Program-made: the position numbers and the translations under genes
Shown here: positions 1 through 64,000 of the stretch, piece after piece
Layout: every line of letters starts with the position of its first letter
How positions within the stretch are numbered: position 1 is the stretch's first letter
The notes under the pieces: generated by a model
What the model was told of the DNA's origin: nothing
Database searches by the model: none
The model's input: only the letters and a program-made list of their open reading frames with translations
From: Planctomycetaceae bacterium
GTDB lineage: Bacteria; Planctomycetota; Planctomycetia; Pirellulales; Pirellulaceae
Length of the DNA: 64,000 bases
Assembly: GCA_018660825.1 (NCBI GenBank)
Contig: JABJJO010000200.1
Location: 1-64,000, forward strand
Direction: 5' to 3'

Positions 1-2
1 AT

Positions 3-296
3 TTCATGATGGCCGCTGATGCGATCGAAAACTACGGCCGTATTGCGGGAGGTTGTTTTTCTTCGATTCAAGGCGGACCTTACAATGGTCGCTTGCTAAA
101 TCGTCGTGTGGAGTGGCTGAAGGACCTAGGAGCTCACGGAATTGGGCAAAGTAGCTGGGGACCAACATTGTTTTGTATATTCGAAACGCAAGCCGACGCG
201 GAACGATTCAAAGATTCTATGGGGACTGATGATTCGGGCCAAATGTTACGTGTCGAAATCGTCCGCGCCGACAATCAAGGCGCCGATATCTCCTAA
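3..296 (+). CDS. beta-ribofuranosylaminobenzene 5'-phosphate (beta-RFAP) synthase-like GHMP-family protein, C-terminal fragment (5' truncated by window)
   Basis: Frame is open to the window edge; C-terminal motif GIGQSSWGPTLFCIFETQADAERF is typical of beta-RFAP synthases; close to DHPS-like, DUF447 and pab genes. Confidence 0.75.
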   Translation, partial: FMMAADAIENYGRIAGGCFSSIQGGPYNGRLLNRRVEWLKDLGAHGIGQSSWGPTLFCIFETQADAERFKDSMGTDDSGQMLRVEIVRADNQGADIS

Positions 297-421
297 GTTG
301 ACTTTCCTTCGCTGTCAATTTTCTTTTGACATTCTTACCGATCTGCCGTCCACACCGTACAATATCTTTGACGGCTGAACCCTGTAAACACTAACCTATT
401 TACTAAAGTAGATCTTTCAAC

Positions 422-1132
422 ATGGTCGAATTAGGCATCAACATCGATCACATCGCAACTATTCGTCAAGCGAGAAAAACGTACGAACCCGATCCGGTAT
501 GGGCCGCTGCGTTCGCGGAACTCGGTGGCGCCGACTGCATCACCATTCACCTGCGTGAAGACCGCCGACACATCATTGACCGCGATGTCCGCATGCTTAG
601 TGATTCAGTTAACATCAAACTCAACCTTGAAATGGCCACTGCCCCGGACATCGTTGACCTTGCATGTGAAACCTCACCAGACCAAGTAACATTGGTTCCA
701 GAAAAGAGAGAAGAAATCACGACCGAAGGTGGACTCGACGTCGTCACACACTACGAATCGATCAAACCAGTTGTTTCCCGTTTACAAGATGCCGGCATCA
801 GTGTTGCTCTATTTCTCGATCCCGACCCGGCGCAAATAGAAGCGGCAGCCAAACTAAGAGTCCAAGCGGTTGAACTGCACACGGGCCAGTATGCCTTACA
901 CCAAGGCGAAGAACAAATCCGCTGCCTTGCGCAGTTGGCAACTACTGGGAAACTCATCGTCGAATCTGGTATAAACCTCCATGCTGGGCACGGCTTAAAT
1001 TATCAAAACGTACTTCCAGTCGCACAAATCGACAGCATGCTAGAACTCAACATTGGACATTGCATCGTCGCCCGTGCTGTGTTTGTTGGCCTCCGACAGG
1101 CAGTCCGCGAAATGAAAGACTTACTCAGTTAG
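422..1132 (+). CDS. pdxJ: pyridoxine 5'-phosphate synthase
   Basis: [29 protein letters not shown]...[16 protein letters not shown], canonical PdxJ sequence and length (236 aa). Confidence 0.97.
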
Positions 1133-1181
1133 AGACACCGACAATATTTTTTGCATTACTCGCAACACCAAGGAATATATT

Positions 1182-2345
1182 TTGGAGATTGGCTACTGTA
1201 CCAACGTGCATGCCGGAGTCGACCTTGAAGCAACTCAAGCGAACCTCTCTAAATATGCTGCGCGGGTTAAGCAACTTGTTTCCCCAAATAACCCCATGGG
1301 TATCGGACTCTGGCTCGCTGCACCTGCCGCCCAGCAGTTACTCGACTCCGAACAAACCACCGATTTTCGAGATTGGCTCGCAGCACAAGGACTCGTGCCA
1401 TTTACGTTAAATGGATTTCCCTATGGAAACTTTCACAACGAAGTCGTCAAACACGATGTCTACAAACCAACCTGGCACGACCTCGACAGACTCCAATACA
1501 CCAAAAATCTAGCGGCGATCCTCGATGCTATTCTCCCAGCGGGAAAAACGGGCAGCATCTCTACTTTACCTATCGCTTGGGGAAAAAAATCACTCACCAC
1601 AGAGCAATGGAATTCAACGGTTCGGCAACTTCTTGAACTCGTGGATTTCCTACATGAATTACAACAAACAACCGGTCGGACCATCCACGTTTGCATTGAA
1701 CCCGAACCCGGCTGTGCACTCGACGTCGCCGCCGACATGATAGACCTATTCCAAAACCGTCTACTGCCCCAAGGCTCCGCAGACAAAATCCTGCGCCATA
1801 TTCGAGTCTGTCACGACATTTGTCACAGTGCCGTGATGTTCGAATCACAGGCAGATGTACTACGGCAGTATCAAGCACTAGGAATTCAAGTCGGCAAGAT
1901 CCAAGTATCATCTGCCGTCCAAGTTGATTTCTCACAACTTGCTGTTGGTGATCGCACTGCCGCGTTTGAGCAACTTACCAGCTTCAATGAACCTCGTTAT
2001 CTCCATCAAACTTGTATCCGCGAACCCAATCAATCCATTCACTTCCACCAAGACTTATCTGTGGCTCTAGAAACTGTCGCCGATCCACAATCACTCGAAA
2101 ATGCCTGGAGTGTTCACTTCCATGTCCCAATTTTCTTAGAGTCACTAGGGCTACTCAGCACCTCGCAACACGATATCCTTGAATGCCTGGAAGTCTGCAA
2201 GTCGATGCCAAATCTGGAACACTTCGAAGTAGAGACGTATGCGTGGAATGTTTTACCAGAGCATCTGCAACAATCAGATTTGGCACAAGGCATCGCTGAT
2301 GAACTTCTGTGGTTTCGCAATCTCGTCTCCACCTATAGATCCTAA
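1182..2345 (+). CDS. eboE: EboE-like protein (metabolite traffic protein, xylose isomerase-like TIM barrel)
   Basis: Motifs YCTNVHAG, FTLNGFPYGNFHNEVVKHDVYKPTW, GSISTLPIAWG resemble EboE; TTG start with AAGGA at 1170-1174. Confidence 0.8.
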   Translation: MEIGYCTNVHAGVDLEATQANLSKYAARVKQLVSPNNPMGIGLWLAAPAAQQLLDSEQTTDFRDWLAAQGLVPFTLNGFPYGNFHNEVVKHDVYKPTWHDLDRLQYTKNLAAILDAILPAGKTGSISTLPIAWGKKSLTTEQWNSTVRQLLELVDFLHELQQTTGRTIHVCIEPEPGCALDVAADMIDLFQNRLLPQGSADKILRHIRVCHDICHSAVMFESQADVLRQYQALGIQVGKIQVSSAVQVDFSQLAVGDRTAAFEQLTSFNEPRYLHQTCIREPNQSIHFHQDLSVALETVADPQSLENAWSVHFHVPIFLESLGLLSTSQHDILECLEVCKSMPNLEHFEVETYAWNVLPEHLQQSDLAQGIADELLWFRNLVSTYRS

Positions 2346-2377
2346 CCACCGGAACAATTAAGCAACAAACAACATCC

Positions 2378-3202
2378 ATGGACGATTACTCACTACCTTT
2401 AGCAAACCAAACGGCCGTCGTCACGGGTGCTTCTTCTGGAATCGGTAGAGCAATCGCGATCACGTTTGCTCAACAGGGTGCTAACCTGATCATCCATGCC
2501 AACACGAATCAAGCGGGCCTAGAGGCAACAGCCGCTGCAGTTCGTGAGATCGGACGCGACGTCACGTTGCTCTACGCCGACCTCACATCAGCCGAAGCTC
2601 AAGCGTCGCTTGTCGAGCGAGCGTTCCAAGCCCACGCACTGATCAACATCTGGGTTAACAACGCCGGCCGTGACGTGCTTACCGGCGACGCCGCTGATTG
2701 GTCCTTTGAACAGAAACTCGCTGCCCTGTGGGCGCTTGACGTCCAAGGGACAATTGGAATTTGCCGCAAATTAAGCAAACCGCTGCTGAACGTTGGCAAA
2801 CAGGCCAATGCTGTCATCTTAAATATGGGCTGGGACCAAGCTACCGTCGGCCAAAGTGGTGATAGTGGCCAACTATTCGCTTCAACTAAATCGGCCGTGA
2901 TCGGTTTTTCACATAGCCTCGCCCGCGAATTAGCGCCTCATGTCCGAGTCAATTGCTTAGCACCCGGTTGGATCCAAACAACGTGGGGGAACTCAGCGTC
3001 TGCACAGTGGGACAAACGGGCAAAGGCGGAATCGCTTATGGGTCGTTGGGGCACACCTCAGGACGTAGCAAACGTTGCCGTTCATCTCGCTGCACCTACG
3101 GCAAGTTTTATTACTGGGCAAACTATTTCCATTAACGGTGGCTTGAGCCATGAGCAGCTTGATCCAACGGAAAATCTAGACGAACAACATGATGGAAAAT
3201 AA
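2378..3202 (+). CDS. short-chain dehydrogenase/reductase (SDR) family oxidoreductase
   Basis: TGASSGIGRAIA Rossmann motif, NNAG, C-terminal FITGQTISINGG. Confidence 0.93.
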   Translation: MDDYSLPLANQTAVVTGASSGIGRAIAITFAQQGANLIIHANTNQAGLEATAAAVREIGRDVTLLYADLTSAEAQASLVERAFQAHALINIWVNNAGRDVLTGDAADWSFEQKLAALWALDVQGTIGICRKLSKPLLNVGKQANAVILNMGWDQATVGQSGDSGQLFASTKSAVIGFSHSLARELAPHVRVNCLAPGWIQTTWGNSASAQWDKRAKAESLMGRWGTPQDVANVAVHLAAPTASFITGQTISINGGLSHEQLDPTENLDEQHDGK

Positions 3203-4613
3203 CAAACCACTTGCCGGAAAACGAATCCTATTTGTAACGGGACGCTTGGCGCAACATGCACTCGAAAACGAATTGAGGAAACTAGCGCCGGAAGTGGGTA
3301 TCGATTACGAAATCGCTGTACTACCTATCACTGTCGCCGCCCTCATGACGCCCGCTTGGATCGCACAAAAACTCGAACTTCCAAACGGGATCGATCTCGT
3401 CATCGTTCCTGGGTACTGCCAAGAAGACCTGTCACCACTCACAACTATCCTACCCTGTCCTGTGGAAGCGGGGCCGCGAGACTTGCGCAAACTGCGGCAA
3501 CACTTTGGCCTCGGCTACCAACCGCCGCATAATTATGGCGAATCAACCATCGAAATCATCGCTGAAATCAATCATGCTCCGCGTTTGACACTGGCGGAAA
3601 TCATCACGACGGCTAAACAACTTGCAAGCGACGGCAGCGACATCATAGATGTTGGTTGTGACCCCGGCAGCACTTGGCACGGAGTAACCGACTGCGTTAA
3701 GGCACTGCGTGCAGAAGGCTTGCGTGTTTCTATTGATAGCCTTAATCCAACAGAGATTACCGCCGCCGTAGATGCGGGCGCCGAATTGGTGTTAAGCGTC
3801 AACAGTAGTAATCGGAACGCAGCAGTCGATTGGGATGCAACTGTCATTGCCATCCCAGATGATCCAGCGACACTGGGGGGACTCGATGACACCATTGAAT
3901 TTTTAGCCAGCAACAACATTTCTCTGCGAATTGACCCGATCCTCGAACCAATTGGCTGCGGATTTGCCAACAGCCTTTCACGCTACATGGAGGTGCGACA
4001 GCGATACCCAGACGCTGAAATGATGATGGGCATCGGTAACCTCACCGAACTAACCGATTGCGACAGTGCCGGTGTTAATCTGCTTTTGCTGGGCATTTGC
4101 CAAGAACTAGCGATCCACAGCATTTTAACAACGCAAGTTATTAATTGGTCCCGCACAAGCGTTCGTGAATGCGTTATTGCGAGGCAACTCGTACATTATG
4201 CAATCGAGCAACGAGTCCCACCAAAACACGTTGCCCGTGATTTAGTCACTTTGAGAGACGAAGAACTAACAGCCTTTGGTAGCGAAGAGTTAGACCGAAT
4301 GGCCACAGCCCTAAAAGACAATAACTATCGCATTTTTGCAGAACGTGATGAAATTCACCTTATCAGTCGACAACTGCACTTATCCGATAAAGATCCGTTC
4401 GTGATTTTTGAGCAATTGCTCCGCGGGCACGGACAGTCCGTAGCGCCCACAAATCTAGATGCAGCCCACAGTTTCTACTTAGGCTTTGAAATGGGCAAAG
4501 CACTCACCGCTCTGACGCTGGACAAACAATACACCCAAGATCAGGCACTGGACTGGGGCTATTTAACCCAAGAAGAAACCAGCCATCGCCTCATCCGCAA
4601 AAAAACCGATTGA
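3189..4613 (+). CDS. dihydropteroate synthase-like protein (DUF6513 type, associated with methanopterin/C1 metabolism)
   Basis: LAEIITTAKQLASDGSDIIDVGCDPGSTWHG pterin-binding-like motif with a distinctive N-terminal extension; overlaps the upstream SDR by 14 nt. Confidence 0.85.
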   Translation: MMENNKPLAGKRILFVTGRLAQHALENELRKLAPEVGIDYEIAVLPITVAALMTPAWIAQKLELPNGIDLVIVPGYCQEDLSPLTTILPCPVEAGPRDLRKLRQHFGLGYQPPHNYGESTIEIIAEINHAPRLTLAEIITTAKQLASDGSDIIDVGCDPGSTWHGVTDCVKALRAEGLRVSIDSLNPTEITAAVDAGAELVLSVNSSNRNAAVDWDATVIAIPDDPATLGGLDDTIEFLASNNISLRIDPILEPIGCGFANSLSRYMEVRQRYPDAEMMMGIGNLTELTDCDSAGVNLLLLGICQELAIHSILTTQVINWSRTSVRECVIARQLVHYAIEQRVPPKHVARDLVTLRDEELTAFGSEELDRMATALKDNNYRIFAERDEIHLISRQLHLSDKDPFVIFEQLLRGHGQSVAPTNLDAAHSFYLGFEMGKALTALTLDKQYTQDQALDWGYLTQEETSHRLIRKKTD

Positions 4614-4635
4614 TCGTTTTTAGTGTTAATTCATA

Positions 4636-5202
4636 TCAATTCTTGGCCGCTAAGAAACGTTGAATCAATTTAAATGCTGCGAGTTCCTGTTCACCAGCTG
4701 TTTTTCCGATGATGATTTCTAGGTGTTGCATCTGTTGATCAATTTCTTGCCACTCCAGAATCCCAACTCGAGTCGCTAGAATGGCCGCTTCAAGTACGGC
4801 ATGTTTTGCTCGATTGAATCCCCAAAACGGTCGTAATTCGCCCTGCTGCGTGGTCTTGCATTGAATCCTTATCCGCTGCTGCTCCTCACCCAATTCCACT
4901 ACTTCAAATTCATACCACCTGCAAGCATCCCCTAATACCAACCGATGATTGCCACAACTCTCGTCAATCGTCGGTGTAGCCGTCCATTGACCAATGGCCG
5001 CGCGCGCAATCAGCAATACATCATCCGTAACATGCAACACGCCCACGCCGCTGCGCTTCAAATTCTGATAAGTCTGCGAGGTATCAAAAGGCTTAAGCAC
5101 AAACTGATGGACTACAGCATCATCACCAACTTCCGGACCCATTGGTGAAATATTAACTGTGCCGTCTTCATTGTGTGTCGTAACAATGCCTTCAAGAATC
5201 AT
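4636..5202 (-). CDS. DUF447 family protein (flavin-reductase-like fold)
   Basis: MILEGIVTTHNEDGTVNISPMGPEV N-terminus typical of DUF447; located with pab and DHPS-like genes. Confidence 0.82.
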   Translation of the reverse strand: MILEGIVTTHNEDGTVNISPMGPEVGDDAVVHQFVLKPFDTSQTYQNLKRSGVGVLHVTDDVLLIARAAIGQWTATPTIDESCGNHRLVLGDACRWYEFEVVELGEEQQRIRIQCKTTQQGELRPFWGFNRAKHAVLEAAILATRVGILEWQEIDQQMQHLEIIIGKTAGEQELAAFKLIQRFLAAKN

Positions 5203-5251
5203 ATCGAAAATACCATTTCATCTTTCATCGTTTATTCACATCAAGGCTAAT

Positions 5252-5914
5252 TTAAAAGGTAATAACTCGGTCAGTTTCATCCGTCATTTGCTCGACAATA
5301 AGATGCCGTTCGTTAGCGAGCGTCAAATTATTCTCTGGTACATCTACACCCGCCATCTGCAGGAAATTAGCTAGTAATAGATATCCACTGTCCGTGAGCA
5401 CCGACTCTGGGTGGAACTGCAAACCCACGACACAATACTCACGATGTCGGATCCCCATCAACGTCTCATCCGCCAACCATGCGGTTACCTCCAGGGTATC
5501 AGGCAACGTATTGCGGTCTAACACTAGGGAATGATAACGGCCCGCAGAAAAACCCTGCGGTACATTTATAAACGACCCCCGACCATCATGCTCCACGCAA
5601 CTGGTGCGACCATGCACAGGTTCCGCGCCTACGATCACATCACCACCAAACGCTTGGCCGATGACTTGGTGGCCGAGGCATATCCCTAAGATGGGAAACT
5701 CGCCTGACAAATCTGAAACGACCGTTAGGCTAATGCCCGCAGTATTGGGGACACAGGGACCTGGCGAAAGGACTATTGCTGTTGGCTTGAGTTCGCGAAT
5801 TTCATCGATTGTCATCGCATCATTGCGTACGACCAACGTTTGTTGTCCGAGTCGCTGAAAATACCGAGCGAGGTTATGGACAAAGCTATCGTAATTATCG
5901 ATGAGTAAGATCAT
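5252..5914 (-). CDS. pabA: aminodeoxychorismate/anthranilate synthase component II (glutamine amidotransferase)
   Basis: MILLIDNYDSFVHNLARYF, LSPGPCVPNTAG, GICLGHQVIGQ, LQFHPESVLT. Confidence 0.93.
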   Translation of the reverse strand: MILLIDNYDSFVHNLARYFQRLGQQTLVVRNDAMTIDEIRELKPTAIVLSPGPCVPNTAGISLTVVSDLSGEFPILGICLGHQVIGQAFGGDVIVGAEPVHGRTSCVEHDGRGSFINVPQGFSAGRYHSLVLDRNTLPDTLEVTAWLADETLMGIRHREYCVVGLQFHPESVLTDSGYLLLANFLQMAGVDVPENNLTLANERHLIVEQMTDETDRVITF

Positions 5915-5930
5915 AACGTTTTTATATTAC

Positions 5931-7364
5931 CTATTCCAAGGCCCGCAACAAACCAACTGCTTTTTCCCACGTTTCCGCATATTCACGTTGTGGATTTGAC
6001 TGCGCTACAATTCCACCGCCAACGGGAAACTGCCACCAACCTTTACCTGCCGTAATCGTACGTATAAGGATACTAAGATCCATATCTCCATTGAACCCAA
6101 TGTAACCTAAGCTACCGCAATATGGCCCACGTGCTGTCGGCTCCAACTCGCCGATTAACTCCATCGCGCGCACTTTGGGAGCACCAGTAATGGATCCCCC
6201 CGGAAAGGTGGCTCGCAAAAGATCAAATACGTTAGCATCACTTCGCAAACGCCCTTGGACAACACTGACTAAGTGTTGAACCGTTTCATAAACTTCTAGA
6301 CGACAAAGGTCTGTCACAAAAACACTATCCGGATCACAGACGCGTGAAATATCATTGCGCAACAAATCCACAATCATCACATTTTCCGATCGGTCTTTCT
6401 GACTCTGTTGCAAATCCGCGGCGACGTAGAGATCGGCTTCAGGCATAGCGATTCGTGCGCGTGTCCCTTTGATCGGTCGCGCTTCCACAACACCTTGAGA
6501 TACCTGCAAAAACCGCTCGGGCGATGCACTGGCAATCTCAAACTCATTCATAGCAAAATATCCCGCAAATGTTGCTGCGTTCCGCTGCCGCAGTCGTTGA
6601 TACAGGCTGACCGCATCGGTCGTCGCGCGGTGCAAAAGACGCTGGCTCAAATTAACCTGAAAAATATCGCCCGCGTGGATATAGTCAACCGCCTTTTGCG
6701 CTGTCTCAATATATTCCTCAGCGGACATATTACTCGTCAGTCGCCCGGCCTCCACTCCTTTTGCTAAAACAGGAAATTGTGCCGCTAGCGTCGTATCATC
6801 GATCACCGCAGTCGGTGTTTGCTGCGGGGGCGGAGATTGCTCAGCGATCCAGTCGCGAAATTGTGCAATGCGGGCAACGGCACGAGTGATACGAGCAGCG
6901 GGATCCTTTTCTGGCAGGCCTTGCGAAATAATCCATGCACGATTTTGCTGGTGATCAAATGCAACAACGGTATCATAAAAACCCACCGCTAACGAAGGGA
7001 TTTGAAATTCATTACAGCGCGGTTTGGGAATTTTTTCGAGGCTGGCTCCTATGTCATAGCTGAACATACCTGCCACGCCACCTTGAAATGGTGGTAACTC
7101 ATCAATGGTTTGAATTTCAAGATCTCGCAATAACACATTCCAGCGTTGCTGTAACACATCAAGTTCATTCTCTACATGACTGGCAATCTCAAGATAATCA
7201 AACGGATCCGCCGCAATGAAAGAATAACGTCCGAGGTCATCTTGTTGCATCGCACTATCAAGAAACAGGCAATGAGGCTGTTTAGACAATTGTAGAAAAA
7301 CGGATTCAACATCCGCCAACGGTAACAATTCCTCAACAACAGGTAAACATTTCGAGACATTCAT
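5931..7364 (-). CDS. pabB: aminodeoxychorismate synthase component I (chorismate-binding)
   Basis: IHAGDIFQVNLSQRL, SPERFL, ARPIKGTRAR, FPGGSITGAPKVRAMELI, CGSLGYIGFNGDMDLSILIRT; 17 nt from the pabA-like gene. Confidence 0.92.
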   Translation of the reverse strand: MNVSKCLPVVEELLPLADVESVFLQLSKQPHCLFLDSAMQQDDLGRYSFIAADPFDYLEIASHVENELDVLQQRWNVLLRDLEIQTIDELPPFQGGVAGMFSYDIGASLEKIPKPRCNEFQIPSLAVGFYDTVVAFDHQQNRAWIISQGLPEKDPAARITRAVARIAQFRDWIAEQSPPPQQTPTAVIDDTTLAAQFPVLAKGVEAGRLTSNMSAEEYIETAQKAVDYIHAGDIFQVNLSQRLLHRATTDAVSLYQRLRQRNAATFAGYFAMNEFEIASASPERFLQVSQGVVEARPIKGTRARIAMPEADLYVAADLQQSQKDRSENVMIVDLLRNDISRVCDPDSVFVTDLCRLEVYETVQHLVSVVQGRLRSDANVFDLLRATFPGGSITGAPKVRAMELIGELEPTARGPYCGSLGYIGFNGDMDLSILIRTITAGKGWWQFPVGGGIVAQSNPQREYAETWEKAVGLLRALE

Positions 7365-7599
7365 GATGGCATAATTTTAACAGAAGAATTTATCTTCGGG
7401 CAGTCGCCATTGCACGCCCGCTAAGTGGGCTGCCAACGGCAATTTGCACCACAAATTAGACCTATTCACATAAGTCAACACCGTTAGGTTGCAATTAACA
7501 TCCCTAGCCAGCAGCGATATTCTTGATCCCGTTTTCGAAATGTTTTTATGTTATAGTAAAAACGTTACTTTCTCAGCAATCGGGTCACTAAAAATCGCC

Positions 7600-8652
7600 A
7601 TGACGCTACCATTAAAATTAGCCTTTATCGGAGTCGACAATCCACACGGCGCTGGCTGGCGTGATCTGATCGCCAATGTCACCGCTGAGGCAACCATCAC
7701 CAGCATCGTGCCAATGTACGGTGGAACAACTGCCAGCTTGCAGCAATGCTACGTTAATCTTCCCCGCTATGCTTCAATCACCGAACTCATCAGCAACGAA
7801 CAATTCGATGCTGCAGTCATCTGCCTGCCTAACGACCAAACTGTAGCCGTCGTACAACAACTTGCCGCCGCCGGAAAACACCTCTTGCTAGAAAAGCCAG
7901 GCGCCGGCCGAGTCCGCGACGCTGAACAAATAAAAAATGCGGTCGATCAAGCCGGAATTGCCTTTCAAAGTGGTTACATGTTTCGTTATGACCAGTGCGC
8001 TAATCGACTGCGGCAAATGGTCAGCGACGAACAGTTTGGGAAACTCATAAGCATTGAATCTAAGTATGTTACCAGCGACATCAATCGGCGAGGCCGAGAT
8101 CATTACCTATTTGACGAGACCGTTAGCTATGCCGGTTTCTTTAGTTGGCTCGCTTGTCATCACCTTGATTTATTGCTGTACATCACCGACCAAAGCGTCA
8201 AGGCAATTACCGCTCGAGTGGGCGTGTTCGGCGACATCCCAGCGACCGTCGAAGACGGTGGAACCGCTCTGCTCGATATGGAACATGGCGCTCTTGCAAC
8301 CATTACCGGTGGATACTGGGTTCCGCGTTGGGCGGGAGAAATGTATTGGACCCTCCGCGGTAGCGAACGCTGGGTGCACTGGGACCCGCGGCAGGAAAAC
8401 ACTGGCGGAGTATTGAAAATTCATGGCCCACAGCCTCAATGGTATGCGATGGAAGATGAATTCATCGCGCCTACTGACGACACACCTGGCTACGGTGGTG
8501 CTAACGGTGTAGCGCTACTGCGAGATTGGTATGCTCTGATCCGCGGCGAGGTGACCTCATGTCGCAATACAACACAGTCAATGATCGACACGGTTAGACT
8601 TATCGAACACATTATCACAGCCTCGGCCGAAGGACGCCGCATCGATTGCTAA
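7600..8652 (+). CDS. Gfo/Idh/MocA family oxidoreductase
   Basis: LAFIGVDNPHGAGWRD N-terminus; EKPGAGRVRDAEQI; FQSGYMFRYDQ. Start moved to internal ATG 7600 (ORF track gives 7489). Confidence 0.87.
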   Translation: MTLPLKLAFIGVDNPHGAGWRDLIANVTAEATITSIVPMYGGTTASLQQCYVNLPRYASITELISNEQFDAAVICLPNDQTVAVVQQLAAAGKHLLLEKPGAGRVRDAEQIKNAVDQAGIAFQSGYMFRYDQCANRLRQMVSDEQFGKLISIESKYVTSDINRRGRDHYLFDETVSYAGFFSWLACHHLDLLLYITDQSVKAITARVGVFGDIPATVEDGGTALLDMEHGALATITGGYWVPRWAGEMYWTLRGSERWVHWDPRQENTGGVLKIHGPQPQWYAMEDEFIAPTDDTPGYGGANGVALLRDWYALIRGEVTSCRNTTQSMIDTVRLIEHIITASAEGRRIDC

Positions 8653-8725
8653 TCCAGACCATTGCTCCAGTCACTTAAATTATTTACTGATTTTCCTGAA
8701 CAACACATCCAAGGATCCCTTAACT

Positions 8726-9706
8726 ATGAGAATCAGCCGTTACCAACAAAACGATACCATCACATTTGGCTTTTACTTTGATCAATACGTCGTCAACCTT
8801 GAATCAGCCGCAACCGCTTATTGCACGGCGACCGACGATACGGTGGCATCAATTGATGCCACACAGCTTGGAAAAATCACCTGCATGCTCGATCTGCTGC
8901 CTCCTGACGGGAAACAGCTAACGGCGGCAGAAGCAATCTGGCAATGGTTGAGCGAGCACCCACATGCAGTTGATTCATTAAAGACCGAGTGCCATGACAT
9001 TCAACTGCTCGTACCAATTCCTCGGCCCAACAAACTGTTGCTGCTCGCTGGCAACTACTCCGCACATGTCCAAGAAGGAGGAGGAGATCCAATTGAACGG
9101 GCGGAAACGTTCCCCTACGTGTTCATGAAACCTGCATCGACCACACTTACGGATCCTGGTACCGCAATCCAAATTGCATCAACCAGCCCCCATAATTTTG
9201 ACTGGGAACTTGAATTGGCCGTTGTTATTGGCCGCCGCGGGAAACACATCTCCGAAGCGGATGCACTCAATTACGTCGCGGGTTATACCGTGGTCAATGA
9301 TATCTCAGACCGCGGTTACCACCCTTTTCCGCAACGAAAACAACGGTCTCGTGATGGGTTCTTCGATTGGATGCATGGCAAATGGCATGACAGCTCTTGC
9401 CCCTGCGGTCCCTGCATTGCGACACCAACTACGATACCCGACCCCCAAACGCTCGACCTTAAACTGTCACTCAACGGCGAATTACGACAAGACAGCACTA
9501 CGGCACTACAAGTGTTTCCGATAGCGGCTGTGATCGAATTCCTGTCACGCTCCATGACACTCGAACCGGGCGACATTATCTCTACTGGTACACCAGCCGG
9601 TGTTGGCAAAACCACGAACACATTCCTCAAAGCGGGTGATGTATTGCACGCTCACATCAGTAGCATCGGCACCCTGGAAACCCCCGTAAAGGATGAATTG
9701 TTTTAG
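8726..9706 (+). CDS. fumarylacetoacetate hydrolase (FAH) family protein
   Basis: LLLAGNYSAHVQEGG, PYVFMKPASTTL, WELELAVVIGRRGKHI, VAGYTVVNDISDRGY, GDIISTGTPAGVG. Confidence 0.93.
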   Translation: MRISRYQQNDTITFGFYFDQYVVNLESAATAYCTATDDTVASIDATQLGKITCMLDLLPPDGKQLTAAEAIWQWLSEHPHAVDSLKTECHDIQLLVPIPRPNKLLLLAGNYSAHVQEGGGDPIERAETFPYVFMKPASTTLTDPGTAIQIASTSPHNFDWELELAVVIGRRGKHISEADALNYVAGYTVVNDISDRGYHPFPQRKQRSRDGFFDWMHGKWHDSSCPCGPCIATPTTIPDPQTLDLKLSLNGELRQDSTTALQVFPIAAVIEFLSRSMTLEPGDIISTGTPAGVGKTTNTFLKAGDVLHAHISSIGTLETPVKDELF

Positions 9707-9781
9707 ATAACGTAGGCGTCGATAAAAATCCTCAACTATCACATTCGTGTAAATACACGGTCATCTTTATTCCAAGGACTC

Positions 9782-11206
9782 TTATCCCTCGACCATTGTG
9801 GGCCCTTGTTTACGGCTTTGCTTGTACCACTGGTCCCATTGATCGGAACCATCGTCTGGTAATAACCGAGAATCGACGCCCTTTTCAAAGAATGGCATGT
9901 TGCCGGGTGTACGGGCGGGGTTGAGCATGAAATTGACGGTTCCGTCGTTGGCCGTCATCATGCGGCGCCCATCAGGCCAAGTCGTCTCGATCATCCGCCG
10001 GGGGTCGGGCCGCGCCGTAGGTTTTTCAACGCTATATTTCACAACCGCACCCCAATCAATCTCGATTCCAAGCCCTGGTTTGTCCGGCACATCAGCGTAC
10101 CCATTCTTTACCTTGATTGGCTGCTTCAACAAGTCATGTACATACAACTGGTGACAATTCACTGCTGGCCAAGTCGCCGCTTTGCAGACGGCGCCAAAGT
10201 GCAAACTAAAGGCGGCTGTTACCCCAGTGCCCACTAACTGCAACCAAAATCGCATATCAGCTGTTTCCGCTACATGTGCCTGTGTCATCAGCCGAGTTGC
10301 TCCACCACCGATCACAAATCCATCACAAACATCCAGCTTAATAACGTCCTTCGCCGGCGGAGTCCCATAGTGCAACGAAACACCAGCGCGGACTGCTTTC
10401 GTTATCTCCGCATTCCCTAACGCATCCGCCTGAGGAATAGGCGATTCGTAAATATCGATCTGCGGAAACTGATCCATCCACTTCAGAATGGGAATAGCCT
10501 GCTGTGCCGTCAATAACGTCTCGTTAAAATCCATATCGATTTTGAAGTCCTCAGGCATCGCCGCTGCACACGTCGCCGTTTGATCCCACAAATCGTACCA
10601 AGGACGGCCTTTCGTCTTATACGCTTTGTATCCCAAACGTTTTGCTGCTTGACATTCGCTCAACATATCTTTGGTCGGCATGTCGATATTCCACCATGAC
10701 AATGGAGTCGTGTCATACAACTGATTACCTAACAAACGATGCGCCGGAACATCCCCCGCTTTACCCACCGCGTCAAACAACGCCATCTGCAGCGCCGCCC
10801 CGAGATCATCATTCCACATCAATTCCGCAGCATTGCGACCGATCGCATATTTGACATTTTCATCAGACGTGACGCCCCACGAATAATACAACAGACCTTC
10901 GCCCACCCCCTCAACGCCACCAGATAATGTAACTTTCACCAACTCAGCCCAACGCCAATGTGGAATCTCGCGATCCATCGCACGCTGAGGTGCAGCTCTA
11001 AAGGGCAGACGCACCGTTTGTCGTTGGATGTCCACAATCTTCAACTTCGATGGCTGCTTTCCCAAACGGGCCGCGTAGCTTGTCTGGTCAAACACTTCCG
11101 GTAAACTCAGGCCAGCCAACGCAGCAAAGCCTCCCTGCAGAAAACGGCGGCGTTTGATTCCAGTTCGCGGTGTTTTCAGCTTGCTTAAGTTGTTTAGCAT
11201 ATTCAT
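9782..11206 (-). CDS. Tat-exported mandelate racemase/muconate lactonizing enzyme family protein (enolase superfamily)
   Basis: Twin-arginine KRRRFLQGGFAALAGLSLPEVF; AYKTKG (KxK); IDMDFNETL; YESPIPQAD. Confidence 0.85.
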   Translation of the reverse strand: MNMLNNLSKLKTPRTGIKRRRFLQGGFAALAGLSLPEVFDQTSYAARLGKQPSKLKIVDIQRQTVRLPFRAAPQRAMDREIPHWRWAELVKVTLSGGVEGVGEGLLYYSWGVTSDENVKYAIGRNAAELMWNDDLGAALQMALFDAVGKAGDVPAHRLLGNQLYDTTPLSWWNIDMPTKDMLSECQAAKRLGYKAYKTKGRPWYDLWDQTATCAAAMPEDFKIDMDFNETLLTAQQAIPILKWMDQFPQIDIYESPIPQADALGNAEITKAVRAGVSLHYGTPPAKDVIKLDVCDGFVIGGGATRLMTQAHVAETADMRFWLQLVGTGVTAAFSLHFGAVCKAATWPAVNCHQLYVHDLLKQPIKVKNGYADVPDKPGLGIEIDWGAVVKYSVEKPTARPDPRRMIETTWPDGRRMMTANDGTVNFMLNPARTPGNMPFFEKGVDSRLLPDDGSDQWDQWYKQSRKQGPTMVEG

Positions 11207-11232
11207 GTCAGTTTCATTTCAAGTAAAAGTGT

Positions 11233-12075
11233 TTAACGCTCATCAGTTTTGGGATCCGAGATAGCGTCGTACCACTGAGGGTGACGATCAGCAAACCGGT
11301 TGATTTCATGTTTATCCGCCACTCGGACAATATGTTTGTTGCGACTCTTTTCAACATCAATTTCGCCGTATAGAATTTCAAATTTTGCGTGATCGGCAAA
11401 TTGAATGTCATATCCATTGGGCGCGACAATCTTACTTCCCCCAATAAACGCGAATCCACGCTCCACGCCAATACGATCTACCGCCGCATAATAGATCTTG
11501 TTTTCTACAGCGCGCGTATTAATTACATACAGCGGAAAAGTCTCTGACCCTGGCGGCCAGTTAGTCGGAAGCACTACAAGATCCGCACCGCCGAGAGCCA
11601 TCACTCGAGATGACTCAGGAAACGAACCGTCATAGCATATATTCATGCCAACTCGGATATCGCCTAGATCGTGAACTTCGAAAGGGCGATCGCCCGGAGT
11701 CGTAAAACGGTCAATGCCGAGAAACGGCAGATGAATCTTGCGGTATGAACCAATCACTCCAGCGGGGCCTACCAACACACAAGCGTTAAAGAGCTTATCG
11801 TCTATTTTTTCTAGCGCACCATAGACAACAAAACTGTCGGTTTCCTGACACAATTTTTCAAAAAACTGACTGCTCTCGCCAGGAATGGACTCCGCATAGG
11901 GCATTGCTTCTTCGAGGCTATCAAAACAATAGCCGGTAACAGCACATTCGGGAAAAATGGTCAGACGGGCCCCGTGACGCGTCGTTTCACGCAACGCCAT
12001 TTCCATGGCTGCTAGATTGGCAGCTTTGTCCATCAATGCAATATCCATTTGCACACCAGCGATTTTAAAGGTCAT
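11233..12075 (-). CDS. carbon-nitrogen hydrolase (nitrilase superfamily)
   Basis: IFPECAVTGY (Glu), YRKIHLPFLG (Lys), VGMNICYDGSFPESSRVMAL (Cys). Confidence 0.94.
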   Translation of the reverse strand: MTFKIAGVQMDIALMDKAANLAAMEMALRETTRHGARLTIFPECAVTGYCFDSLEEAMPYAESIPGESSQFFEKLCQETDSFVVYGALEKIDDKLFNACVLVGPAGVIGSYRKIHLPFLGIDRFTTPGDRPFEVHDLGDIRVGMNICYDGSFPESSRVMALGGADLVVLPTNWPPGSETFPLYVINTRAVENKIYYAAVDRIGVERGFAFIGGSKIVAPNGYDIQFADHAKFEILYGEIDVEKSRNKHIVRVADKHEINRFADRHPQWYDAISDPKTDER

Positions 12076-12201
12076 GGTAAGCTTTCAATCAGAACAAACA
12101 ATTCAGCAAACATCAACTCTGCAGTCCAATATACAAGAACAATTGTAGCATCTATTGAATTACACCGTGCCGGAGTTGGGGCGCAGACAATGACGCGGCG
12201 T

Positions 12202-13932
12202 TCATGCATCCATGTTCTCAAGCGGCGGCCGCTGACGATGGTAATTGGTCTCAGATTGAAACAACTGGGCGAGCGCCAAAATAGTTGTTTCATCGTACAG
12301 CCGACCAGTCAACTGCACGCTCAGTGGTTGCCGCACACCAGCCCGCTCAACAAAACCACTCGGCATTGCCAGCGCCGGATGCCCCGTCATATTCGTAATC
12401 AAAGCCTCATCACGGCCGCCATCAACAAACACGTCCACCTGCTGCATAACTTGCTGCATTTCATCTTGCAGCTTGCTGCGGATTCGCTGCGCACGCAAAT
12501 ATTCAACCGCTGGCATGAACTCTGCTCGCCGGAACAATCCGGGCCAAGAGTTGAGCCCCTCTTCAACGCCCGCCCGCGTCAGCGGATCGAACTGTGCAGC
12601 CGCCTCGGCAAACAAGATATTGGTTAAAGGCCACGTCGGTAACTTACTAGGCAATTGAATCTCTACCAACTTACAGCCGCGGTCCTTAAACACCTGTAAC
12701 ACTTCACGATCGACCAACTTACGGCCATCATCAACATACCCAACACTAATCCGTTTCAGCGCCACCTTGACCGGCCAATGAAAGGGACGATCCACCGCCG
12801 CTGGATCAAGTCCATCGGCGCCGTGGATGGCTTGAAATACCAACGCACAATCTTCGGCACTACGACAGATCGGCCCCAACTTATCCATACTCCACGACAA
12901 TGACATACACCCCTGTCGACTGACTCGACCAAAGGTTGGGCGTAATCCCGTAACCCCACAACGACGTGACGGTGACATAATACTGCCTAAGGTCTCGCTG
13001 CCCAATGAAAAACCAACGCATCCTGCAGCCGTAGCGCTCGCCGAACCCGCACTGGATCCACTGGAACCTTGTGTCGGATTCCAAGGATTTTTCGTCGGAC
13101 CACCATACCACTTATCACCCATTGCCAATGCACCTAATGCCAACTTGGCAACTAACACAGCGCCCACTTGATCCAGTTTAGCGGCAACCGTCGCTTTATC
13201 ATTCAACATTCGATCTTTGAACTGCGGAGCGCCCCACGTCGTCGGATATTCAGGGTAAGCGATTAAATCCTTGGCTCCCCATGGAATCCCGCGCAAAGGA
13301 TGCCATGCGCCAAGTCGATTCCGCGTGCGATCCACTGCTGTGGCTTGCTTCAGTGCCAATTCCTCCGTCAAATTCACATAAAACTTGAGGGTCGGATTAA
13401 ATTTTTTGAGCCGACGCAAATACATCTGCGTCACTTCCAAACTCGAAATCTGCCCGCTGCGAATTAGCCGTGATTGATCGGCAATTGACATATACGCCAA
13501 GTCGACATCATCGTCGGGCGTTGCCAACTTTTTCCGCGAGTCCGACGGTATATCCAGCGGATGCGGATGCAGGGGTTTGCTACTGGGCTTGACCCGAAAA
13601 GATAACGCGGGCCAAGTATCATAGCCAACATCGACATTTCGCAACGCTTTCAGTTCGCGCATCAGGTTTTGCAGGCCGGCAGCAGTTTCGGCTCGCTGCG
13701 TTTCGCTCAATTCAATACCTGCGATCCATTCAGCCTGAGCAACCATTTCAACGGTCACTGTGCCCGCACCCTCAACCTGCACTGCCAGTGCCTTTTGAAA
13801 TATAACGGTACCCGCTCCAGCAGCGCCTAACCACGTTAATAGCTTTCGACGGTCTACGAGAGTTGTTGTTTCTGCGGACGAATCGGTAGTCAAATCGTCG
13901 TCTTGCGTGCCGAATAATGGTGTCTCGTTCAT
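12202..13932 (-). CDS. amidase signature family protein
   Basis: GIPWGAKDLIA, GGPTKNPWNPTQGSSGSSAGSASATAAGCVGFSLGSETLGSI amidase signature (Lys, cis-Ser, Ser). Confidence 0.95.
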   Translation of the reverse strand: MNETPLFGTQDDDLTTDSSAETTTLVDRRKLLTWLGAAGAGTVIFQKALAVQVEGAGTVTVEMVAQAEWIAGIELSETQRAETAAGLQNLMRELKALRNVDVGYDTWPALSFRVKPSSKPLHPHPLDIPSDSRKKLATPDDDVDLAYMSIADQSRLIRSGQISSLEVTQMYLRRLKKFNPTLKFYVNLTEELALKQATAVDRTRNRLGAWHPLRGIPWGAKDLIAYPEYPTTWGAPQFKDRMLNDKATVAAKLDQVGAVLVAKLALGALAMGDKWYGGPTKNPWNPTQGSSGSSAGSASATAAGCVGFSLGSETLGSIMSPSRRCGVTGLRPTFGRVSRQGCMSLSWSMDKLGPICRSAEDCALVFQAIHGADGLDPAAVDRPFHWPVKVALKRISVGYVDDGRKLVDREVLQVFKDRGCKLVEIQLPSKLPTWPLTNILFAEAAAQFDPLTRAGVEEGLNSWPGLFRRAEFMPAVEYLRAQRIRSKLQDEMQQVMQQVDVFVDGGRDEALITNMTGHPALAMPSGFVERAGVRQPLSVQLTGRLYDETTILALAQLFQSETNYHRQRPPLENMDA

Positions 13933-14072
13933 GAAGGGCTTTCTTAGTCGATTTCCTCAACGCTTAATTATCCAAACAACCTGTATAATCTCCCCGCTAG
14001 TAGGGACTTGTTACCATTTCTCTTACTGTCTGCGACTGCCTAACTTGCAGTAATTGTTTTTTCATTAAATAA

Positions 14073-14102
14073 TTGACCTACAGCTGTTTCTATTACTATA
14101 TT
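14073..14102 (+). promoter_or_regulatory. possible sigma70-like promoter upstream of the multihaem cytochrome gene
   Basis: TTGACC at 14073-14078, 18-nt spacer, TATATT at 14097-14102; visual match only. Confidence 0.3.
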
Positions 14103-14125
14103 ACACCTCGCGTTTAAACCAATAC

Positions 14126-16591
14126 ATGACCCGCAACATTATCAAGACCGCTCGACCATTGTTGCTCACATGCATGACGATCATCGCCATTGGCATTTGG
14201 TTAGGCACGGATTGGTACACGACGTTACCGGCCGATACACCTGCGGAATATGTGGGTACCAGCAGCTGTATTGACTGCCACCAAGATCAGGCAGATTTAT
14301 GGACCGGCTCCCATCACGACCTTGCCATGGATGTGGCCACCGCTGACAAAGTGTTGGGCAACTTTGATAACGCCACTCTCGAGCATTACGGTATCACGTC
14401 GACAATGTTCCGCCGCGACGGTAAGTTCTACATCAACACAGATGGTCTCGACGGGGAAATGACCGATTTTGAGATTGCTTATGTTTTTGGTGTCGCGCCA
14501 CTTCAACAGTACTTGGTCGAATTTGATCGCCTTGAGAATCAACCGGAAAACGAAATCGCACGACTACAAGTATTACGAATCTGCTGGGACACGAAACAGA
14601 ACAAATGGTTCTATCTGGGCCCTCCGGACGTACATGAACGTCTACAACCGAACGACGATTTGCATTGGACCGGTATTGCTCAACGGTGGAACAACATGTG
14701 CGCCGACTGCCACAGCACTAATCTACAAAAGAACTTCGACGCCCAGACAGGACACTATCACACCACTTTCAGCGAAATTGATGTGAGTTGTGAAAGCTGT
14801 CATGGCCCCGGCAGTAAACACGTCACGCTCGCAAGTAATTCGAGCCTTTTTTGGGATCGCGAAATTGGTTATGGCTTACCTGTACTAAAGGGTGCTGACA
14901 AAGCTGAAACCCAAATTCAGACATGTGCCCCTTGTCATTCACGCCGGCGGATTATCCATCCCGACTTTCGCCCTGGCAACTCGTTCCATGACCATTTTGA
15001 CAATGAATCGTTGCGTCCAGAAACATACCACGCCGATGGGCAAATTTCTGATGAGGTCTATGTCTACGGTTCATTTATTCAAAGCAAGATGTACCACAAA
15101 GGCATCCGCTGCACCGATTGCCATGATGCCCACAGTACCAAGATAAAATTCAAAGGCAATCGTCTGTGCACATCGTGTCACTTGAATCAACATCAAGCGA
15201 ACAAGTACGACACACCACAACACCATTTCCACAAGACGGGAAGTACCGGTGCATCGTGCGTTGACTGTCACATGCCAACCACAACATACATGGAAGTCGA
15301 CCCACGGCGTGACCACAGTCTACGTGTGCCTCGCCCCGACCTTAGCCTAACACTTGGCACACCGAACGCCTGCGTTAATTGCCATTTTGACGACGACATC
15401 AATCCGTCTGTCTCACTGAGTGACGAACGCAAAGCCGAATTACACTTGAAGCAATATGCCGATTGGGTCCGGTCGGCAGCGAATGGTGAACAAGATGTAC
15501 GGCAACAACTTCAACGAGTCAATCAATGGGCCCACGAAGCGGTGGAGAAATGGTACCCCGAAAGCGGTCACCGGCGTACGCATTTTGGTCAAACATTATC
15601 TCTAGCGTGGAACCAAGAACCTCTAGCCGCCGACGCCATTATTGAATTACTCGAAACTCCAGAAACTCCAGCGATTGCTCGAGCGGCAGCGTTGGCTTGG
15701 CTCGACCCATCCAGATCTGCAGACAACGCCGACACCGCCATAGCCAACCTGCAAAGTAATGACCCCCAAGTTCGCATCGCGGCCTTAATGACGATGCAAG
15801 GATATCGAGACAACATTCGGGGGCTCAACCCGTTCACCACGTTGGTTAAAAAAGCGATGCCATTGCTAGACGATCCGCTCCGCAGCGTCCGAGTGACTGC
15901 GGTCCAAGTCGTATCCGAAATTCCGCAGGACCTGTGGAAACCGCGACAAAAAACAGCCTTTCGCAGTGCGTTAGGCGAATTAAAGCTAGGACTGCTCGTC
16001 AACAACGATCGTGCCGCAACGCACTTATCGCTGGGCAGTATCTACGAAAATCTCGGCGACGCGAATCTTGCCGAACAGTATTACCGACTTGCGATCCAAG
16101 TTGAACCACAGGCGACAGGCCCTCGAGCAAATCTAGCGGCATTATTCGAACGTCGCATGGAGTCCATGATTGCTCGTGCTCAAAAAAACCCCCAAAGCAT
16201 GACCCCCGAGGATCGTGCGCAAATGGAAAGCTATGCAATCGAAGCACAACAACTTCAGACAGCCGAACTCGCCAATTTCAAAAGGGACGCCGGATACGCT
16301 CCCGATAACGCAATTGTACAATATCGTTATGGCCTCGCTCTTTATCGCAGCGGTTTGATTGCCGAGGCGGTAATTGCACTACAGCATGTCCATCAACTCG
16401 AACCACAAACTCCGCTCTATATGGTCGCCTTAGCACGACTGTTGCAAACGACGGGGCAACTGGAAGAGGCACTTAAAATTGCCCAAAAACTCATCAAAAT
16501 CGAACCTCAGCATCAGGAATTCGTAGAAGAGTTACAGACTCAAATCGAACAACGAAACCCCGCGGCACCTGACCCCGCACCCAACGAATAA
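14126..16591 (+). CDS. multihaem (eight CxxCH) c-type cytochrome with HEAT-like and C-terminal TPR regions
   Basis: CxxCH motifs: CIDCH, CADCH, CESCH, CAPCH, CTDCH, CTSCH, CVDCH, CVNCH; N-terminal TM/signal; TPR-like repeats near the C-terminus. Confidence 0.92.
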   Translation: MTRNIIKTARPLLLTCMTIIAIGIWLGTDWYTTLPADTPAEYVGTSSCIDCHQDQADLWTGSHHDLAMDVATADKVLGNFDNATLEHYGITSTMFRRDGKFYINTDGLDGEMTDFEIAYVFGVAPLQQYLVEFDRLENQPENEIARLQVLRICWDTKQNKWFYLGPPDVHERLQPNDDLHWTGIAQRWNNMCADCHSTNLQKNFDAQTGHYHTTFSEIDVSCESCHGPGSKHVTLASNSSLFWDREIGYGLPVLKGADKAETQIQTCAPCHSRRRIIHPDFRPGNSFHDHFDNESLRPETYHADGQISDEVYVYGSFIQSKMYHKGIRCTDCHDAHSTKIKFKGNRLCTSCHLNQHQANKYDTPQHHFHKTGSTGASCVDCHMPTTTYMEVDPRRDHSLRVPRPDLSLTLGTPNACVNCHFDDDINPSVSLSDERKAELHLKQYADWVRSAANGEQDVRQQLQRVNQWAHEAVEKWYPESGHRRTHFGQTLSLAWNQEPLAADAIIELLETPETPAIARAAALAWLDPSRSADNADTAIANLQSNDPQVRIAALMTMQGYRDNIRGLNPFTTLVKKAMPLLDDPLRSVRVTAVQVVSEIPQDLWKPRQKTAFRSALGELKLGLLVNNDRAATHLSLGSIYENLGDANLAEQYYRLAIQVEPQATGPRANLAALFERRMESMIARAQKNPQSMTPEDRAQMESYAIEAQQLQTAELANFKRDAGYAPDNAIVQYRYGLALYRSGLIAEAVIALQHVHQLEPQTPLYMVALARLLQTTGQLEEALKIAQKLIKIEPQHQEFVEELQTQIEQRNPAAPDPAPNE

Positions 16592-16615
16592 CCCCAGCGG
16601 AAGCACCTATACAAT

Positions 16616-17515
16616 ATGTCAATCAATATTGCCATCGTACCAGTCGCAGGCCAAGGAACGAGCGTGCTACCACTGACGAAAAGTCAACCTAAAGAAATGC
16701 TGGCGGTCGGTCGCAAGCCGGTTGTTCAATACGTCGTGGAAGAATTAGCCCGCAGTGGAATCGAACGTATTCTGTTTATCACATCCAATGGCAAGTCCTC
16801 TATTGAAGCGCATTTCGATATCGATGAGCAATTGATTCAATATTTACGTGAGACGGGTCGCGAACCGAATCTTGCGGAGCTAGATTACGAGCGACAGAAC
16901 ATCGAATTTTTCTACACTCGTCAACGACGACAACTTGGATTGGGGCACGCCGTGTTATGCGCTCAACCGCTGATCGGCGGAGAACCCGCAGTCGTTGCCT
17001 TGGGAGATTCAATTATCCGTGGTGACGGAGGTAGTAATATTGTCGAGCGCATGACCAGCGTTTTTGAATCAGAAAACGCCGATGCAGTGATCGCGATTGA
17101 GGAAGTTGCACCAGACCAAGTCAATCAATATGGGATCGTAACTGTGGCCAATCCGGACAGCGAGTTTCTGACGTTAACCGGTGCTGTCGAGAAACCAGCC
17201 TTGGACAGTACACCAAGCAATCTATCTATAGCGGCTCGGTACGTTTTCAGTTCTACGGTGTACGACGCACTACAACGTGTTGAACCCGATACCAATGGCC
17301 TGATTCAGCTGACCGCTGCCATTGAACTCTTAATTCAAGATGGAGCTAAAGTCATTGGCGTTAAACTCGGCGAGCAAACCCAACGGTATGACATCGGAGG
17401 TTTTGCTAGCTATTTCAAGACTTTTATAGACTTTGCACTAACGGACCCAGAATTTGGCGCTCCGCTGCGACAACACGTGCAATCGATCCTCACCAATAAC
17501 GAATTAGAGGGCTAA
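16616..17515 (+). CDS. UTP--glucose-1-phosphate uridylyltransferase-like nucleotidyltransferase
   Basis: LPLTKSQPKEMLAVGRKPVVQYVVEEL, TSNGKSSIEAHFD, GLGHAVLCAQPLIG: GalU-like. Confidence 0.88.
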   Translation: MSINIAIVPVAGQGTSVLPLTKSQPKEMLAVGRKPVVQYVVEELARSGIERILFITSNGKSSIEAHFDIDEQLIQYLRETGREPNLAELDYERQNIEFFYTRQRRQLGLGHAVLCAQPLIGGEPAVVALGDSIIRGDGGSNIVERMTSVFESENADAVIAIEEVAPDQVNQYGIVTVANPDSEFLTLTGAVEKPALDSTPSNLSIAARYVFSSTVYDALQRVEPDTNGLIQLTAAIELLIQDGAKVIGVKLGEQTQRYDIGGFASYFKTFIDFALTDPEFGAPLRQHVQSILTNNELEG

Positions 17516-17524
17516 GCGGTTTCC

Positions 17525-18520
17525 ATGCAAACGCTCCATCATAATGCGCATGCCCGGGCAGGATTATTAGGTAATCCCTCAGACGGATATCACGGCAAGA
17601 CAATTTCCGTGAGTGTCCCTGCCTTCGCCGCGACAGTCACGTTGTATGAATGGGAGACGTTGGAAATTATTGCATCGCGTGAAGATCGCAGCCGATTCGG
17701 ATCCGTCTTAGAACTAGCCCAAGATGTCGAATTGCACGGTTACTATGGTGGCATTCGCCTAGTTAAAGCAACGATCAAGAAGTTTGTTGAGTTTTGTAAT
17801 GGCAAGCATACATTACATGATCGCAATTTTTCCATCCGTTATAACAGCGATATTCCTCGAGCGGTGGGTTTAGCGGGGTCGAGTGCTATTATCGTCGCAA
17901 CCCTGCGTGCTCTAATGAATTTCTACGAGGTCGGCATTCCCCTAGAAGTTCAACCTTCGCTTGTACTAAGCGTCGAAAAGGACGAGTTGAGTATTCAAGG
18001 CGGGTTGCAAGACCGAGTCATTCAAGTGTACGACGGATTGGTATATATGGATTTTTCCGAGCAAGCGAGCACCAACCAACAGGGTCTTTGTTGTGGCACA
18101 TATGAACGATTGTCCGCGAAAAACTTGCCGCCATTATTTTTGGCATATGATGCCACCGTCGGTGAACCAACCGAAGTGTTCCACAATCGACTCCGCGAAC
18201 GCTTTGCACAAGGAGAATCAAAGGTAGTCAATGCCATGACTCGTTTTGCCGAAATCGCCGCAGAGGGTCGCGGGGTGATACAGGAAAACAACTGGGCGCG
18301 GTTGAACGAACTGATCGACGAAAATTTCGATCTACGCAATTCGATTTGCCAATTACCCACTGCACAAGTTGACATGATTACGCGTGCACGAAAGGTGGGT
18401 GCGAGCGCCAAGTTTGCGGGATCCGGCGGCGCCATCATTGGCATCTACCAAGACGACTCGATGTTCGATCAACTTCAATTAACACTCAATCAAATCGGTT
18501 GCGATATATTGAAAGTGTGA
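17525..18520 (+). CDS. GHMP kinase, glucuronokinase-like
   Basis: ARAGLLGNPSDGYHGKTISVSVPAFAATVTL, GYYGGIRLVKA, PRAVGLAGSSAIIVATLRAL, GLQDRVIQVYDGLVYMDFS, GASAKFAGSGGAIIG. Confidence 0.85.
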   Translation: MQTLHHNAHARAGLLGNPSDGYHGKTISVSVPAFAATVTLYEWETLEIIASREDRSRFGSVLELAQDVELHGYYGGIRLVKATIKKFVEFCNGKHTLHDRNFSIRYNSDIPRAVGLAGSSAIIVATLRALMNFYEVGIPLEVQPSLVLSVEKDELSIQGGLQDRVIQVYDGLVYMDFSEQASTNQQGLCCGTYERLSAKNLPPLFLAYDATVGEPTEVFHNRLRERFAQGESKVVNAMTRFAEIAAEGRGVIQENNWARLNELIDENFDLRNSICQLPTAQVDMITRARKVGASAKFAGSGGAIIGIYQDDSMFDQLQLTLNQIGCDILKV

Positions 18521-18537
18521 AATATTTCTCACCGTCT

Positions 18538-19638
18538 CTACTGGGCAACGTTCATGTAGACTTTCAACGCCTGTTTGTCTTCGACTAATAACCGCATCAA
18601 CTCTTGATAATTCTCTAAACCATCGACCGGATTGGTAAGAATACGTTGAGCGACACCGGGATACATGACTTCGCCTAATGCCAAATCGGCAATCCCCGCC
18701 TCGAAGTGCGTGCGATTTGCGTTAACACTACCCAATAAAAGTTTATTCCCTAGCACCCATTGCATGTTGACTTCATCCGATGGCACTTCACACTGGCGAT
18801 CACCTCCAGTCACACTTGTCCATACCAACACACCGTTGTGTCCAAGATGCCGCATACTGTCAAACGCAACCGCACTAGATCCAGTCGCATCCACGATCAA
18901 ATCTGCCTTGCCAACTTGCCCAACCAATGCTTCCATATCTGTCTCCGTGGTCGACACATAGGTTGCTTCGAAGCCTTCCACAATTTCCGAATTTAGGGTT
19001 CCTTTTGCGGATCTCGCCATCGTGAAAACGTCCAAACCACGAAGCTTGAGAACCAACGTCGATAACAAACCGATCTGCCCAGCACCCATCACAAACGCTC
19101 GCTGCGGTCGCCAGACTTTCATCCGTTGCTGAACTTCATAGGCTTGTCCAATCGCTTTAGCTGCGCAACTCATCGGCTCCATCAATACATGCAAATGACT
19201 CAACCCCACTGGGATCTTGACGACATACTCCTCCGCATCAACAAAATATTCGGTCATGAACCCATGCCGAAGATTAATGCCCCGCTCGTAATACACCTCT
19301 TCGCTAGTCATATCGTACGTACCAATTTGATCGTAGATGGAACCACCCGGGCGACGAACCGTGGCTGTCACCAAATCGCCAACCCGCACGCGGCGCACGT
19401 TCGCACCCACTTCCTCAACAACTCCATAGCACTCGTGACCAATCGTCAAAAAATCGCAGCCTTCCGGAGCGTTGCCATATAATGCGTCGTTTATTTCCTT
19501 GTCGGTTGCGTCCACACCAACCTTTAATACCCGAACCAAAACACCCGTGCCATCCTCAATATCATCAATCTGTGGCTGGGGAAGATCCGTCATGTGAACA
19601 CTATTGGGTGTTCCAGGTTTTACAGCAATCGCTTTCAT
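18538..19638 (-). CDS. glucose 1-dehydrogenase-like medium-chain (zinc-type) dehydrogenase
   Basis: [72 protein letters not shown]. Confidence 0.85.
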
Positions 19639-19899
19639 TAATCGTTATCTTTCCGTTATATTGAGCCAATTGGTTTTATTATTATCGCCACTCCTATTGT
19701 TATCTGCTTAAGGCAAACATTAAACGGGGAGACCTCGACTTTTTCATTTTTCATTCCTTTTTGGTGGCTAGGGGCAGAGCGAACTCAAACGGGGATCAGA
19801 CAACGCAGTAAAATCCATAAAATATGTTCTAATATCGGTAAACACGTTATCATTGTTAAGATATCAACCCATTTCTAGTCAACTTGGAGTAGCGCTACC

Positions 19900-21369
19900 A
19901 TGTCCACAGCAGAAACCATCAGCCGTCCTACAATTCGTCAAACCCAATGCTTTATCGGTGGCGAATGGATTCCCGCACAAAGTGGTAAAACCTTCGAAAC
20001 CCACCACCCTGCTACCGGTGAAGTGATTGCTACGGTCGCTGAAGGCGATGTCGGGGATGTCGATGCGGCTGTCGAAGCTGCTCGAAAAGCCTTCGATGAA
20101 GGCCCCTGGCGAACGATGGATGCGCGCGAACGTGGCCGAATTATGTATCGCCTGGCGGATCTGATCGAAGCGGAACTTGATGAGCTGGCAGCACTGGAAA
20201 CACTGGATAACGGCAAGCCTATCAGTGACTCACTCGCGGCAGACCTACCACTAACGATAGATTGCCTACGGTATTACGCCGGCTACGCTGACAAAATTCA
20301 TGGTCAAACAATCCCCGTAAACGGAAACTTCTTTACGTACACCAAAAAGGAGCCGGTGGGAGTCGTTGGTCAGATCATTCCTTGGAATTTCCCGATGCTG
20401 ATGGTCGCGTGGAAATGGGGCCCTGCCCTTGCCGCCGGTTGTACGATTGTGATGAAGCCAGCCGAGCAAACTCCACTCACCTGCCTGCGGATGGCGCGTC
20501 TCGCTCAAAAAGCTGGCATCCCGGATGGCGTTATTAACATCGTCCCCGGCTACGGACCGACTGCCGGCGCTGCAATCGTCGCCCATCCCGGTGTCGACAA
20601 GGTCGCGTTTACGGGTGAATACAAAACAGCGCAAATCATCATGGCGGAAGCTGCTCCGACGCTTAAACGTCTTACTTTTGAACTTGGTGGTAAAAGCCCG
20701 AACGTCGTCTTCAACGACGCAGACCTCGACGCAGCCGCTGCCGGTTCTCATTTCGCCCTCTACTTTAATCAAGGCCAGTGCTGTTGTGCCGGTAGTCGCT
20801 TGTTTGTCCAAGAAGACATTCACGACCAATTTGTGGAGAAACTCGTCAACATGAACAACGATCGAGTGCTGGGAGATCCGTTTTCAACTGCCACTGAACA
20901 AGGTCCGCAAGTCGACCAGGCACAGTTCGACAAGATCATGGACTACATTGAGATCGGTAAAAGTGAAGGCGCCCAATGCTTGACCGGGGGAACAGCGGAT
21001 GATGCTGGAAATTTGTATGTTAAGCCAACACTGTTTGACGGCGTTACCGATGAAATGAAAATCGCGACTGATGAAATCTTTGGCCCCGTGCTTTCGATAC
21101 TAACATTCAAGGACACCGAGGAGCTAATTCAACGAGCCAACAATACATTTTACGGACTTGCAGCAGCCGTCTGGTCACGTGACATCGGTAAAGCCCACTA
21201 TTTAGCCGACCGCATACGTGCTGGAACGGTTTGGGTTAACTGCTACGATGTATTCGATGCAGCTGCTCCATTTGGTGGTTTCAAAATGTCAGGACTTGGT
21301 CGAGAACTTGGTCAAGAAGGCCTCAATAACTACCTTGAAACTAAAACCGTAACCGTCGCCTTGGACTAG
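19900..21369 (+). CDS. aldehyde dehydrogenase family protein
   Basis: [41 protein letters not shown]-like ([12 protein letters not shown]), [27 protein letters not shown]. Confidence 0.96.
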
Positions 21370-21415
21370 CTAACAGCTCCATTCGTAGCGAAGGCGATGC
21401 AATTTTTACGTTTTA

Positions 21416-23638
21416 ATGTGCCTCACCATGAGAAAACCTAAAAGTGCTGGTGGCTGGCAGGCCATCCGTTATGTGCTCAAAAAATCGTGGCAATCCGGCA
21501 GTATGTGGCGGATGTGGAAGGCGCTGCGCAGCCGCAACACTTGCAAAACCTGTGCCCTCGGGATGGGCGGGCAACAGGGTGGAATGGTCAACGAAGCAGG
21601 ACGCTCACTTGAAATGTGTAAAAAATCACTGCAGGCCATGGCCGCCGATATGCAAGGAGCCATTGCCGATGATTTCTTCTCAACCTATACCATTGCCCAA
21701 CTACAACAGTTCTCTTCCTATGACCTCGAACACGCTGGGCGACTAAACCAACCTGTCATTTATGAAAAGCATCCTACCGTCGACGGCAGCGGTCAGGGCG
21801 ACGATCAACATTTTCGCACGATTAGTTGGGACGACGCCTATAGACGCATCACTCAAGCCCTCAGTGAAATACCGGCGGACGACAGTTTCTGGTATTTCAG
21901 TGGCCGCAGCAGTAACGAAGCTGGGTTTCTACTACAACTCTTCGCGCGGTTGTATGGTACGAACAACGTCAACAACTGCAGCTTTTACTGCCACCAAGCC
22001 AGCGGCGTTGGCTTGACTAGCAGCATTGGAAGTGGCACAGCAACGGTCGTACTTGCTGACGTGGAGCAAGCCGACCTCGTGTTCATCATCGGAGGCAATC
22101 CGCCGAGTAATCATCCCCGCCTCATGACTTCATTGATGCATGTAAAAAATGCGGGCGGTGAAGTGATCGTCGTCAATCCGGTACGTGAGGTTGGATTGGT
22201 TAACTTCAAGGTTCCCAGTAATCCCTATAGTATGTTATTCGGCACTCCCATTGCCAACCAATATGTACAACCTCATATCGGCGGCGATCTGGCCATGCTC
22301 AGCGGTATTGCCAAAGCCGTCGATGAGATGGGTGGCACCGACCTCCAATTCCTAGGCCAATATTGTGAAAATAGTGACGCCTGGCTCGCTAGCATTCGCA
22401 AACTCGACTGGCAAGAAATTACCTACAAATCGGGACTCACCGAAGAGGCCATCCGCGATATGGCCGCTACTTACTGTAATGCCGAGAACGTTATTTTCTG
22501 TTGGACGATGGGAATAACACACCACCAACACGGAGTGCAAAATGTCCAAGCGATCGCCAACTTGGCATTAATGCGGGCCATGGTAGGTCGCCCTCAGGCG
22601 GGCCTACTGCCGATTCGTGGACACAGTAATGTACAAGGCATCGGTTCGGTTGGCGTTACACCAAAATTGAAAGATGCGATTTTTTCGTCGCTTGAAAGTG
22701 AACTGGGCGTTTCACTTCCCACAACCAAGGGACTCGACACGCTCGGATGCATGGAAGGCGCTGATCGCGGCGATCTAAAAATTGGTTTCTGCTTAGGTGG
22801 AAATTTATATGGATCAAATCCCGACCTTGCTTTCGCGAAACAAAGTTTGCAGAAACTAGAAACCATCGTCTATCTCAGCACGACACTCAACACCGGACAC
22901 GCGCACGGCTTAGCGGATCAGACAATCATTCTACCAGTCCTCGCGCGGGATGAAGAACCACAACGCACGACCCAAGAATCAATGTTCAACTTTGTGCGAT
23001 TGAGTGATGGTGGTCCCACACGGGTTCAGGGACCACGCAGTGAGATCGAAATTATTGCAGACATTGCCGACCAACTCCTTACGGATTCAACTCCCATCGA
23101 CTGGAAGATGATGAAGCAATCCGTCAACATTCGTACAGCCATCAGCAAGACCATCCCTGGGTTTGAAGCGATTGCTGAAATTGAAGAAGAACAAGGGGAA
23201 TTTCAAATCGCCGGTCGTACGTTTCATCAACCACGATTTGCAACTCCCTCAGGAAAAGCCGTTTTACATTGTCATGAACTACCGGAGTTACGCGGCGGCG
23301 ACCAATCGCTGCGTTTAATGACCGTTCGCAGTGAAGGACAATTCAACACAGTCGTTTATGAACAACAGGATATTTATCGGGGCCAAGAACGACGAGACGT
23401 TGTCTTAATTCACTCCGATGACCTGCAACGATTAGGACTTGCACATGATCAAATCGTGACAATCCAAAGCGAAACTGGTGAATTAGACAATATCCGCGTT
23501 CGCGCATATGACGATATTCGGCAAGGGAACGCGCTGATGTACTTCCCAGAAGCCAACATCCTGATTCCACGCCAAGTTGATCCTCAATCACAGACTCCGG
23601 CATTTAAGGGGGCGTTGATTAAGATTTTGGTATCGTAA
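21416..23638 (+). CDS. FdhF/YdeP-type molybdopterin oxidoreductase (formate dehydrogenase alpha-like)
   Basis: RNTCKTCALGMGGQQGGMVNE; YFSGRSSNEAGFLLQLFARLYGTNNVNNCSFYCHQASGVGL; GGNPPSNHPRL; RGHSNVQGIGSVG. Confidence 0.9.
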   Translation: MCLTMRKPKSAGGWQAIRYVLKKSWQSGSMWRMWKALRSRNTCKTCALGMGGQQGGMVNEAGRSLEMCKKSLQAMAADMQGAIADDFFSTYTIAQLQQFSSYDLEHAGRLNQPVIYEKHPTVDGSGQGDDQHFRTISWDDAYRRITQALSEIPADDSFWYFSGRSSNEAGFLLQLFARLYGTNNVNNCSFYCHQASGVGLTSSIGSGTATVVLADVEQADLVFIIGGNPPSNHPRLMTSLMHVKNAGGEVIVVNPVREVGLVNFKVPSNPYSMLFGTPIANQYVQPHIGGDLAMLSGIAKAVDEMGGTDLQFLGQYCENSDAWLASIRKLDWQEITYKSGLTEEAIRDMAATYCNAENVIFCWTMGITHHQHGVQNVQAIANLALMRAMVGRPQAGLLPIRGHSNVQGIGSVGVTPKLKDAIFSSLESELGVSLPTTKGLDTLGCMEGADRGDLKIGFCLGGNLYGSNPDLAFAKQSLQKLETIVYLSTTLNTGHAHGLADQTIILPVLARDEEPQRTTQESMFNFVRLSDGGPTRVQGPRSEIEIIADIADQLLTDSTPIDWKMMKQSVNIRTAISKTIPGFEAIAEIEEEQGEFQIAGRTFHQPRFATPSGKAVLHCHELPELRGGDQSLRLMTVRSEGQFNTVVYEQQDIYRGQERRDVVLIHSDDLQRLGLAHDQIVTIQSETGELDNIRVRAYDDIRQGNALMYFPEANILIPRQVDPQSQTPAFKGALIKILVS

Positions 23639-23672
23639 GCCTAATCCTCTCTTTGCCGTGCCATGCTGAACC

Positions 23673-25787
23673 ATGCCCGATCTCACAACCAACATTAAGC
23701 GATTTTCAGCCGCAACAATATTGTCCAGCGCGCTGCTGCTCTTTTTGATTCAACCCATCGTGAGTAAATCCATTCTTGGTTGGTTCGGCGGTGCACCCAA
23801 TGTATGGACAACATGTATGCTGTTCTTCCAATCCGTATTGGTACTTGGCTACGCCTATGCTCACCTGCTGAGTTCACTACCAATGCGGCGTCAAGTCGTG
23901 ATACATTTGTGCGTGCTCGTGGCAGCGCTCGTGACGTTGCCCGTCGTCGCCGATGCATCTTGGCAACCAGACCCCTCGTCTAATCCGACGCTAGCGATTC
24001 TACAGTTACTCCTGATTCACGTTGGCATGTCCTACTTTGTACTTTCCACGACCGGTCCGCTGGTGCAAAGCTGGTTCGCCCGCAGCCTCACCGAGGGCAC
24101 ACCCTATCGATTATATGCTCTGTCGAGTGTCGGTTCTCTGGTCGCATTAATTGCCTACCCGCTGTTTGTCGAAGTCATGTTCGATACCACCCGACAGGGC
24201 TGGATTTGGTCCGCAGGATTTCTAGGGTTTGCAATATGTATCACGATTCTCGGTCAATACTGTTTTCGTGCCCCCACAACTCAAGATATTGATCAAACGG
24301 AATCGCCCGCTGTACTCAAAAAAACACCTCCTCTGCAGATTCTTAAATGGATTGCTTTGGCCTGCTTGCCCTCAATATTACTGTTAGCCATCACTGATCA
24401 ATTAACGCAGGATGTTGCTGTAACGCCTTTCCTGTGGGTCCTCCCACTAGCAATCTACTTGCTGAGCTTCATTATTTGTTTTGATCGGCCCGCCTGGTTC
24501 AATCGCTCATGGTATGCAACTGCCACCGCTCTGCTTATCCTCATTCTTAGCTTGCTCTATATACGCGAATCGGTCGATGCGTTTTTCGGCGGAAGTTTGC
24601 TGCAATCACTTGCGGAGAGCTTGATCGGTACCACGGCCTTAATGGCAGCTACTCTATTCGCCATTTGCATGCTGTGCCATGGTGAACTGTATCAACTCCG
24701 TCCCGTAAAAATAAAACTCACTCAATATTACGTAGCGATTTCCATCGGCGGGGCCCTCGGCGGGTTCTTTGTCTCAGTTATTTGCCCGCTCCTGTTCACT
24801 CAATATCATGAATTTCATTTGGGCCTCGTAGTTGCGTTTAGCGCTGCTGCAGTCCTGTTATTGCGATTAATACTCGATAAACCCGCCGTCACACAACTCG
24901 CCGTGGCACTTCCCGTCGGACTAGCATTCGGCATTGTTCTCATAAGTCAATGGGGAATGACTCAGACTGACGCACTTGTCGCCACTCGGAATTTCTACGG
25001 TGTCCTGCAAGTCACCACGACCGCAGCGACGGACACCACACCTGGAGTTAAAGAAATGCGTCACGGTAGAGTTGTTCATGGAGCACAACTTTTGAATCCA
25101 TTATTACTGCGGGAACCAACGACGTATTACGGTCGAAAAAGTGGTGTCGGACTCGTCTTCGACACACTCAATAACGTCGGCATATCAGGCACTCCAGCAC
25201 CTTTAGACATCGCGGCAGTCGGACTCGGTACCGGAACCCTTGCCATCTACCCAACCAATATCGATCGCATGACATATTTTGAAATCAATCCGGACGTCAT
25301 ACGACTTGCCAAGGAACACTTCACTTTCCTTCAATCCGCCGCAGCAATCGTAAAAACCACCACGATCGATGGTCGCTTAGGCGTAGCAACACTGCCTCAA
25401 CGCTCAACCGATCTGCTCATTCTCGATGCGTTCAGCAGCGACTCCATTCCGACGCACCTGCTGACTGTCGAAGCGTTTGAAATCTATCTCGATCGACTGC
25501 GAACCGAGGGGGTCATATGCATTCACATCAGCAATCAACATCTTGATCTAACCCCTGTACTAGCTGGTATTGCGGCTCATTTTGACCTTTCCATACGTAC
25601 GGTTCAATCGCAAGGTAAGGTTACGACTACGGAAAGCACCGACGACGCGCTATGGTGTATTCTAACTACCAATGCGGTTGTGCTAGCGTCCTTGGATCAT
25701 CAAGTGTCCGTGAACAGAGTCGCACCGGAAAGTGCAATCACACCGTGGACTGACCGATACAGCAATCTGTTGGGAATTCTGAAATGA
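23673..25787 (+). CDS. fused multi-TM / spermidine synthase-like protein
   Basis: N-terminal multi-TM region (LLLFLIQPIVSKSILGWFGGAPNVWTTCMLFFQ) and C-terminal AAVGLGTGTLAIY..MTYFEINPDV..LLILDAFSSDSIPTHLLT. Confidence 0.9.
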   Translation: MPDLTTNIKRFSAATILSSALLLFLIQPIVSKSILGWFGGAPNVWTTCMLFFQSVLVLGYAYAHLLSSLPMRRQVVIHLCVLVAALVTLPVVADASWQPDPSSNPTLAILQLLLIHVGMSYFVLSTTGPLVQSWFARSLTEGTPYRLYALSSVGSLVALIAYPLFVEVMFDTTRQGWIWSAGFLGFAICITILGQYCFRAPTTQDIDQTESPAVLKKTPPLQILKWIALACLPSILLLAITDQLTQDVAVTPFLWVLPLAIYLLSFIICFDRPAWFNRSWYATATALLILILSLLYIRESVDAFFGGSLLQSLAESLIGTTALMAATLFAICMLCHGELYQLRPVKIKLTQYYVAISIGGALGGFFVSVICPLLFTQYHEFHLGLVVAFSAAAVLLLRLILDKPAVTQLAVALPVGLAFGIVLISQWGMTQTDALVATRNFYGVLQVTTTAATDTTPGVKEMRHGRVVHGAQLLNPLLLREPTTYYGRKSGVGLVFDTLNNVGISGTPAPLDIAAVGLGTGTLAIYPTNIDRMTYFEINPDVIRLAKEHFTFLQSAAAIVKTTTIDGRLGVATLPQRSTDLLILDAFSSDSIPTHLLTVEAFEIYLDRLRTEGVICIHISNQHLDLTPVLAGIAAHFDLSIRTVQSQGKVTTTESTDDALWCILTTNAVVLASLDHQVSVNRVAPESAITPWTDRYSNLLGILK

Positions 25788-27319
25788 GCAACAATCGCCA
25801 AATTCGCACATTACGCTGGCTGTGTGCAATTGTTGCTGTCCTCGCGGTCACCGCGTTAACGGCAGCCGCGGACCATTTTGGGATGACGACATTATTCAAC
25901 CGAGCGCTGCCGTGCTTGGTTTTCTGCACAACCGTTGTGGTTTTCGTAGCGGCGATAGTTGGACTATTTGCACCGCAACAACACTGGCAATATCCCACGA
26001 CACAGCTATTCCAACTGACGCCCCCCCATCTCGATCCGCTGGTAACAACCAACAATGCTCGTAACGACAACTCAGCACGAAGTGGTTTTTTAATCATCTA
26101 CGTATTTTGGACGTTTGCAGTAGTCGCCAGTCGGTTCTATGTTCTGCATCAAGACCCAACCCACAGTGACCCCGCTGCATTTCTCAGGTTTGCTGAAGAA
26201 GTTCGCGGCTTCGGCGGTCCTCTGGAACTCGTCAAACAGCTTTACAACGGCCAATACACCCAAGCCAACCAGCACCCTCTAGTGATTGGAATCCTCTCAC
26301 TCAATCCAACTCTGACATTTGCCAAGTCAATCAGCCTCTGCGCTGGCTTTGGAACATTATTGTTGGTACTTTTGCACGTCTACAAAAAGCACGGTGTCTG
26401 GCCTGCAACTCTTGTAATAACACTGCTCAGTACAAATTCCGCCTTCGTCTATTTTGCCACGCTCGCCACCTGCGAAAGCCTGCTGATCTTGATCATGACG
26501 AGTGTCTGGGTTTTACTAGATTGGCGGTCATCACACGCACTATCAATGCGGCGCTGGTTTTTCATCGGTGCGCTTTTAGGACTGGCGTATTTAGCCAAAG
26601 GAACCGCACCTATTTTTCTAACCGGTGTCGTGGCGGGTTGTTTTGTAACGCGCTGGACGATTGTCGAATCCAGTAACATCAAACAACGACTGATAAGTTC
26701 GCTGCTGCCTGTGCTTGTCGTATGCGCCGGCTGGATCGTTGTCGCGCATCCACTACTGATACGCAATGTTAAAGTCTATGACAATCCGCTATACAGTGCT
26801 AATCAAACATTCTTCTACATGGATTCCTTTCCCAACGGGATTGATCCGTTTGGGCAAGTTGCAGCAATGGGCACTCCCGCGGAGATTCGAGCAGACTATT
26901 TAGCAACTCACACCTTGGTAGACATGACAAATCGTGCGGTGACCGGAACAGGGTGGCAAAGCTACATTTTCATTCGTTCACTTGGGCCAACTCCGCTTGA
27001 CGACAGTCGCGTGCTGTTTGGAGTAATATTTACATTACTAGCAGGCCTGTCACTGCTTCACGAATCAACGGTGATTAAGACGACACTGGCAATTTGGATC
27101 GCCTTGAGTCTGCTGTTGTTTGGTTGGTACATTCCGATTGCTGCTGGGCAACGTTTCATGGCACCGTTATTGCCGCTACTATTAGCGTATGCTGGTGTCG
27201 GCATGTGGCGCGTCATGTCCTATGCCCAACAATGGTCGCGGACGACCATTGTGTTAGTTTTCGGAGTCATCTGGAACGCAATTTGGCTCGTATGGACAAC
27301 CATCGCCATCTGGCCATAG
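25784..27319 (+). CDS. multi-TM glycosyltransferase-family membrane protein (GT39/ArnT-like)
   Basis: Multiple hydrophobic helices, HSDPAAFLRFAEEV, LLGLAYLAKGTAPIFL; ATGA overlap with the upstream gene. Confidence 0.65.
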   Translation: MSNNRQIRTLRWLCAIVAVLAVTALTAAADHFGMTTLFNRALPCLVFCTTVVVFVAAIVGLFAPQQHWQYPTTQLFQLTPPHLDPLVTTNNARNDNSARSGFLIIYVFWTFAVVASRFYVLHQDPTHSDPAAFLRFAEEVRGFGGPLELVKQLYNGQYTQANQHPLVIGILSLNPTLTFAKSISLCAGFGTLLLVLLHVYKKHGVWPATLVITLLSTNSAFVYFATLATCESLLILIMTSVWVLLDWRSSHALSMRRWFFIGALLGLAYLAKGTAPIFLTGVVAGCFVTRWTIVESSNIKQRLISSLLPVLVVCAGWIVVAHPLLIRNVKVYDNPLYSANQTFFYMDSFPNGIDPFGQVAAMGTPAEIRADYLATHTLVDMTNRAVTGTGWQSYIFIRSLGPTPLDDSRVLFGVIFTLLAGLSLLHESTVIKTTLAIWIALSLLLFGWYIPIAAGQRFMAPLLPLLLAYAGVGMWRVMSYAQQWSRTTIVLVFGVIWNAIWLVWTTIAIWP

Positions 27320-27340
27320 TGTCATTCATTGCCCCACGCT

Positions 27341-29971
27341 TTACCCGTTGTCATTTAAACTCTGTTGCCACGATTGCAACAATTCCAGCGCTTTCATCGG
27401 CGTGAGGTTATTCAAATCTTGCTCTCGAACTTTTGCAAGCAACGGATGCTCTTCATACCCAAACAACGACATTTGAACACCCTTTAATGCTTCTTCAGCG
27501 GAATCCGTAATCGGCACGGTTTGCACTCCGTGTGAGGCTTCTAGGTCGGCGAGGATTTCTTTGGCGCGGCGGTTCACTCCGCGTGGTACGCCGGCAAGCC
27601 TGGCTACATGGATTCCGTAACTTTTATCCGCACTGCCTGCGACAATTTTGTGTAAGAAAACGACCTCGTCATCAAACTCTTTAACCGCAACGTTTAGGTT
27701 TGACAATCGCTCTAACTGGGACTCCAAATTCGTCAATTCATGATAGTGTGTGGCAAACAATGTTCGCGCTCGCACCTCTTCGTGGATATGTTCGATAATT
27801 GCCCACGCCAGCGAAACTCCATCATAAGTACTCGTCCCCCGCCCAATTTCATCAAGAATAATCAGACTAGATTCAGTCGCTGTATTCAATATCCTTGCCG
27901 TTTCTGTCATTTCCACCATGAACGTACTTTGGCCTCGCGACAATTCATCGCTGGCGCCCACGCGAGCAAATATTCGATCGGCGATGCCGATCACCGCTTT
28001 CTGAGCAGGTACAAAACTACCGACTTGCGCCATCAACGTAATCAGTGCGACTTGGCGAATATACGTGCTCTTCCCTGCCATATTTGGACCGGTAATCAAC
28101 AACAGGTTACTACCCTCAGAATCCGCCAAAGTATCATTGGCAATGAAAGTTCCATCCGGTTCGATAATGTCCAATACAGGATGTCGGCCGTCACGAATCT
28201 CCAACACCGGTTGCGTGCTCATTTCCGGACGACAATACCCTCGCAACACCGCTAACTCCGCCAGTGACAACAGCACGTCGAGTTGTGCAAGTTGGTCAGC
28301 CGTTTGCTTCAGTGACAGTCGACAAGCTTGCACCTCGGCACGGACGTTCACAAATATTTCAAGCTCAAGTTGACGCGCGTTATCGTCCGCGGACAATATC
28401 TTTTCTTCGTGTTCTTTTAACTCTTCGGTGATATACCGTTCGGCATTCTTGAGCGTCTGCTTACGGGTATATTCCACCGGAACGCTGTCCTTGTTCGCGT
28501 TGGTCACTTCCAAGTAGTAACCGAACACTTTGTTAAACCCGACCTTCAACGTGGGAATACCAGTGCGTTCCGCTTCACTTGCTCGATATTCGGCGATCCA
28601 CTGTTTGCCACCTGCCGCAAGATTCTGTAGTTCATCCAGCTCCGCATCATAGCCAGAACGAATCATTCCGCCGTCGCGTGTGGTCAACGGACATTCATCG
28701 ACGAGTGCCTTGTCTAGCAATTCACATAACTGGTCGTGCGGGTCGATATCCCTGCGAACCTCTATCAGCAGATTACTCTGACACGACACGAGGTCATTGA
28801 GAATGGGAGGCAACTGTTTTAGTGTCGCACCAATTTGCCCAAGATCGCGGGGGCTAGCACGACCGGTAGAAATACGAGCCAGTAAACGCAAAATATCATA
28901 CACTTCTCGTAACTGCTGGCGTACTACGTCGCGCAGTCGATTGTCACCACACAGTTCCTGAACCGCATCCAGCCGTTTCTCGATCTGGTCGCAATCTGTT
29001 AAAGGGTTCCCTACCCAGTCGCCTAACAAGCGCGAACCCATCGCTGTGGCCGTCTTATCCATTACGGAAAGTAACGATCCTTCGCGGCTGCCATCGCGAA
29101 TCGTACGCGATATTTCCAAGCTACGACGAGTCGCTTCATCAATTTCAAGCCTATCACCAACTCGATAGGGCAGTAGATTTTCAAAATGATCGAGTGATGT
29201 TTTTTGAGTCGTGTGCAAATAATCCATCAATGCACCCGCCGCTCGAATCGCTGGACGATCATCATCGGTGAATCCAAAGCCTTCGAGATGATGAGTTTGG
29301 AATTGTCTGGCTAAGGCGGTTTCGCCGCTATCGTGCGAAAATGCCCAGGCCGGACGGCGCGTCAGCATAAACTGATCCGCAAGATATTCAGGGATGAACT
29401 GTGCGTCTTCGTCAATAATAACTTCGGCAGGACCAATCCTTACGATTTGGTCTGCTAGTTGACCCAATGTACAAACCGACGCCAAAAATCTGCCGGTGGA
29501 TAAGTCAGCCCATGCCAAACCGATGCGGGCGTCGTTAGGATCTTCAAGCAAAGCCGTTTTACGTCGACTATCATCCACGTCCTTGACGATGGCCAGTAAA
29601 TAGTTACTTTCGCGTGGGTCGAGCAGAGCTTCGTCGGTGAGTGTACCAGGTGACACGATACGTACAACTTCACGCTTAACCAGGCCCTGCGCTTCCTTGG
29701 GATTTTCAACTTGGTCACACACTGCCGCGCGATGTCCAGCCTTGATCAATCGAGCCAAATAACCATCGAGTTGATGGTATGGAAACCCTGCCATCGGAAT
29801 GGGATTCTCGCTTTTATCACGACTCGTTAGTGACAATCCGAGTACACCCGACGCAATCCGCGCATCCTCGTGGAATAGTTCGTAGAAATCACCCATCCGA
29901 AACAACAACAGCGCATCACCGCAGACGGATTTTGCGTCATCATATTGCTGCATCATTGGGGTTTTAGCCAT
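27341..29971 (-). CDS. mutS: DNA mismatch repair protein MutS
   Basis: TPMMQQYDDAKSVCGDALLLFRMGDFYELFHEDA; LLLITGPNMAGKSTYIRQVALI; ILDEIGRGTSTYDGVSLAWA; FATHYHEL. Confidence 0.98.
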   Translation of the reverse strand: MAKTPMMQQYDDAKSVCGDALLLFRMGDFYELFHEDARIASGVLGLSLTSRDKSENPIPMAGFPYHQLDGYLARLIKAGHRAAVCDQVENPKEAQGLVKREVVRIVSPGTLTDEALLDPRESNYLLAIVKDVDDSRRKTALLEDPNDARIGLAWADLSTGRFLASVCTLGQLADQIVRIGPAEVIIDEDAQFIPEYLADQFMLTRRPAWAFSHDSGETALARQFQTHHLEGFGFTDDDRPAIRAAGALMDYLHTTQKTSLDHFENLLPYRVGDRLEIDEATRRSLEISRTIRDGSREGSLLSVMDKTATAMGSRLLGDWVGNPLTDCDQIEKRLDAVQELCGDNRLRDVVRQQLREVYDILRLLARISTGRASPRDLGQIGATLKQLPPILNDLVSCQSNLLIEVRRDIDPHDQLCELLDKALVDECPLTTRDGGMIRSGYDAELDELQNLAAGGKQWIAEYRASEAERTGIPTLKVGFNKVFGYYLEVTNANKDSVPVEYTRKQTLKNAERYITEELKEHEEKILSADDNARQLELEIFVNVRAEVQACRLSLKQTADQLAQLDVLLSLAELAVLRGYCRPEMSTQPVLEIRDGRHPVLDIIEPDGTFIANDTLADSEGSNLLLITGPNMAGKSTYIRQVALITLMAQVGSFVPAQKAVIGIADRIFARVGASDELSRGQSTFMVEMTETARILNTATESSLIILDEIGRGTSTYDGVSLAWAIIEHIHEEVRARTLFATHYHELTNLESQLERLSNLNVAVKEFDDEVVFLHKIVAGSADKSYGIHVARLAGVPRGVNRRAKEILADLEASHGVQTVPITDSAEEALKGVQMSLFGYEEHPLLAKVREQDLNNLTPMKALELLQSWQQSLNDNG

Positions 29972-30050
29972 AGCGGTCGATTTTAACTCGCTTCAATAAA
30001 AAAAGAAACATGCCCACGGGGAGGCAATTCTTCAACAGCAGGCATTCCGC

Positions 30051-30542
30051 CTATTGAGCGACCGTCGTCGCAATTGCCCACTGACCTTCGTTCTCATCCA
30101 CGCCCAGCACAAGCTTTTGAATATTCGTAATCCCCTGCACTTTCAGTGCTGACAGCAAGCGTTCACTAATATATTCAGCCAGCCGTTCCGCCGTAGTATT
30201 ATTCATTGGTAAGATCGCGCAATCGTCGAGCGGAAAAATCCAACGACGATCTTCAAAGGTGACAAGCACTTCTTTTGCATCTGCCTGCACCTTTATCGTC
30301 GGGTGCGATTCGGGTAATAACATCCGGTGGTCCAGTTCTTGAGTAATCGCTTGCAAAGCATCACGCAATGCGATGAAGTCGATTACATATTCATTTTCAT
30401 CCAAGGGACCATAAACTTCGGCGAACACTCGATAGTTATGGCCGTGCAATCGTTCGCAAATATTTCCAGCGAAGGTAATAAAATGAGCCGCACTGAAAAT
30501 CAAGCTCTCTTTTTCCAACTTTACGCAGTATTGTTTTGTCAT
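30051..30542 (-). CDS. 6-pyruvoyl-tetrahydropterin synthase / 6-carboxytetrahydropterin synthase family (PTPS/QueD)
   Basis: FSAAHFI, CERLHGHNYRVFAEVYG, VIDFIALRDAL, LDHRMLL. Start placed at the internal Met (MTKQYC). Confidence 0.9.
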   Translation of the reverse strand: MTKQYCVKLEKESLIFSAAHFITFAGNICERLHGHNYRVFAEVYGPLDENEYVIDFIALRDALQAITQELDHRMLLPESHPTIKVQADAKEVLVTFEDRRWIFPLDDCAILPMNNTTAERLAEYISERLLSALKVQGITNIQKLVLGVDENEGQWAIATTVAQ

Positions 30543-30588
30543 TTTATATCCATGCACATGTGTGCGTTTGCCTCTATCACATCCAGTA

Positions 30589-31434
30589 TCATTGTTCTGT
30601 CGGCAGCCATCCTTCGATCAGCCCCACGAATATTGCAGCGCCAATAAAATCAGCTGTCGTTCCTGGGTTGCGCCGATGTCCATCACTACGCAGCCAGAAA
30701 TCGAGCTCACTGAGATCACGCACATAAAAATCTAAACCCTGAGCACGCGCATCCACAACAACACGTGCACGCCGCGCCGCTTCCTCAGCAATTTCAACGC
30801 CGCACTTCCTAGCAATCAAGCTATCTGGGTGTCGACTCATAAATTGTACATGGGTTTCTACAATTGCTTCAGTCAGAATCATCCCTGCCTCTAATTTTTC
30901 TCGAAGTGGTCGAACCGCATCCGCAAACAGATCAACGAAACCGTTTCCATATTGAGCTGCAATCAGATCGTGATCTTGCGCGGCGGACATCGCTTCAAGT
31001 AAAGAATCCGGAGCAGCATCTGTAATATCCATCGATTCAACTTCCCCCATTCCTCCTGCGTCTGCGAGTGCAATGGCCTGATATATATCTTGAGCATCTG
31101 CGGCGGTTAATTCGTTCATTACGATTGGCATAGCAGTTTCGTCAAATACCGTCGCTTTAGCGAGTGGTGCCATGAGCAGCATCAACCCAAGATTGGTATT
31201 CGTCGATACGACGGACTGAGTTGCTTGTATCGCGGCCAACACCAGACTACCAACTCGTAGTTGCTTTGCTAGGTCAAATACGGGTCCAATCGCGACTGCA
31301 CTGGTTTGAAAATCATAAAACGTCAAATCTTCAAAGTCCGCGCCGCGGTGAACATTCCCAGGTTTGGGTGCGGACACTTCCAGCAGGCAAGCTAGCGTGG
31401 CCATTTGTCCTAGCGATTGTTGTGCCATCTTCAT
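30589..31434 (-). CDS. triphosphoribosyl-dephospho-CoA synthase (CitG)-like protein
   Basis: LACLLEVSAPKPGNVHRGADFEDLTFYDF, TNTNLGLMLLMAPLAKA. Confidence 0.88.
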   Translation of the reverse strand: MKMAQQSLGQMATLACLLEVSAPKPGNVHRGADFEDLTFYDFQTSAVAIGPVFDLAKQLRVGSLVLAAIQATQSVVSTNTNLGLMLLMAPLAKATVFDETAMPIVMNELTAADAQDIYQAIALADAGGMGEVESMDITDAAPDSLLEAMSAAQDHDLIAAQYGNGFVDLFADAVRPLREKLEAGMILTEAIVETHVQFMSRHPDSLIARKCGVEIAEEAARRARVVVDARAQGLDFYVRDLSELDFWLRSDGHRRNPGTTADFIGAAIFVGLIEGWLPTEQ

Positions 31435-32333
31435 TCGCCACTAGCCGTCAAAACGGATGTCGTAGTTGTATCGAGAAACGCTGAAATCGCTGTCAGGACG
31501 TCTGCTTTGGCATCCTCTAATACATAATGACCCGCATCAGCAATTTTCAGGACATTAGCCGCGGGAAAAAGTTCTTGGAATTTACTTAGGCACTTAGAGG
31601 AAAAACACCAATCCTGCATGCCCCAAATAAGCTGGATGGGATTATCTGCTAAGTGATTGAGATTTCTTTCGATTTGCACAAGTTCATTGTAAACGTGATG
31701 GGATTTAGAAAACGGGATGTCCTTGACGAAGGCGTCGATTGCCACTCGGTTTGCATAACCTTTATAGGGAGCCAACAAACCAGCTTTAGCAATACCTGAT
31801 AATTTCGTGCGGTTCATTGTCATCCGAGTGGCTGGACCGGCAAATAGATTGAGTCGCCGAATCGCCAACGATCCAAGCCAGGGAAATCGTAACGCAAAAA
31901 TACGCCAAGGGATATACAACGGCGGGAATGCCCCCGTATTAAGAATCGTTAAACTACGGATTTTCTCTGGGAATTTCCCCGCCATCCCCAAGCCGATGGG
32001 ACCACCCCAATCGTGCACCACTAAATGCACGCCATCTAACTCCAAGTGTTCCATTAGCAGTGTTAGATTTTGAATGTGTTGCGTCAGTGTGTAGGGATAC
32101 CTCTGGGGCTTGCTGCTCAGGCCACAACCAACGTGGTCGACGGCTATCGCCCGATAGCGATCCTGCAGGGATTGTACGAGGTGCCTATAGTAAAATGACC
32201 AGGTTGGATTACCATGCACCATCAAAACCGGTGGGCCAGATCCTTCGTCCACATAGTGCAGACGATTCCCATCATCCAATTCCATGAAATTAGATTGAAA
32301 TGGATATTCGCCTCTCCAAAGTTCGTCGGTCAT
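31431..32333 (-). CDS. alpha/beta hydrolase, haloalkane dehalogenase-like
   Basis: VLMVHGNPTWSFYYRHL, LVVHDWGGPIGLGMA (Asp nucleophile), IWGMQDWCFS, DAGHYVLEDA; start placed at MTDELWRGEYPF. Confidence 0.88.
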   Translation of the reverse strand: MTDELWRGEYPFQSNFMELDDGNRLHYVDEGSGPPVLMVHGNPTWSFYYRHLVQSLQDRYRAIAVDHVGCGLSSKPQRYPYTLTQHIQNLTLLMEHLELDGVHLVVHDWGGPIGLGMAGKFPEKIRSLTILNTGAFPPLYIPWRIFALRFPWLGSLAIRRLNLFAGPATRMTMNRTKLSGIAKAGLLAPYKGYANRVAIDAFVKDIPFSKSHHVYNELVQIERNLNHLADNPIQLIWGMQDWCFSSKCLSKFQELFPAANVLKIADAGHYVLEDAKADVLTAISAFLDTTTTSVLTASGE

Positions 32334-32373
32334 GTCTACCCTAAACCACCTTCTCACGTTGTTTTGCTTATAC

Positions 32374-33180
32374 TTACCGACTCGACTTGCTTTTACGGTG
32401 ATACCACCGCGCCAGTTGCCTAGACGTCAGCGATGGAAATATTCTATCCTGCCAAACCCCAATCAATGCTTTCCATGACAAAATGCTTTCACGGGTACCT
32501 TTTTCAATCGCTCGGACAATTTTTCGAGCGACAATCTGTACGCTCATACCTTTATCCGACTTACCCGCTTGAGGCCCCGCCAACAATGAGTCAAAGAACT
32601 CCGTTCTGGTAGTGCTTGGACTTACTAGTACAACATCAATCTGCTCATTTGACAACTCGGCACGTAACGCATCGGAGAATCCATGCAGAGCGAATTTACT
32701 AGCGCAATATTCGCTATTTCCTGGCAAGGCAACGTGCCCTAACACTGAGCCGACATTACAAATCACTGGAAACTGTGCTCGGCGTAAATGTTGGAGATGA
32801 CCACGAATCAATTCCAAGGGAGCAATGACGTTTACGTCCATTATTTGCTGCAGATATTCAGGCTTAGAGTCGGCGAATGCTTGGTGCGAACCGATGCCGG
32901 CGTTGTTAATTAGGACGTCCAGAGTTGAATCCCATTGAGTATCGACCCACTGGATCATTTTCGCTCGAAAGTCACCACATGTTATGTCACCGGCAAGACA
33001 GTGAATCGTACCTGAGCATTCTTTGACTGCTGCTTGCAGTGACGTCAGACGCTTTTCACGACGAGCGACTACTAGGATTTCATTTCCGGTGGCCGCCAAC
33101 TGTTGAGCTAGGGCGTAGCCGATGCCGCTCGAAGCCCCCGTCAGCAATATCCGTTTCGACTGTAATTTCCGTTTTGCCAT
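32374..33180 (-). CDS. short-chain dehydrogenase/reductase
   Basis: LLTGASSGIGYALAQQLA, INNAGIG, YCASKFALHGFSDALRAEL. Confidence 0.93.
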   Translation of the reverse strand: MAKRKLQSKRILLTGASSGIGYALAQQLAATGNEILVVARREKRLTSLQAAVKECSGTIHCLAGDITCGDFRAKMIQWVDTQWDSTLDVLINNAGIGSHQAFADSKPEYLQQIMDVNVIAPLELIRGHLQHLRRAQFPVICNVGSVLGHVALPGNSEYCASKFALHGFSDALRAELSNEQIDVVLVSPSTTRTEFFDSLLAGPQAGKSDKGMSVQIVARKIVRAIEKGTRESILSWKALIGVWQDRIFPSLTSRQLARWYHRKSKSSR

Positions 33181-33186
33181 GAAGCG

Positions 33187-34506
33187 TCAGGCCTCTTCCG
33201 TCATTTGCCGTAGACGTTGACCGTCTTCCGAAACCTCGGAAACGGTTGCCTGCATGCGGTCGATTTGTCCTGCGAATTTTGCGGGCATACGACAATGTAT
33301 CGAAACGGTCGTATTAGAGAACTGCTTGGAAAGCACTTCGCCTCGTGCCGCAATGAAAGCCATGAGTTTTCCATTGGAGACATCTGTTTGCACATTCAGT
33401 TCTAAAAAAGAACGACTCAACGCATCACTTACTGCCATACTCAGGTTATCAAACCCTTCTTTAGTGACAGCGCTAATTGCAACGGCATGTGGGTAGCGAT
33501 TCAGGATCACATCCAACAATTGCGGAGTTGGCATTTGATCGATTTTATTGATAACAAGCAGCGTGTCCTTTTCTTCAATTTCGATTTCTTCGAGCACTTG
33601 GTAAACCGCTTGAATTTGTTCGTACACGGCTGGGTTGGCACCGTCGGCAATATGCAGCAGCAAATCGGCATGCCGCGATTCTTCCAAAGTTGCTTTAAAA
33701 CTCGCGACAAGCCGATGGGGAAGATTTTTGATAAACCCGACCGTATCGCTGAGGAGGATCGGGCCCCAGTTTGGTAAATGCCAGCGACGGGTTCGCGTGT
33801 CTAGTGTGGCGAACAGTTTGTCTTCAGCTAATACATCTGCTGCTGTGAGAGCATTCATAACCGTGCTTTTACCGGCATTTGTGTAACCCACGAGCGACAC
33901 AGTCATCACGTCACTGCGTGATTGCACCAGTCGTTCTTTGCGTTTTTCGATGACTTGCAATTCTTTCCGGAGATCACTGATGCGTTTTTCCACTAAGCGG
34001 CGATCAACCTCTAACTGTTTTTCGCCAGGTCCGCGCATACCGACCCCCATTTTGACTCGGTCCAAGTGAGTCCACATGCGTTTAAGGCGAGGCAATGAGT
34101 ATTCAAGTTGAGCAAGTTCCACGGCCAGTCTTGATTCAGGCGATGAAGCGTTTGAAGCAAAAATATCGAGTATTAGTTCTGTGCGGTCGATGACTTTTAC
34201 ATGGACCGCTGTTTCGAGGTTACGGGTCTGAGCAGGACTTAAGTCGTTGTCAAAAATGACGACATCTGCTTCGTGGTGTTCAACCAAGGCTGCAAGTTCT
34301 TCGACTTTTCCTTTGCCAAATGCGGTAGCCACGTTCATCGAGTTTCTGCGCTGTGTGATACCAGAAGCGATCTTTGTTCCTGCGGTTGAAGCCAACCGTT
34401 CGCATTCGACCAAGGCATCGTCTAAGTCTTCATCTTGGGAAAACAGCACTTTTGCTAAAATCGCGGTTTCTCGAGCTAAACTTTGCTTGCGCTGATGTTC
34501 CTGCAC
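33187..34506 (-). CDS. hflX: GTPase HflX
   Basis: MRGPGEKQLEVDRRLVEKRI, SLVGYTNAGKSTVMNALT, LFATLDTRTRRWHLP, LLSDTVGFIKNLPHRLVASFKATLEE. Confidence 0.97.
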   Translation of the reverse strand: MQEHQRKQSLARETAILAKVLFSQDEDLDDALVECERLASTAGTKIASGITQRRNSMNVATAFGKGKVEELAALVEHHEADVVIFDNDLSPAQTRNLETAVHVKVIDRTELILDIFASNASSPESRLAVELAQLEYSLPRLKRMWTHLDRVKMGVGMRGPGEKQLEVDRRLVEKRISDLRKELQVIEKRKERLVQSRSDVMTVSLVGYTNAGKSTVMNALTAADVLAEDKLFATLDTRTRRWHLPNWGPILLSDTVGFIKNLPHRLVASFKATLEESRHADLLLHIADGANPAVYEQIQAVYQVLEEIEIEEKDTLLVINKIDQMPTPQLLDVILNRYPHAVAISAVTKEGFDNLSMAVSDALSRSFLELNVQTDVSNGKLMAFIAARGEVLSKQFSNTTVSIHCRMPAKFAGQIDRMQATVSEVSEDGQRLRQMTEEA

Positions 34507-34742
34507 GTGTAGTGATTTTCCTTGTCGGTGGGAAAAGATATTTATGAAATATCCGGTTTAATCAATATTTGATTATAACGTTAAATGATTAGTTTACCTA
34601 CGCAGCCAACATCGGATTCGGACTGATTCCAGCACAATCGTTGTTGCATAATTGCTTCTTAAACGTAGTCGCTTTATACTGATACCAAACGCGAAACCAT
34701 TTATTTACATCATTACAAATCACTATTGGATTATTCCCCACT

Positions 34743-35696
34743 ATGACAACTGCCGCAGAAAACAAATCGCGTCGTCGATTTCTACAATCAACCACCGCTG
34801 CCACACTTGCAGCTGCAACGACACCCCTACTAGCCGCCCCAAAACAACCACAACCGATTCGGTTGCAAGCAGCAGTCAGGATTGCCCGTAAGCCAATTTA
34901 TACAATCTCGCTCGCACAATGGTCACTGCACCGCACTCTTCGCTCCGGCAAACTCGATAACCTCGATTTTGCTAAGGTCACGAAAGAAGAATTCGGAATC
35001 AATGCGATTGAATACGTGAACTCTTTCTTTAAGAGCAAAGCAGAGGACATGACGTATCTTAAAGACCTTAAAAAACGTGCGAAAGATCATGGTGTGACAA
35101 CCAATTTGATCATGATCGATGGTGAGGGCCGACTTGGTGACCCCGATAATGCAAATCGCACAAAAGCTGTTGAAAACCACTACAAATGGGTGACCGCGGC
35201 GAAGTTCCTAGGCGGGCACTGCATTCGAGTTAACGCTGCATCCGCAGGTGAATATGATCAACAACTGGAACTCGCAGTTGATGGCCTCCGACGCGTGAGT
35301 GAATTCGCAGCGACCCATGGTATGAGCGTCATTGTGGAAAACCACGGCGGACTCTCGTCCAACGGAAAATGGCTGGCTGCTGTCATGAAAAAAGTCGGCT
35401 TAAAGAACTGTGGTACGCTTCCCGATTTTGGTAACTTCCACGACTACGATCGCTATCTTGGAGTCGAAGAAACGATGCCGTTTGCTAAAGCAGTTAGCGC
35501 CAAGAGTCACGATTTTGACGCACAGGGCAACGAAACCAAAACCGACTACCTAAAAATGATGAAAATCGTTCTTTCCCATGGCTATCATGGTCATGTCGGC
35601 ATCGAGTACGAAGGCGGAGGCCTTCCAGAAATGGAAGGTATTCGAAAAACCAAGGCTTTATTGCTCAAAGTACGTGAACAGCTGACAAAAAGCTAA
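34743..35696 (+). CDS. Tat-exported sugar phosphate isomerase/epimerase (AP endonuclease 2-like TIM barrel)
   Basis: Twin-arginine [64 protein letters not shown]. Confidence 0.9.
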
Positions 35697-35979
35697 AACG
35701 TGTCTCGGTTTTCACCATCGTTGCCCTAAAAATATGGCGCACGAACATCTATTAACCTCAATCCCTATAACTAGGACATTTGGTATATGCGACAAACTCG
35801 CCTGCGCAATAATTAGGCAACCAGTCGGTGGTGATTCACTGCGCAGCGCTGCCTAAAAAACTGGCAATCGCGCCCTGCTCCACAAAACACGGTATTTATA
35901 GTGTTTTTCGGATCGATTTGACGCTCTTGAAACAATAACAGCAGAAAGACAGTCACTGCTATTTATCGAGGGGAGTTCG

Positions 35980-36522
35980 ATGACATCGATCAAATCAAGT
36001 TCATTTAAGGACAACCGCACAACACAAACCAAGCTAGAGCCTCGGCCCAGATATTATGACCAACATGGGAACGCGATTTTAGCTCCGGTTTCTAATGTCC
36101 AAACGTTACCTAGCAGAGAGTCGGATAGTTGTGGCTCCGATAATCCTATTTCCGTGAAACAACGACGACAAGCGGTGCAAAAGGCACTAGCGATGTCGTG
36201 GGAAACCAACGACTGGGAGGATTTTTTTCGCGAAATAATGAGCATGCAAGGGTTGATTCACCAAATGTTCCCCAGCGTCACACAACGCCGTGAATTTGAA
36301 ACGACTCCAGAATATGTTGAGATCCAACACATGATGGCTGAGATGCGCGGTCGGCGCAAGAAGCGACGACAGGACCGCGAAAAAACTCGCGTGATCACCG
36401 TCCGCCTACCAGAAAGCCTGCACGCTTCACTGCAACACGAAGCCGAGCAACTTGACACCAGCATGAACAAACTCTGCATATCCAAGTTGCTCCAAATAAT
36501 TGACAAGCAACTCGTCCAATAA
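35980..36522 (+). CDS. protein with C-terminal ribbon-helix-helix (HicB-antitoxin/Arc-like) domain
   Basis: TRVITVRLPESLHASLQHEAEQLDTSMNKLCISKLLQ is an RHH-type DNA-binding signature; no toxin partner seen next to it. Confidence 0.7.
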   Translation: MTSIKSSSFKDNRTTQTKLEPRPRYYDQHGNAILAPVSNVQTLPSRESDSCGSDNPISVKQRRQAVQKALAMSWETNDWEDFFREIMSMQGLIHQMFPSVTQRREFETTPEYVEIQHMMAEMRGRRKKRRQDREKTRVITVRLPESLHASLQHEAEQLDTSMNKLCISKLLQIIDKQLVQ

Positions 36523-36570
36523 AAAAGTCCGCGCGTATATTAACGGCCAGTCATTCTCCTGCGGCGGACT
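36521..36570 (-). terminator. Rho-independent terminator for the PQQ-like beta-propeller gene (minus strand)
   Basis: Minus strand: AGTCCGC...GCGGACT inverted repeat followed by TTTTTT, just after the stop at 36577. Confidence 0.6.
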
Positions 36571-36576
36571 CTACCT

Positions 36577-38232
36577 CTACTCGCGGGTAATCGGCAATTC
36601 GTAGCAGGCAACGGTGGTGGCATTTCGCACAATCAACTTGTTATCGTAAACAGCTGGATTTGCCCAACTGATACCGTCGAGTGCTTCGACCGTATACAAA
36701 TTATCAAACCCAGTTTCGTGTGGCCGCAGAAAATGCAGTGGGCCATCTTCATCTTGGACAACAATAATATCGTCAATCATCAAAATCTGGCCGTGATTGA
36801 ACCGCCCCCTCTTCCACACCCGTTCGCCCGTGGAAATTCGAACACACTCTAGAATCCCATCCGATAATCCGTAAGCCAAATCGTCGACTGCCACAATGTT
36901 CGTATACTTCGTTTTTAGGACTCGAGCGTTTTCCCAAATTATTGCCGTACTCCAGTCACCATCGGCCTCGGAAACTGAAAACAAAGCCGCCCCTGTACCG
37001 TACCCTTTGCTAATCCACAATCGGTCATCTCCAACAGGAACCGCCTGACTATTATTAGCTCCACTCGTACTCGAACCGGGCCAGGGATGTTCCCACAGCA
37101 CTTTACCCGTTTCAATTTCGTGCCCTGACACCGTACTTTCATTGACACTCACAACTTGCCTCTGACCACTCAACATCATGACTATCGGAGATGCGTAACT
37201 CATTTGCACTTTCCCAGCTCGCCACCGCTCTTCACCCGTTTCTTGGTCAAATGCGACGAGTGAATAAAAAGGACCTCCTGGTGCGCCACCAAGCGGGACA
37301 ACGACGAGTCCATCTACAGCCAATACAGAGGTACTACGCCCCCAAGCGAGGACCTGTTTCTCTTTTCTTGGAGTCGACCCAATCATATCGAGTAGCTCTT
37401 TTTTCCACAGCACATGACCTGATTCACCCGCTAGACACACCAAGTGACCAGTCGCTCCGACACTATATACTCGACCTCCAACAATTGCCGGTGTCGCCCG
37501 CGGTCCAACACCACCAAGCAACGTAGCATGACGCTGTTTCACCGTATGAACCCATCTAAGTACTCCGCGTTCGCTGTTGAGATCATAACAACTAACAACC
37601 TCCTCGTCCCCACGTTGCTCACAGGTTACAGCGAACCCGTTCACTATCGCAAAAGAGGACCACCCTGCACCAATGTCATGTTTCCACAATCGCTTAATGT
37701 TTTCCTCGTTAGGGTCCGCCGTCCAACTCGCATTGGTCACATGCGGATGCCCTGTGCGGCCTAGAAATCGTGGGTAATCCAATTTTTCATTTACGGCCTG
37801 CAAATCAACCGTACCTAACTCAACTTGAGCTGACGCCTGCTCCAGATTTTCATCGGCCAACTTCGTACCACGTAATTGAATCGTTGGCAACAACAAACCA
37901 GACACGGCTGTAATTTCAAACAAAAGGGCACCTACCCCTACAAGCAACGGCACACCGACAAGTACACCCAGTCGCACTCGCGCAGTAGCGCAACTAAAGA
38001 TCACAAATCGCACATACAACACGAAACCTAAGATCATTAACATAAATGCGCTTAATACATTGTTCATAGCGCGATCATTCGGCACGGTCCAGTGTGACAC
38101 CGCAAGACAAAGAATGGTAATTCCAAACACAATTACAAACCATCGTGGAAATATCAATGCGCGCTGTTCGCGCCGATACCCCTTAGCTGCGACTGATTCC
38201 AATTGTGGGGAGGGTTCCTGTGACTGATTCAT
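36577..38232 (-). CDS. membrane-anchored PQQ-like beta-propeller repeat protein (BamB/quinoprotein-like)
   Basis: Three N-terminal TM segments; repeats such as GGRVYSVGATGHLVCLAGESGHVLWKKEL, VAFDQETGEERWRAG. Confidence 0.85.
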   Translation of the reverse strand: MNQSQEPSPQLESVAAKGYRREQRALIFPRWFVIVFGITILCLAVSHWTVPNDRAMNNVLSAFMLMILGFVLYVRFVIFSCATARVRLGVLVGVPLLVGVGALLFEITAVSGLLLPTIQLRGTKLADENLEQASAQVELGTVDLQAVNEKLDYPRFLGRTGHPHVTNASWTADPNEENIKRLWKHDIGAGWSSFAIVNGFAVTCEQRGDEEVVSCYDLNSERGVLRWVHTVKQRHATLLGGVGPRATPAIVGGRVYSVGATGHLVCLAGESGHVLWKKELLDMIGSTPRKEKQVLAWGRSTSVLAVDGLVVVPLGGAPGGPFYSLVAFDQETGEERWRAGKVQMSYASPIVMMLSGQRQVVSVNESTVSGHEIETGKVLWEHPWPGSSTSGANNSQAVPVGDDRLWISKGYGTGAALFSVSEADGDWSTAIIWENARVLKTKYTNIVAVDDLAYGLSDGILECVRISTGERVWKRGRFNHGQILMIDDIIVVQDEDGPLHFLRPHETGFDNLYTVEALDGISWANPAVYDNKLIVRNATTVACYELPITRE

Positions 38233-38285
38233 TTCAATAACACTCGAAGTACAAATTACAATAAAACGAAAATCATGTCATAAAC

Positions 38286-38681
38286 GAGGAAGTGACTGGG
38301 CTATAAGCCGGGTTTTGTAATTACCGAAGTAATGATGGTCATTCATCTAGGACGACAATTGCTTGCCGCCTCGAGCAGCCTACCCGAAAGTCAACGAGAA
38401 CGAGCCGCTCTCGGGGCACTCGCGCGCCCTTCCTTCCTGTTTGGCTTTGCTTCCAATGGGGTTTACCTAGCCACACAGGTCACCCTGCATGCTGGTGAGC
38501 TCTTACCTCACCGTTTCACCCTTACCTGTTTACACAGGCGGTTTGCTTTCTGCTGCACTTGCCCTGACCAAACAATAAATCATTCAGCCGGTCGGCGTTA
38601 CCGACCATCGCGCTCTATGAAGCCCGGACTTTCCTCTCGTTCAAAAAGAACCAGCGACCATCCACCCAGCACATCTTCCTC
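38286..38681 (-). ncRNA. rnpB: RNase P RNA, bacterial class A
   Basis: Minus-strand hallmarks: GAGGAAAGTCCGGGC, GGTAAGGGTGAAACGGTGAGGTAAGAGCTCACC, GGTAAACCCCA, GGGTAGGCTGCTCGAG, CCTAGATGAATGACC, ACCCGGCTTATAG; P1 ends GAGGAAG..CTGGG / CCCAG..CTTCCTC. Confidence 0.96.
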
Positions 38682-38736
38682 TACGCTTAAACATAGAACA
38701 CAAGCAGCAACACAAATAGGGCAAACGTTGGCAATC

Positions 38737-39852
38737 TCAACAAGAAAATTGAGCCAACGCGTCACGATCAAGTTCGATACCCAATCCTGGCTTATCCGGA
38801 ATTTCCAAAAATCCTTGGTCGTCGACAAGGAAAGGCACGACCACAATATCCTCTATGTATTTTGCTGGTGTTAAATACTCAACATAACTGGCGTTTGGTA
38901 TTGCCGCCGCCAATTGCAAGTCGGCAGCGAGACCGACTGCTGTATTCCACCCATGACTGACGAATTGCACATGGTGATCCGCTGCCATCCAAGCAATCCG
39001 CCGCGCCTCACTCAAACCGCCACATTTCGTTACATCTGGCTGAATAATATCCACGGCGCGACGCTCAATCCATAATTGAAACGACTGCCTCCGCGTCAAT
39101 ACTTCACACCCCGCGATAGGAACGGGGGAATGTTCACGCAGTTTACAATAACCTTCGATATCATCGGGAGCCAACGGTTCCTCGAACCACTGAACATCAT
39201 AGGCTGCCAGCATCTGAGAGGTCCGCAATGCCCACTTGTAACCGTGTGGCCAAAACTGCTCACTGCCCCCGGCATCGACTAGTAACGTTACTTCCGAACC
39301 AACCGTTTCTCGCGCCGTCGCTACCAGTTTTTCGTCAAAGGCATTATTGCGTCTCCCAAAGGGGCGCCATCCCAACTTAATTGCTTTAAAACCACGACCT
39401 ATGACTTCCTGCAATCGCTGAGCGAGCACGTCAGGTTCATCAAACAACATCGAGCCATAGGGCTGAATGCGATCTCGGTAAACACCGCCAAGCAAACGTG
39501 ACACAGGTTGATTACATATTTTTCCGAACAGATCCCACAACGCAATATCGATACCCGAAATCACGTGCTCTACCGTACCACCGCGTCCCTGCCAAAAACT
39601 GCTCTGCCGCATCAACTCACTAAGTCGTTCAGGTTCATTCGCAGTCGCCCCTTTCCAAATCGGCTCTAGAAAATCAACTCCGGCTTGCGTTAATGCCGAA
39701 CCAGTGAACACAGATCCCACGCCCGACAAACCTTCATCAGTATGCACTTCGACAAGCGTATGCAGATCATCCTGTGGCTCGTGACCTTCCGGCCAGCCTC
39801 CGTCAACCGTCGCGCCCAATAGCTGATGGCATTGAATTCTCTCGATTTTCAT
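38737..39852 (-). CDS. mandelate racemase/muconate lactonizing enzyme family protein
   Basis: DIALWDLFGKICNQPVSRLLGG, FKAIKLGWRPFG, LLVDAGGSEQFW, WFEEPLAPDD, PIAGCEVLTRR, DIIQPDVTKCGGLSEARRI. Confidence 0.94.
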   Translation of the reverse strand: MKIERIQCHQLLGATVDGGWPEGHEPQDDLHTLVEVHTDEGLSGVGSVFTGSALTQAGVDFLEPIWKGATANEPERLSELMRQSSFWQGRGGTVEHVISGIDIALWDLFGKICNQPVSRLLGGVYRDRIQPYGSMLFDEPDVLAQRLQEVIGRGFKAIKLGWRPFGRRNNAFDEKLVATARETVGSEVTLLVDAGGSEQFWPHGYKWALRTSQMLAAYDVQWFEEPLAPDDIEGYCKLREHSPVPIAGCEVLTRRQSFQLWIERRAVDIIQPDVTKCGGLSEARRIAWMAADHHVQFVSHGWNTAVGLAADLQLAAAIPNASYVEYLTPAKYIEDIVVVPFLVDDQGFLEIPDKPGLGIELDRDALAQFSC

Positions 39853-39855
39853 TAA

Positions 39856-41346
39856 TCACTTTTCCTGATAGTATGCTAAAAATTGAGCCGCCATTTCGTT
39901 AGCAATACGTTGCCGAATATCGGGGGACATCAAAGTAGAATGGTCTTTTCCTACAACCATCACGATTTCGGCGTCGCTACCCAGGTCTTGTAAGGTCGCC
40001 TTGATCAGATCACAGGCACCGTTTAGATAAAAGGTATCTAACGTCCCCATAAACACGTGCACTCGGCCTGATAACTGCTGCTTCAACCCCGCCTCCCACC
40101 GTCGTTTAATCAACAAATTAATATCGTATTCGCGCCAATATTTAACCGTTCTCGGTATTACTTGCCCATTATCGCGGCGCCACATCAACAGAGGATTCCC
40201 CTGTTGGTCTACCGGACTAAAAACTGCTTCAAACGAACGTAATTGTCCACCTCGGCCTAAGGCATCATCCATTTTCCCAAAGTCAACATACCAAATCATC
40301 GGTATTTCACCACGTCGCGCCAACGGTCGCCGCTCCCCGACGGGATTGTGGTACAAACTCAATGGCTTTACGGAATAAAGATTTACTTGTTGATAATCCC
40401 GAAAATCAACAGGATCGGGAGCGGTACTCCACACGCCACCAAACGTCTCAGGGTAATTAACTTGCAACCAAAATGAACTCCAACCACCGGAACTGTGTCC
40501 CGTCAAAAAACGAGCTTCAACCGCATTGACTGTGCGATAACGCCGCGCGATCTCAGGTACTAACTCCTCCACCAATGCACTGCCTCGAGGACCGTTGGTA
40601 GCACTGTCGGCGTATACATGATGCCCCCATTTACATTGGCCGTCGAGATACACCCGTATGAAATCCACTTCTGCATCACCGGTTGGATTTGTACCTTGTA
40701 TGTGTCGTTGTCCCATCCTCTCATGAGCACCACCAAAACCTGAAATCTCAAAGATGATCGGGTATCGTTTAGTGGTCGTTTCGTAGTAACTCTTTGGCAA
40801 AACGACTGTAGCTTTCTGGACCACATCACGATTAAAGAATGCGGAAAGTCGCGGACTTAACATCCGCACTTGCTGATGATACTTCGTGCTGGAAAACTTT
40901 TTTTCAGCAATAACACTTGTGAGCCGGAGTTCAAATTCATTATCACCATCCCAATCGATTTTCACTACTTCACTGTAAAAATTTCCAACGCCTTGAGCGT
41001 GGTTTGAACGATAAAAATCATGGTCGAATAATGCCTGAAAAAAATAAGTCCCCGCTGGTAAATCGCCCAATGTCTTGGGGAAACCCTTAACGCCACCTGT
41101 TAATGAAACAGTCATTTTCGGAGCCAACGTGATATCGACTGCATAGAATGGTTCTGGGCTAAACCAGTTAGGGCCCGTGAAGGGCGGCCGACCTTCACGC
41201 TCCGACGTAAACAGATACAATCGCCCCGACAACGGTTGACTGAGCAGAGCTTGATCTACGCTGACAGTCACCTTCGGAGTCGCTTGCAGTGGAACCGCAC
41301 TAGTCATGCAAGCCAGCACCATACAAATCCACGTTATTTTACTCAT
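39856..41346 (-). CDS. secreted alpha/beta-hydrolase-fold esterase (putative esterase/enterochelin esterase-like)
   Basis: Signal peptide; VVLPKSYYETTTKRYPIIFEISGFGG; nucleophile motif FLTGHSSGGWSSFWLQVNYP; DHSTLM. Confidence 0.8.
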   Translation of the reverse strand: MSKITWICMVLACMTSAVPLQATPKVTVSVDQALLSQPLSGRLYLFTSEREGRPPFTGPNWFSPEPFYAVDITLAPKMTVSLTGGVKGFPKTLGDLPAGTYFFQALFDHDFYRSNHAQGVGNFYSEVVKIDWDGDNEFELRLTSVIAEKKFSSTKYHQQVRMLSPRLSAFFNRDVVQKATVVLPKSYYETTTKRYPIIFEISGFGGAHERMGQRHIQGTNPTGDAEVDFIRVYLDGQCKWGHHVYADSATNGPRGSALVEELVPEIARRYRTVNAVEARFLTGHSSGGWSSFWLQVNYPETFGGVWSTAPDPVDFRDYQQVNLYSVKPLSLYHNPVGERRPLARRGEIPMIWYVDFGKMDDALGRGGQLRSFEAVFSPVDQQGNPLLMWRRDNGQVIPRTVKYWREYDINLLIKRRWEAGLKQQLSGRVHVFMGTLDTFYLNGACDLIKATLQDLGSDAEIVMVVGKDHSTLMSPDIRQRIANEMAAQFLAYYQEK

Positions 41347-41482
41347 GCCGTTTATCTCATTAAAGTATCAACTACGATTAACCATCCCTTGTAATCGTCT
41401 ATCGTAACATTTACGTGGGCATTTTCCAGCAACACTAAGCAATTTGTGGTGACCCAATTTTCATGCGGGACATTTCCGGCTA

Positions 41483-43246
41483 TTAGCGTTCAGCGACAAA
41501 CACCCGGGCCGATCCAATGACGAGTTGTCGTTTACCATAAATAACAACTCGAACTATTTGCAGCCCACTCGAAGCGTTGTCGACCAACACGTCAACTGAT
41601 TGAGGACCGACTTGCACCTCCCGCCGCACAGATACCCACACGGGATCGTTCGCCATCTCGTATTCTTCTGAGTACCCCTTCCAACGATCCGACTCCAGAG
41701 TTGCCCTAACTGCATCAACATTACGTTCAATCAAAGGTTCTCTTAAGACCCCACGCTGAGTGACAACTTCAATAACGGCTGCACCGACAATGGGCGCGTC
41801 AAATGTGACTCGCAACTTTTCCCCATGAGTCACGACCCCAGCACATTTCACTCGCATCCCGTCTGGATAATTCACTTTTAGCAACGGGTCACCAAGCAGG
41901 TTAAACATCCAACTGTGTTCTTGTCGTTCTTCTTTAAGCAAGCCCGCGTCCGGACTCGCAACCGCTGCGACTTGATCCAGCAAGCGTCGATTGGGAGAAC
42001 CTGATTTACCAGCGATCGCTACCAATTCCTGCTTAGCTAACAAAACAATCTCACCCAATGTTTCGCGACGATATTTAAAAGCTTGCCTTAACATAGAATC
42101 GCCCATAACGCTCATTGCATAAGGCATAGTCACTCTAGTCGCCGCTAAAACAGCAATCGCCCCATCCGGCGCCAAAAGCATCTGTTCGCTAATACTGGCC
42201 CGCGGTGAATCAAATGCGCCCGTACTGCAAGCGAGAAACACACAAATGGGGGGCACACCCCGTACCTTTAATTTCGCTGCATCTGAGGCACGATAAATGG
42301 GTAACGGCGGGCATTCCGGTGCTCGCAGTACGTCGAGGTCATAGCGTTGTCCATGACCCATGTAAACCCAAAACAGGCCGCCTTCGTTAAATCGGTCTAT
42401 CGTCGTAGAACTAAACTCCATGGGCGCTGGACAATAGGGACTCTGCCAACTTGCATAAGTCATCGATACATCAAACGACTCAGGAATCCCGCCGCCAATC
42501 AACCGGCGGGAAATGGTGTCTATCAAGCCATCAGCCAAAGGTCCAAATCCTCCAACACCTGCTACAAAATGCACGTTGCGTTTACTGACGTGATTAGCAT
42601 AATCCTTTTCGTACGAAATAATACGTTGTACTAACTGAGTTAACTGTTGTCGATTTTCCGCGGGTAAACGCCCCAGTGCCACATCGACTCGACCGTCGCC
42701 ATCAAAATCCGCGTAATGCGAGTCGGACGCAATTTCTGGGTCCGATCCAAACAGAACATTTACCTTTGCGCGGTGGTAAAACGTGGGTACCTCCACCGAC
42801 AATATCGAACCCAACGGTGGTTTGGATATTTTTTTTGAACCAGTATCTCCGCGTACATAACTTGGTGCATCACCGACAATTAGGATCGCCTTGACTTGGG
42901 ATCTGCGAGGCAGCGCCAAAATGGTTGCGCGAGTCAATCCAGCAGTCGCAGCTGGCACGACAAACTGCAACTTGTGACCTTGCTTTTCGCGATACTCACA
43001 CCAAGGCTGCAACGCACTTCGCAGCGCGACGGGACATACAACAACTGTGTCCGTGGCGACAATCGTACTGCCAGAAAAACAAGTGAACCACCCCAGAGCA
43101 GACAAAGTCAACAAAGTATTTAGCGGAAAAACTCGCCTCAACTGTTGACGGTTAACAAGCGAAGCATTCCAACGAATTGTCATCCACCGCATCAATCCGC
43201 GATCTCCTAATGCACTAATTAACCAATGCCAATCCAACAATTGCAC
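41483..43246 (-). CDS. C25 family (gingipain-like) cysteine peptidase
   Basis: VKAILIVGDAPSYV; YADFDGDGRVDVALGRLPAEN; catalytic-type motifs FWVYMGHGQRYD and CVFLACSTGAFD; N-terminal hydrophobic segment; true start may be 43192 or 43183. Confidence 0.85.
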   Translation of the reverse strand: MQLLDWHWLISALGDRGLMRWMTIRWNASLVNRQQLRRVFPLNTLLTLSALGWFTCFSGSTIVATDTVVVCPVALRSALQPWCEYREKQGHKLQFVVPAATAGLTRATILALPRRSQVKAILIVGDAPSYVRGDTGSKKISKPPLGSILSVEVPTFYHRAKVNVLFGSDPEIASDSHYADFDGDGRVDVALGRLPAENRQQLTQLVQRIISYEKDYANHVSKRNVHFVAGVGGFGPLADGLIDTISRRLIGGGIPESFDVSMTYASWQSPYCPAPMEFSSTTIDRFNEGGLFWVYMGHGQRYDLDVLRAPECPPLPIYRASDAAKLKVRGVPPICVFLACSTGAFDSPRASISEQMLLAPDGAIAVLAATRVTMPYAMSVMGDSMLRQAFKYRRETLGEIVLLAKQELVAIAGKSGSPNRRLLDQVAAVASPDAGLLKEERQEHSWMFNLLGDPLLKVNYPDGMRVKCAGVVTHGEKLRVTFDAPIVGAAVIEVVTQRGVLREPLIERNVDAVRATLESDRWKGYSEEYEMANDPVWVSVRREVQVGPQSVDVLVDNASSGLQIVRVVIYGKRQLVIGSARVFVAER

Positions 43247-44594
43247 GACCGTGGTGCTTGTTTAACACTAAACACTTTTCATATGATTCTCGAGCCGAGG
43301 CACGATCGTTCAATGCCCGCTGTGATTCCGCCAAGTAGAACCAAACCTGCTCTTCTTGTACCAATACATCGCTAGCTTTCGTGAACGAAACTATCGCCTC
43401 GCGAATATTATTATCACGCCATTGCAACTTCCCAGATTCATACTGATGCCAAGCGTGGTAAATCGTTACCTTTTCTTGACTGCCTTGAGTTTGATACAGT
43501 TGAACTAATTTGTGACAAATCTCCGCATTAGCCTGAAATGTTTTGCTGGCACGAATTCGAGTCCCACGCAACCAAGCCGCTTCGGCTTTACCCTCATCAT
43601 CCATCGCTAAAAATGCATCACCGGCGAGTTCCCACAGTCGAGTTGATTCTCCATCATGGATTAACCATTTCGATAGATAAGCCAACGCCTTCACTGGTTC
43701 ATCATTTGCCAAGTGAGCATCGATCATGGCCTCCGCATAGCCTGGTCGCCAAAGTGGATCAATCATCTCGAGTGCCCTTGCTCCTTCATTAACCGCCTTT
43801 TCAAATTCCCCTTTTTGTAGTGCAACCGAACTTGCCAGCATATGTTTCGCCGATCCCATACTTGCAACCGCATCCACATCCCAATCGCGAGACAACGGAT
43901 AAATAATTATCATTCCCGAAGTATGCATCGAATGATCGTAAGATACGCGAGCTTCATATTCATCATACGTATCACCGGGCACCTCATAGGCCCAAGATCG
44001 CATTTGGTGAGCACGCATCGAATTAGGATTACGTGTGATCAAACCGTCGAGCACACGAATCGCTTCCGAAACTCGATCCTCACGAATTAGGATACGTGCC
44101 AGGCTCAACTCTGATATCGGATCGGCGCCCGCCTTGCGAAGATATTTTTCGGCTTCAGCACGACGATTCAAACGCAACAAATTAAAACCTATCTGTTGAT
44201 TCGCATGAACAGCCAATTCATTATTGGAATTCGCCACCGGCAATACCATCTGAATCGCTTTTTCCATTTCCCCCCGACGACTCAAGCAAATCCCATACTT
44301 AAACTGTTGCTCCAGCGTCAAACTACCCAAACTCGTCGCGCGTTTAAAACAATACTCAGCCTCGGGCATCAGTGCAAACGTAGTGTAAATTTGACCTAGA
44401 TTAACCCAATCATCCTTACTGTGTGTATCTAAGTCTGTCTCCATCTGACGGACAGCCGTGCGATTACCCAGTTCTAATTTATTCACACGTGACTTTACAG
44501 GCGCACTGAATCCACCATTTTTCTGATAACGCATACCAATCAAAACTAATTCCACAACCACTATGATAAGCAATACAACTCGAGATCGTTTCAC
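43215..44594 (-). CDS. TPR-repeat protein with N-terminal membrane anchor
   Basis: VVLLIIVVVELVLIGM anchor followed by multiple TPR-like repeats (e.g. AEYCFKRATSLGSLTLEQQFKYGICLSRRGEMEKAIQ). Confidence 0.8.
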   Translation of the reverse strand: MKRSRVVLLIIVVVELVLIGMRYQKNGGFSAPVKSRVNKLELGNRTAVRQMETDLDTHSKDDWVNLGQIYTTFALMPEAEYCFKRATSLGSLTLEQQFKYGICLSRRGEMEKAIQMVLPVANSNNELAVHANQQIGFNLLRLNRRAEAEKYLRKAGADPISELSLARILIREDRVSEAIRVLDGLITRNPNSMRAHQMRSWAYEVPGDTYDEYEARVSYDHSMHTSGMIIIYPLSRDWDVDAVASMGSAKHMLASSVALQKGEFEKAVNEGARALEMIDPLWRPGYAEAMIDAHLANDEPVKALAYLSKWLIHDGESTRLWELAGDAFLAMDDEGKAEAAWLRGTRIRASKTFQANAEICHKLVQLYQTQGSQEKVTIYHAWHQYESGKLQWRDNNIREAIVSFTKASDVLVQEEQVWFYLAESQRALNDRASARESYEKCLVLNKHHGRAIVGLALVN

Positions 44595-44596
44595 CG

Positions 44597-46096
44597 CTAC
44601 TCCTTAATCCAAATGGTTATGGGCTGATTCTCAACTATACTCAATGGGATTCTAAATTGGCCGGCAACGATATCATTTTTTCCATCACCGTCTACATCAC
44701 CACACCCCACGGCAATTAACTCGGTTGGTTTGGTGTCGACCAAGTGTTGTCGATTGAATTTATTGTTCTCATTTTCAAGCCAAATAATGCTCGGATTCCG
44801 GGGGTTTGCATAGTCGTTGGACATGCTAACTAGGACAACATCGGTATCGCCATCGCCATCAACATCAGTAGCCGCCGTTCCGTAGGATCCGCCGAGTTGA
44901 CCGATTTGTTCATCTTCGAATTTCCAGTCACCTAAGTTTCGCAACCAAATCACTCCATGATATGGTTGTGGCCAACCGTGACCAAATTCAAGATTGTCAC
45001 CTTGACTCATGAGCAGATCCATCTTGCCGTCCTGGTCGATGTCTGCTGCGATCAATCCGCCACCACCGACGTCGAAATTGTCAGTCAGAAACAATACGCG
45101 GGGCGTAAAATTGCCTTGACCGTCATTTTCAAGAGCCCAAACTTCCTCTTCGTCTTGGGTGACTATGGCTCCAATATCCAAATCGCCATCATTGTCGTAG
45201 TCCGCGACCGGCACATGTACAATTCCTGGGCGGGCGATGATCTCTTTATCGCGATAAACGCCGTCACCCATATTTTCTAGTATAACAACTCCCCCGCGCG
45301 CATAACCAAAAACGGCTACGACTAAATCCGTGTCGCCGTCGTCGTCGAAGTCACCAAACTGTACGTCAGCCACTCGACGAACATCCCGCAACAGCACCCG
45401 CCGTCGGTAACCCTCATCAACCTTTTCGAACAACGTCACTGTGCCAATTAACTCATCCGAAGGCATCAAGTCGCCTAAGGTCGAGACGACGATATCCTGA
45501 TCGCCGTCTTGGTCAACATCAACAACCGTTGCGTGGGCTGGCGCAATTAGCTTGTCGCCTATAAGCGTTTGATCCCATTTATGCCGAACAGATCCGCTAG
45601 ACAATACGTCATTTAGAGCATCTGGATTGGTTTCAAGTTGTTTCTGGATATCAATTTTCTCGCTACCACGATAATGATAAGCGGTTACCGTGTTTTTCGA
45701 AGCATTGCAAACTAGGATTTCTTGATCCCCATCGCCATCAATATCGATTACTTGGACGTTAGTAATCCGGATTTCATGAGCCGCTAAATTTTCATCAAAC
45801 GGTGCGTCATTGACTTGCAGCAACTCAGCAAATTCGGCAGGAATGTGTTTTTTGATCGGCAGAGAAATTTGACTCCAATTCACATCTGGGTGCCGAGTCA
45901 AAATTGGAATTTCTGAGTTCAACGCCGGCTCGACCCCCATCATCCCCCAAGTTACAGCCAAAAGACCGCACAAACAGAACAACAACATTGCCATCACACT
46001 AGGCCGGTGCAATCTGTCACTTGAATCAGCGACAATCGTTTCTGAATTATCTATTTCCGTTTGCATGTCGTCTGATGCACACATTCTTTCGCCCAT
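44597..46096 (-). CDS. FG-GAP/VCBS-repeat beta-propeller protein, membrane anchored
   Basis: Seven Ca-binding type motifs: DIDGDGDQE, DVDQDGDQD, DFDDDGDTD, DYDNDGDLD, DIDQDGKMD, DVDGDGDTD, DVDGDGKND; N-terminal TM. Confidence 0.88.
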   Translation of the reverse strand: MGERMCASDDMQTEIDNSETIVADSSDRLHRPSVMAMLLFCLCGLLAVTWGMMGVEPALNSEIPILTRHPDVNWSQISLPIKKHIPAEFAELLQVNDAPFDENLAAHEIRITNVQVIDIDGDGDQEILVCNASKNTVTAYHYRGSEKIDIQKQLETNPDALNDVLSSGSVRHKWDQTLIGDKLIAPAHATVVDVDQDGDQDIVVSTLGDLMPSDELIGTVTLFEKVDEGYRRRVLLRDVRRVADVQFGDFDDDGDTDLVVAVFGYARGGVVILENMGDGVYRDKEIIARPGIVHVPVADYDNDGDLDIGAIVTQDEEEVWALENDGQGNFTPRVLFLTDNFDVGGGGLIAADIDQDGKMDLLMSQGDNLEFGHGWPQPYHGVIWLRNLGDWKFEDEQIGQLGGSYGTAATDVDGDGDTDVVLVSMSNDYANPRNPSIIWLENENNKFNRQHLVDTKPTELIAVGCGDVDGDGKNDIVAGQFRIPLSIVENQPITIWIKE

Positions 46097-46266
46097 TTTT
46101 CGCTGAAAGGATCTATTTAAGCACCGTCAATATATCCAAATTAGTGCTTGTATTGCACTAGCAATAGTGCCTGACAACACTTTCCCTAATAAAACACTAT
46201 TCAATCTACATTTACGCGGTGCCTTAATACCGGGTGCAATGAACCGCTTGCACATACACATTTAGA

Positions 46267-49200
46267 TTATGACGTAATTGTTTCCATTGAAACGGGACTC
46301 GGAAACCAACACCGCAGGATCCAGAGTAGCGATCCGGTGAACAACAAAATACCGTAAATTGGAAAAATCCAACCGAAGATCATCGGCAGGCTAACCAGTA
46401 TTGCTAGCAGCGCTACAATGGTGCTAACGACTCTTGTTTTACTTATCACACGCACGAGCAAAAATAGTATGCTTAAGCTAATCAACACAGCCATCACTCC
46501 GCCCACTCGCCAAATCGACTCGCGCAACTCCAAACCTAAGTAGTTTGCACTGAACTCATATTTGTCATCCAAATACTCAAAGTCAAAACGATCGTATTCC
46601 ACTTGAAACTCCACACTGTCAAAATCCAAATCGAATCCAGTGACGCTAGCCAAGCCCGTCGCTTCCCGGCCGGCAAAATATCCGTTCGATGCACGACCAG
46701 AATCACCCACTGCAGATTGATCGAGTTGTTGTTCACCGCCCATGCCGCCCATGCCACCCCCCATGCCACCGACGTTTTCGGATTGGGATTCGTTGCTAAC
46801 TGTAGGCTGTTCATCTCCCATGCGGCCGCGGTGTATGCTGGCAACTCCATCAACGATCGTTCCGTTTCGCATTTCTAATTCAGTCTGTTGTTGCTGCTGG
46901 TAACGCTTAAATTGCTCTCGCTGTTGCGTCAGAGGGGAACTGAAATTTTCTTGATTTCTCTGTGACGCATTTAAATCAAATCCGAGGTCTTGCCCTTGGG
47001 GCCCCGTAACACTCTGTTTTTGCAAGTCGTCTAACTTATCGCCTTTACCTCCTTGATCTCGATCGTAAAGCCGTCTATTTGTCTTACCTTCCTTGCTCTC
47101 ACCACTTTGCGGTGCCAGCAAACTATTATTTCTAAACCAGAGTCCATCGGCTTCTTTCTTGCTGCTCGGTTTTACCGCTGACTGTGTACTCGGAACGTCA
47201 AAATTACTTCCTAATTGATTCACCGCGTTTCGCGAAAAACCATTGGACTGCTGTTCAAAACCTTGCTGCAATCTCGCTCGATTATCCAGCATCAACTCAT
47301 CATTTTCCTGACCGGAACTCTCGTCTTCTACTAGTTCAAGCACCTGCTCTCCCAACTCCGCTAAATCCTTTTCGTTGCGTTGGTTAATGTCGCTTTGATC
47401 GGAATACACATTCAAATCGGTTTGAGTTTGTAAGCTATTGTACAAACGGATTTTTTCGTAATCATTTCCAGACTTTGTTGCCCGCTTCAGCTTTCCAGAC
47501 ACTTCTTCATTCACCACAATCGCCTGTCGAGATAGTAATTCACCGTTGGTAAATCGCGAAATACTTCGTCCCGCAATCATCCCCCAACCGCTGTCCGATT
47601 GATGATTTAGCGGCTCAGCGTCTCCTCCAAATCCATACCAATTATGCCGTTTCGGTAAATACAGCTTTAAGAATAATTTTTCTGCTTGAATATTCGTCGT
47701 GCGAATAAATGGCAACATGCTCAATTCTCCGTATTGCGATAAGGCTTTCATCCACCCGGCGTAATGAACCACAACTCGATACGACAAGTCGCCCGCATTC
47801 GTCTTTACCAACGGAAGCCGAATTTGCCCTGCAACTCCAGTGTCCACAGGTTTAACGGGTTCTCCAGCAACCAATACGGACCACAATTTAGACTCCAGGG
47901 GTATTTGGATGTCAAGAAACTGTTCTTTTTGATTGTCAACTAGTAACTCAATCTTGCCACGGTAAGTCCCAGCGTAATCAACAATCAACGAAGTCGTAGC
48001 CATACGGATTTTTGCTTCATCTTTATCGACGATGTCTCGCGATTGCGTCCTAAATTCCAATACCGCTTGATCCGCGTCACCCTGCACGACAAACGCCTTC
48101 AAGACGCGTTCACCAATAACAGCCGTCAATTGATTCCATTGTTTTTGCTGCCGATTCAACGCAACAACATTGGACATCGAATCCAATACCTCTTCGACAA
48201 CATCTCCACTACTCTCAAGTGAAATATATTGCTGCTGCACTTCCGCATTTTCGACAATCGGAACCGGCACCTTATTGCTACCGCCTGGTTGCCGATCATT
48301 TTCGACAAGCACGCTATATTCGCCTAGAATTTCATCTTCCAAATACAACGTGACTCGGATGGGTGACTGAGGGTCATCACTATCCACGGGTGTCTTATCG
48401 ATTTGCCGAACATACTGTCCCCGTATTCGACTATCTTTCAATGCAGCCGGTAGCAGAAAGCGGACTTCCTGGATCCCAGCATCTTCGATTTTATACGACA
48501 GCAAAATGGTTTCTTCGATTGATCTATTTGAAACATTCGCATTTGAAAACGTGGTGCACGCCACTTTAGGTGTGCGTCTGACCAATTTAAATCGAGCGGA
48601 GTAGTTTTTCCCCGTGAACCTCAACGCTGTCCGCGCCATTGTTCGCTGACTCTGCTTGAGCCACGCGAACATGGTGGCCATCGATACGGATTCCCCTTGG
48701 GTGACATCAAGCAACTCAATATTGAACGACGGGTCCGACAACAAAACGGTTTGCCCACGTTGACTCGTAACCCCCGGGGTCGCTAAATACGGCACATCCG
48801 TCGTCATATCCTGCAGTTGCCGTTCCAACATACCTTCTATAAGAACGTTCAAATTACCGCTCACTCCATGAGATAATAATATCGTGATCAGTTGCGCCGG
48901 GCCACCTAGTGATTCGACGGGCGTAGCCGACCAATCGGCCAGCGCCGCCGTTCTAACTTGCCGAATCGCCAAATCAGCGGGAACAAGCACTCGAACTTGG
49001 TGGATTGGCCTATTTTGAATTCGAAATTGCACCTGTGTTTCTAACGAAATCTGTTGTGGCGAAACTCGGACCAGCGAATTAATATTTGCGGTAACGGCTG
49101 CGGTAACGGGCTTCGCGGTGAACTGCAAATCAAACCCTGTCCCACTGAATCGATACGCCTGTACAACCTGTACTCCCAGCGGGTTAACCCGATTGGCCGG

Positions 49201-52200
49201 TTGAGCGGTTTTCGCTATCGCTTCATTGACATCATCTCGATTAACGCCCTGAGTCTGAGTAACAAACAATTCTAACGCGGGGCTGCGGCGAATGGTAATT
49301 GTACCCTTTTGAGAAACGGCGTCTGGAACAGATACTGCGGGCACTGAGAACAAATCACCCGTTTTCTCGGGCAAGCTGCGATAGCGTAACAAACCAATAT
49401 GGAGCGTCGCTTGGTTTTCGGCCGGCTCTAACAGTTCAACGGTAACACTCTGCCGATCGTTGGCATCCCGCTGTACTTCCCAACTACGAATATTCCCGCC
49501 CGTTACCGCCGCCACCCGATATTCTTTGGGTACGACGAACCTAAAGATTTCTAATTGACTATTTCTAAATTCCAGTCGCACTTGCCAATCAACATACACA
49601 CCATCTTCTTGCACATCCACGAGTATTTGCGAGTCCGCTATCAGATCACGATCCGCTCCGTTCTGAGAGACAATTGACCGCCAGCGAAAATCAAATCCAC
49701 CATTTAGTTTAAGCGGCGACTCCACCCGTTGATTATCCACGTCGGTATTCAATTCAGCAGTGCCTAAATGGCCGTTCCACCTTATTTCAGTATCCTTACG
49801 AGGCACGTTCAGCACTAGCAAACCAGCCGCCCCAATCGGCAAACTACCTTTTGCCAATCGCCAACCACCTTGCCGTTGCACTTGTAACTTAAAGCCGACC
49901 CGCAATTCATGATGCCCCCGTCCCTTAATGAATAAAGTATGACTATTGCCGCGCAGAACTTGTTGCGGAACTGTATTCACTGCTTGTTGCCCTGCCCCAT
50001 TGGTTGGATTCCCAGTACCGCCATTAAGCCCACGCACTTGGATTTGCGCCGGTAGTTTGTCGAGGGTCGCATATTGTAAAACAAGATCATTCAAGGCCAA
50101 GCCAATAGCGACTTCCCGTCCACTGAACACTTCAATTCCCAGCACGCCTTCAATGAAAATCCCGTCATCGTCAAACAAAGTGCTCTCATACTTAACTGAA
50201 CTAAAAGCATATTCCACAGGCAACACTTCGTGCTCCAATGGTAATTCTGGGTAGGCCTGACGCCATAATTGAGAATACAACTCTAGCGGAATCAAAAGCT
50301 GATCTGCGGGAGTTCTCTTTGTTGGTAATTGAGCGGGATCATACGGCACGACAACAGCATCAACAGGAACTTGCACCGTCTGCACTTCTTCGCTCGGTTC
50401 ATTCTGCTGTGCATTGGCGATCCCGCTAAACAGCAGCAAAGCAAGAAACAAACCACAACCAAGTCCGGTGATTCTCGAAGCTCGTTTTCCAAACCAGCAG
50501 ACGCCCGGTTTAAGTAAATGGTAGAAGCAATAAATCAACGACAACGTGAGTGCCATCACAAACACAACTTCAAACACTTGCCGATAAAATCGCAACGCCG
50601 GAACAGCAGATGCTAATGCTACCAACGCCAGCACACCCAGCACGTAGTTGCGTTTCACCAGCACATCTCGCGGCAACAACAGCAAGCCTACAAGCAAAAC
50701 AGCGATGCCCGCAATCCAAGCCCATAAAGTGATAAAACTTTTACGCACTAACCTACCGACCAATTTAGGTGCACCACCTAAGCTTTGAAACTCGTAGCGG
50801 ACGAAATCCATGTATTTCACATCGAGGTCCCCGTTTGAATCTTGAGGTTTGTTCAACAGATCGACATTTAGGCTCTGCATGCCCTGTAACGCCCAAGTTT
50901 GACTCGCTCGATAGGAGTATTTATCGCCATTTCCATCGCCCAAAAGGTCAATTCCACCCATAGGCGACTCAGCTTCCTCGGGCACCATTTCACTACTGGG
51001 ATCAGGAGAAGCCGTTTGCCTTGGCCGGGGACTTGATTCCCCTTCCGCAAATTCCTTCAGAACACGGTCAGCCCCAGGCCTATTGCTTGGCCGATTAGGC
51101 GAATCACTTGGCGACGCTGGGGCCTCAATATTTGATTCACCCGCAAACACTTCCACTTGGTCCATTAGCTGTGATTTGCTGGCCGCCGATTCTTCTCCGT
51201 CCGCAAAATCGAATTCGGCAGTAACCGCAAAATCTTCTGATGATGGGGCGCTATACGCAACACTATCCGACATAGGAACTGCCATAAAATTCCGCACTCC
51301 TCCGCCACCGGCGAGCACCGCAAACGTCGCAAACGCACTTTGATTCAAAACATGTGGCAATCCCGTAAGTTGCATGTTTGATTCAGCATACGGCTGCACA
51401 ACAAAATTACCAGGTACGATCATTTGCCAGCGAATCAATCCTGCCTCAATTGGCTTTTGCTGTTGCTGTTGCTCTGCGGATACGCCAGCAAATTCAAATA
51501 GTTCGGGTGCCAGCAGTTGAAAACCATCATGGCCTACTGAAAGCCGTTCCTCGTAGACGATACGCAAATCCCGCTTGAATCCAACATTTTCTTTGGCATA
51601 AGGAATACTAACAAGAAAGCGATTGGTGGTGCCAGATACTTTCTGTGGTTTGACCGTATCAGCACCATCAATCACAACACTCCATAAACTGGCTTTCTCT
51701 GGCAGTGCTACTTGGATATAACTCGCTTTAGTTAAGATTTCAAAACGGGCTACCGATTGATACACACCATGCCTACTGACAAAAGAGACGATTTCACTGC
51801 GCTGAATTAACGTACTAGGCACACTGGATAATGTGGGCCTACTTATCGCTAACCGCACATTCGGCCGCATCCCCGTATATCCATAAGCTCCAACTCGATG
51901 TTTACCAACGTTATACCCATTAACAACCAACTCACCCACGTCGACAGGCTTAAGTCGCGAGTCTGGTCCGAGGTCAGTTGCCGCGGCATCCTCTACTTTA
52001 ATTGCTAACTCCGGTGACGATTCGACCGACAGGACTCCAGATTGATAAACAACACTTTCCGCGGTGGCAATTGCTGGAGTGTATGTGGTTGTAGATTCTT
52101 GGATCACTTGTTCAAAATCAACTCCAATAACAACCACTCCCGCAGTCGGCTTATCAAGCGTGACAGTCCAGAGGCGGTGCCCGTCCGCTTCTATACTTGA

Positions 52201-54210
52201 AAATTGCTTAACCACAGTACCCGCGAACCCTACAATATTGAGATCCGCGGGAGAGGAATCTGGTAATTTAAACTGTACTTTTTCCACAAGTGACTGCTGC
52301 ACGGTATACGTTAATTCACTGTAAGTCTTTAAGACACCCGGTTGCACATTGAGGAACGTAGCCAAACGCGCCGACAGCACCGGGACCACTCGTTTTGCCA
52401 CGACAGCAACCGTAAATTGCGGCTGTTCATATCGATAAGCCAACGCCAAACGGTCCGTCAATCCAGCTTGCTGTTTATCAGCAGTTGCTAACGTAACTAC
52501 CCCACTTACTTGCTCCGGCCGCACTTCATACACTTCCTCGAAACCAAGTTGCGTGCGAATCGCCAGCACACCCTTATCACGAAAAGTATCTTCGATCATG
52601 AACTTTGGTACGGATAAATGGAACTCGTCCCAATCGTCCAACCAACCCTTTGGTACGCGTTTTGCCAGCAATACGACTTGATGGACTTGCCCAAACGTTC
52701 TCCTAGCTGGGAATTTTGCATGTAAACGGCGAACTCCCATCTCGTCAGTCGTCTCGTGATATATCAACTGATCAGCACCCGTGTGCAAACTCACAATATT
52801 CCATTGCGAAGGAACTTCGATCGTAAGTGAATACAGATCGTCGAGTTCCGGAAAAACATTAAAGGAGACACTGACCGTATGATTGCTTTGATTCAAGGAC
52901 AATTGAGTCGTAGTCTGAACGTGAATTCTGTTCTCTGGGTGAGTCACTTGTGCACTGATCTTATAATCTGATTGCGGAACATAATAAGTTCCTAAGACGC
53001 GAATCAAAGGCGCACCCGGTTCAACCACAAATATCGACTCGGGCAGCGCCTGTTCAAGGATCTGAGTATCAAGAGCAATCACCCCATCTGTTTCCAATGA
53101 GTTAATGGCCAACCTACGATCCGCTAAAATACCAACGACCCCAGTGGACACCAAGACATCAAGGGGTTCAATTTTCGGGAATTCCCATTCGCCGATCGCC
53201 GGACCGCTATGCAACGCAGTGATCTTAATCAACAGATCTTCCGTTTGTGGAATCCGCATTTCAACTGTCAAAATCTGCTGTGAATCTTGCTCTACCACGG
53301 ACCAACGTGAAACTCCTGGCGCTTGCACGTCGGTGACCTGAAAACCAGCTGCTATAGCAAACCGAAAATCCGAGGCGGCACCTTGTTGCACTTGCAGGGA
53401 AAATGTTCCGTGCAATCGTTGAATGGCCTGAGTTAATTCTGCCACGAGCACATTGCGGGCAACTACAATCTCTTCGGTTTTAAGCCGCTTGTTATTGAGC
53501 GACATGGTGATCCGCAATGGCCCTGGCTTAGCCAACAGATCAAACCGCGTGACATTTTTCGCTTCATCCACGGTGCGGTCCAAAACGCTCGCACCAGATT
53601 TAATTTCGATATTCCCTGGCACAATCAACTCAATTCTCGAATTGGCGGCATGTGGCAATAACATCGTCAGGGTCTGCTCAGCCGCGGCATGCTGTACCGC
53701 TGCCGACATTGAAAACTGCACCTGTGATTTCCCGATGCTGGGCAGCAACAACCGAACCAATTGATCCGAATCACGCACCAACGAAGCCGAATTCTCACCC
53801 ACGGTAACGTTGAGAATAGAAACACCGGAAAACCCCAATGGCAGTTGCTGTAAACCGGCCGCTAGTGACTCAACTTCAAAATCACCGACAATCCGTGCCG
53901 AATCGCCGAGAATGTTAATTCGATATTTAACGCTACGTAATAGCGATTGTTGGGGCGGAGTGTCTCCTGGTTTAATATTTGCCTTCTTTAACAAGGCTTC
54001 ATATTCACCGCGCGGCAAGTAGATGCGTTGAATCCCAGATGCCAAAACTGTCTTTAAATCGTCAAAAGGCACATAGATTTCACGTTTCATTTCACCTTGC
54101 TGAGCAACCACTGCCAGCGCAGCACCAAAAACAGTGCACCACGACAATAGCATCAGCATTGATATTCGCAGGTAACGAGATGTGTTGATTTCATTGGGAT
54201 TCGTTCTCAT
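46267..54210 (-). CDS. giant (2647 aa) uncharacterised envelope protein, two-module fusion
   Basis: Single long ORF; N-terminal signal/TM; motif IYVPFDDLKTVLASGIQRIYLPRGEYEALL; internal TM cluster and signal-peptide-like SRITGLGCGLFLALLLFSGIANAQQ; second related module; C-terminal TM helices. Confidence 0.85.
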   Translation of the reverse strand: MRTNPNEINTSRYLRISMLMLLSWCTVFGAALAVVAQQGEMKREIYVPFDDLKTVLASGIQRIYLPRGEYEALLKKANIKPGDTPPQQSLLRSVKYRINILGDSARIVGDFEVESLAAGLQQLPLGFSGVSILNVTVGENSASLVRDSDQLVRLLLPSIGKSQVQFSMSAAVQHAAAEQTLTMLLPHAANSRIELIVPGNIEIKSGASVLDRTVDEAKNVTRFDLLAKPGPLRITMSLNNKRLKTEEIVVARNVLVAELTQAIQRLHGTFSLQVQQGAASDFRFAIAAGFQVTDVQAPGVSRWSVVEQDSQQILTVEMRIPQTEDLLIKITALHSGPAIGEWEFPKIEPLDVLVSTGVVGILADRRLAINSLETDGVIALDTQILEQALPESIFVVEPGAPLIRVLGTYYVPQSDYKISAQVTHPENRIHVQTTTQLSLNQSNHTVSVSFNVFPELDDLYSLTIEVPSQWNIVSLHTGADQLIYHETTDEMGVRRLHAKFPARRTFGQVHQVVLLAKRVPKGWLDDWDEFHLSVPKFMIEDTFRDKGVLAIRTQLGFEEVYEVRPEQVSGVVTLATADKQQAGLTDRLALAYRYEQPQFTVAVVAKRVVPVLSARLATFLNVQPGVLKTYSELTYTVQQSLVEKVQFKLPDSSPADLNIVGFAGTVVKQFSSIEADGHRLWTVTLDKPTAGVVVIGVDFEQVIQESTTTYTPAIATAESVVYQSGVLSVESSPELAIKVEDAAATDLGPDSRLKPVDVGELVVNGYNVGKHRVGAYGYTGMRPNVRLAISRPTLSSVPSTLIQRSEIVSFVSRHGVYQSVARFEILTKASYIQVALPEKASLWSVVIDGADTVKPQKVSGTTNRFLVSIPYAKENVGFKRDLRIVYEERLSVGHDGFQLLAPELFEFAGVSAEQQQQQKPIEAGLIRWQMIVPGNFVVQPYAESNMQLTGLPHVLNQSAFATFAVLAGGGGVRNFMAVPMSDSVAYSAPSSEDFAVTAEFDFADGEESAASKSQLMDQVEVFAGESNIEAPASPSDSPNRPSNRPGADRVLKEFAEGESSPRPRQTASPDPSSEMVPEEAESPMGGIDLLGDGNGDKYSYRASQTWALQGMQSLNVDLLNKPQDSNGDLDVKYMDFVRYEFQSLGGAPKLVGRLVRKSFITLWAWIAGIAVLLVGLLLLPRDVLVKRNYVLGVLALVALASAVPALRFYRQVFEVVFVMALTLSLIYCFYHLLKPGVCWFGKRASRITGLGCGLFLALLLFSGIANAQQNEPSEEVQTVQVPVDAVVVPYDPAQLPTKRTPADQLLIPLELYSQLWRQAYPELPLEHEVLPVEYAFSSVKYESTLFDDDGIFIEGVLGIEVFSGREVAIGLALNDLVLQYATLDKLPAQIQVRGLNGGTGNPTNGAGQQAVNTVPQQVLRGNSHTLFIKGRGHHELRVGFKLQVQRQGGWRLAKGSLPIGAAGLLVLNVPRKDTEIRWNGHLGTAELNTDVDNQRVESPLKLNGGFDFRWRSIVSQNGADRDLIADSQILVDVQEDGVYVDWQVRLEFRNSQLEIFRFVVPKEYRVAAVTGGNIRSWEVQRDANDRQSVTVELLEPAENQATLHIGLLRYRSLPEKTGDLFSVPAVSVPDAVSQKGTITIRRSPALELFVTQTQGVNRDDVNEAIAKTAQPANRVNPLGVQVVQAYRFSGTGFDLQFTAKPVTAAVTANINSLVRVSPQQISLETQVQFRIQNRPIHQVRVLVPADLAIRQVRTAALADWSATPVESLGGPAQLITILLSHGVSGNLNVLIEGMLERQLQDMTTDVPYLATPGVTSQRGQTVLLSDPSFNIELLDVTQGESVSMATMFAWLKQSQRTMARTALRFTGKNYSARFKLVRRTPKVACTTFSNANVSNRSIEETILLSYKIEDAGIQEVRFLLPAALKDSRIRGQYVRQIDKTPVDSDDPQSPIRVTLYLEDEILGEYSVLVENDRQPGGSNKVPVPIVENAEVQQQYISLESSGDVVEEVLDSMSNVVALNRQQKQWNQLTAVIGERVLKAFVVQGDADQAVLEFRTQSRDIVDKDEAKIRMATTSLIVDYAGTYRGKIELLVDNQKEQFLDIQIPLESKLWSVLVAGEPVKPVDTGVAGQIRLPLVKTNAGDLSYRVVVHYAGWMKALSQYGELSMLPFIRTTNIQAEKLFLKLYLPKRHNWYGFGGDAEPLNHQSDSGWGMIAGRSISRFTNGELLSRQAIVVNEEVSGKLKRATKSGNDYEKIRLYNSLQTQTDLNVYSDQSDINQRNEKDLAELGEQVLELVEDESSGQENDELMLDNRARLQQGFEQQSNGFSRNAVNQLGSNFDVPSTQSAVKPSSKKEADGLWFRNNSLLAPQSGESKEGKTNRRLYDRDQGGKGDKLDDLQKQSVTGPQGQDLGFDLNASQRNQENFSSPLTQQREQFKRYQQQQQTELEMRNGTIVDGVASIHRGRMGDEQPTVSNESQSENVGGMGGGMGGMGGEQQLDQSAVGDSGRASNGYFAGREATGLASVTGFDLDFDSVEFQVEYDRFDFEYLDDKYEFSANYLGLELRESIWRVGGVMAVLISLSILFLLVRVISKTRVVSTIVALLAILVSLPMIFGWIFPIYGILLFTGSLLWILRCWFPSPVSMETITS

Positions 54211-57200
54211 TATTCATCTCCCTCGCGATTTGAATTATCGTCATCGCTAGACACTGGGTCGTCAGGGAACTCGTCAGGTTCCGCTTGGCTATCCTCTGCG
54301 GGTGATAAAGTTTCAGCAATTTCATCCGCATCCTGTTCTTCGTCGTTTTGCGACAGCGAATCTTCTTGCGACTCGCTGGCGGCCTCGAGATCCTCAGCCT
54401 CATCAACTGCCGTATTCTCCACATCCGTTGCATCTTCAGCAGCGTTGTTTAGAGTCTGATCTGCTTCACCAACTGTATCTAGTGAAAACAACTTGCGGCA
54501 AATTCGAAAACAAGGTTTCAAACAATCCTTGATAACCCAAATCACGCACATTAAACCCATACCCAGAAACAAGCCGGAAAACGGCATGTGGCTCGCCATG
54601 ATTGGTTTAATTAAAACAACCCCGAGACTCGCTGACACGAGAACCAAGACCGTAATTATTTGATTACGTATTCCCAACCGAAGTCCACCGAATGTAACCA
54701 CCACCAAGACCCCAAACATAACCAAATGAAACATCGAAAGAGATACCGTGGACAGCCGCAAAGGCGATGCACTCGGATTAATTGCTGAAAAGATAAGACT
54801 GTCATGGTTGCTGAATTGATTTCCCAACTGCACGTCAACCTTGGCTTGGGTAATATTATTCAATAGTGAGTGAACATCGACAATTCCTTCTGTTTCGGAA
54901 TCGTGCAAGAGATTACGTTGGATTGTTTCCAAAAATGAACTCGGCAAATGGTCGTCCCAATCACCAGAATAATCCACCAACACGGTGCCTGACGGTAAAT
55001 GGACAACCATGAAAATTTGATTGATTGCGTGTAGGTCCTTAAACTCAGGAATACGCACAGTAAAACCATCTGATTCAATTGAGTACTTCAGCTCCAAGAC
55101 AAAATCTTCACCTGGGGTGGTGGTATTAAGCGGAATCAAATAGTTCTTCTGATTACCCACAGCATCCTCTGCATCCGCCGTGGTACCTTTTTCGATGCCG
55201 ACCGCCTCGCCGTTAATGGAAAGTGGGTCATTAGGAATTTTCGACCCCTGCGGAAATGTGACCGCGATTCTTTGAGCCGCACTTTTGACTCGATACACCG
55301 CGTGAACTCGTGACTTTCCACCTTTGGCAATTTGGACATCAATCACTCCTAATTCGATTGCGGAAAGTTCAATGGACTCTAGTTCATATCGGTGAATATC
55401 CAGTTTTACACTCCATGTCTGGTGGAATTCCATCGCAACCGCAGCACCGGGAACCTGCATCTCTGTCGAGCCTAACTTGAGGTCGTAACGAGGATCAATA
55501 GGACGTACACCGTCGGATTCCGCGGGAACGACATCTAAATTTTCCGTTTTCTTGATTACAATTTGCCCCCAACTTCTATGAACCTCTTGCGGCATTAATG
55601 GGTGCAGGGAAACACTCGCGGCGGACCCGACTTCCAAATCCTCTAGAGATTCTATCCACGACAACTCTACTTGGAATTGACCAAACAGTTCTCGATTTGA
55701 AGTCAACTGCCAGGCCGTGTAATCGTCAGCAAGATCGTCCGGCCGCGGGGTAATCACAGATTCTTGGACTAATTTCGAGTCATTGCGGATCATCTCAATC
55801 AAACTCGTAGGAATGTCTAATCTAAGTTTTTTCACGCCGCTGTAGCGGACATCATAAGCCAGTGTTACGGAGTGATTGATGATTCCGGATTGCACATCAG
55901 CAATCACTAACTGTCCCACTTCGATCTGCGGCTGCCTACGTTCAACGGAGAATGTCGGATTGAATGATTCATTGGCATACCTGAATGCGTGTACTGCTAG
56001 CGAACTGCCAACTCTACTCAGTTGCACCAAACCCGCAATACTCGGTTGCACTTCGCTAATGGCCACACTCTGCCCACCCGCAGTATCCACCGGCGTTACT
56101 CGCAAACCCTCGGGAGCTAATACTGTCACATTACCCTGAACATGCTCGACACTCGCAGCAACAATACGCGGCAACGCGAAAGTGTATTGCGAAGCCTCAC
56201 TCGTTGGCGTCAACAGGTTTACATCGGTACGCACCTTTTCGACAGAAACCAACAACGCCACCTGCCCTACAGCTTTGCGTGAGAAATTCACTCGGTATTT
56301 CCCCGGAGCGTTCTCTACTGCGTGGTGATTTTCAACAACAGCAGCCTTCACATTCGCCGCAGCAATTCCCCGAACACTTCGAATTCGATAACCTTCGGGA
56401 ACATCATAATCTACGTGAAATAGTCCAGCGCGTTGAATATCTAACAAAGTCGTTACACTCATACGCGTTAATTGAGGAGTGATTTGGATCGTGACATATT
56501 CCTCAACCGTGACACGCGGTTGCAGTTTTTCAATTTTAAGGATGAGTTCGTATGGCAACGCCGCATAGCGGTAAACAAAATCCCAACCTTGACCCGCATT
56601 AACTTCAGCGGCATCCACTTGCAGCAACCCGGTCCGCGTATCAACATCAGCTCGCAGGTCACCTTCCACTTTGACCATCACAAGTCCTTGTTGGCGTGAA
56701 ACGTTTAACGCTTCGATCTCGGGAATGATGACGTCGACCGATTCGTTCTGCATGCCTACTTCAAGATCAAACCGTTCCAATTCGATATTAATGGTTTGTG
56801 TAGAGTCCGCTGGTTCGAATAACTCGATCGTAATAATTTGATTACCCTCTTCCAAGGCGACATCCCAACGACGAACATTTGCATCAAATACCCCGGAAAT
56901 TTTTTGCCCCACAGGAATCCGCAACTTCAATTCACGCAACTCACTGCGGGTAATTGAATAGACTAGCTGGGCTTGTGTCCGTTGAGACCCCTCGCCAATA
57001 ACAACACTTTGACGAGTCTGCACTGTAGCTAACGCCTGTAATCCCGCAGCACCTTCGCTGCGCGGTGTCCAATCGATATGAACCTGAGGTGTTAAGCCAA
57101 AGAAAGCAATCAATACAGTTTCAGTTGCAGGTGCTACCGGTGGACTCGGATCGCCAGTAGCGTTATCCCGCGCGGCGCCATCCTGTGTCTCAGTGGCGGC

Positions 57201-57914
57201 CACTAACGGCTGCACGTTTACTTTCACACCAGGGTCGGCAATCGTGATTTTCCAGCGGTTAATGGATGCTTGTGGAGCTTGGAATGAAACTTGATTCAAG
57301 CCCGGTGATTGATTGTAAGTCCGCGCGTATTGGAGGTCTAAGACGACATCTGCCGCATCACTTTCCTGTCGCTGCATCAACAGGAAATATCCCTGTCCAG
57401 GCCGAAAAATGATACGCGCAGTTTCATCGCCGATGTTTGCTTCGGAGATTGCCGCATCCGCTAAACGCAATGGGATTTCATGCCAACCTAGGCCTAGCAT
57501 TTGAATCGACAATTTGGCGGAAACCTGCATAACATCACCGCGAACTATCGCTTCAGAGGAGATCGATGTAATCATTGACCGCAGAGGAATCGAAACAGGG
57601 TTTTCTACTGCATTCTTCGCGCGCGCAGCTTGCCATAATTTTTGGAATTCATCATACGGCAAGAAAACACCACGTGCTGGAGATTCAAACACTTTTGATA
57701 ATTTGTCGTAGGGAACGTAAATCGTCTGTTCGAATAACGAGTTCTTTTTCTCGCCCGTATCTTCCGCTTGTTGTGGCGCGGCGGCAACCGGCGGAACTTC
57801 CTGTGATCGCACGACACTTGGAACGTAAAAGAGCGAGGCTGCAATAAAAAGACTTAATAATATTTGAGTAGTTCGTTTCAACATCGAGTCGTTCCCAGTT
57901 CTATATGTCAACAA
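54210..57914 (-). CDS. uncharacterised envelope protein (1234 aa) related to the modules of the 2647-aa protein
   Basis: Signal peptide, IYVPYDKLSKVFESPARGVFLPYDEFQKLW motif, C-terminal TM helices plus highly acidic tail; stop/start overlap TAATG with the next gene. Confidence 0.85.
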   Translation of the reverse strand: MLTYRTGNDSMLKRTTQILLSLFIAASLFYVPSVVRSQEVPPVAAAPQQAEDTGEKKNSLFEQTIYVPYDKLSKVFESPARGVFLPYDEFQKLWQAARAKNAVENPVSIPLRSMITSISSEAIVRGDVMQVSAKLSIQMLGLGWHEIPLRLADAAISEANIGDETARIIFRPGQGYFLLMQRQESDAADVVLDLQYARTYNQSPGLNQVSFQAPQASINRWKITIADPGVKVNVQPLVAATETQDGAARDNATGDPSPPVAPATETVLIAFFGLTPQVHIDWTPRSEGAAGLQALATVQTRQSVVIGEGSQRTQAQLVYSITRSELRELKLRIPVGQKISGVFDANVRRWDVALEEGNQIITIELFEPADSTQTINIELERFDLEVGMQNESVDVIIPEIEALNVSRQQGLVMVKVEGDLRADVDTRTGLLQVDAAEVNAGQGWDFVYRYAALPYELILKIEKLQPRVTVEEYVTIQITPQLTRMSVTTLLDIQRAGLFHVDYDVPEGYRIRSVRGIAAANVKAAVVENHHAVENAPGKYRVNFSRKAVGQVALLVSVEKVRTDVNLLTPTSEASQYTFALPRIVAASVEHVQGNVTVLAPEGLRVTPVDTAGGQSVAISEVQPSIAGLVQLSRVGSSLAVHAFRYANESFNPTFSVERRQPQIEVGQLVIADVQSGIINHSVTLAYDVRYSGVKKLRLDIPTSLIEMIRNDSKLVQESVITPRPDDLADDYTAWQLTSNRELFGQFQVELSWIESLEDLEVGSAASVSLHPLMPQEVHRSWGQIVIKKTENLDVVPAESDGVRPIDPRYDLKLGSTEMQVPGAAVAMEFHQTWSVKLDIHRYELESIELSAIELGVIDVQIAKGGKSRVHAVYRVKSAAQRIAVTFPQGSKIPNDPLSINGEAVGIEKGTTADAEDAVGNQKNYLIPLNTTTPGEDFVLELKYSIESDGFTVRIPEFKDLHAINQIFMVVHLPSGTVLVDYSGDWDDHLPSSFLETIQRNLLHDSETEGIVDVHSLLNNITQAKVDVQLGNQFSNHDSLIFSAINPSASPLRLSTVSLSMFHLVMFGVLVVVTFGGLRLGIRNQIITVLVLVSASLGVVLIKPIMASHMPFSGLFLGMGLMCVIWVIKDCLKPCFRICRKLFSLDTVGEADQTLNNAAEDATDVENTAVDEAEDLEAASESQEDSLSQNDEEQDADEIAETLSPAEDSQAEPDEFPDDPVSSDDDNSNREGDE

Positions 57915-58150
57915 TACGTTGAGTGGAGTAAGGATTTGCTGCGTATTTTTAATACAGCGTTATGTCACAGCGGCGAATTTCTAGAGGTACCTATTTTAAC
58001 ACAGGCACGCAACTCATTGCGCAGTTACATTAACCATAATGATTAGCAGATACGCTCTAAAGCAACACCCTTACAGTTAAGACGCATGTATTGGGAAAAA
58101 TGTTCCCAAAATATCCTGCACAACCGTCATAAACGAATCGAGGGGAAGTT

Positions 58151-58807
58151 CTATTTCAAATAGCGATGAACTTCGGTAGCCATCAACTTGGCACCTGCTG
58201 CATTGGGATGCACACCATCAGGAAACATTTCCGGATGCGGAGCTAAAACTTTATAAATGTCAATCAGTTTGACACCTTTGGACTGTCTGGCAGCAGCCAC
58301 CACTGCCGGAATGACTTCTTGCTTGACAACTGCCTCGGTTATACCCCAGCGGTCCTTCGCTACGGGTGCCGGTTTACAAATCCAAACTTGTGGCTGGGAT
58401 TCAAGTTGCTTAAAAATGCGGACTAAGTCTATCAAATCCTTCGTGAATTCGTCTTTGTATTTCCAATTCTGTGGTTTACTATCGTTGCTGCCAAGCTTGA
58501 TAACCACCAATTGGGGCTTAAACTTTTTAGCCGCTGCAAACGCGGACTCTTTCCAATAAGGCTTATCTCCTTTTTTCAGCAATGTCGCTCCGTTGACACC
58601 AAAGTTTTTAACGTCGTATCCAGCGCCCAACAAACGGTCAAGTACTACCGGATAGTTATTGTTGACGCGGTCTTGAATTGCAGCACCGTAGGTAATGCTG
58701 TCACCGACACATGCAACTCGAATCGGTGCAGCTACTAGGTTTGTGGCCCAATAAATCCAAAGAGCCAACACAAAACAGCAACGCCAAATTGACAATCTTT
58801 TAACCAT
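58151..58807 (-). CDS. SGNH/GDSL hydrolase family protein, secreted
   Basis: IRVACVGDSITYGAAIQDR, FGVNGATLL, KLGSNDSKPQNW, DGVHPNAAGAKLMA. Confidence 0.93.
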   Translation of the reverse strand: MVKRLSIWRCCFVLALWIYWATNLVAAPIRVACVGDSITYGAAIQDRVNNNYPVVLDRLLGAGYDVKNFGVNGATLLKKGDKPYWKESAFAAAKKFKPQLVVIKLGSNDSKPQNWKYKDEFTKDLIDLVRIFKQLESQPQVWICKPAPVAKDRWGITEAVVKQEVIPAVVAAARQSKGVKLIDIYKVLAPHPEMFPDGVHPNAAGAKLMATEVHRYLK

Positions 58808-58924
58808 GGTCTATTCGCTCCTTACTGTGGATTGGTTATTCGCAATTAGCTTCCGCTTGCATTTACCGTTTAGGGTATCATAACTACTTATGCTTTTGGG
58901 TCCTACCAAACCACCAATCATAAA

Positions 58925-60544
58925 ATGCCTCTTTTCATCGCCGAACTACAGATTCACGAACTAACCCATTTTTCGATACTCGATTGGGTCATTGTGGCGA
59001 TCTATCTTACGATTTCATTGGTCATTGGAATCTATGTCACGCGATATACCACGAATATGGACGCCTATATCGGCGCTGGTCGCAGTGTTGGTCCATGGTT
59101 AGGTGTCGCAACAATGACTGGAACAGAAATGGGCCTCATCACCGTCATGTACATGGCGCAAAGTGGCTTTACTGGCGGGTTTGCCGCCTTTCACATGGCG
59201 CTAATAGCAGGTGGTGCGACATTATTTGTTGGGCTTACCGGTTTCATCGTAAAACCATTGCGTGCGCATCGGGTGCTGACGATTCCTGAATATTATGAAA
59301 AACGTTTCGGCCGTAAAGTTCGCATTGTCGGTGGCATCATATTATCAGCGGCCGGCATTTTAAATATGGGATTATTTTTGCAAGTTGGTGCAAAATTCAT
59401 TGTCGCGGCAACCGGCTTGCCAATCGATGGGAATGCGTTGATCGTCGTCATGACGGTTCTATTAATTCTAGTTCTTGTATATACCGTGCTCGGCGGCATG
59501 ATCTCCGTCATCATCACGGATTACACCCAGTTCGTCGTCCTGTCCTTTGGTATCATCGTTACGACCGTCTTAGCGATTTACACCCTAGGTTTGAACTCGA
59601 TGTATGAAGCCGTCAAAACGGGGATGGGACGAAAAGGGTTTGACCCAACAGATCCCAGCGGTCCTTTTGGCACTGCCTACGTTACTTACCAAATCATCGC
59701 CGCCGGTCTCATTGGTTGTGCGGTCTGGCCAACTGCAGTCTCTCGTGCACTCGCCATGGAATCACCAGAAGCAGTCAAAAAGCAATACGTGCTTTCAAGC
59801 GTCTCTTTTACGATTCGTTTTTTGATTCCCATGTTTTGGGGTATCGCTGCCTACACTTTCGTCACACAACTTCATCCCGAACAAACTTCTCTATTCCTCG
59901 GCGACAATGCAATCGACGATGCGGGGCTATATGCCATGCCCGCATTTCTCGGACAACTACTGCCAATCGGAATTTTGGGGCTGATCACAGCCGCCATGAT
60001 TGCCGCTTTTATGTCGACCCATGATAGCTACTTACTTTGTTGGAGCAGTGTCATTACCCAGGACGTCGTAGCGCCTCTTCGCCAAACACCAATGTCAACT
60101 GCCGCCCGCATCAAGTTAACTCGCGTTTGCATCGTTTTGATCGGAATCTTCATCTGGGCTTGGGGACTTTTCTACGAAGGAAGCGATCGGATTTGGGATT
60201 ACATGATCATTACGGGCGCCATTTACTTTACCGGTGCACTAGTGCTTCTCGCCGGTGGTTTGTATTGGCAGCAAGCAAGTCGAGCAGGAGCGATGCTGGG
60301 GCTCATTTTCGGTGCGTCCGCCATATTAGGGCTCGAACCAATCCGCATCTCACTTATCAACCTTGGCTGTTTCATCTTCGACGCCAACGCGATCTATTGG
60401 CTTGAAGCGATAACGTCCTCAGTGGTAGGCCTGACAAGCATTGGGCTCACGCTCATTGCATTTATCCTCGGGTCCCTCATCTGGCCCGATCCAAAACAAT
60501 ACCAAACAACCAATCCTGCAAATGACATCCAGGAGTCTCAATAA
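58925..60544 (+). CDS. sodium:solute symporter family transporter
   Basis: Multi-TM; NMDAYIGAGRSVGPWLGVATMTGTEMG, VYTVLGGMISVIITDYTQF, GLITAAMIAAFMSTHDSYLL. Confidence 0.94.
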   Translation: MPLFIAELQIHELTHFSILDWVIVAIYLTISLVIGIYVTRYTTNMDAYIGAGRSVGPWLGVATMTGTEMGLITVMYMAQSGFTGGFAAFHMALIAGGATLFVGLTGFIVKPLRAHRVLTIPEYYEKRFGRKVRIVGGIILSAAGILNMGLFLQVGAKFIVAATGLPIDGNALIVVMTVLLILVLVYTVLGGMISVIITDYTQFVVLSFGIIVTTVLAIYTLGLNSMYEAVKTGMGRKGFDPTDPSGPFGTAYVTYQIIAAGLIGCAVWPTAVSRALAMESPEAVKKQYVLSSVSFTIRFLIPMFWGIAAYTFVTQLHPEQTSLFLGDNAIDDAGLYAMPAFLGQLLPIGILGLITAAMIAAFMSTHDSYLLCWSSVITQDVVAPLRQTPMSTAARIKLTRVCIVLIGIFIWAWGLFYEGSDRIWDYMIITGAIYFTGALVLLAGGLYWQQASRAGAMLGLIFGASAILGLEPIRISLINLGCFIFDANAIYWLEAITSSVVGLTSIGLTLIAFILGSLIWPDPKQYQTTNPANDIQESQ

Positions 60545-60759
60545 TGCTGGCCTATTCTGTAATTGCTGACATCGCGTCCGAACAAATCGAATACACTCAC
60601 TGGTTCACATTTTGGATTAGCATTCTTTTGCTTGCTTTAGCCATTTTCACCGTCCTAGCTTGTGTCGTTACGGTGAAAGGTTGGTTTGAGATTAAAACAA
60701 TGCTATTGCGCCTCAGTCAACTTGCCCGTTACGGAGAAAGTCATGACATTGACTCATAG
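60544..60759 (+). CDS. small (71 aa) single-TM protein coupled to the symporter
   Basis: Starts in a 1-nt TAATG overlap with the symporter stop; one hydrophobic helix WFTFWISILLLALAIFTVLACVVTV. Confidence 0.6.
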   Translation: MLAYSVIADIASEQIEYTHWFTFWISILLLALAIFTVLACVVTVKGWFEIKTMLLRLSQLARYGESHDIDS

Positions 60760-60778
60760 GGGCTTATCCGGCAATGTA

Positions 60779-62218
60779 TCATCCCACAATATCATGTACC
60801 ACTCGGCCATGCACGTCGGTTAAGCGAAAGTCGCGACCAGAATACTTGAACGTCAGTTGCTTATGGTCGAGTCCTAGCAAGTGCAAGATCGTCGCGTGCA
60901 TATCATGCATATGCACCTTGTTAGTAACTGCCTCATGTCCAAACTCATCAGTTGCACCAAATGCAAACCCAGGCTTCACGCCACCGCCGGCAAGCCACAT
61001 CGTAAACCCACTCGGATTGTGATCGCGTCCAGTTCCATTTGCCTGTGAATAGGGAGTACGCCCAAACTCCGAACCCCACCATACCAACGTATCTTCGAGC
61101 AATCCGCGGCGTTCAAGGTCAGCCAGTAGTCCCGCAACTGGTTTATCGACTTTTTTGGCATGATCCATATGTTTCGGCAAATTTGAATGCTGATCCCACG
61201 CCGGATTCGCTCCAGCATCTCCATAGGTCAACTGAATGTAGCGCACACCCGACTCAGCCAATCTACGAGCCATCAAACATTGCCTACCAAAACTCTGGGT
61301 AACTTCGTTATCGATCCCATACAATTTGTGTGTGTCGGCCGTTTCTTGTTCTAAATCAAGAACCTGAGGTGCGTTGTTTTGAATACGCCAAGCAAGCTCG
61401 TATGACTTGATGACAGCATCAAGTTCGGCATCACCCGTTCGATTTTGGATTTGTTGAGCATTGAGTTTTTGCAAAAGTTCGAATTGGCGCAGTTGCACAT
61501 CGGTACGGTAACGACCGTTGACTAAATTACGAATCTTCGCGTCAATCGCTGGTCGCCCTGCACTGCCCAGCGTCGTCGCAGCGTGCACCTGTGACAAGAA
61601 GGCACTGCCGTAATTCCTCGCGCCGCCGTTGCCGGGTGATGGACAGATCGACACAAACCCCGGCAAATTATCATTTTCACTACCGAGCCCATAATGGATC
61701 CAAGAACCCATCGAAGGGCGAACAAAATTATGTGCACCACAATGTAGAAACAAAGTCGCCGGACCATGCGCTACTCCCTCAGTATGCATCGAGTGCACCA
61801 TGCACAGCTTGTCGGCATGACGCGCGGTTTCTGGGAACAGATCCGATACCCAGCGACCACTTTCACCGTAACGACGGAACTTCCACAACGACTTCATTAA
61901 CGTTTGCTTAGTGCTGCGTTCTCCCGTCTTCGCAATCGTCCGGTCGTCATCAAACGCAATTGATTCACCATTTCGTTTTTCCAGAATTGGTTTGTAGTCA
62001 AATGAATCAACGTGACTCGGACCGCCTTGCATAAAGATAAAAATAACCCGTTTGGCGCGGGCTGGGATTTTTGTCTTTTTACCTAGCGTACCACTGTCAG
62101 TATTCACTGGACTAGCCATGCCGCATTGATTCAACAACCCCGCCAGCGCTACGCTACCAAAGCCACATCCGACTGCTTCCAGTGCTGAGCGTCTAGTAAT
62201 TTGTTGAGCATTGTTCAT
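60779..62218 (-). CDS. DUF1501 domain-containing protein (Tat signal)
   Basis: TRRSALEAVGCGFGSVALAGLLNQ; FIFMQGGPSHVDSFDYKPIL; GRDHNPSGFTMWLAGGGVKPGFAFGATDEFG. Confidence 0.95.
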   Translation of the reverse strand: MNNAQQITRRSALEAVGCGFGSVALAGLLNQCGMASPVNTDSGTLGKKTKIPARAKRVIFIFMQGGPSHVDSFDYKPILEKRNGESIAFDDDRTIAKTGERSTKQTLMKSLWKFRRYGESGRWVSDLFPETARHADKLCMVHSMHTEGVAHGPATLFLHCGAHNFVRPSMGSWIHYGLGSENDNLPGFVSICPSPGNGGARNYGSAFLSQVHAATTLGSAGRPAIDAKIRNLVNGRYRTDVQLRQFELLQKLNAQQIQNRTGDAELDAVIKSYELAWRIQNNAPQVLDLEQETADTHKLYGIDNEVTQSFGRQCLMARRLAESGVRYIQLTYGDAGANPAWDQHSNLPKHMDHAKKVDKPVAGLLADLERRGLLEDTLVWWGSEFGRTPYSQANGTGRDHNPSGFTMWLAGGGVKPGFAFGATDEFGHEAVTNKVHMHDMHATILHLLGLDHKQLTFKYSGRDFRLTDVHGRVVHDIVG

Positions 62219-62257
62219 AGCACTACCAATGGTTAGCCGTGTCGTGGTTCTTAGGAA

Positions 62258-64000
62258 TTAGTATACGTACCTGAAATCAACCGAGGCAAATATTGTCTGT
62301 ATGAGCTGTGTTAATTTTTGTTCCTTGGTGACATCACTTAACGAGTCATCGTCCAGAAATTTTGTAAAAAGCAGTATTTCCGGCGGTGTGGCTGCGCGAC
62401 CAAATGCTACCTGCACTAGATGTTTAACCCGCTGGGTGTCATCAAGCCTAGGATCGTTTAGATACATCCTCGACGTTTTTTGTGCTAAATCCATCACCCG
62501 CTCGCTATTCATCATAAACAGAGCTTGCGGAGCGGAAGCGCTGACATCGCGTTGCCCAACAACCATACTTGGGTTCGCAAAATCAAATACGTCCATAACT
62601 TCAGCCACGGAGTTTCTCAGAACAGGCCAGTAGACAGCGCGACGGCGACTAGAGTGTTGGTAGTTGTAGTCATTCTTAGCGGCAGCAGTGATCTCCGACC
62701 CACCCATGCGGCGATCCAAGTCGCCGCTTACGCTTAGCATCGCGTCGAGTATACACTCGGCATCCAGTCGCCGCCGGTTCATATGACTGAGCAATCTATT
62801 CTCGGGATCCACGTCAATACTTTCTTCGTTCATCACGGAACTTAATCGGTACGTACGCGACAATACAATTTCGCGAATTAGGTTCTTAGTGGACCACTGA
62901 TTCTGTTGCAGTCGCTGCGCCAAATAATCTAACAACTCAGGATGGGATGGTGGTTCACCAGTCGCTCCAAAATTATCTACACTACGGACAATCCCTGTGC
63001 CAAAGAGCCAATGCCAAATCCGATTTACAAACACGCGGGCAAGCAAAGGGTTATCGCGGTCAGCCAACCACTCCCCTAATTCATGACGACCGCTTTCTTT
63101 GCCCGTAAATACAATGTCGGTTGAAATGGGTAATACCTGCAAAAATCCACGAGGCGCCGCGCCGCCCAAGTTATGCACATCACCACGCACATGGATTGAT
63201 ATATCGCCGATTTCCTCTTCCTCCTGCACCGACATAACCAACGGATGCAGCGGTTGGCGAGCTATTAGTTTCTTGAGTTGGGATGTAAGGTTTACCAATT
63301 CAGCTGCGTCCCGTTGTTCGTCGCGTACAACATTGGATTCCTTGGCCTGTTCGTCTGCCACCGCTATAGGTAAGAATTGAACCGCATCAATAATGACATG
63401 TCCAGTCGTTCCCGTAGTCTCCACTAGCACCTGAGCCCGATCATTGGCCTTGAACGAAAATCTCCCCAAAGATATCAATCGATTCTTAATTGGCGGCGTA
63501 ACGGTTTGATCGACAATGACGGTCGTTTTTCCCGCAGCATGAGTGACCGTCACCGGTAATGCTTTTGTGCGGTTACTAGCCGCGGCAAATGAAAAGCGAA
63601 CCTCGTACTCACCATCAAGCCCGGTCGGAGTTTGGAACAAGGCTGTTTTGTCTCCCTTGCCCTTATCGAAGTCATGCTGATAACCAACGCCAATATAGGA
63701 TTTCACAGATGCTGAGCGTTGCCACAAACCTGTCAATATGGCTTGCTCGTCGTCCACCACAATGCCAGCTAAACTCGCTGCCGTTAGCGGTTGATCCGTG
63801 TCTACTTTGCCCTGCAGTTCAGTAATGCGTTGTTGCAGGGCACCACTTTCAGCTTCAAATTGCCGCAGCGCATTTTCAGCCGTCTCCGCTAGGGGAAGTG
63901 GAACTTCAATCCATTTCGACACATTCGAATGATTCAGAGTTTTGGTGTTTCTAAAAATTCCCGCTAAGGCGTAGTAGTCTTTGGTTGGAATCGGATCGAA
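62258..64000 (-). CDS. DUF1549/DUF1553 (PSD1-type) planctomycete protein, C-terminal part; N-terminus beyond window
   Basis: DNPLLARVFVNRIWHWLFGTGIVRSVDNFGATGEPPSHPELLDYLA; reading through the called GTG start gives FDPIPTKDYYALAGIFRNTKTLNHSN to the window edge. Confidence 0.93.
   Translation of the reverse strand, partial: FDPIPTKDYYALAGIFRNTKTLNHSNVSKWIEVPLPLAETAENALRQFEAESGALQQRITELQGKVDTDQPLTAASLAGIVVDDEQAILTGLWQRSASVKSYIGVGYQHDFDKGKGDKTALFQTPTGLDGEYEVRFSFAAASNRTKALPVTVTHAAGKTTVIVDQTVTPPIKNRLISLGRFSFKANDRAQVLVETTGTTGHVIIDAVQFLPIAVADEQAKESNVVRDEQRDAAELVNLTSQLKKLIARQPLHPLVMSVQEEEEIGDISIHVRGDVHNLGGAAPRGFLQVLPISTDIVFTGKESGRHELGEWLADRDNPLLARVFVNRIWHWLFGTGIVRSVDNFGATGEPPSHPELLDYLAQRLQQNQWSTKNLIREIVLSRTYRLSSVMNEESIDVDPENRLLSHMNRRRLDAECILDAMLSVSGDLDRRMGGSEITAAAKNDYNYQHSSRRRAVYWPVLRNSVAEVMDVFDFANPSMVVGQRDVSASAPQALFMMNSERVMDLAQKTSRMYLNDPRLDDTQRVKHLVQVAFGRAATPPEILLFTKFLDDDSLSDVTKEQKLTQLIQTIFASVDFRYVY

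Follow-up and report, generated by a model that had tools for sequence, protein, structure and literature searches.

What are the two giant exported proteins that are encoded back to back in a planctomycete genome, and what might they do for the cell envelope? The window analysed here is a stretch of 64,000 nucleotides from Planctomycetaceae bacterium (contig JABJJO010000200.1), for which a preliminary description had proposed that these proteins are built from three copies of an uncharacterised module. In the following, the 1234-aa open reading frame is referred to as C, and the two halves of the 2647-aa protein as A and B.

The C–AB gene pair

Genes C and AB were found as described, adjacent and on the minus strand, in an operon structure in which C is transcribed first and shares 4 nt (ATGA) with AB. 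The listed reading frame of C (54210–57914, 1234 aa, hereafter P0002) starts with a TTG at 57914, which is probably wrong and ten codons too far upstream: the ATG at 57884, with the signal peptide MLKRTTQILLSLF right after it, is the likelier start. From this ATG, C is 1224 aa long. Residue numbers given below nevertheless refer to the 1234-aa listed frame for P0002, and to the 2647-aa AB protein for P0001. In most genomes seen, the coding DNA of a pair amounts to approximately 10–12 kb.

54210..57884, minus strand: gene C, one module, from the signal peptide through the acidic cytoplasmic tail; the open reading frame extends to TTG 57914
46267..54210, minus strand: gene AB, two modules in a single 2647-aa protein

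Three homologous modules and their internal repeats

The three-fold homology, previously deduced from a motif and a common layout, extends over the full length of the modules. Indeed, blastp aligns A with C (1e-17 over approx. 870 aa), B with C (1e-19) and A with B (2e-7), and profile–profile comparison gives a probability of 100% across 842–869 columns for every pair of A, B and C, against 0–0.4% for column-shuffled profile controls. The count of three copies, however, is too low for the repeated unit: the three modules stand, but each of them holds three canonical repeats of approximately 178 aa (nine per pair), with divergent beta domains on both flanks. Windows cut from the C profile align to further regions of C at steps of approximately 180 residues, and a repeat profile seeded with two units of module B (A and C being outside the seed) and then iterated detected three neighbouring units per module, with E-values of 1e-23 to 1e-36 that are partly circular because the iteration took in the window proteins. 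Shuffled and reversed versions gave this profile no significant match, nor did the other window proteins. The nine repeats, with the E-value of the repeat HMM (i-E), are:

56517..57026, minus strand: canonical repeat C-1 (P0002 297–466), i-E 4e-36
55929..56513, minus strand: canonical repeat C-2 (P0002 468–662), i-E 3e-30
55386..55925, minus strand: canonical repeat C-3 (P0002 664–843), i-E 9e-27
52942..53460, minus strand: canonical repeat A-1 (P0001 251–423), i-E 3e-31
52381..52926, minus strand: canonical repeat A-2 (P0001 429–610), i-E 6e-23
51838..52377, minus strand: canonical repeat A-3 (P0001 612–791), i-E 1e-25
49105..49638, minus strand: canonical repeat B-1 (P0001 1525–1702), i-E 2e-36; pLDDT 90 in the AF2 model
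48568..49095, minus strand: canonical repeat B-2 (P0001 1706–1881), i-E 3e-32; pLDDT 90 in the AF2 model
48049..48564, minus strand: canonical repeat B-3 (P0001 1883–2054), i-E 9e-24

In a 19-member alignment, the columns that never vary hold W, L, P, G and S; charged residues or Cys in a catalytic-looking set are missing among them, a composition that fits a structural role.

Topology and the hook motif

Each module consists of an N-terminal signal peptide or transmembrane (TM) helix, a conserved motif that we call the hook, approximately 1000 exported residues and about three TM helices. Signal peptides were recognized by hydropathy at the N-terminus of both C and AB, and the layout, which runs from an N-terminal signal or TM helix through a large exported stretch to TM helices at the C-terminus, recurs in relatives, where the number of helices varies somewhat; the exported and membrane-anchored topology first proposed is thus supported for all three modules. 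The three related motifs reported after the signal peptides were likewise all recovered, at P0002 65, P0001 45 and P0001 1286.

57801..57884, minus strand: signal peptide of C (hydropathy)
57630..57731, minus strand: hook motif of C, EQTIYVPYDKLSKVFESPARGVFLPYDEFQKLW (ranked first among windows of C in the conservation scan)
54516..54755, minus strand: three C-terminal TM helices of C (hydropathy; helices also in the AF2 model)
54213..54497, minus strand: acidic cytoplasmic tail of C (sequence)
54100..54171, minus strand: signal peptide of AB (hydropathy)
53983..54081, minus strand: hook motif of module A, EIYVPFDDLKTVLASGIQRIYLPRGEYEALL (conservation scan and genome motif search)
50407..50742, minus strand: central TM block of AB (approx. 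residues 1157–1268), in which three helices close module A and one re-exports module B (hydropathy)
50260..50358, minus strand: hook motif of module B, VVVPYDPAQLPTKRTPADQLLIPLELYSQLW (conservation scan and genome motif search)
46711..47403, minus strand: Q/S/G/N-rich low-complexity linker of module B (sequence)
46303..46518, minus strand: C-terminal TM helices of AB (residues 2565–2636; hydropathy)

By the usual rules applied to hydropathy, the modules are predicted to be exported, with cytoplasmic C-termini and an acidic tail on C. As the TM anchors are C-terminal, a periplasmic location with anchoring in the inner membrane appears to fit better than the cell surface. The hook is the top-conserved 30-residue window of C (z 2.5) and is among the top windows in AB, yet its pLDDT is low in the monomer model of C (about 42–68), which suggests docking on another component or folding on a partner. 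Its use as a general docking tag was considered and rejected, a genome-wide motif search having matched just the three modules.

A family outside the libraries, with a predicted tandem beta-sandwich fold

No characterised family had been recognized in these proteins at the outset, and the searches agree. Neither Pfam nor NCBIfam gave a match above the curated cut-off for the C and AB proteins (nor did Pfam for 19 members of C and 58 of B), PADLOC models of anti-phage defence gave none, and a profile search of PDB sequences returned no sequence-level relative with a solved structure. As judged from these comparisons, the family is described by none of the protein-family libraries searched.

A partial fold was obtained by prediction. 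The AF2 model of module C (pLDDT 79) consists of all-beta domains followed by three helices, its pTM of 0.44 leaving the arrangement of the domains uncertain. Two units of module B, modelled from a 58-row alignment, gave a pLDDT of 90 and a pTM of 0.74, with one strand pattern repeated twice and two strands of approximately 24 residues in each unit. The beta-rich character attributed to the exported region is thus found in the models of both C and the two B units; the structural likeness expected between modules is retained in the strand order, which matches between the models of C and B, whereas the arrangement of domains in C stays uncertain.

With Foldseek, integrin-alpha legs are the top match of module C, and ribophorin I/Ost1 is the best PDB match of the two-unit B model (E 2e-9, probability 1.00, both repeats aligned). 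In the models, the domains are tandem beta-sandwiches, with ribophorin I and the legs of integrin alpha as the nearest folds. Because global TM-scores are low (approx. 0.3 against ribophorin I/Ost1), we read these matches as the same kind of tandem fold and not as homology; other strings of beta-sandwiches scored nearly as well as ribophorin I/Ost1, and a search of viral folds returned weak beta-rich matches and nothing else.

Two alternative functional readings draw on the fold. The modules could act as non-catalytic parts of machinery for export or protein modification, as ribophorin I does beside the translocon; beyond the Foldseek match, the predicted plan of the modules (signal peptide, beta-sandwiches and C-terminal TM segment) is that of ribophorin I. 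However, STT3 (PF02516) exceeded the cut-off in 0 of 30 relatives while four archaeal controls were positive, so that the ribophorin-like reading loses its partner, and with no sequence-level match to ribophorin I, a low global TM-score and near-equal scores for other beta-sandwich strings we regard it as highly doubtful. Alternatively, paired 24-residue strands, rod-like repeats and an inner-membrane anchor might belong to a bridge conducting lipid or LPS across the periplasm. The top Foldseek matches, however, are chains of beta-sandwiches rather than the grooves or jellyrolls of AsmA, TamB or Lpt type, and Pfam detected neither AsmA nor Lpt; such a bridge has but the slimmest chance of being correct.

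Distribution and duplication of the pair

A related protein is present in 269 of the 297 genomes of the order and, in a phylum-wide sample, in 33 of the 36 other genomes of the class; beyond the class, it was counted from the table of that sample in 34 of approximately 240 Planctomycetota genomes (approx. 14%). The importance surmised for the proteins agrees with this conservation. Their planctomycete character is retained too, now as a property of the whole class, beyond this lineage alone.

The scan of named genomes used a 12-row alignment, the 19-row one being too diverse. AB follows C at 79 named loci. Of the exceptions to this order that were examined, all but two lie at or near a contig edge; in one of these two, AB is divergent, and in the other it is hidden by an antisense reading frame. 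C and AB strictly form a two-gene unit. In two other genomes of the class (f23), C has a shorter partner (1502–1596 aa), and in one genome of another class C, A and B are three separate genes in that order (L225:4334–14887), which the tree places with C (SH-aLRT 96), with A (99) and with B (90), respectively; all three modules are therefore kept together, fused or unfused.

The pair is duplicated as a unit elsewhere in the same genome: a second, diverged pair (1206 and 2426 aa, 4-nt overlap) lies on another contig (C181, L185:1529–12426). A search of this genome with P0001 alone gave no paralogue, and a deeper profile recovered the second pair. It is found in relatives too, and we refer to the kind of pair in the window as type 2 and to its paralogous kind as type 1. 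Downstream of the second pair in this genome lie genes named from sequence as a putative acetyltransferase, a PlsC-like acyltransferase, an ATP-grasp protein and a C1-transfer-like protein.

Type-1 modules match their type-2 namesakes best (profile scores 322, 314 and 401; crosswise pairs, where tested, scored 200–231). In the tree, A1 groups with A2 (99) and B1 with B2 (90). For these reasons, the split into two pairs probably came after the triplication of the module. The kinship of C1 and C2 is strong by profile, their tree leaves the placement of C1 without resolution, and we do not claim a full dating of the split.

Planctopirus limnophila (its genome taken as that of DSM 3776) carries both pairs. 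Its type-2 genes lie at approximately 5,186,786–5,194,768 and 5,195,501–5,199,022, its type-1 genes at approximately 2,368,897–2,373,003 and 2,373,000–2,380,070. This species takes dextran and GFP into its periplasm by an unknown system (PMC5394234), which could favour a receptor or binding device for macromolecules, the beta-sandwiches binding a ligand in adhesion or in polymer uptake into the enlarged periplasm; fold matches to integrin-alpha legs and, more faintly, to bacterial adhesins (3fcs, 1n67) point the same way. We nevertheless consider this function unlikely, as TM anchors at the C-terminus put the modules at the inner membrane and not at the surface, Pfam matched no carbohydrate-binding or known adhesin family, and near-universal conservation is unusual for an adhesin.

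Gene neighbourhood

Outside the genus, type-2 loci have no conserved neighbour, which fits a self-contained structural unit. In the window, a tight cluster on the minus strand after AB (41483–46096) encodes an FG-GAP repeat protein, a TPR protein and a gingipain-like Peptidase_C25, an order kept in the four genomes of the same genus that were examined. As a candidate part of the system this cluster was rejected and left out, because no type-2 neighbour is conserved outside the genus. An SGNH/GDSL esterase gene (58151–58807), also conserved within the genus, lies upstream of C on the same strand.

Type-1 pairs are directly preceded, on the same strand, by an inositol monophosphatase gene at 12 of the 20 loci examined (L069, L071, L078, L080, L180, L210, L213, L216, L218, L222, L223 and L224), the family assignment being confirmed by Pfam for one locus. 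Moreover, three genomes (G011, G032 and G035; loci L063–L068) encode a third, remoter AB-like protein of 2330–2383 aa (type 3), directly downstream of a YfbK-like VWA protein, and an ECF sigma factor gene adjoins the type-3 locus in the one genome examined for it (L064).

This placement of type 3, together with the long acidic cytoplasmic tail of C, would suit modules that sense the state of the envelope and signal inward through their TM blocks and this tail. Against such a role, no consistent regulator was seen beside the type-2 and type-1 loci examined, the tail of C is poorly conserved, and the placement of type 3 in the tree rests on long branches. A sensory function thus seems rather improbable.

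A proposed periplasmic scaffold

We infer a structural periplasmic complex because the proteins combine the lack of a catalytic signature with all-beta repeats and anchors in the membrane, and because their tip is conserved and their pairing strict. Our working model is a mutually docking periplasmic scaffold anchored in the inner membrane, to which we give an even chance. In this model, the two genes would yield a hetero-complex of three homologous modules, the association of C with AB being proposed from their co-occurrence. Each module would be exported through its N-terminal signal or TM helix, kept in the inner membrane by a C-terminal set of about three TM helices, and would extend into the periplasm as a rod of approximately five beta-sandwich domains (three canonical repeats plus divergent end domains), with the conserved hook at the far end. 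C, A and B would stand side by side, in a ratio fixed by translational coupling, and their hooks would dock into either an adjacent module or some partner. The result would be a large passive scaffold or tether organising the envelope; we take structural support of this unusual planctomycete envelope to be the probable role of the pair. The inositol monophosphatase beside type-1 pairs, and the ECF sigma factor and YfbK-like VWA protein beside type 3, count against a purely passive scaffold.

The planctomycete periplasm is enlarged and convoluted, and press-stud-like crateriform structures link the inner and outer membranes (PMC5394234). We found no description of the make-up of these structures in the literature. 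That C–AB complexes form their inner-membrane half, the three rods being the post and the hooks the catch, is a very improbable extension of the scaffold model. Most of the genes for peptidoglycan synthesis that other bacteria require are dispensable in Planctopirus limnophila, and a transposon essentiality screen of strain DSM 3776 has been published (PMC10632474). As both pairs occur in this species, the question is directly testable, partly from existing data. Among the factors that may shape planctomycete envelopes, C–AB is one candidate family, near class-wide and often present as two paralogous pairs.

Comparison with known systems

Ribophorin I/Ost1 has a signal peptide, luminal beta-sandwich domains in tandem and a C-terminal TM anchor, a plan like that predicted for the modules. 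C–AB differs in having many more repeats, three modules per pair and about three TM helices per block, and the 30 relatives scanned lack an STT3 above the cut-off; the ribophorin I family model was itself unlisted in the Pfam scans (19 C and 58 B members) and in the PDB-sequence profile search. The leg of integrin alpha (thigh and calf) is likewise a string of beta-sandwiches on a C-terminal membrane anchor, whereas C–AB is bacterial, has a poly-TM anchor and lacks a sequence match. No FG-GAP match, corresponding to the propeller of integrin alpha, was obtained in P0001 or P0002; an unfused FG-GAP protein is the next gene downstream of AB, in this genus only. Alpha-2-macroglobulin and complement proteins gave weak Foldseek matches (complement C5, TEP1r; probability 0.54–0.66), and Pfam detected no A2M match for this family. 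Finally, surveys of planctomycete giant genes (more than 5 kb; PMC5177795) and of the long surface proteins of Tuwongella (PMC8567305) treated long genes in general. C–AB shares with them its very large size, its export and its planctomycete origin, but it constitutes one ordered, conserved and duplicated two-gene family.
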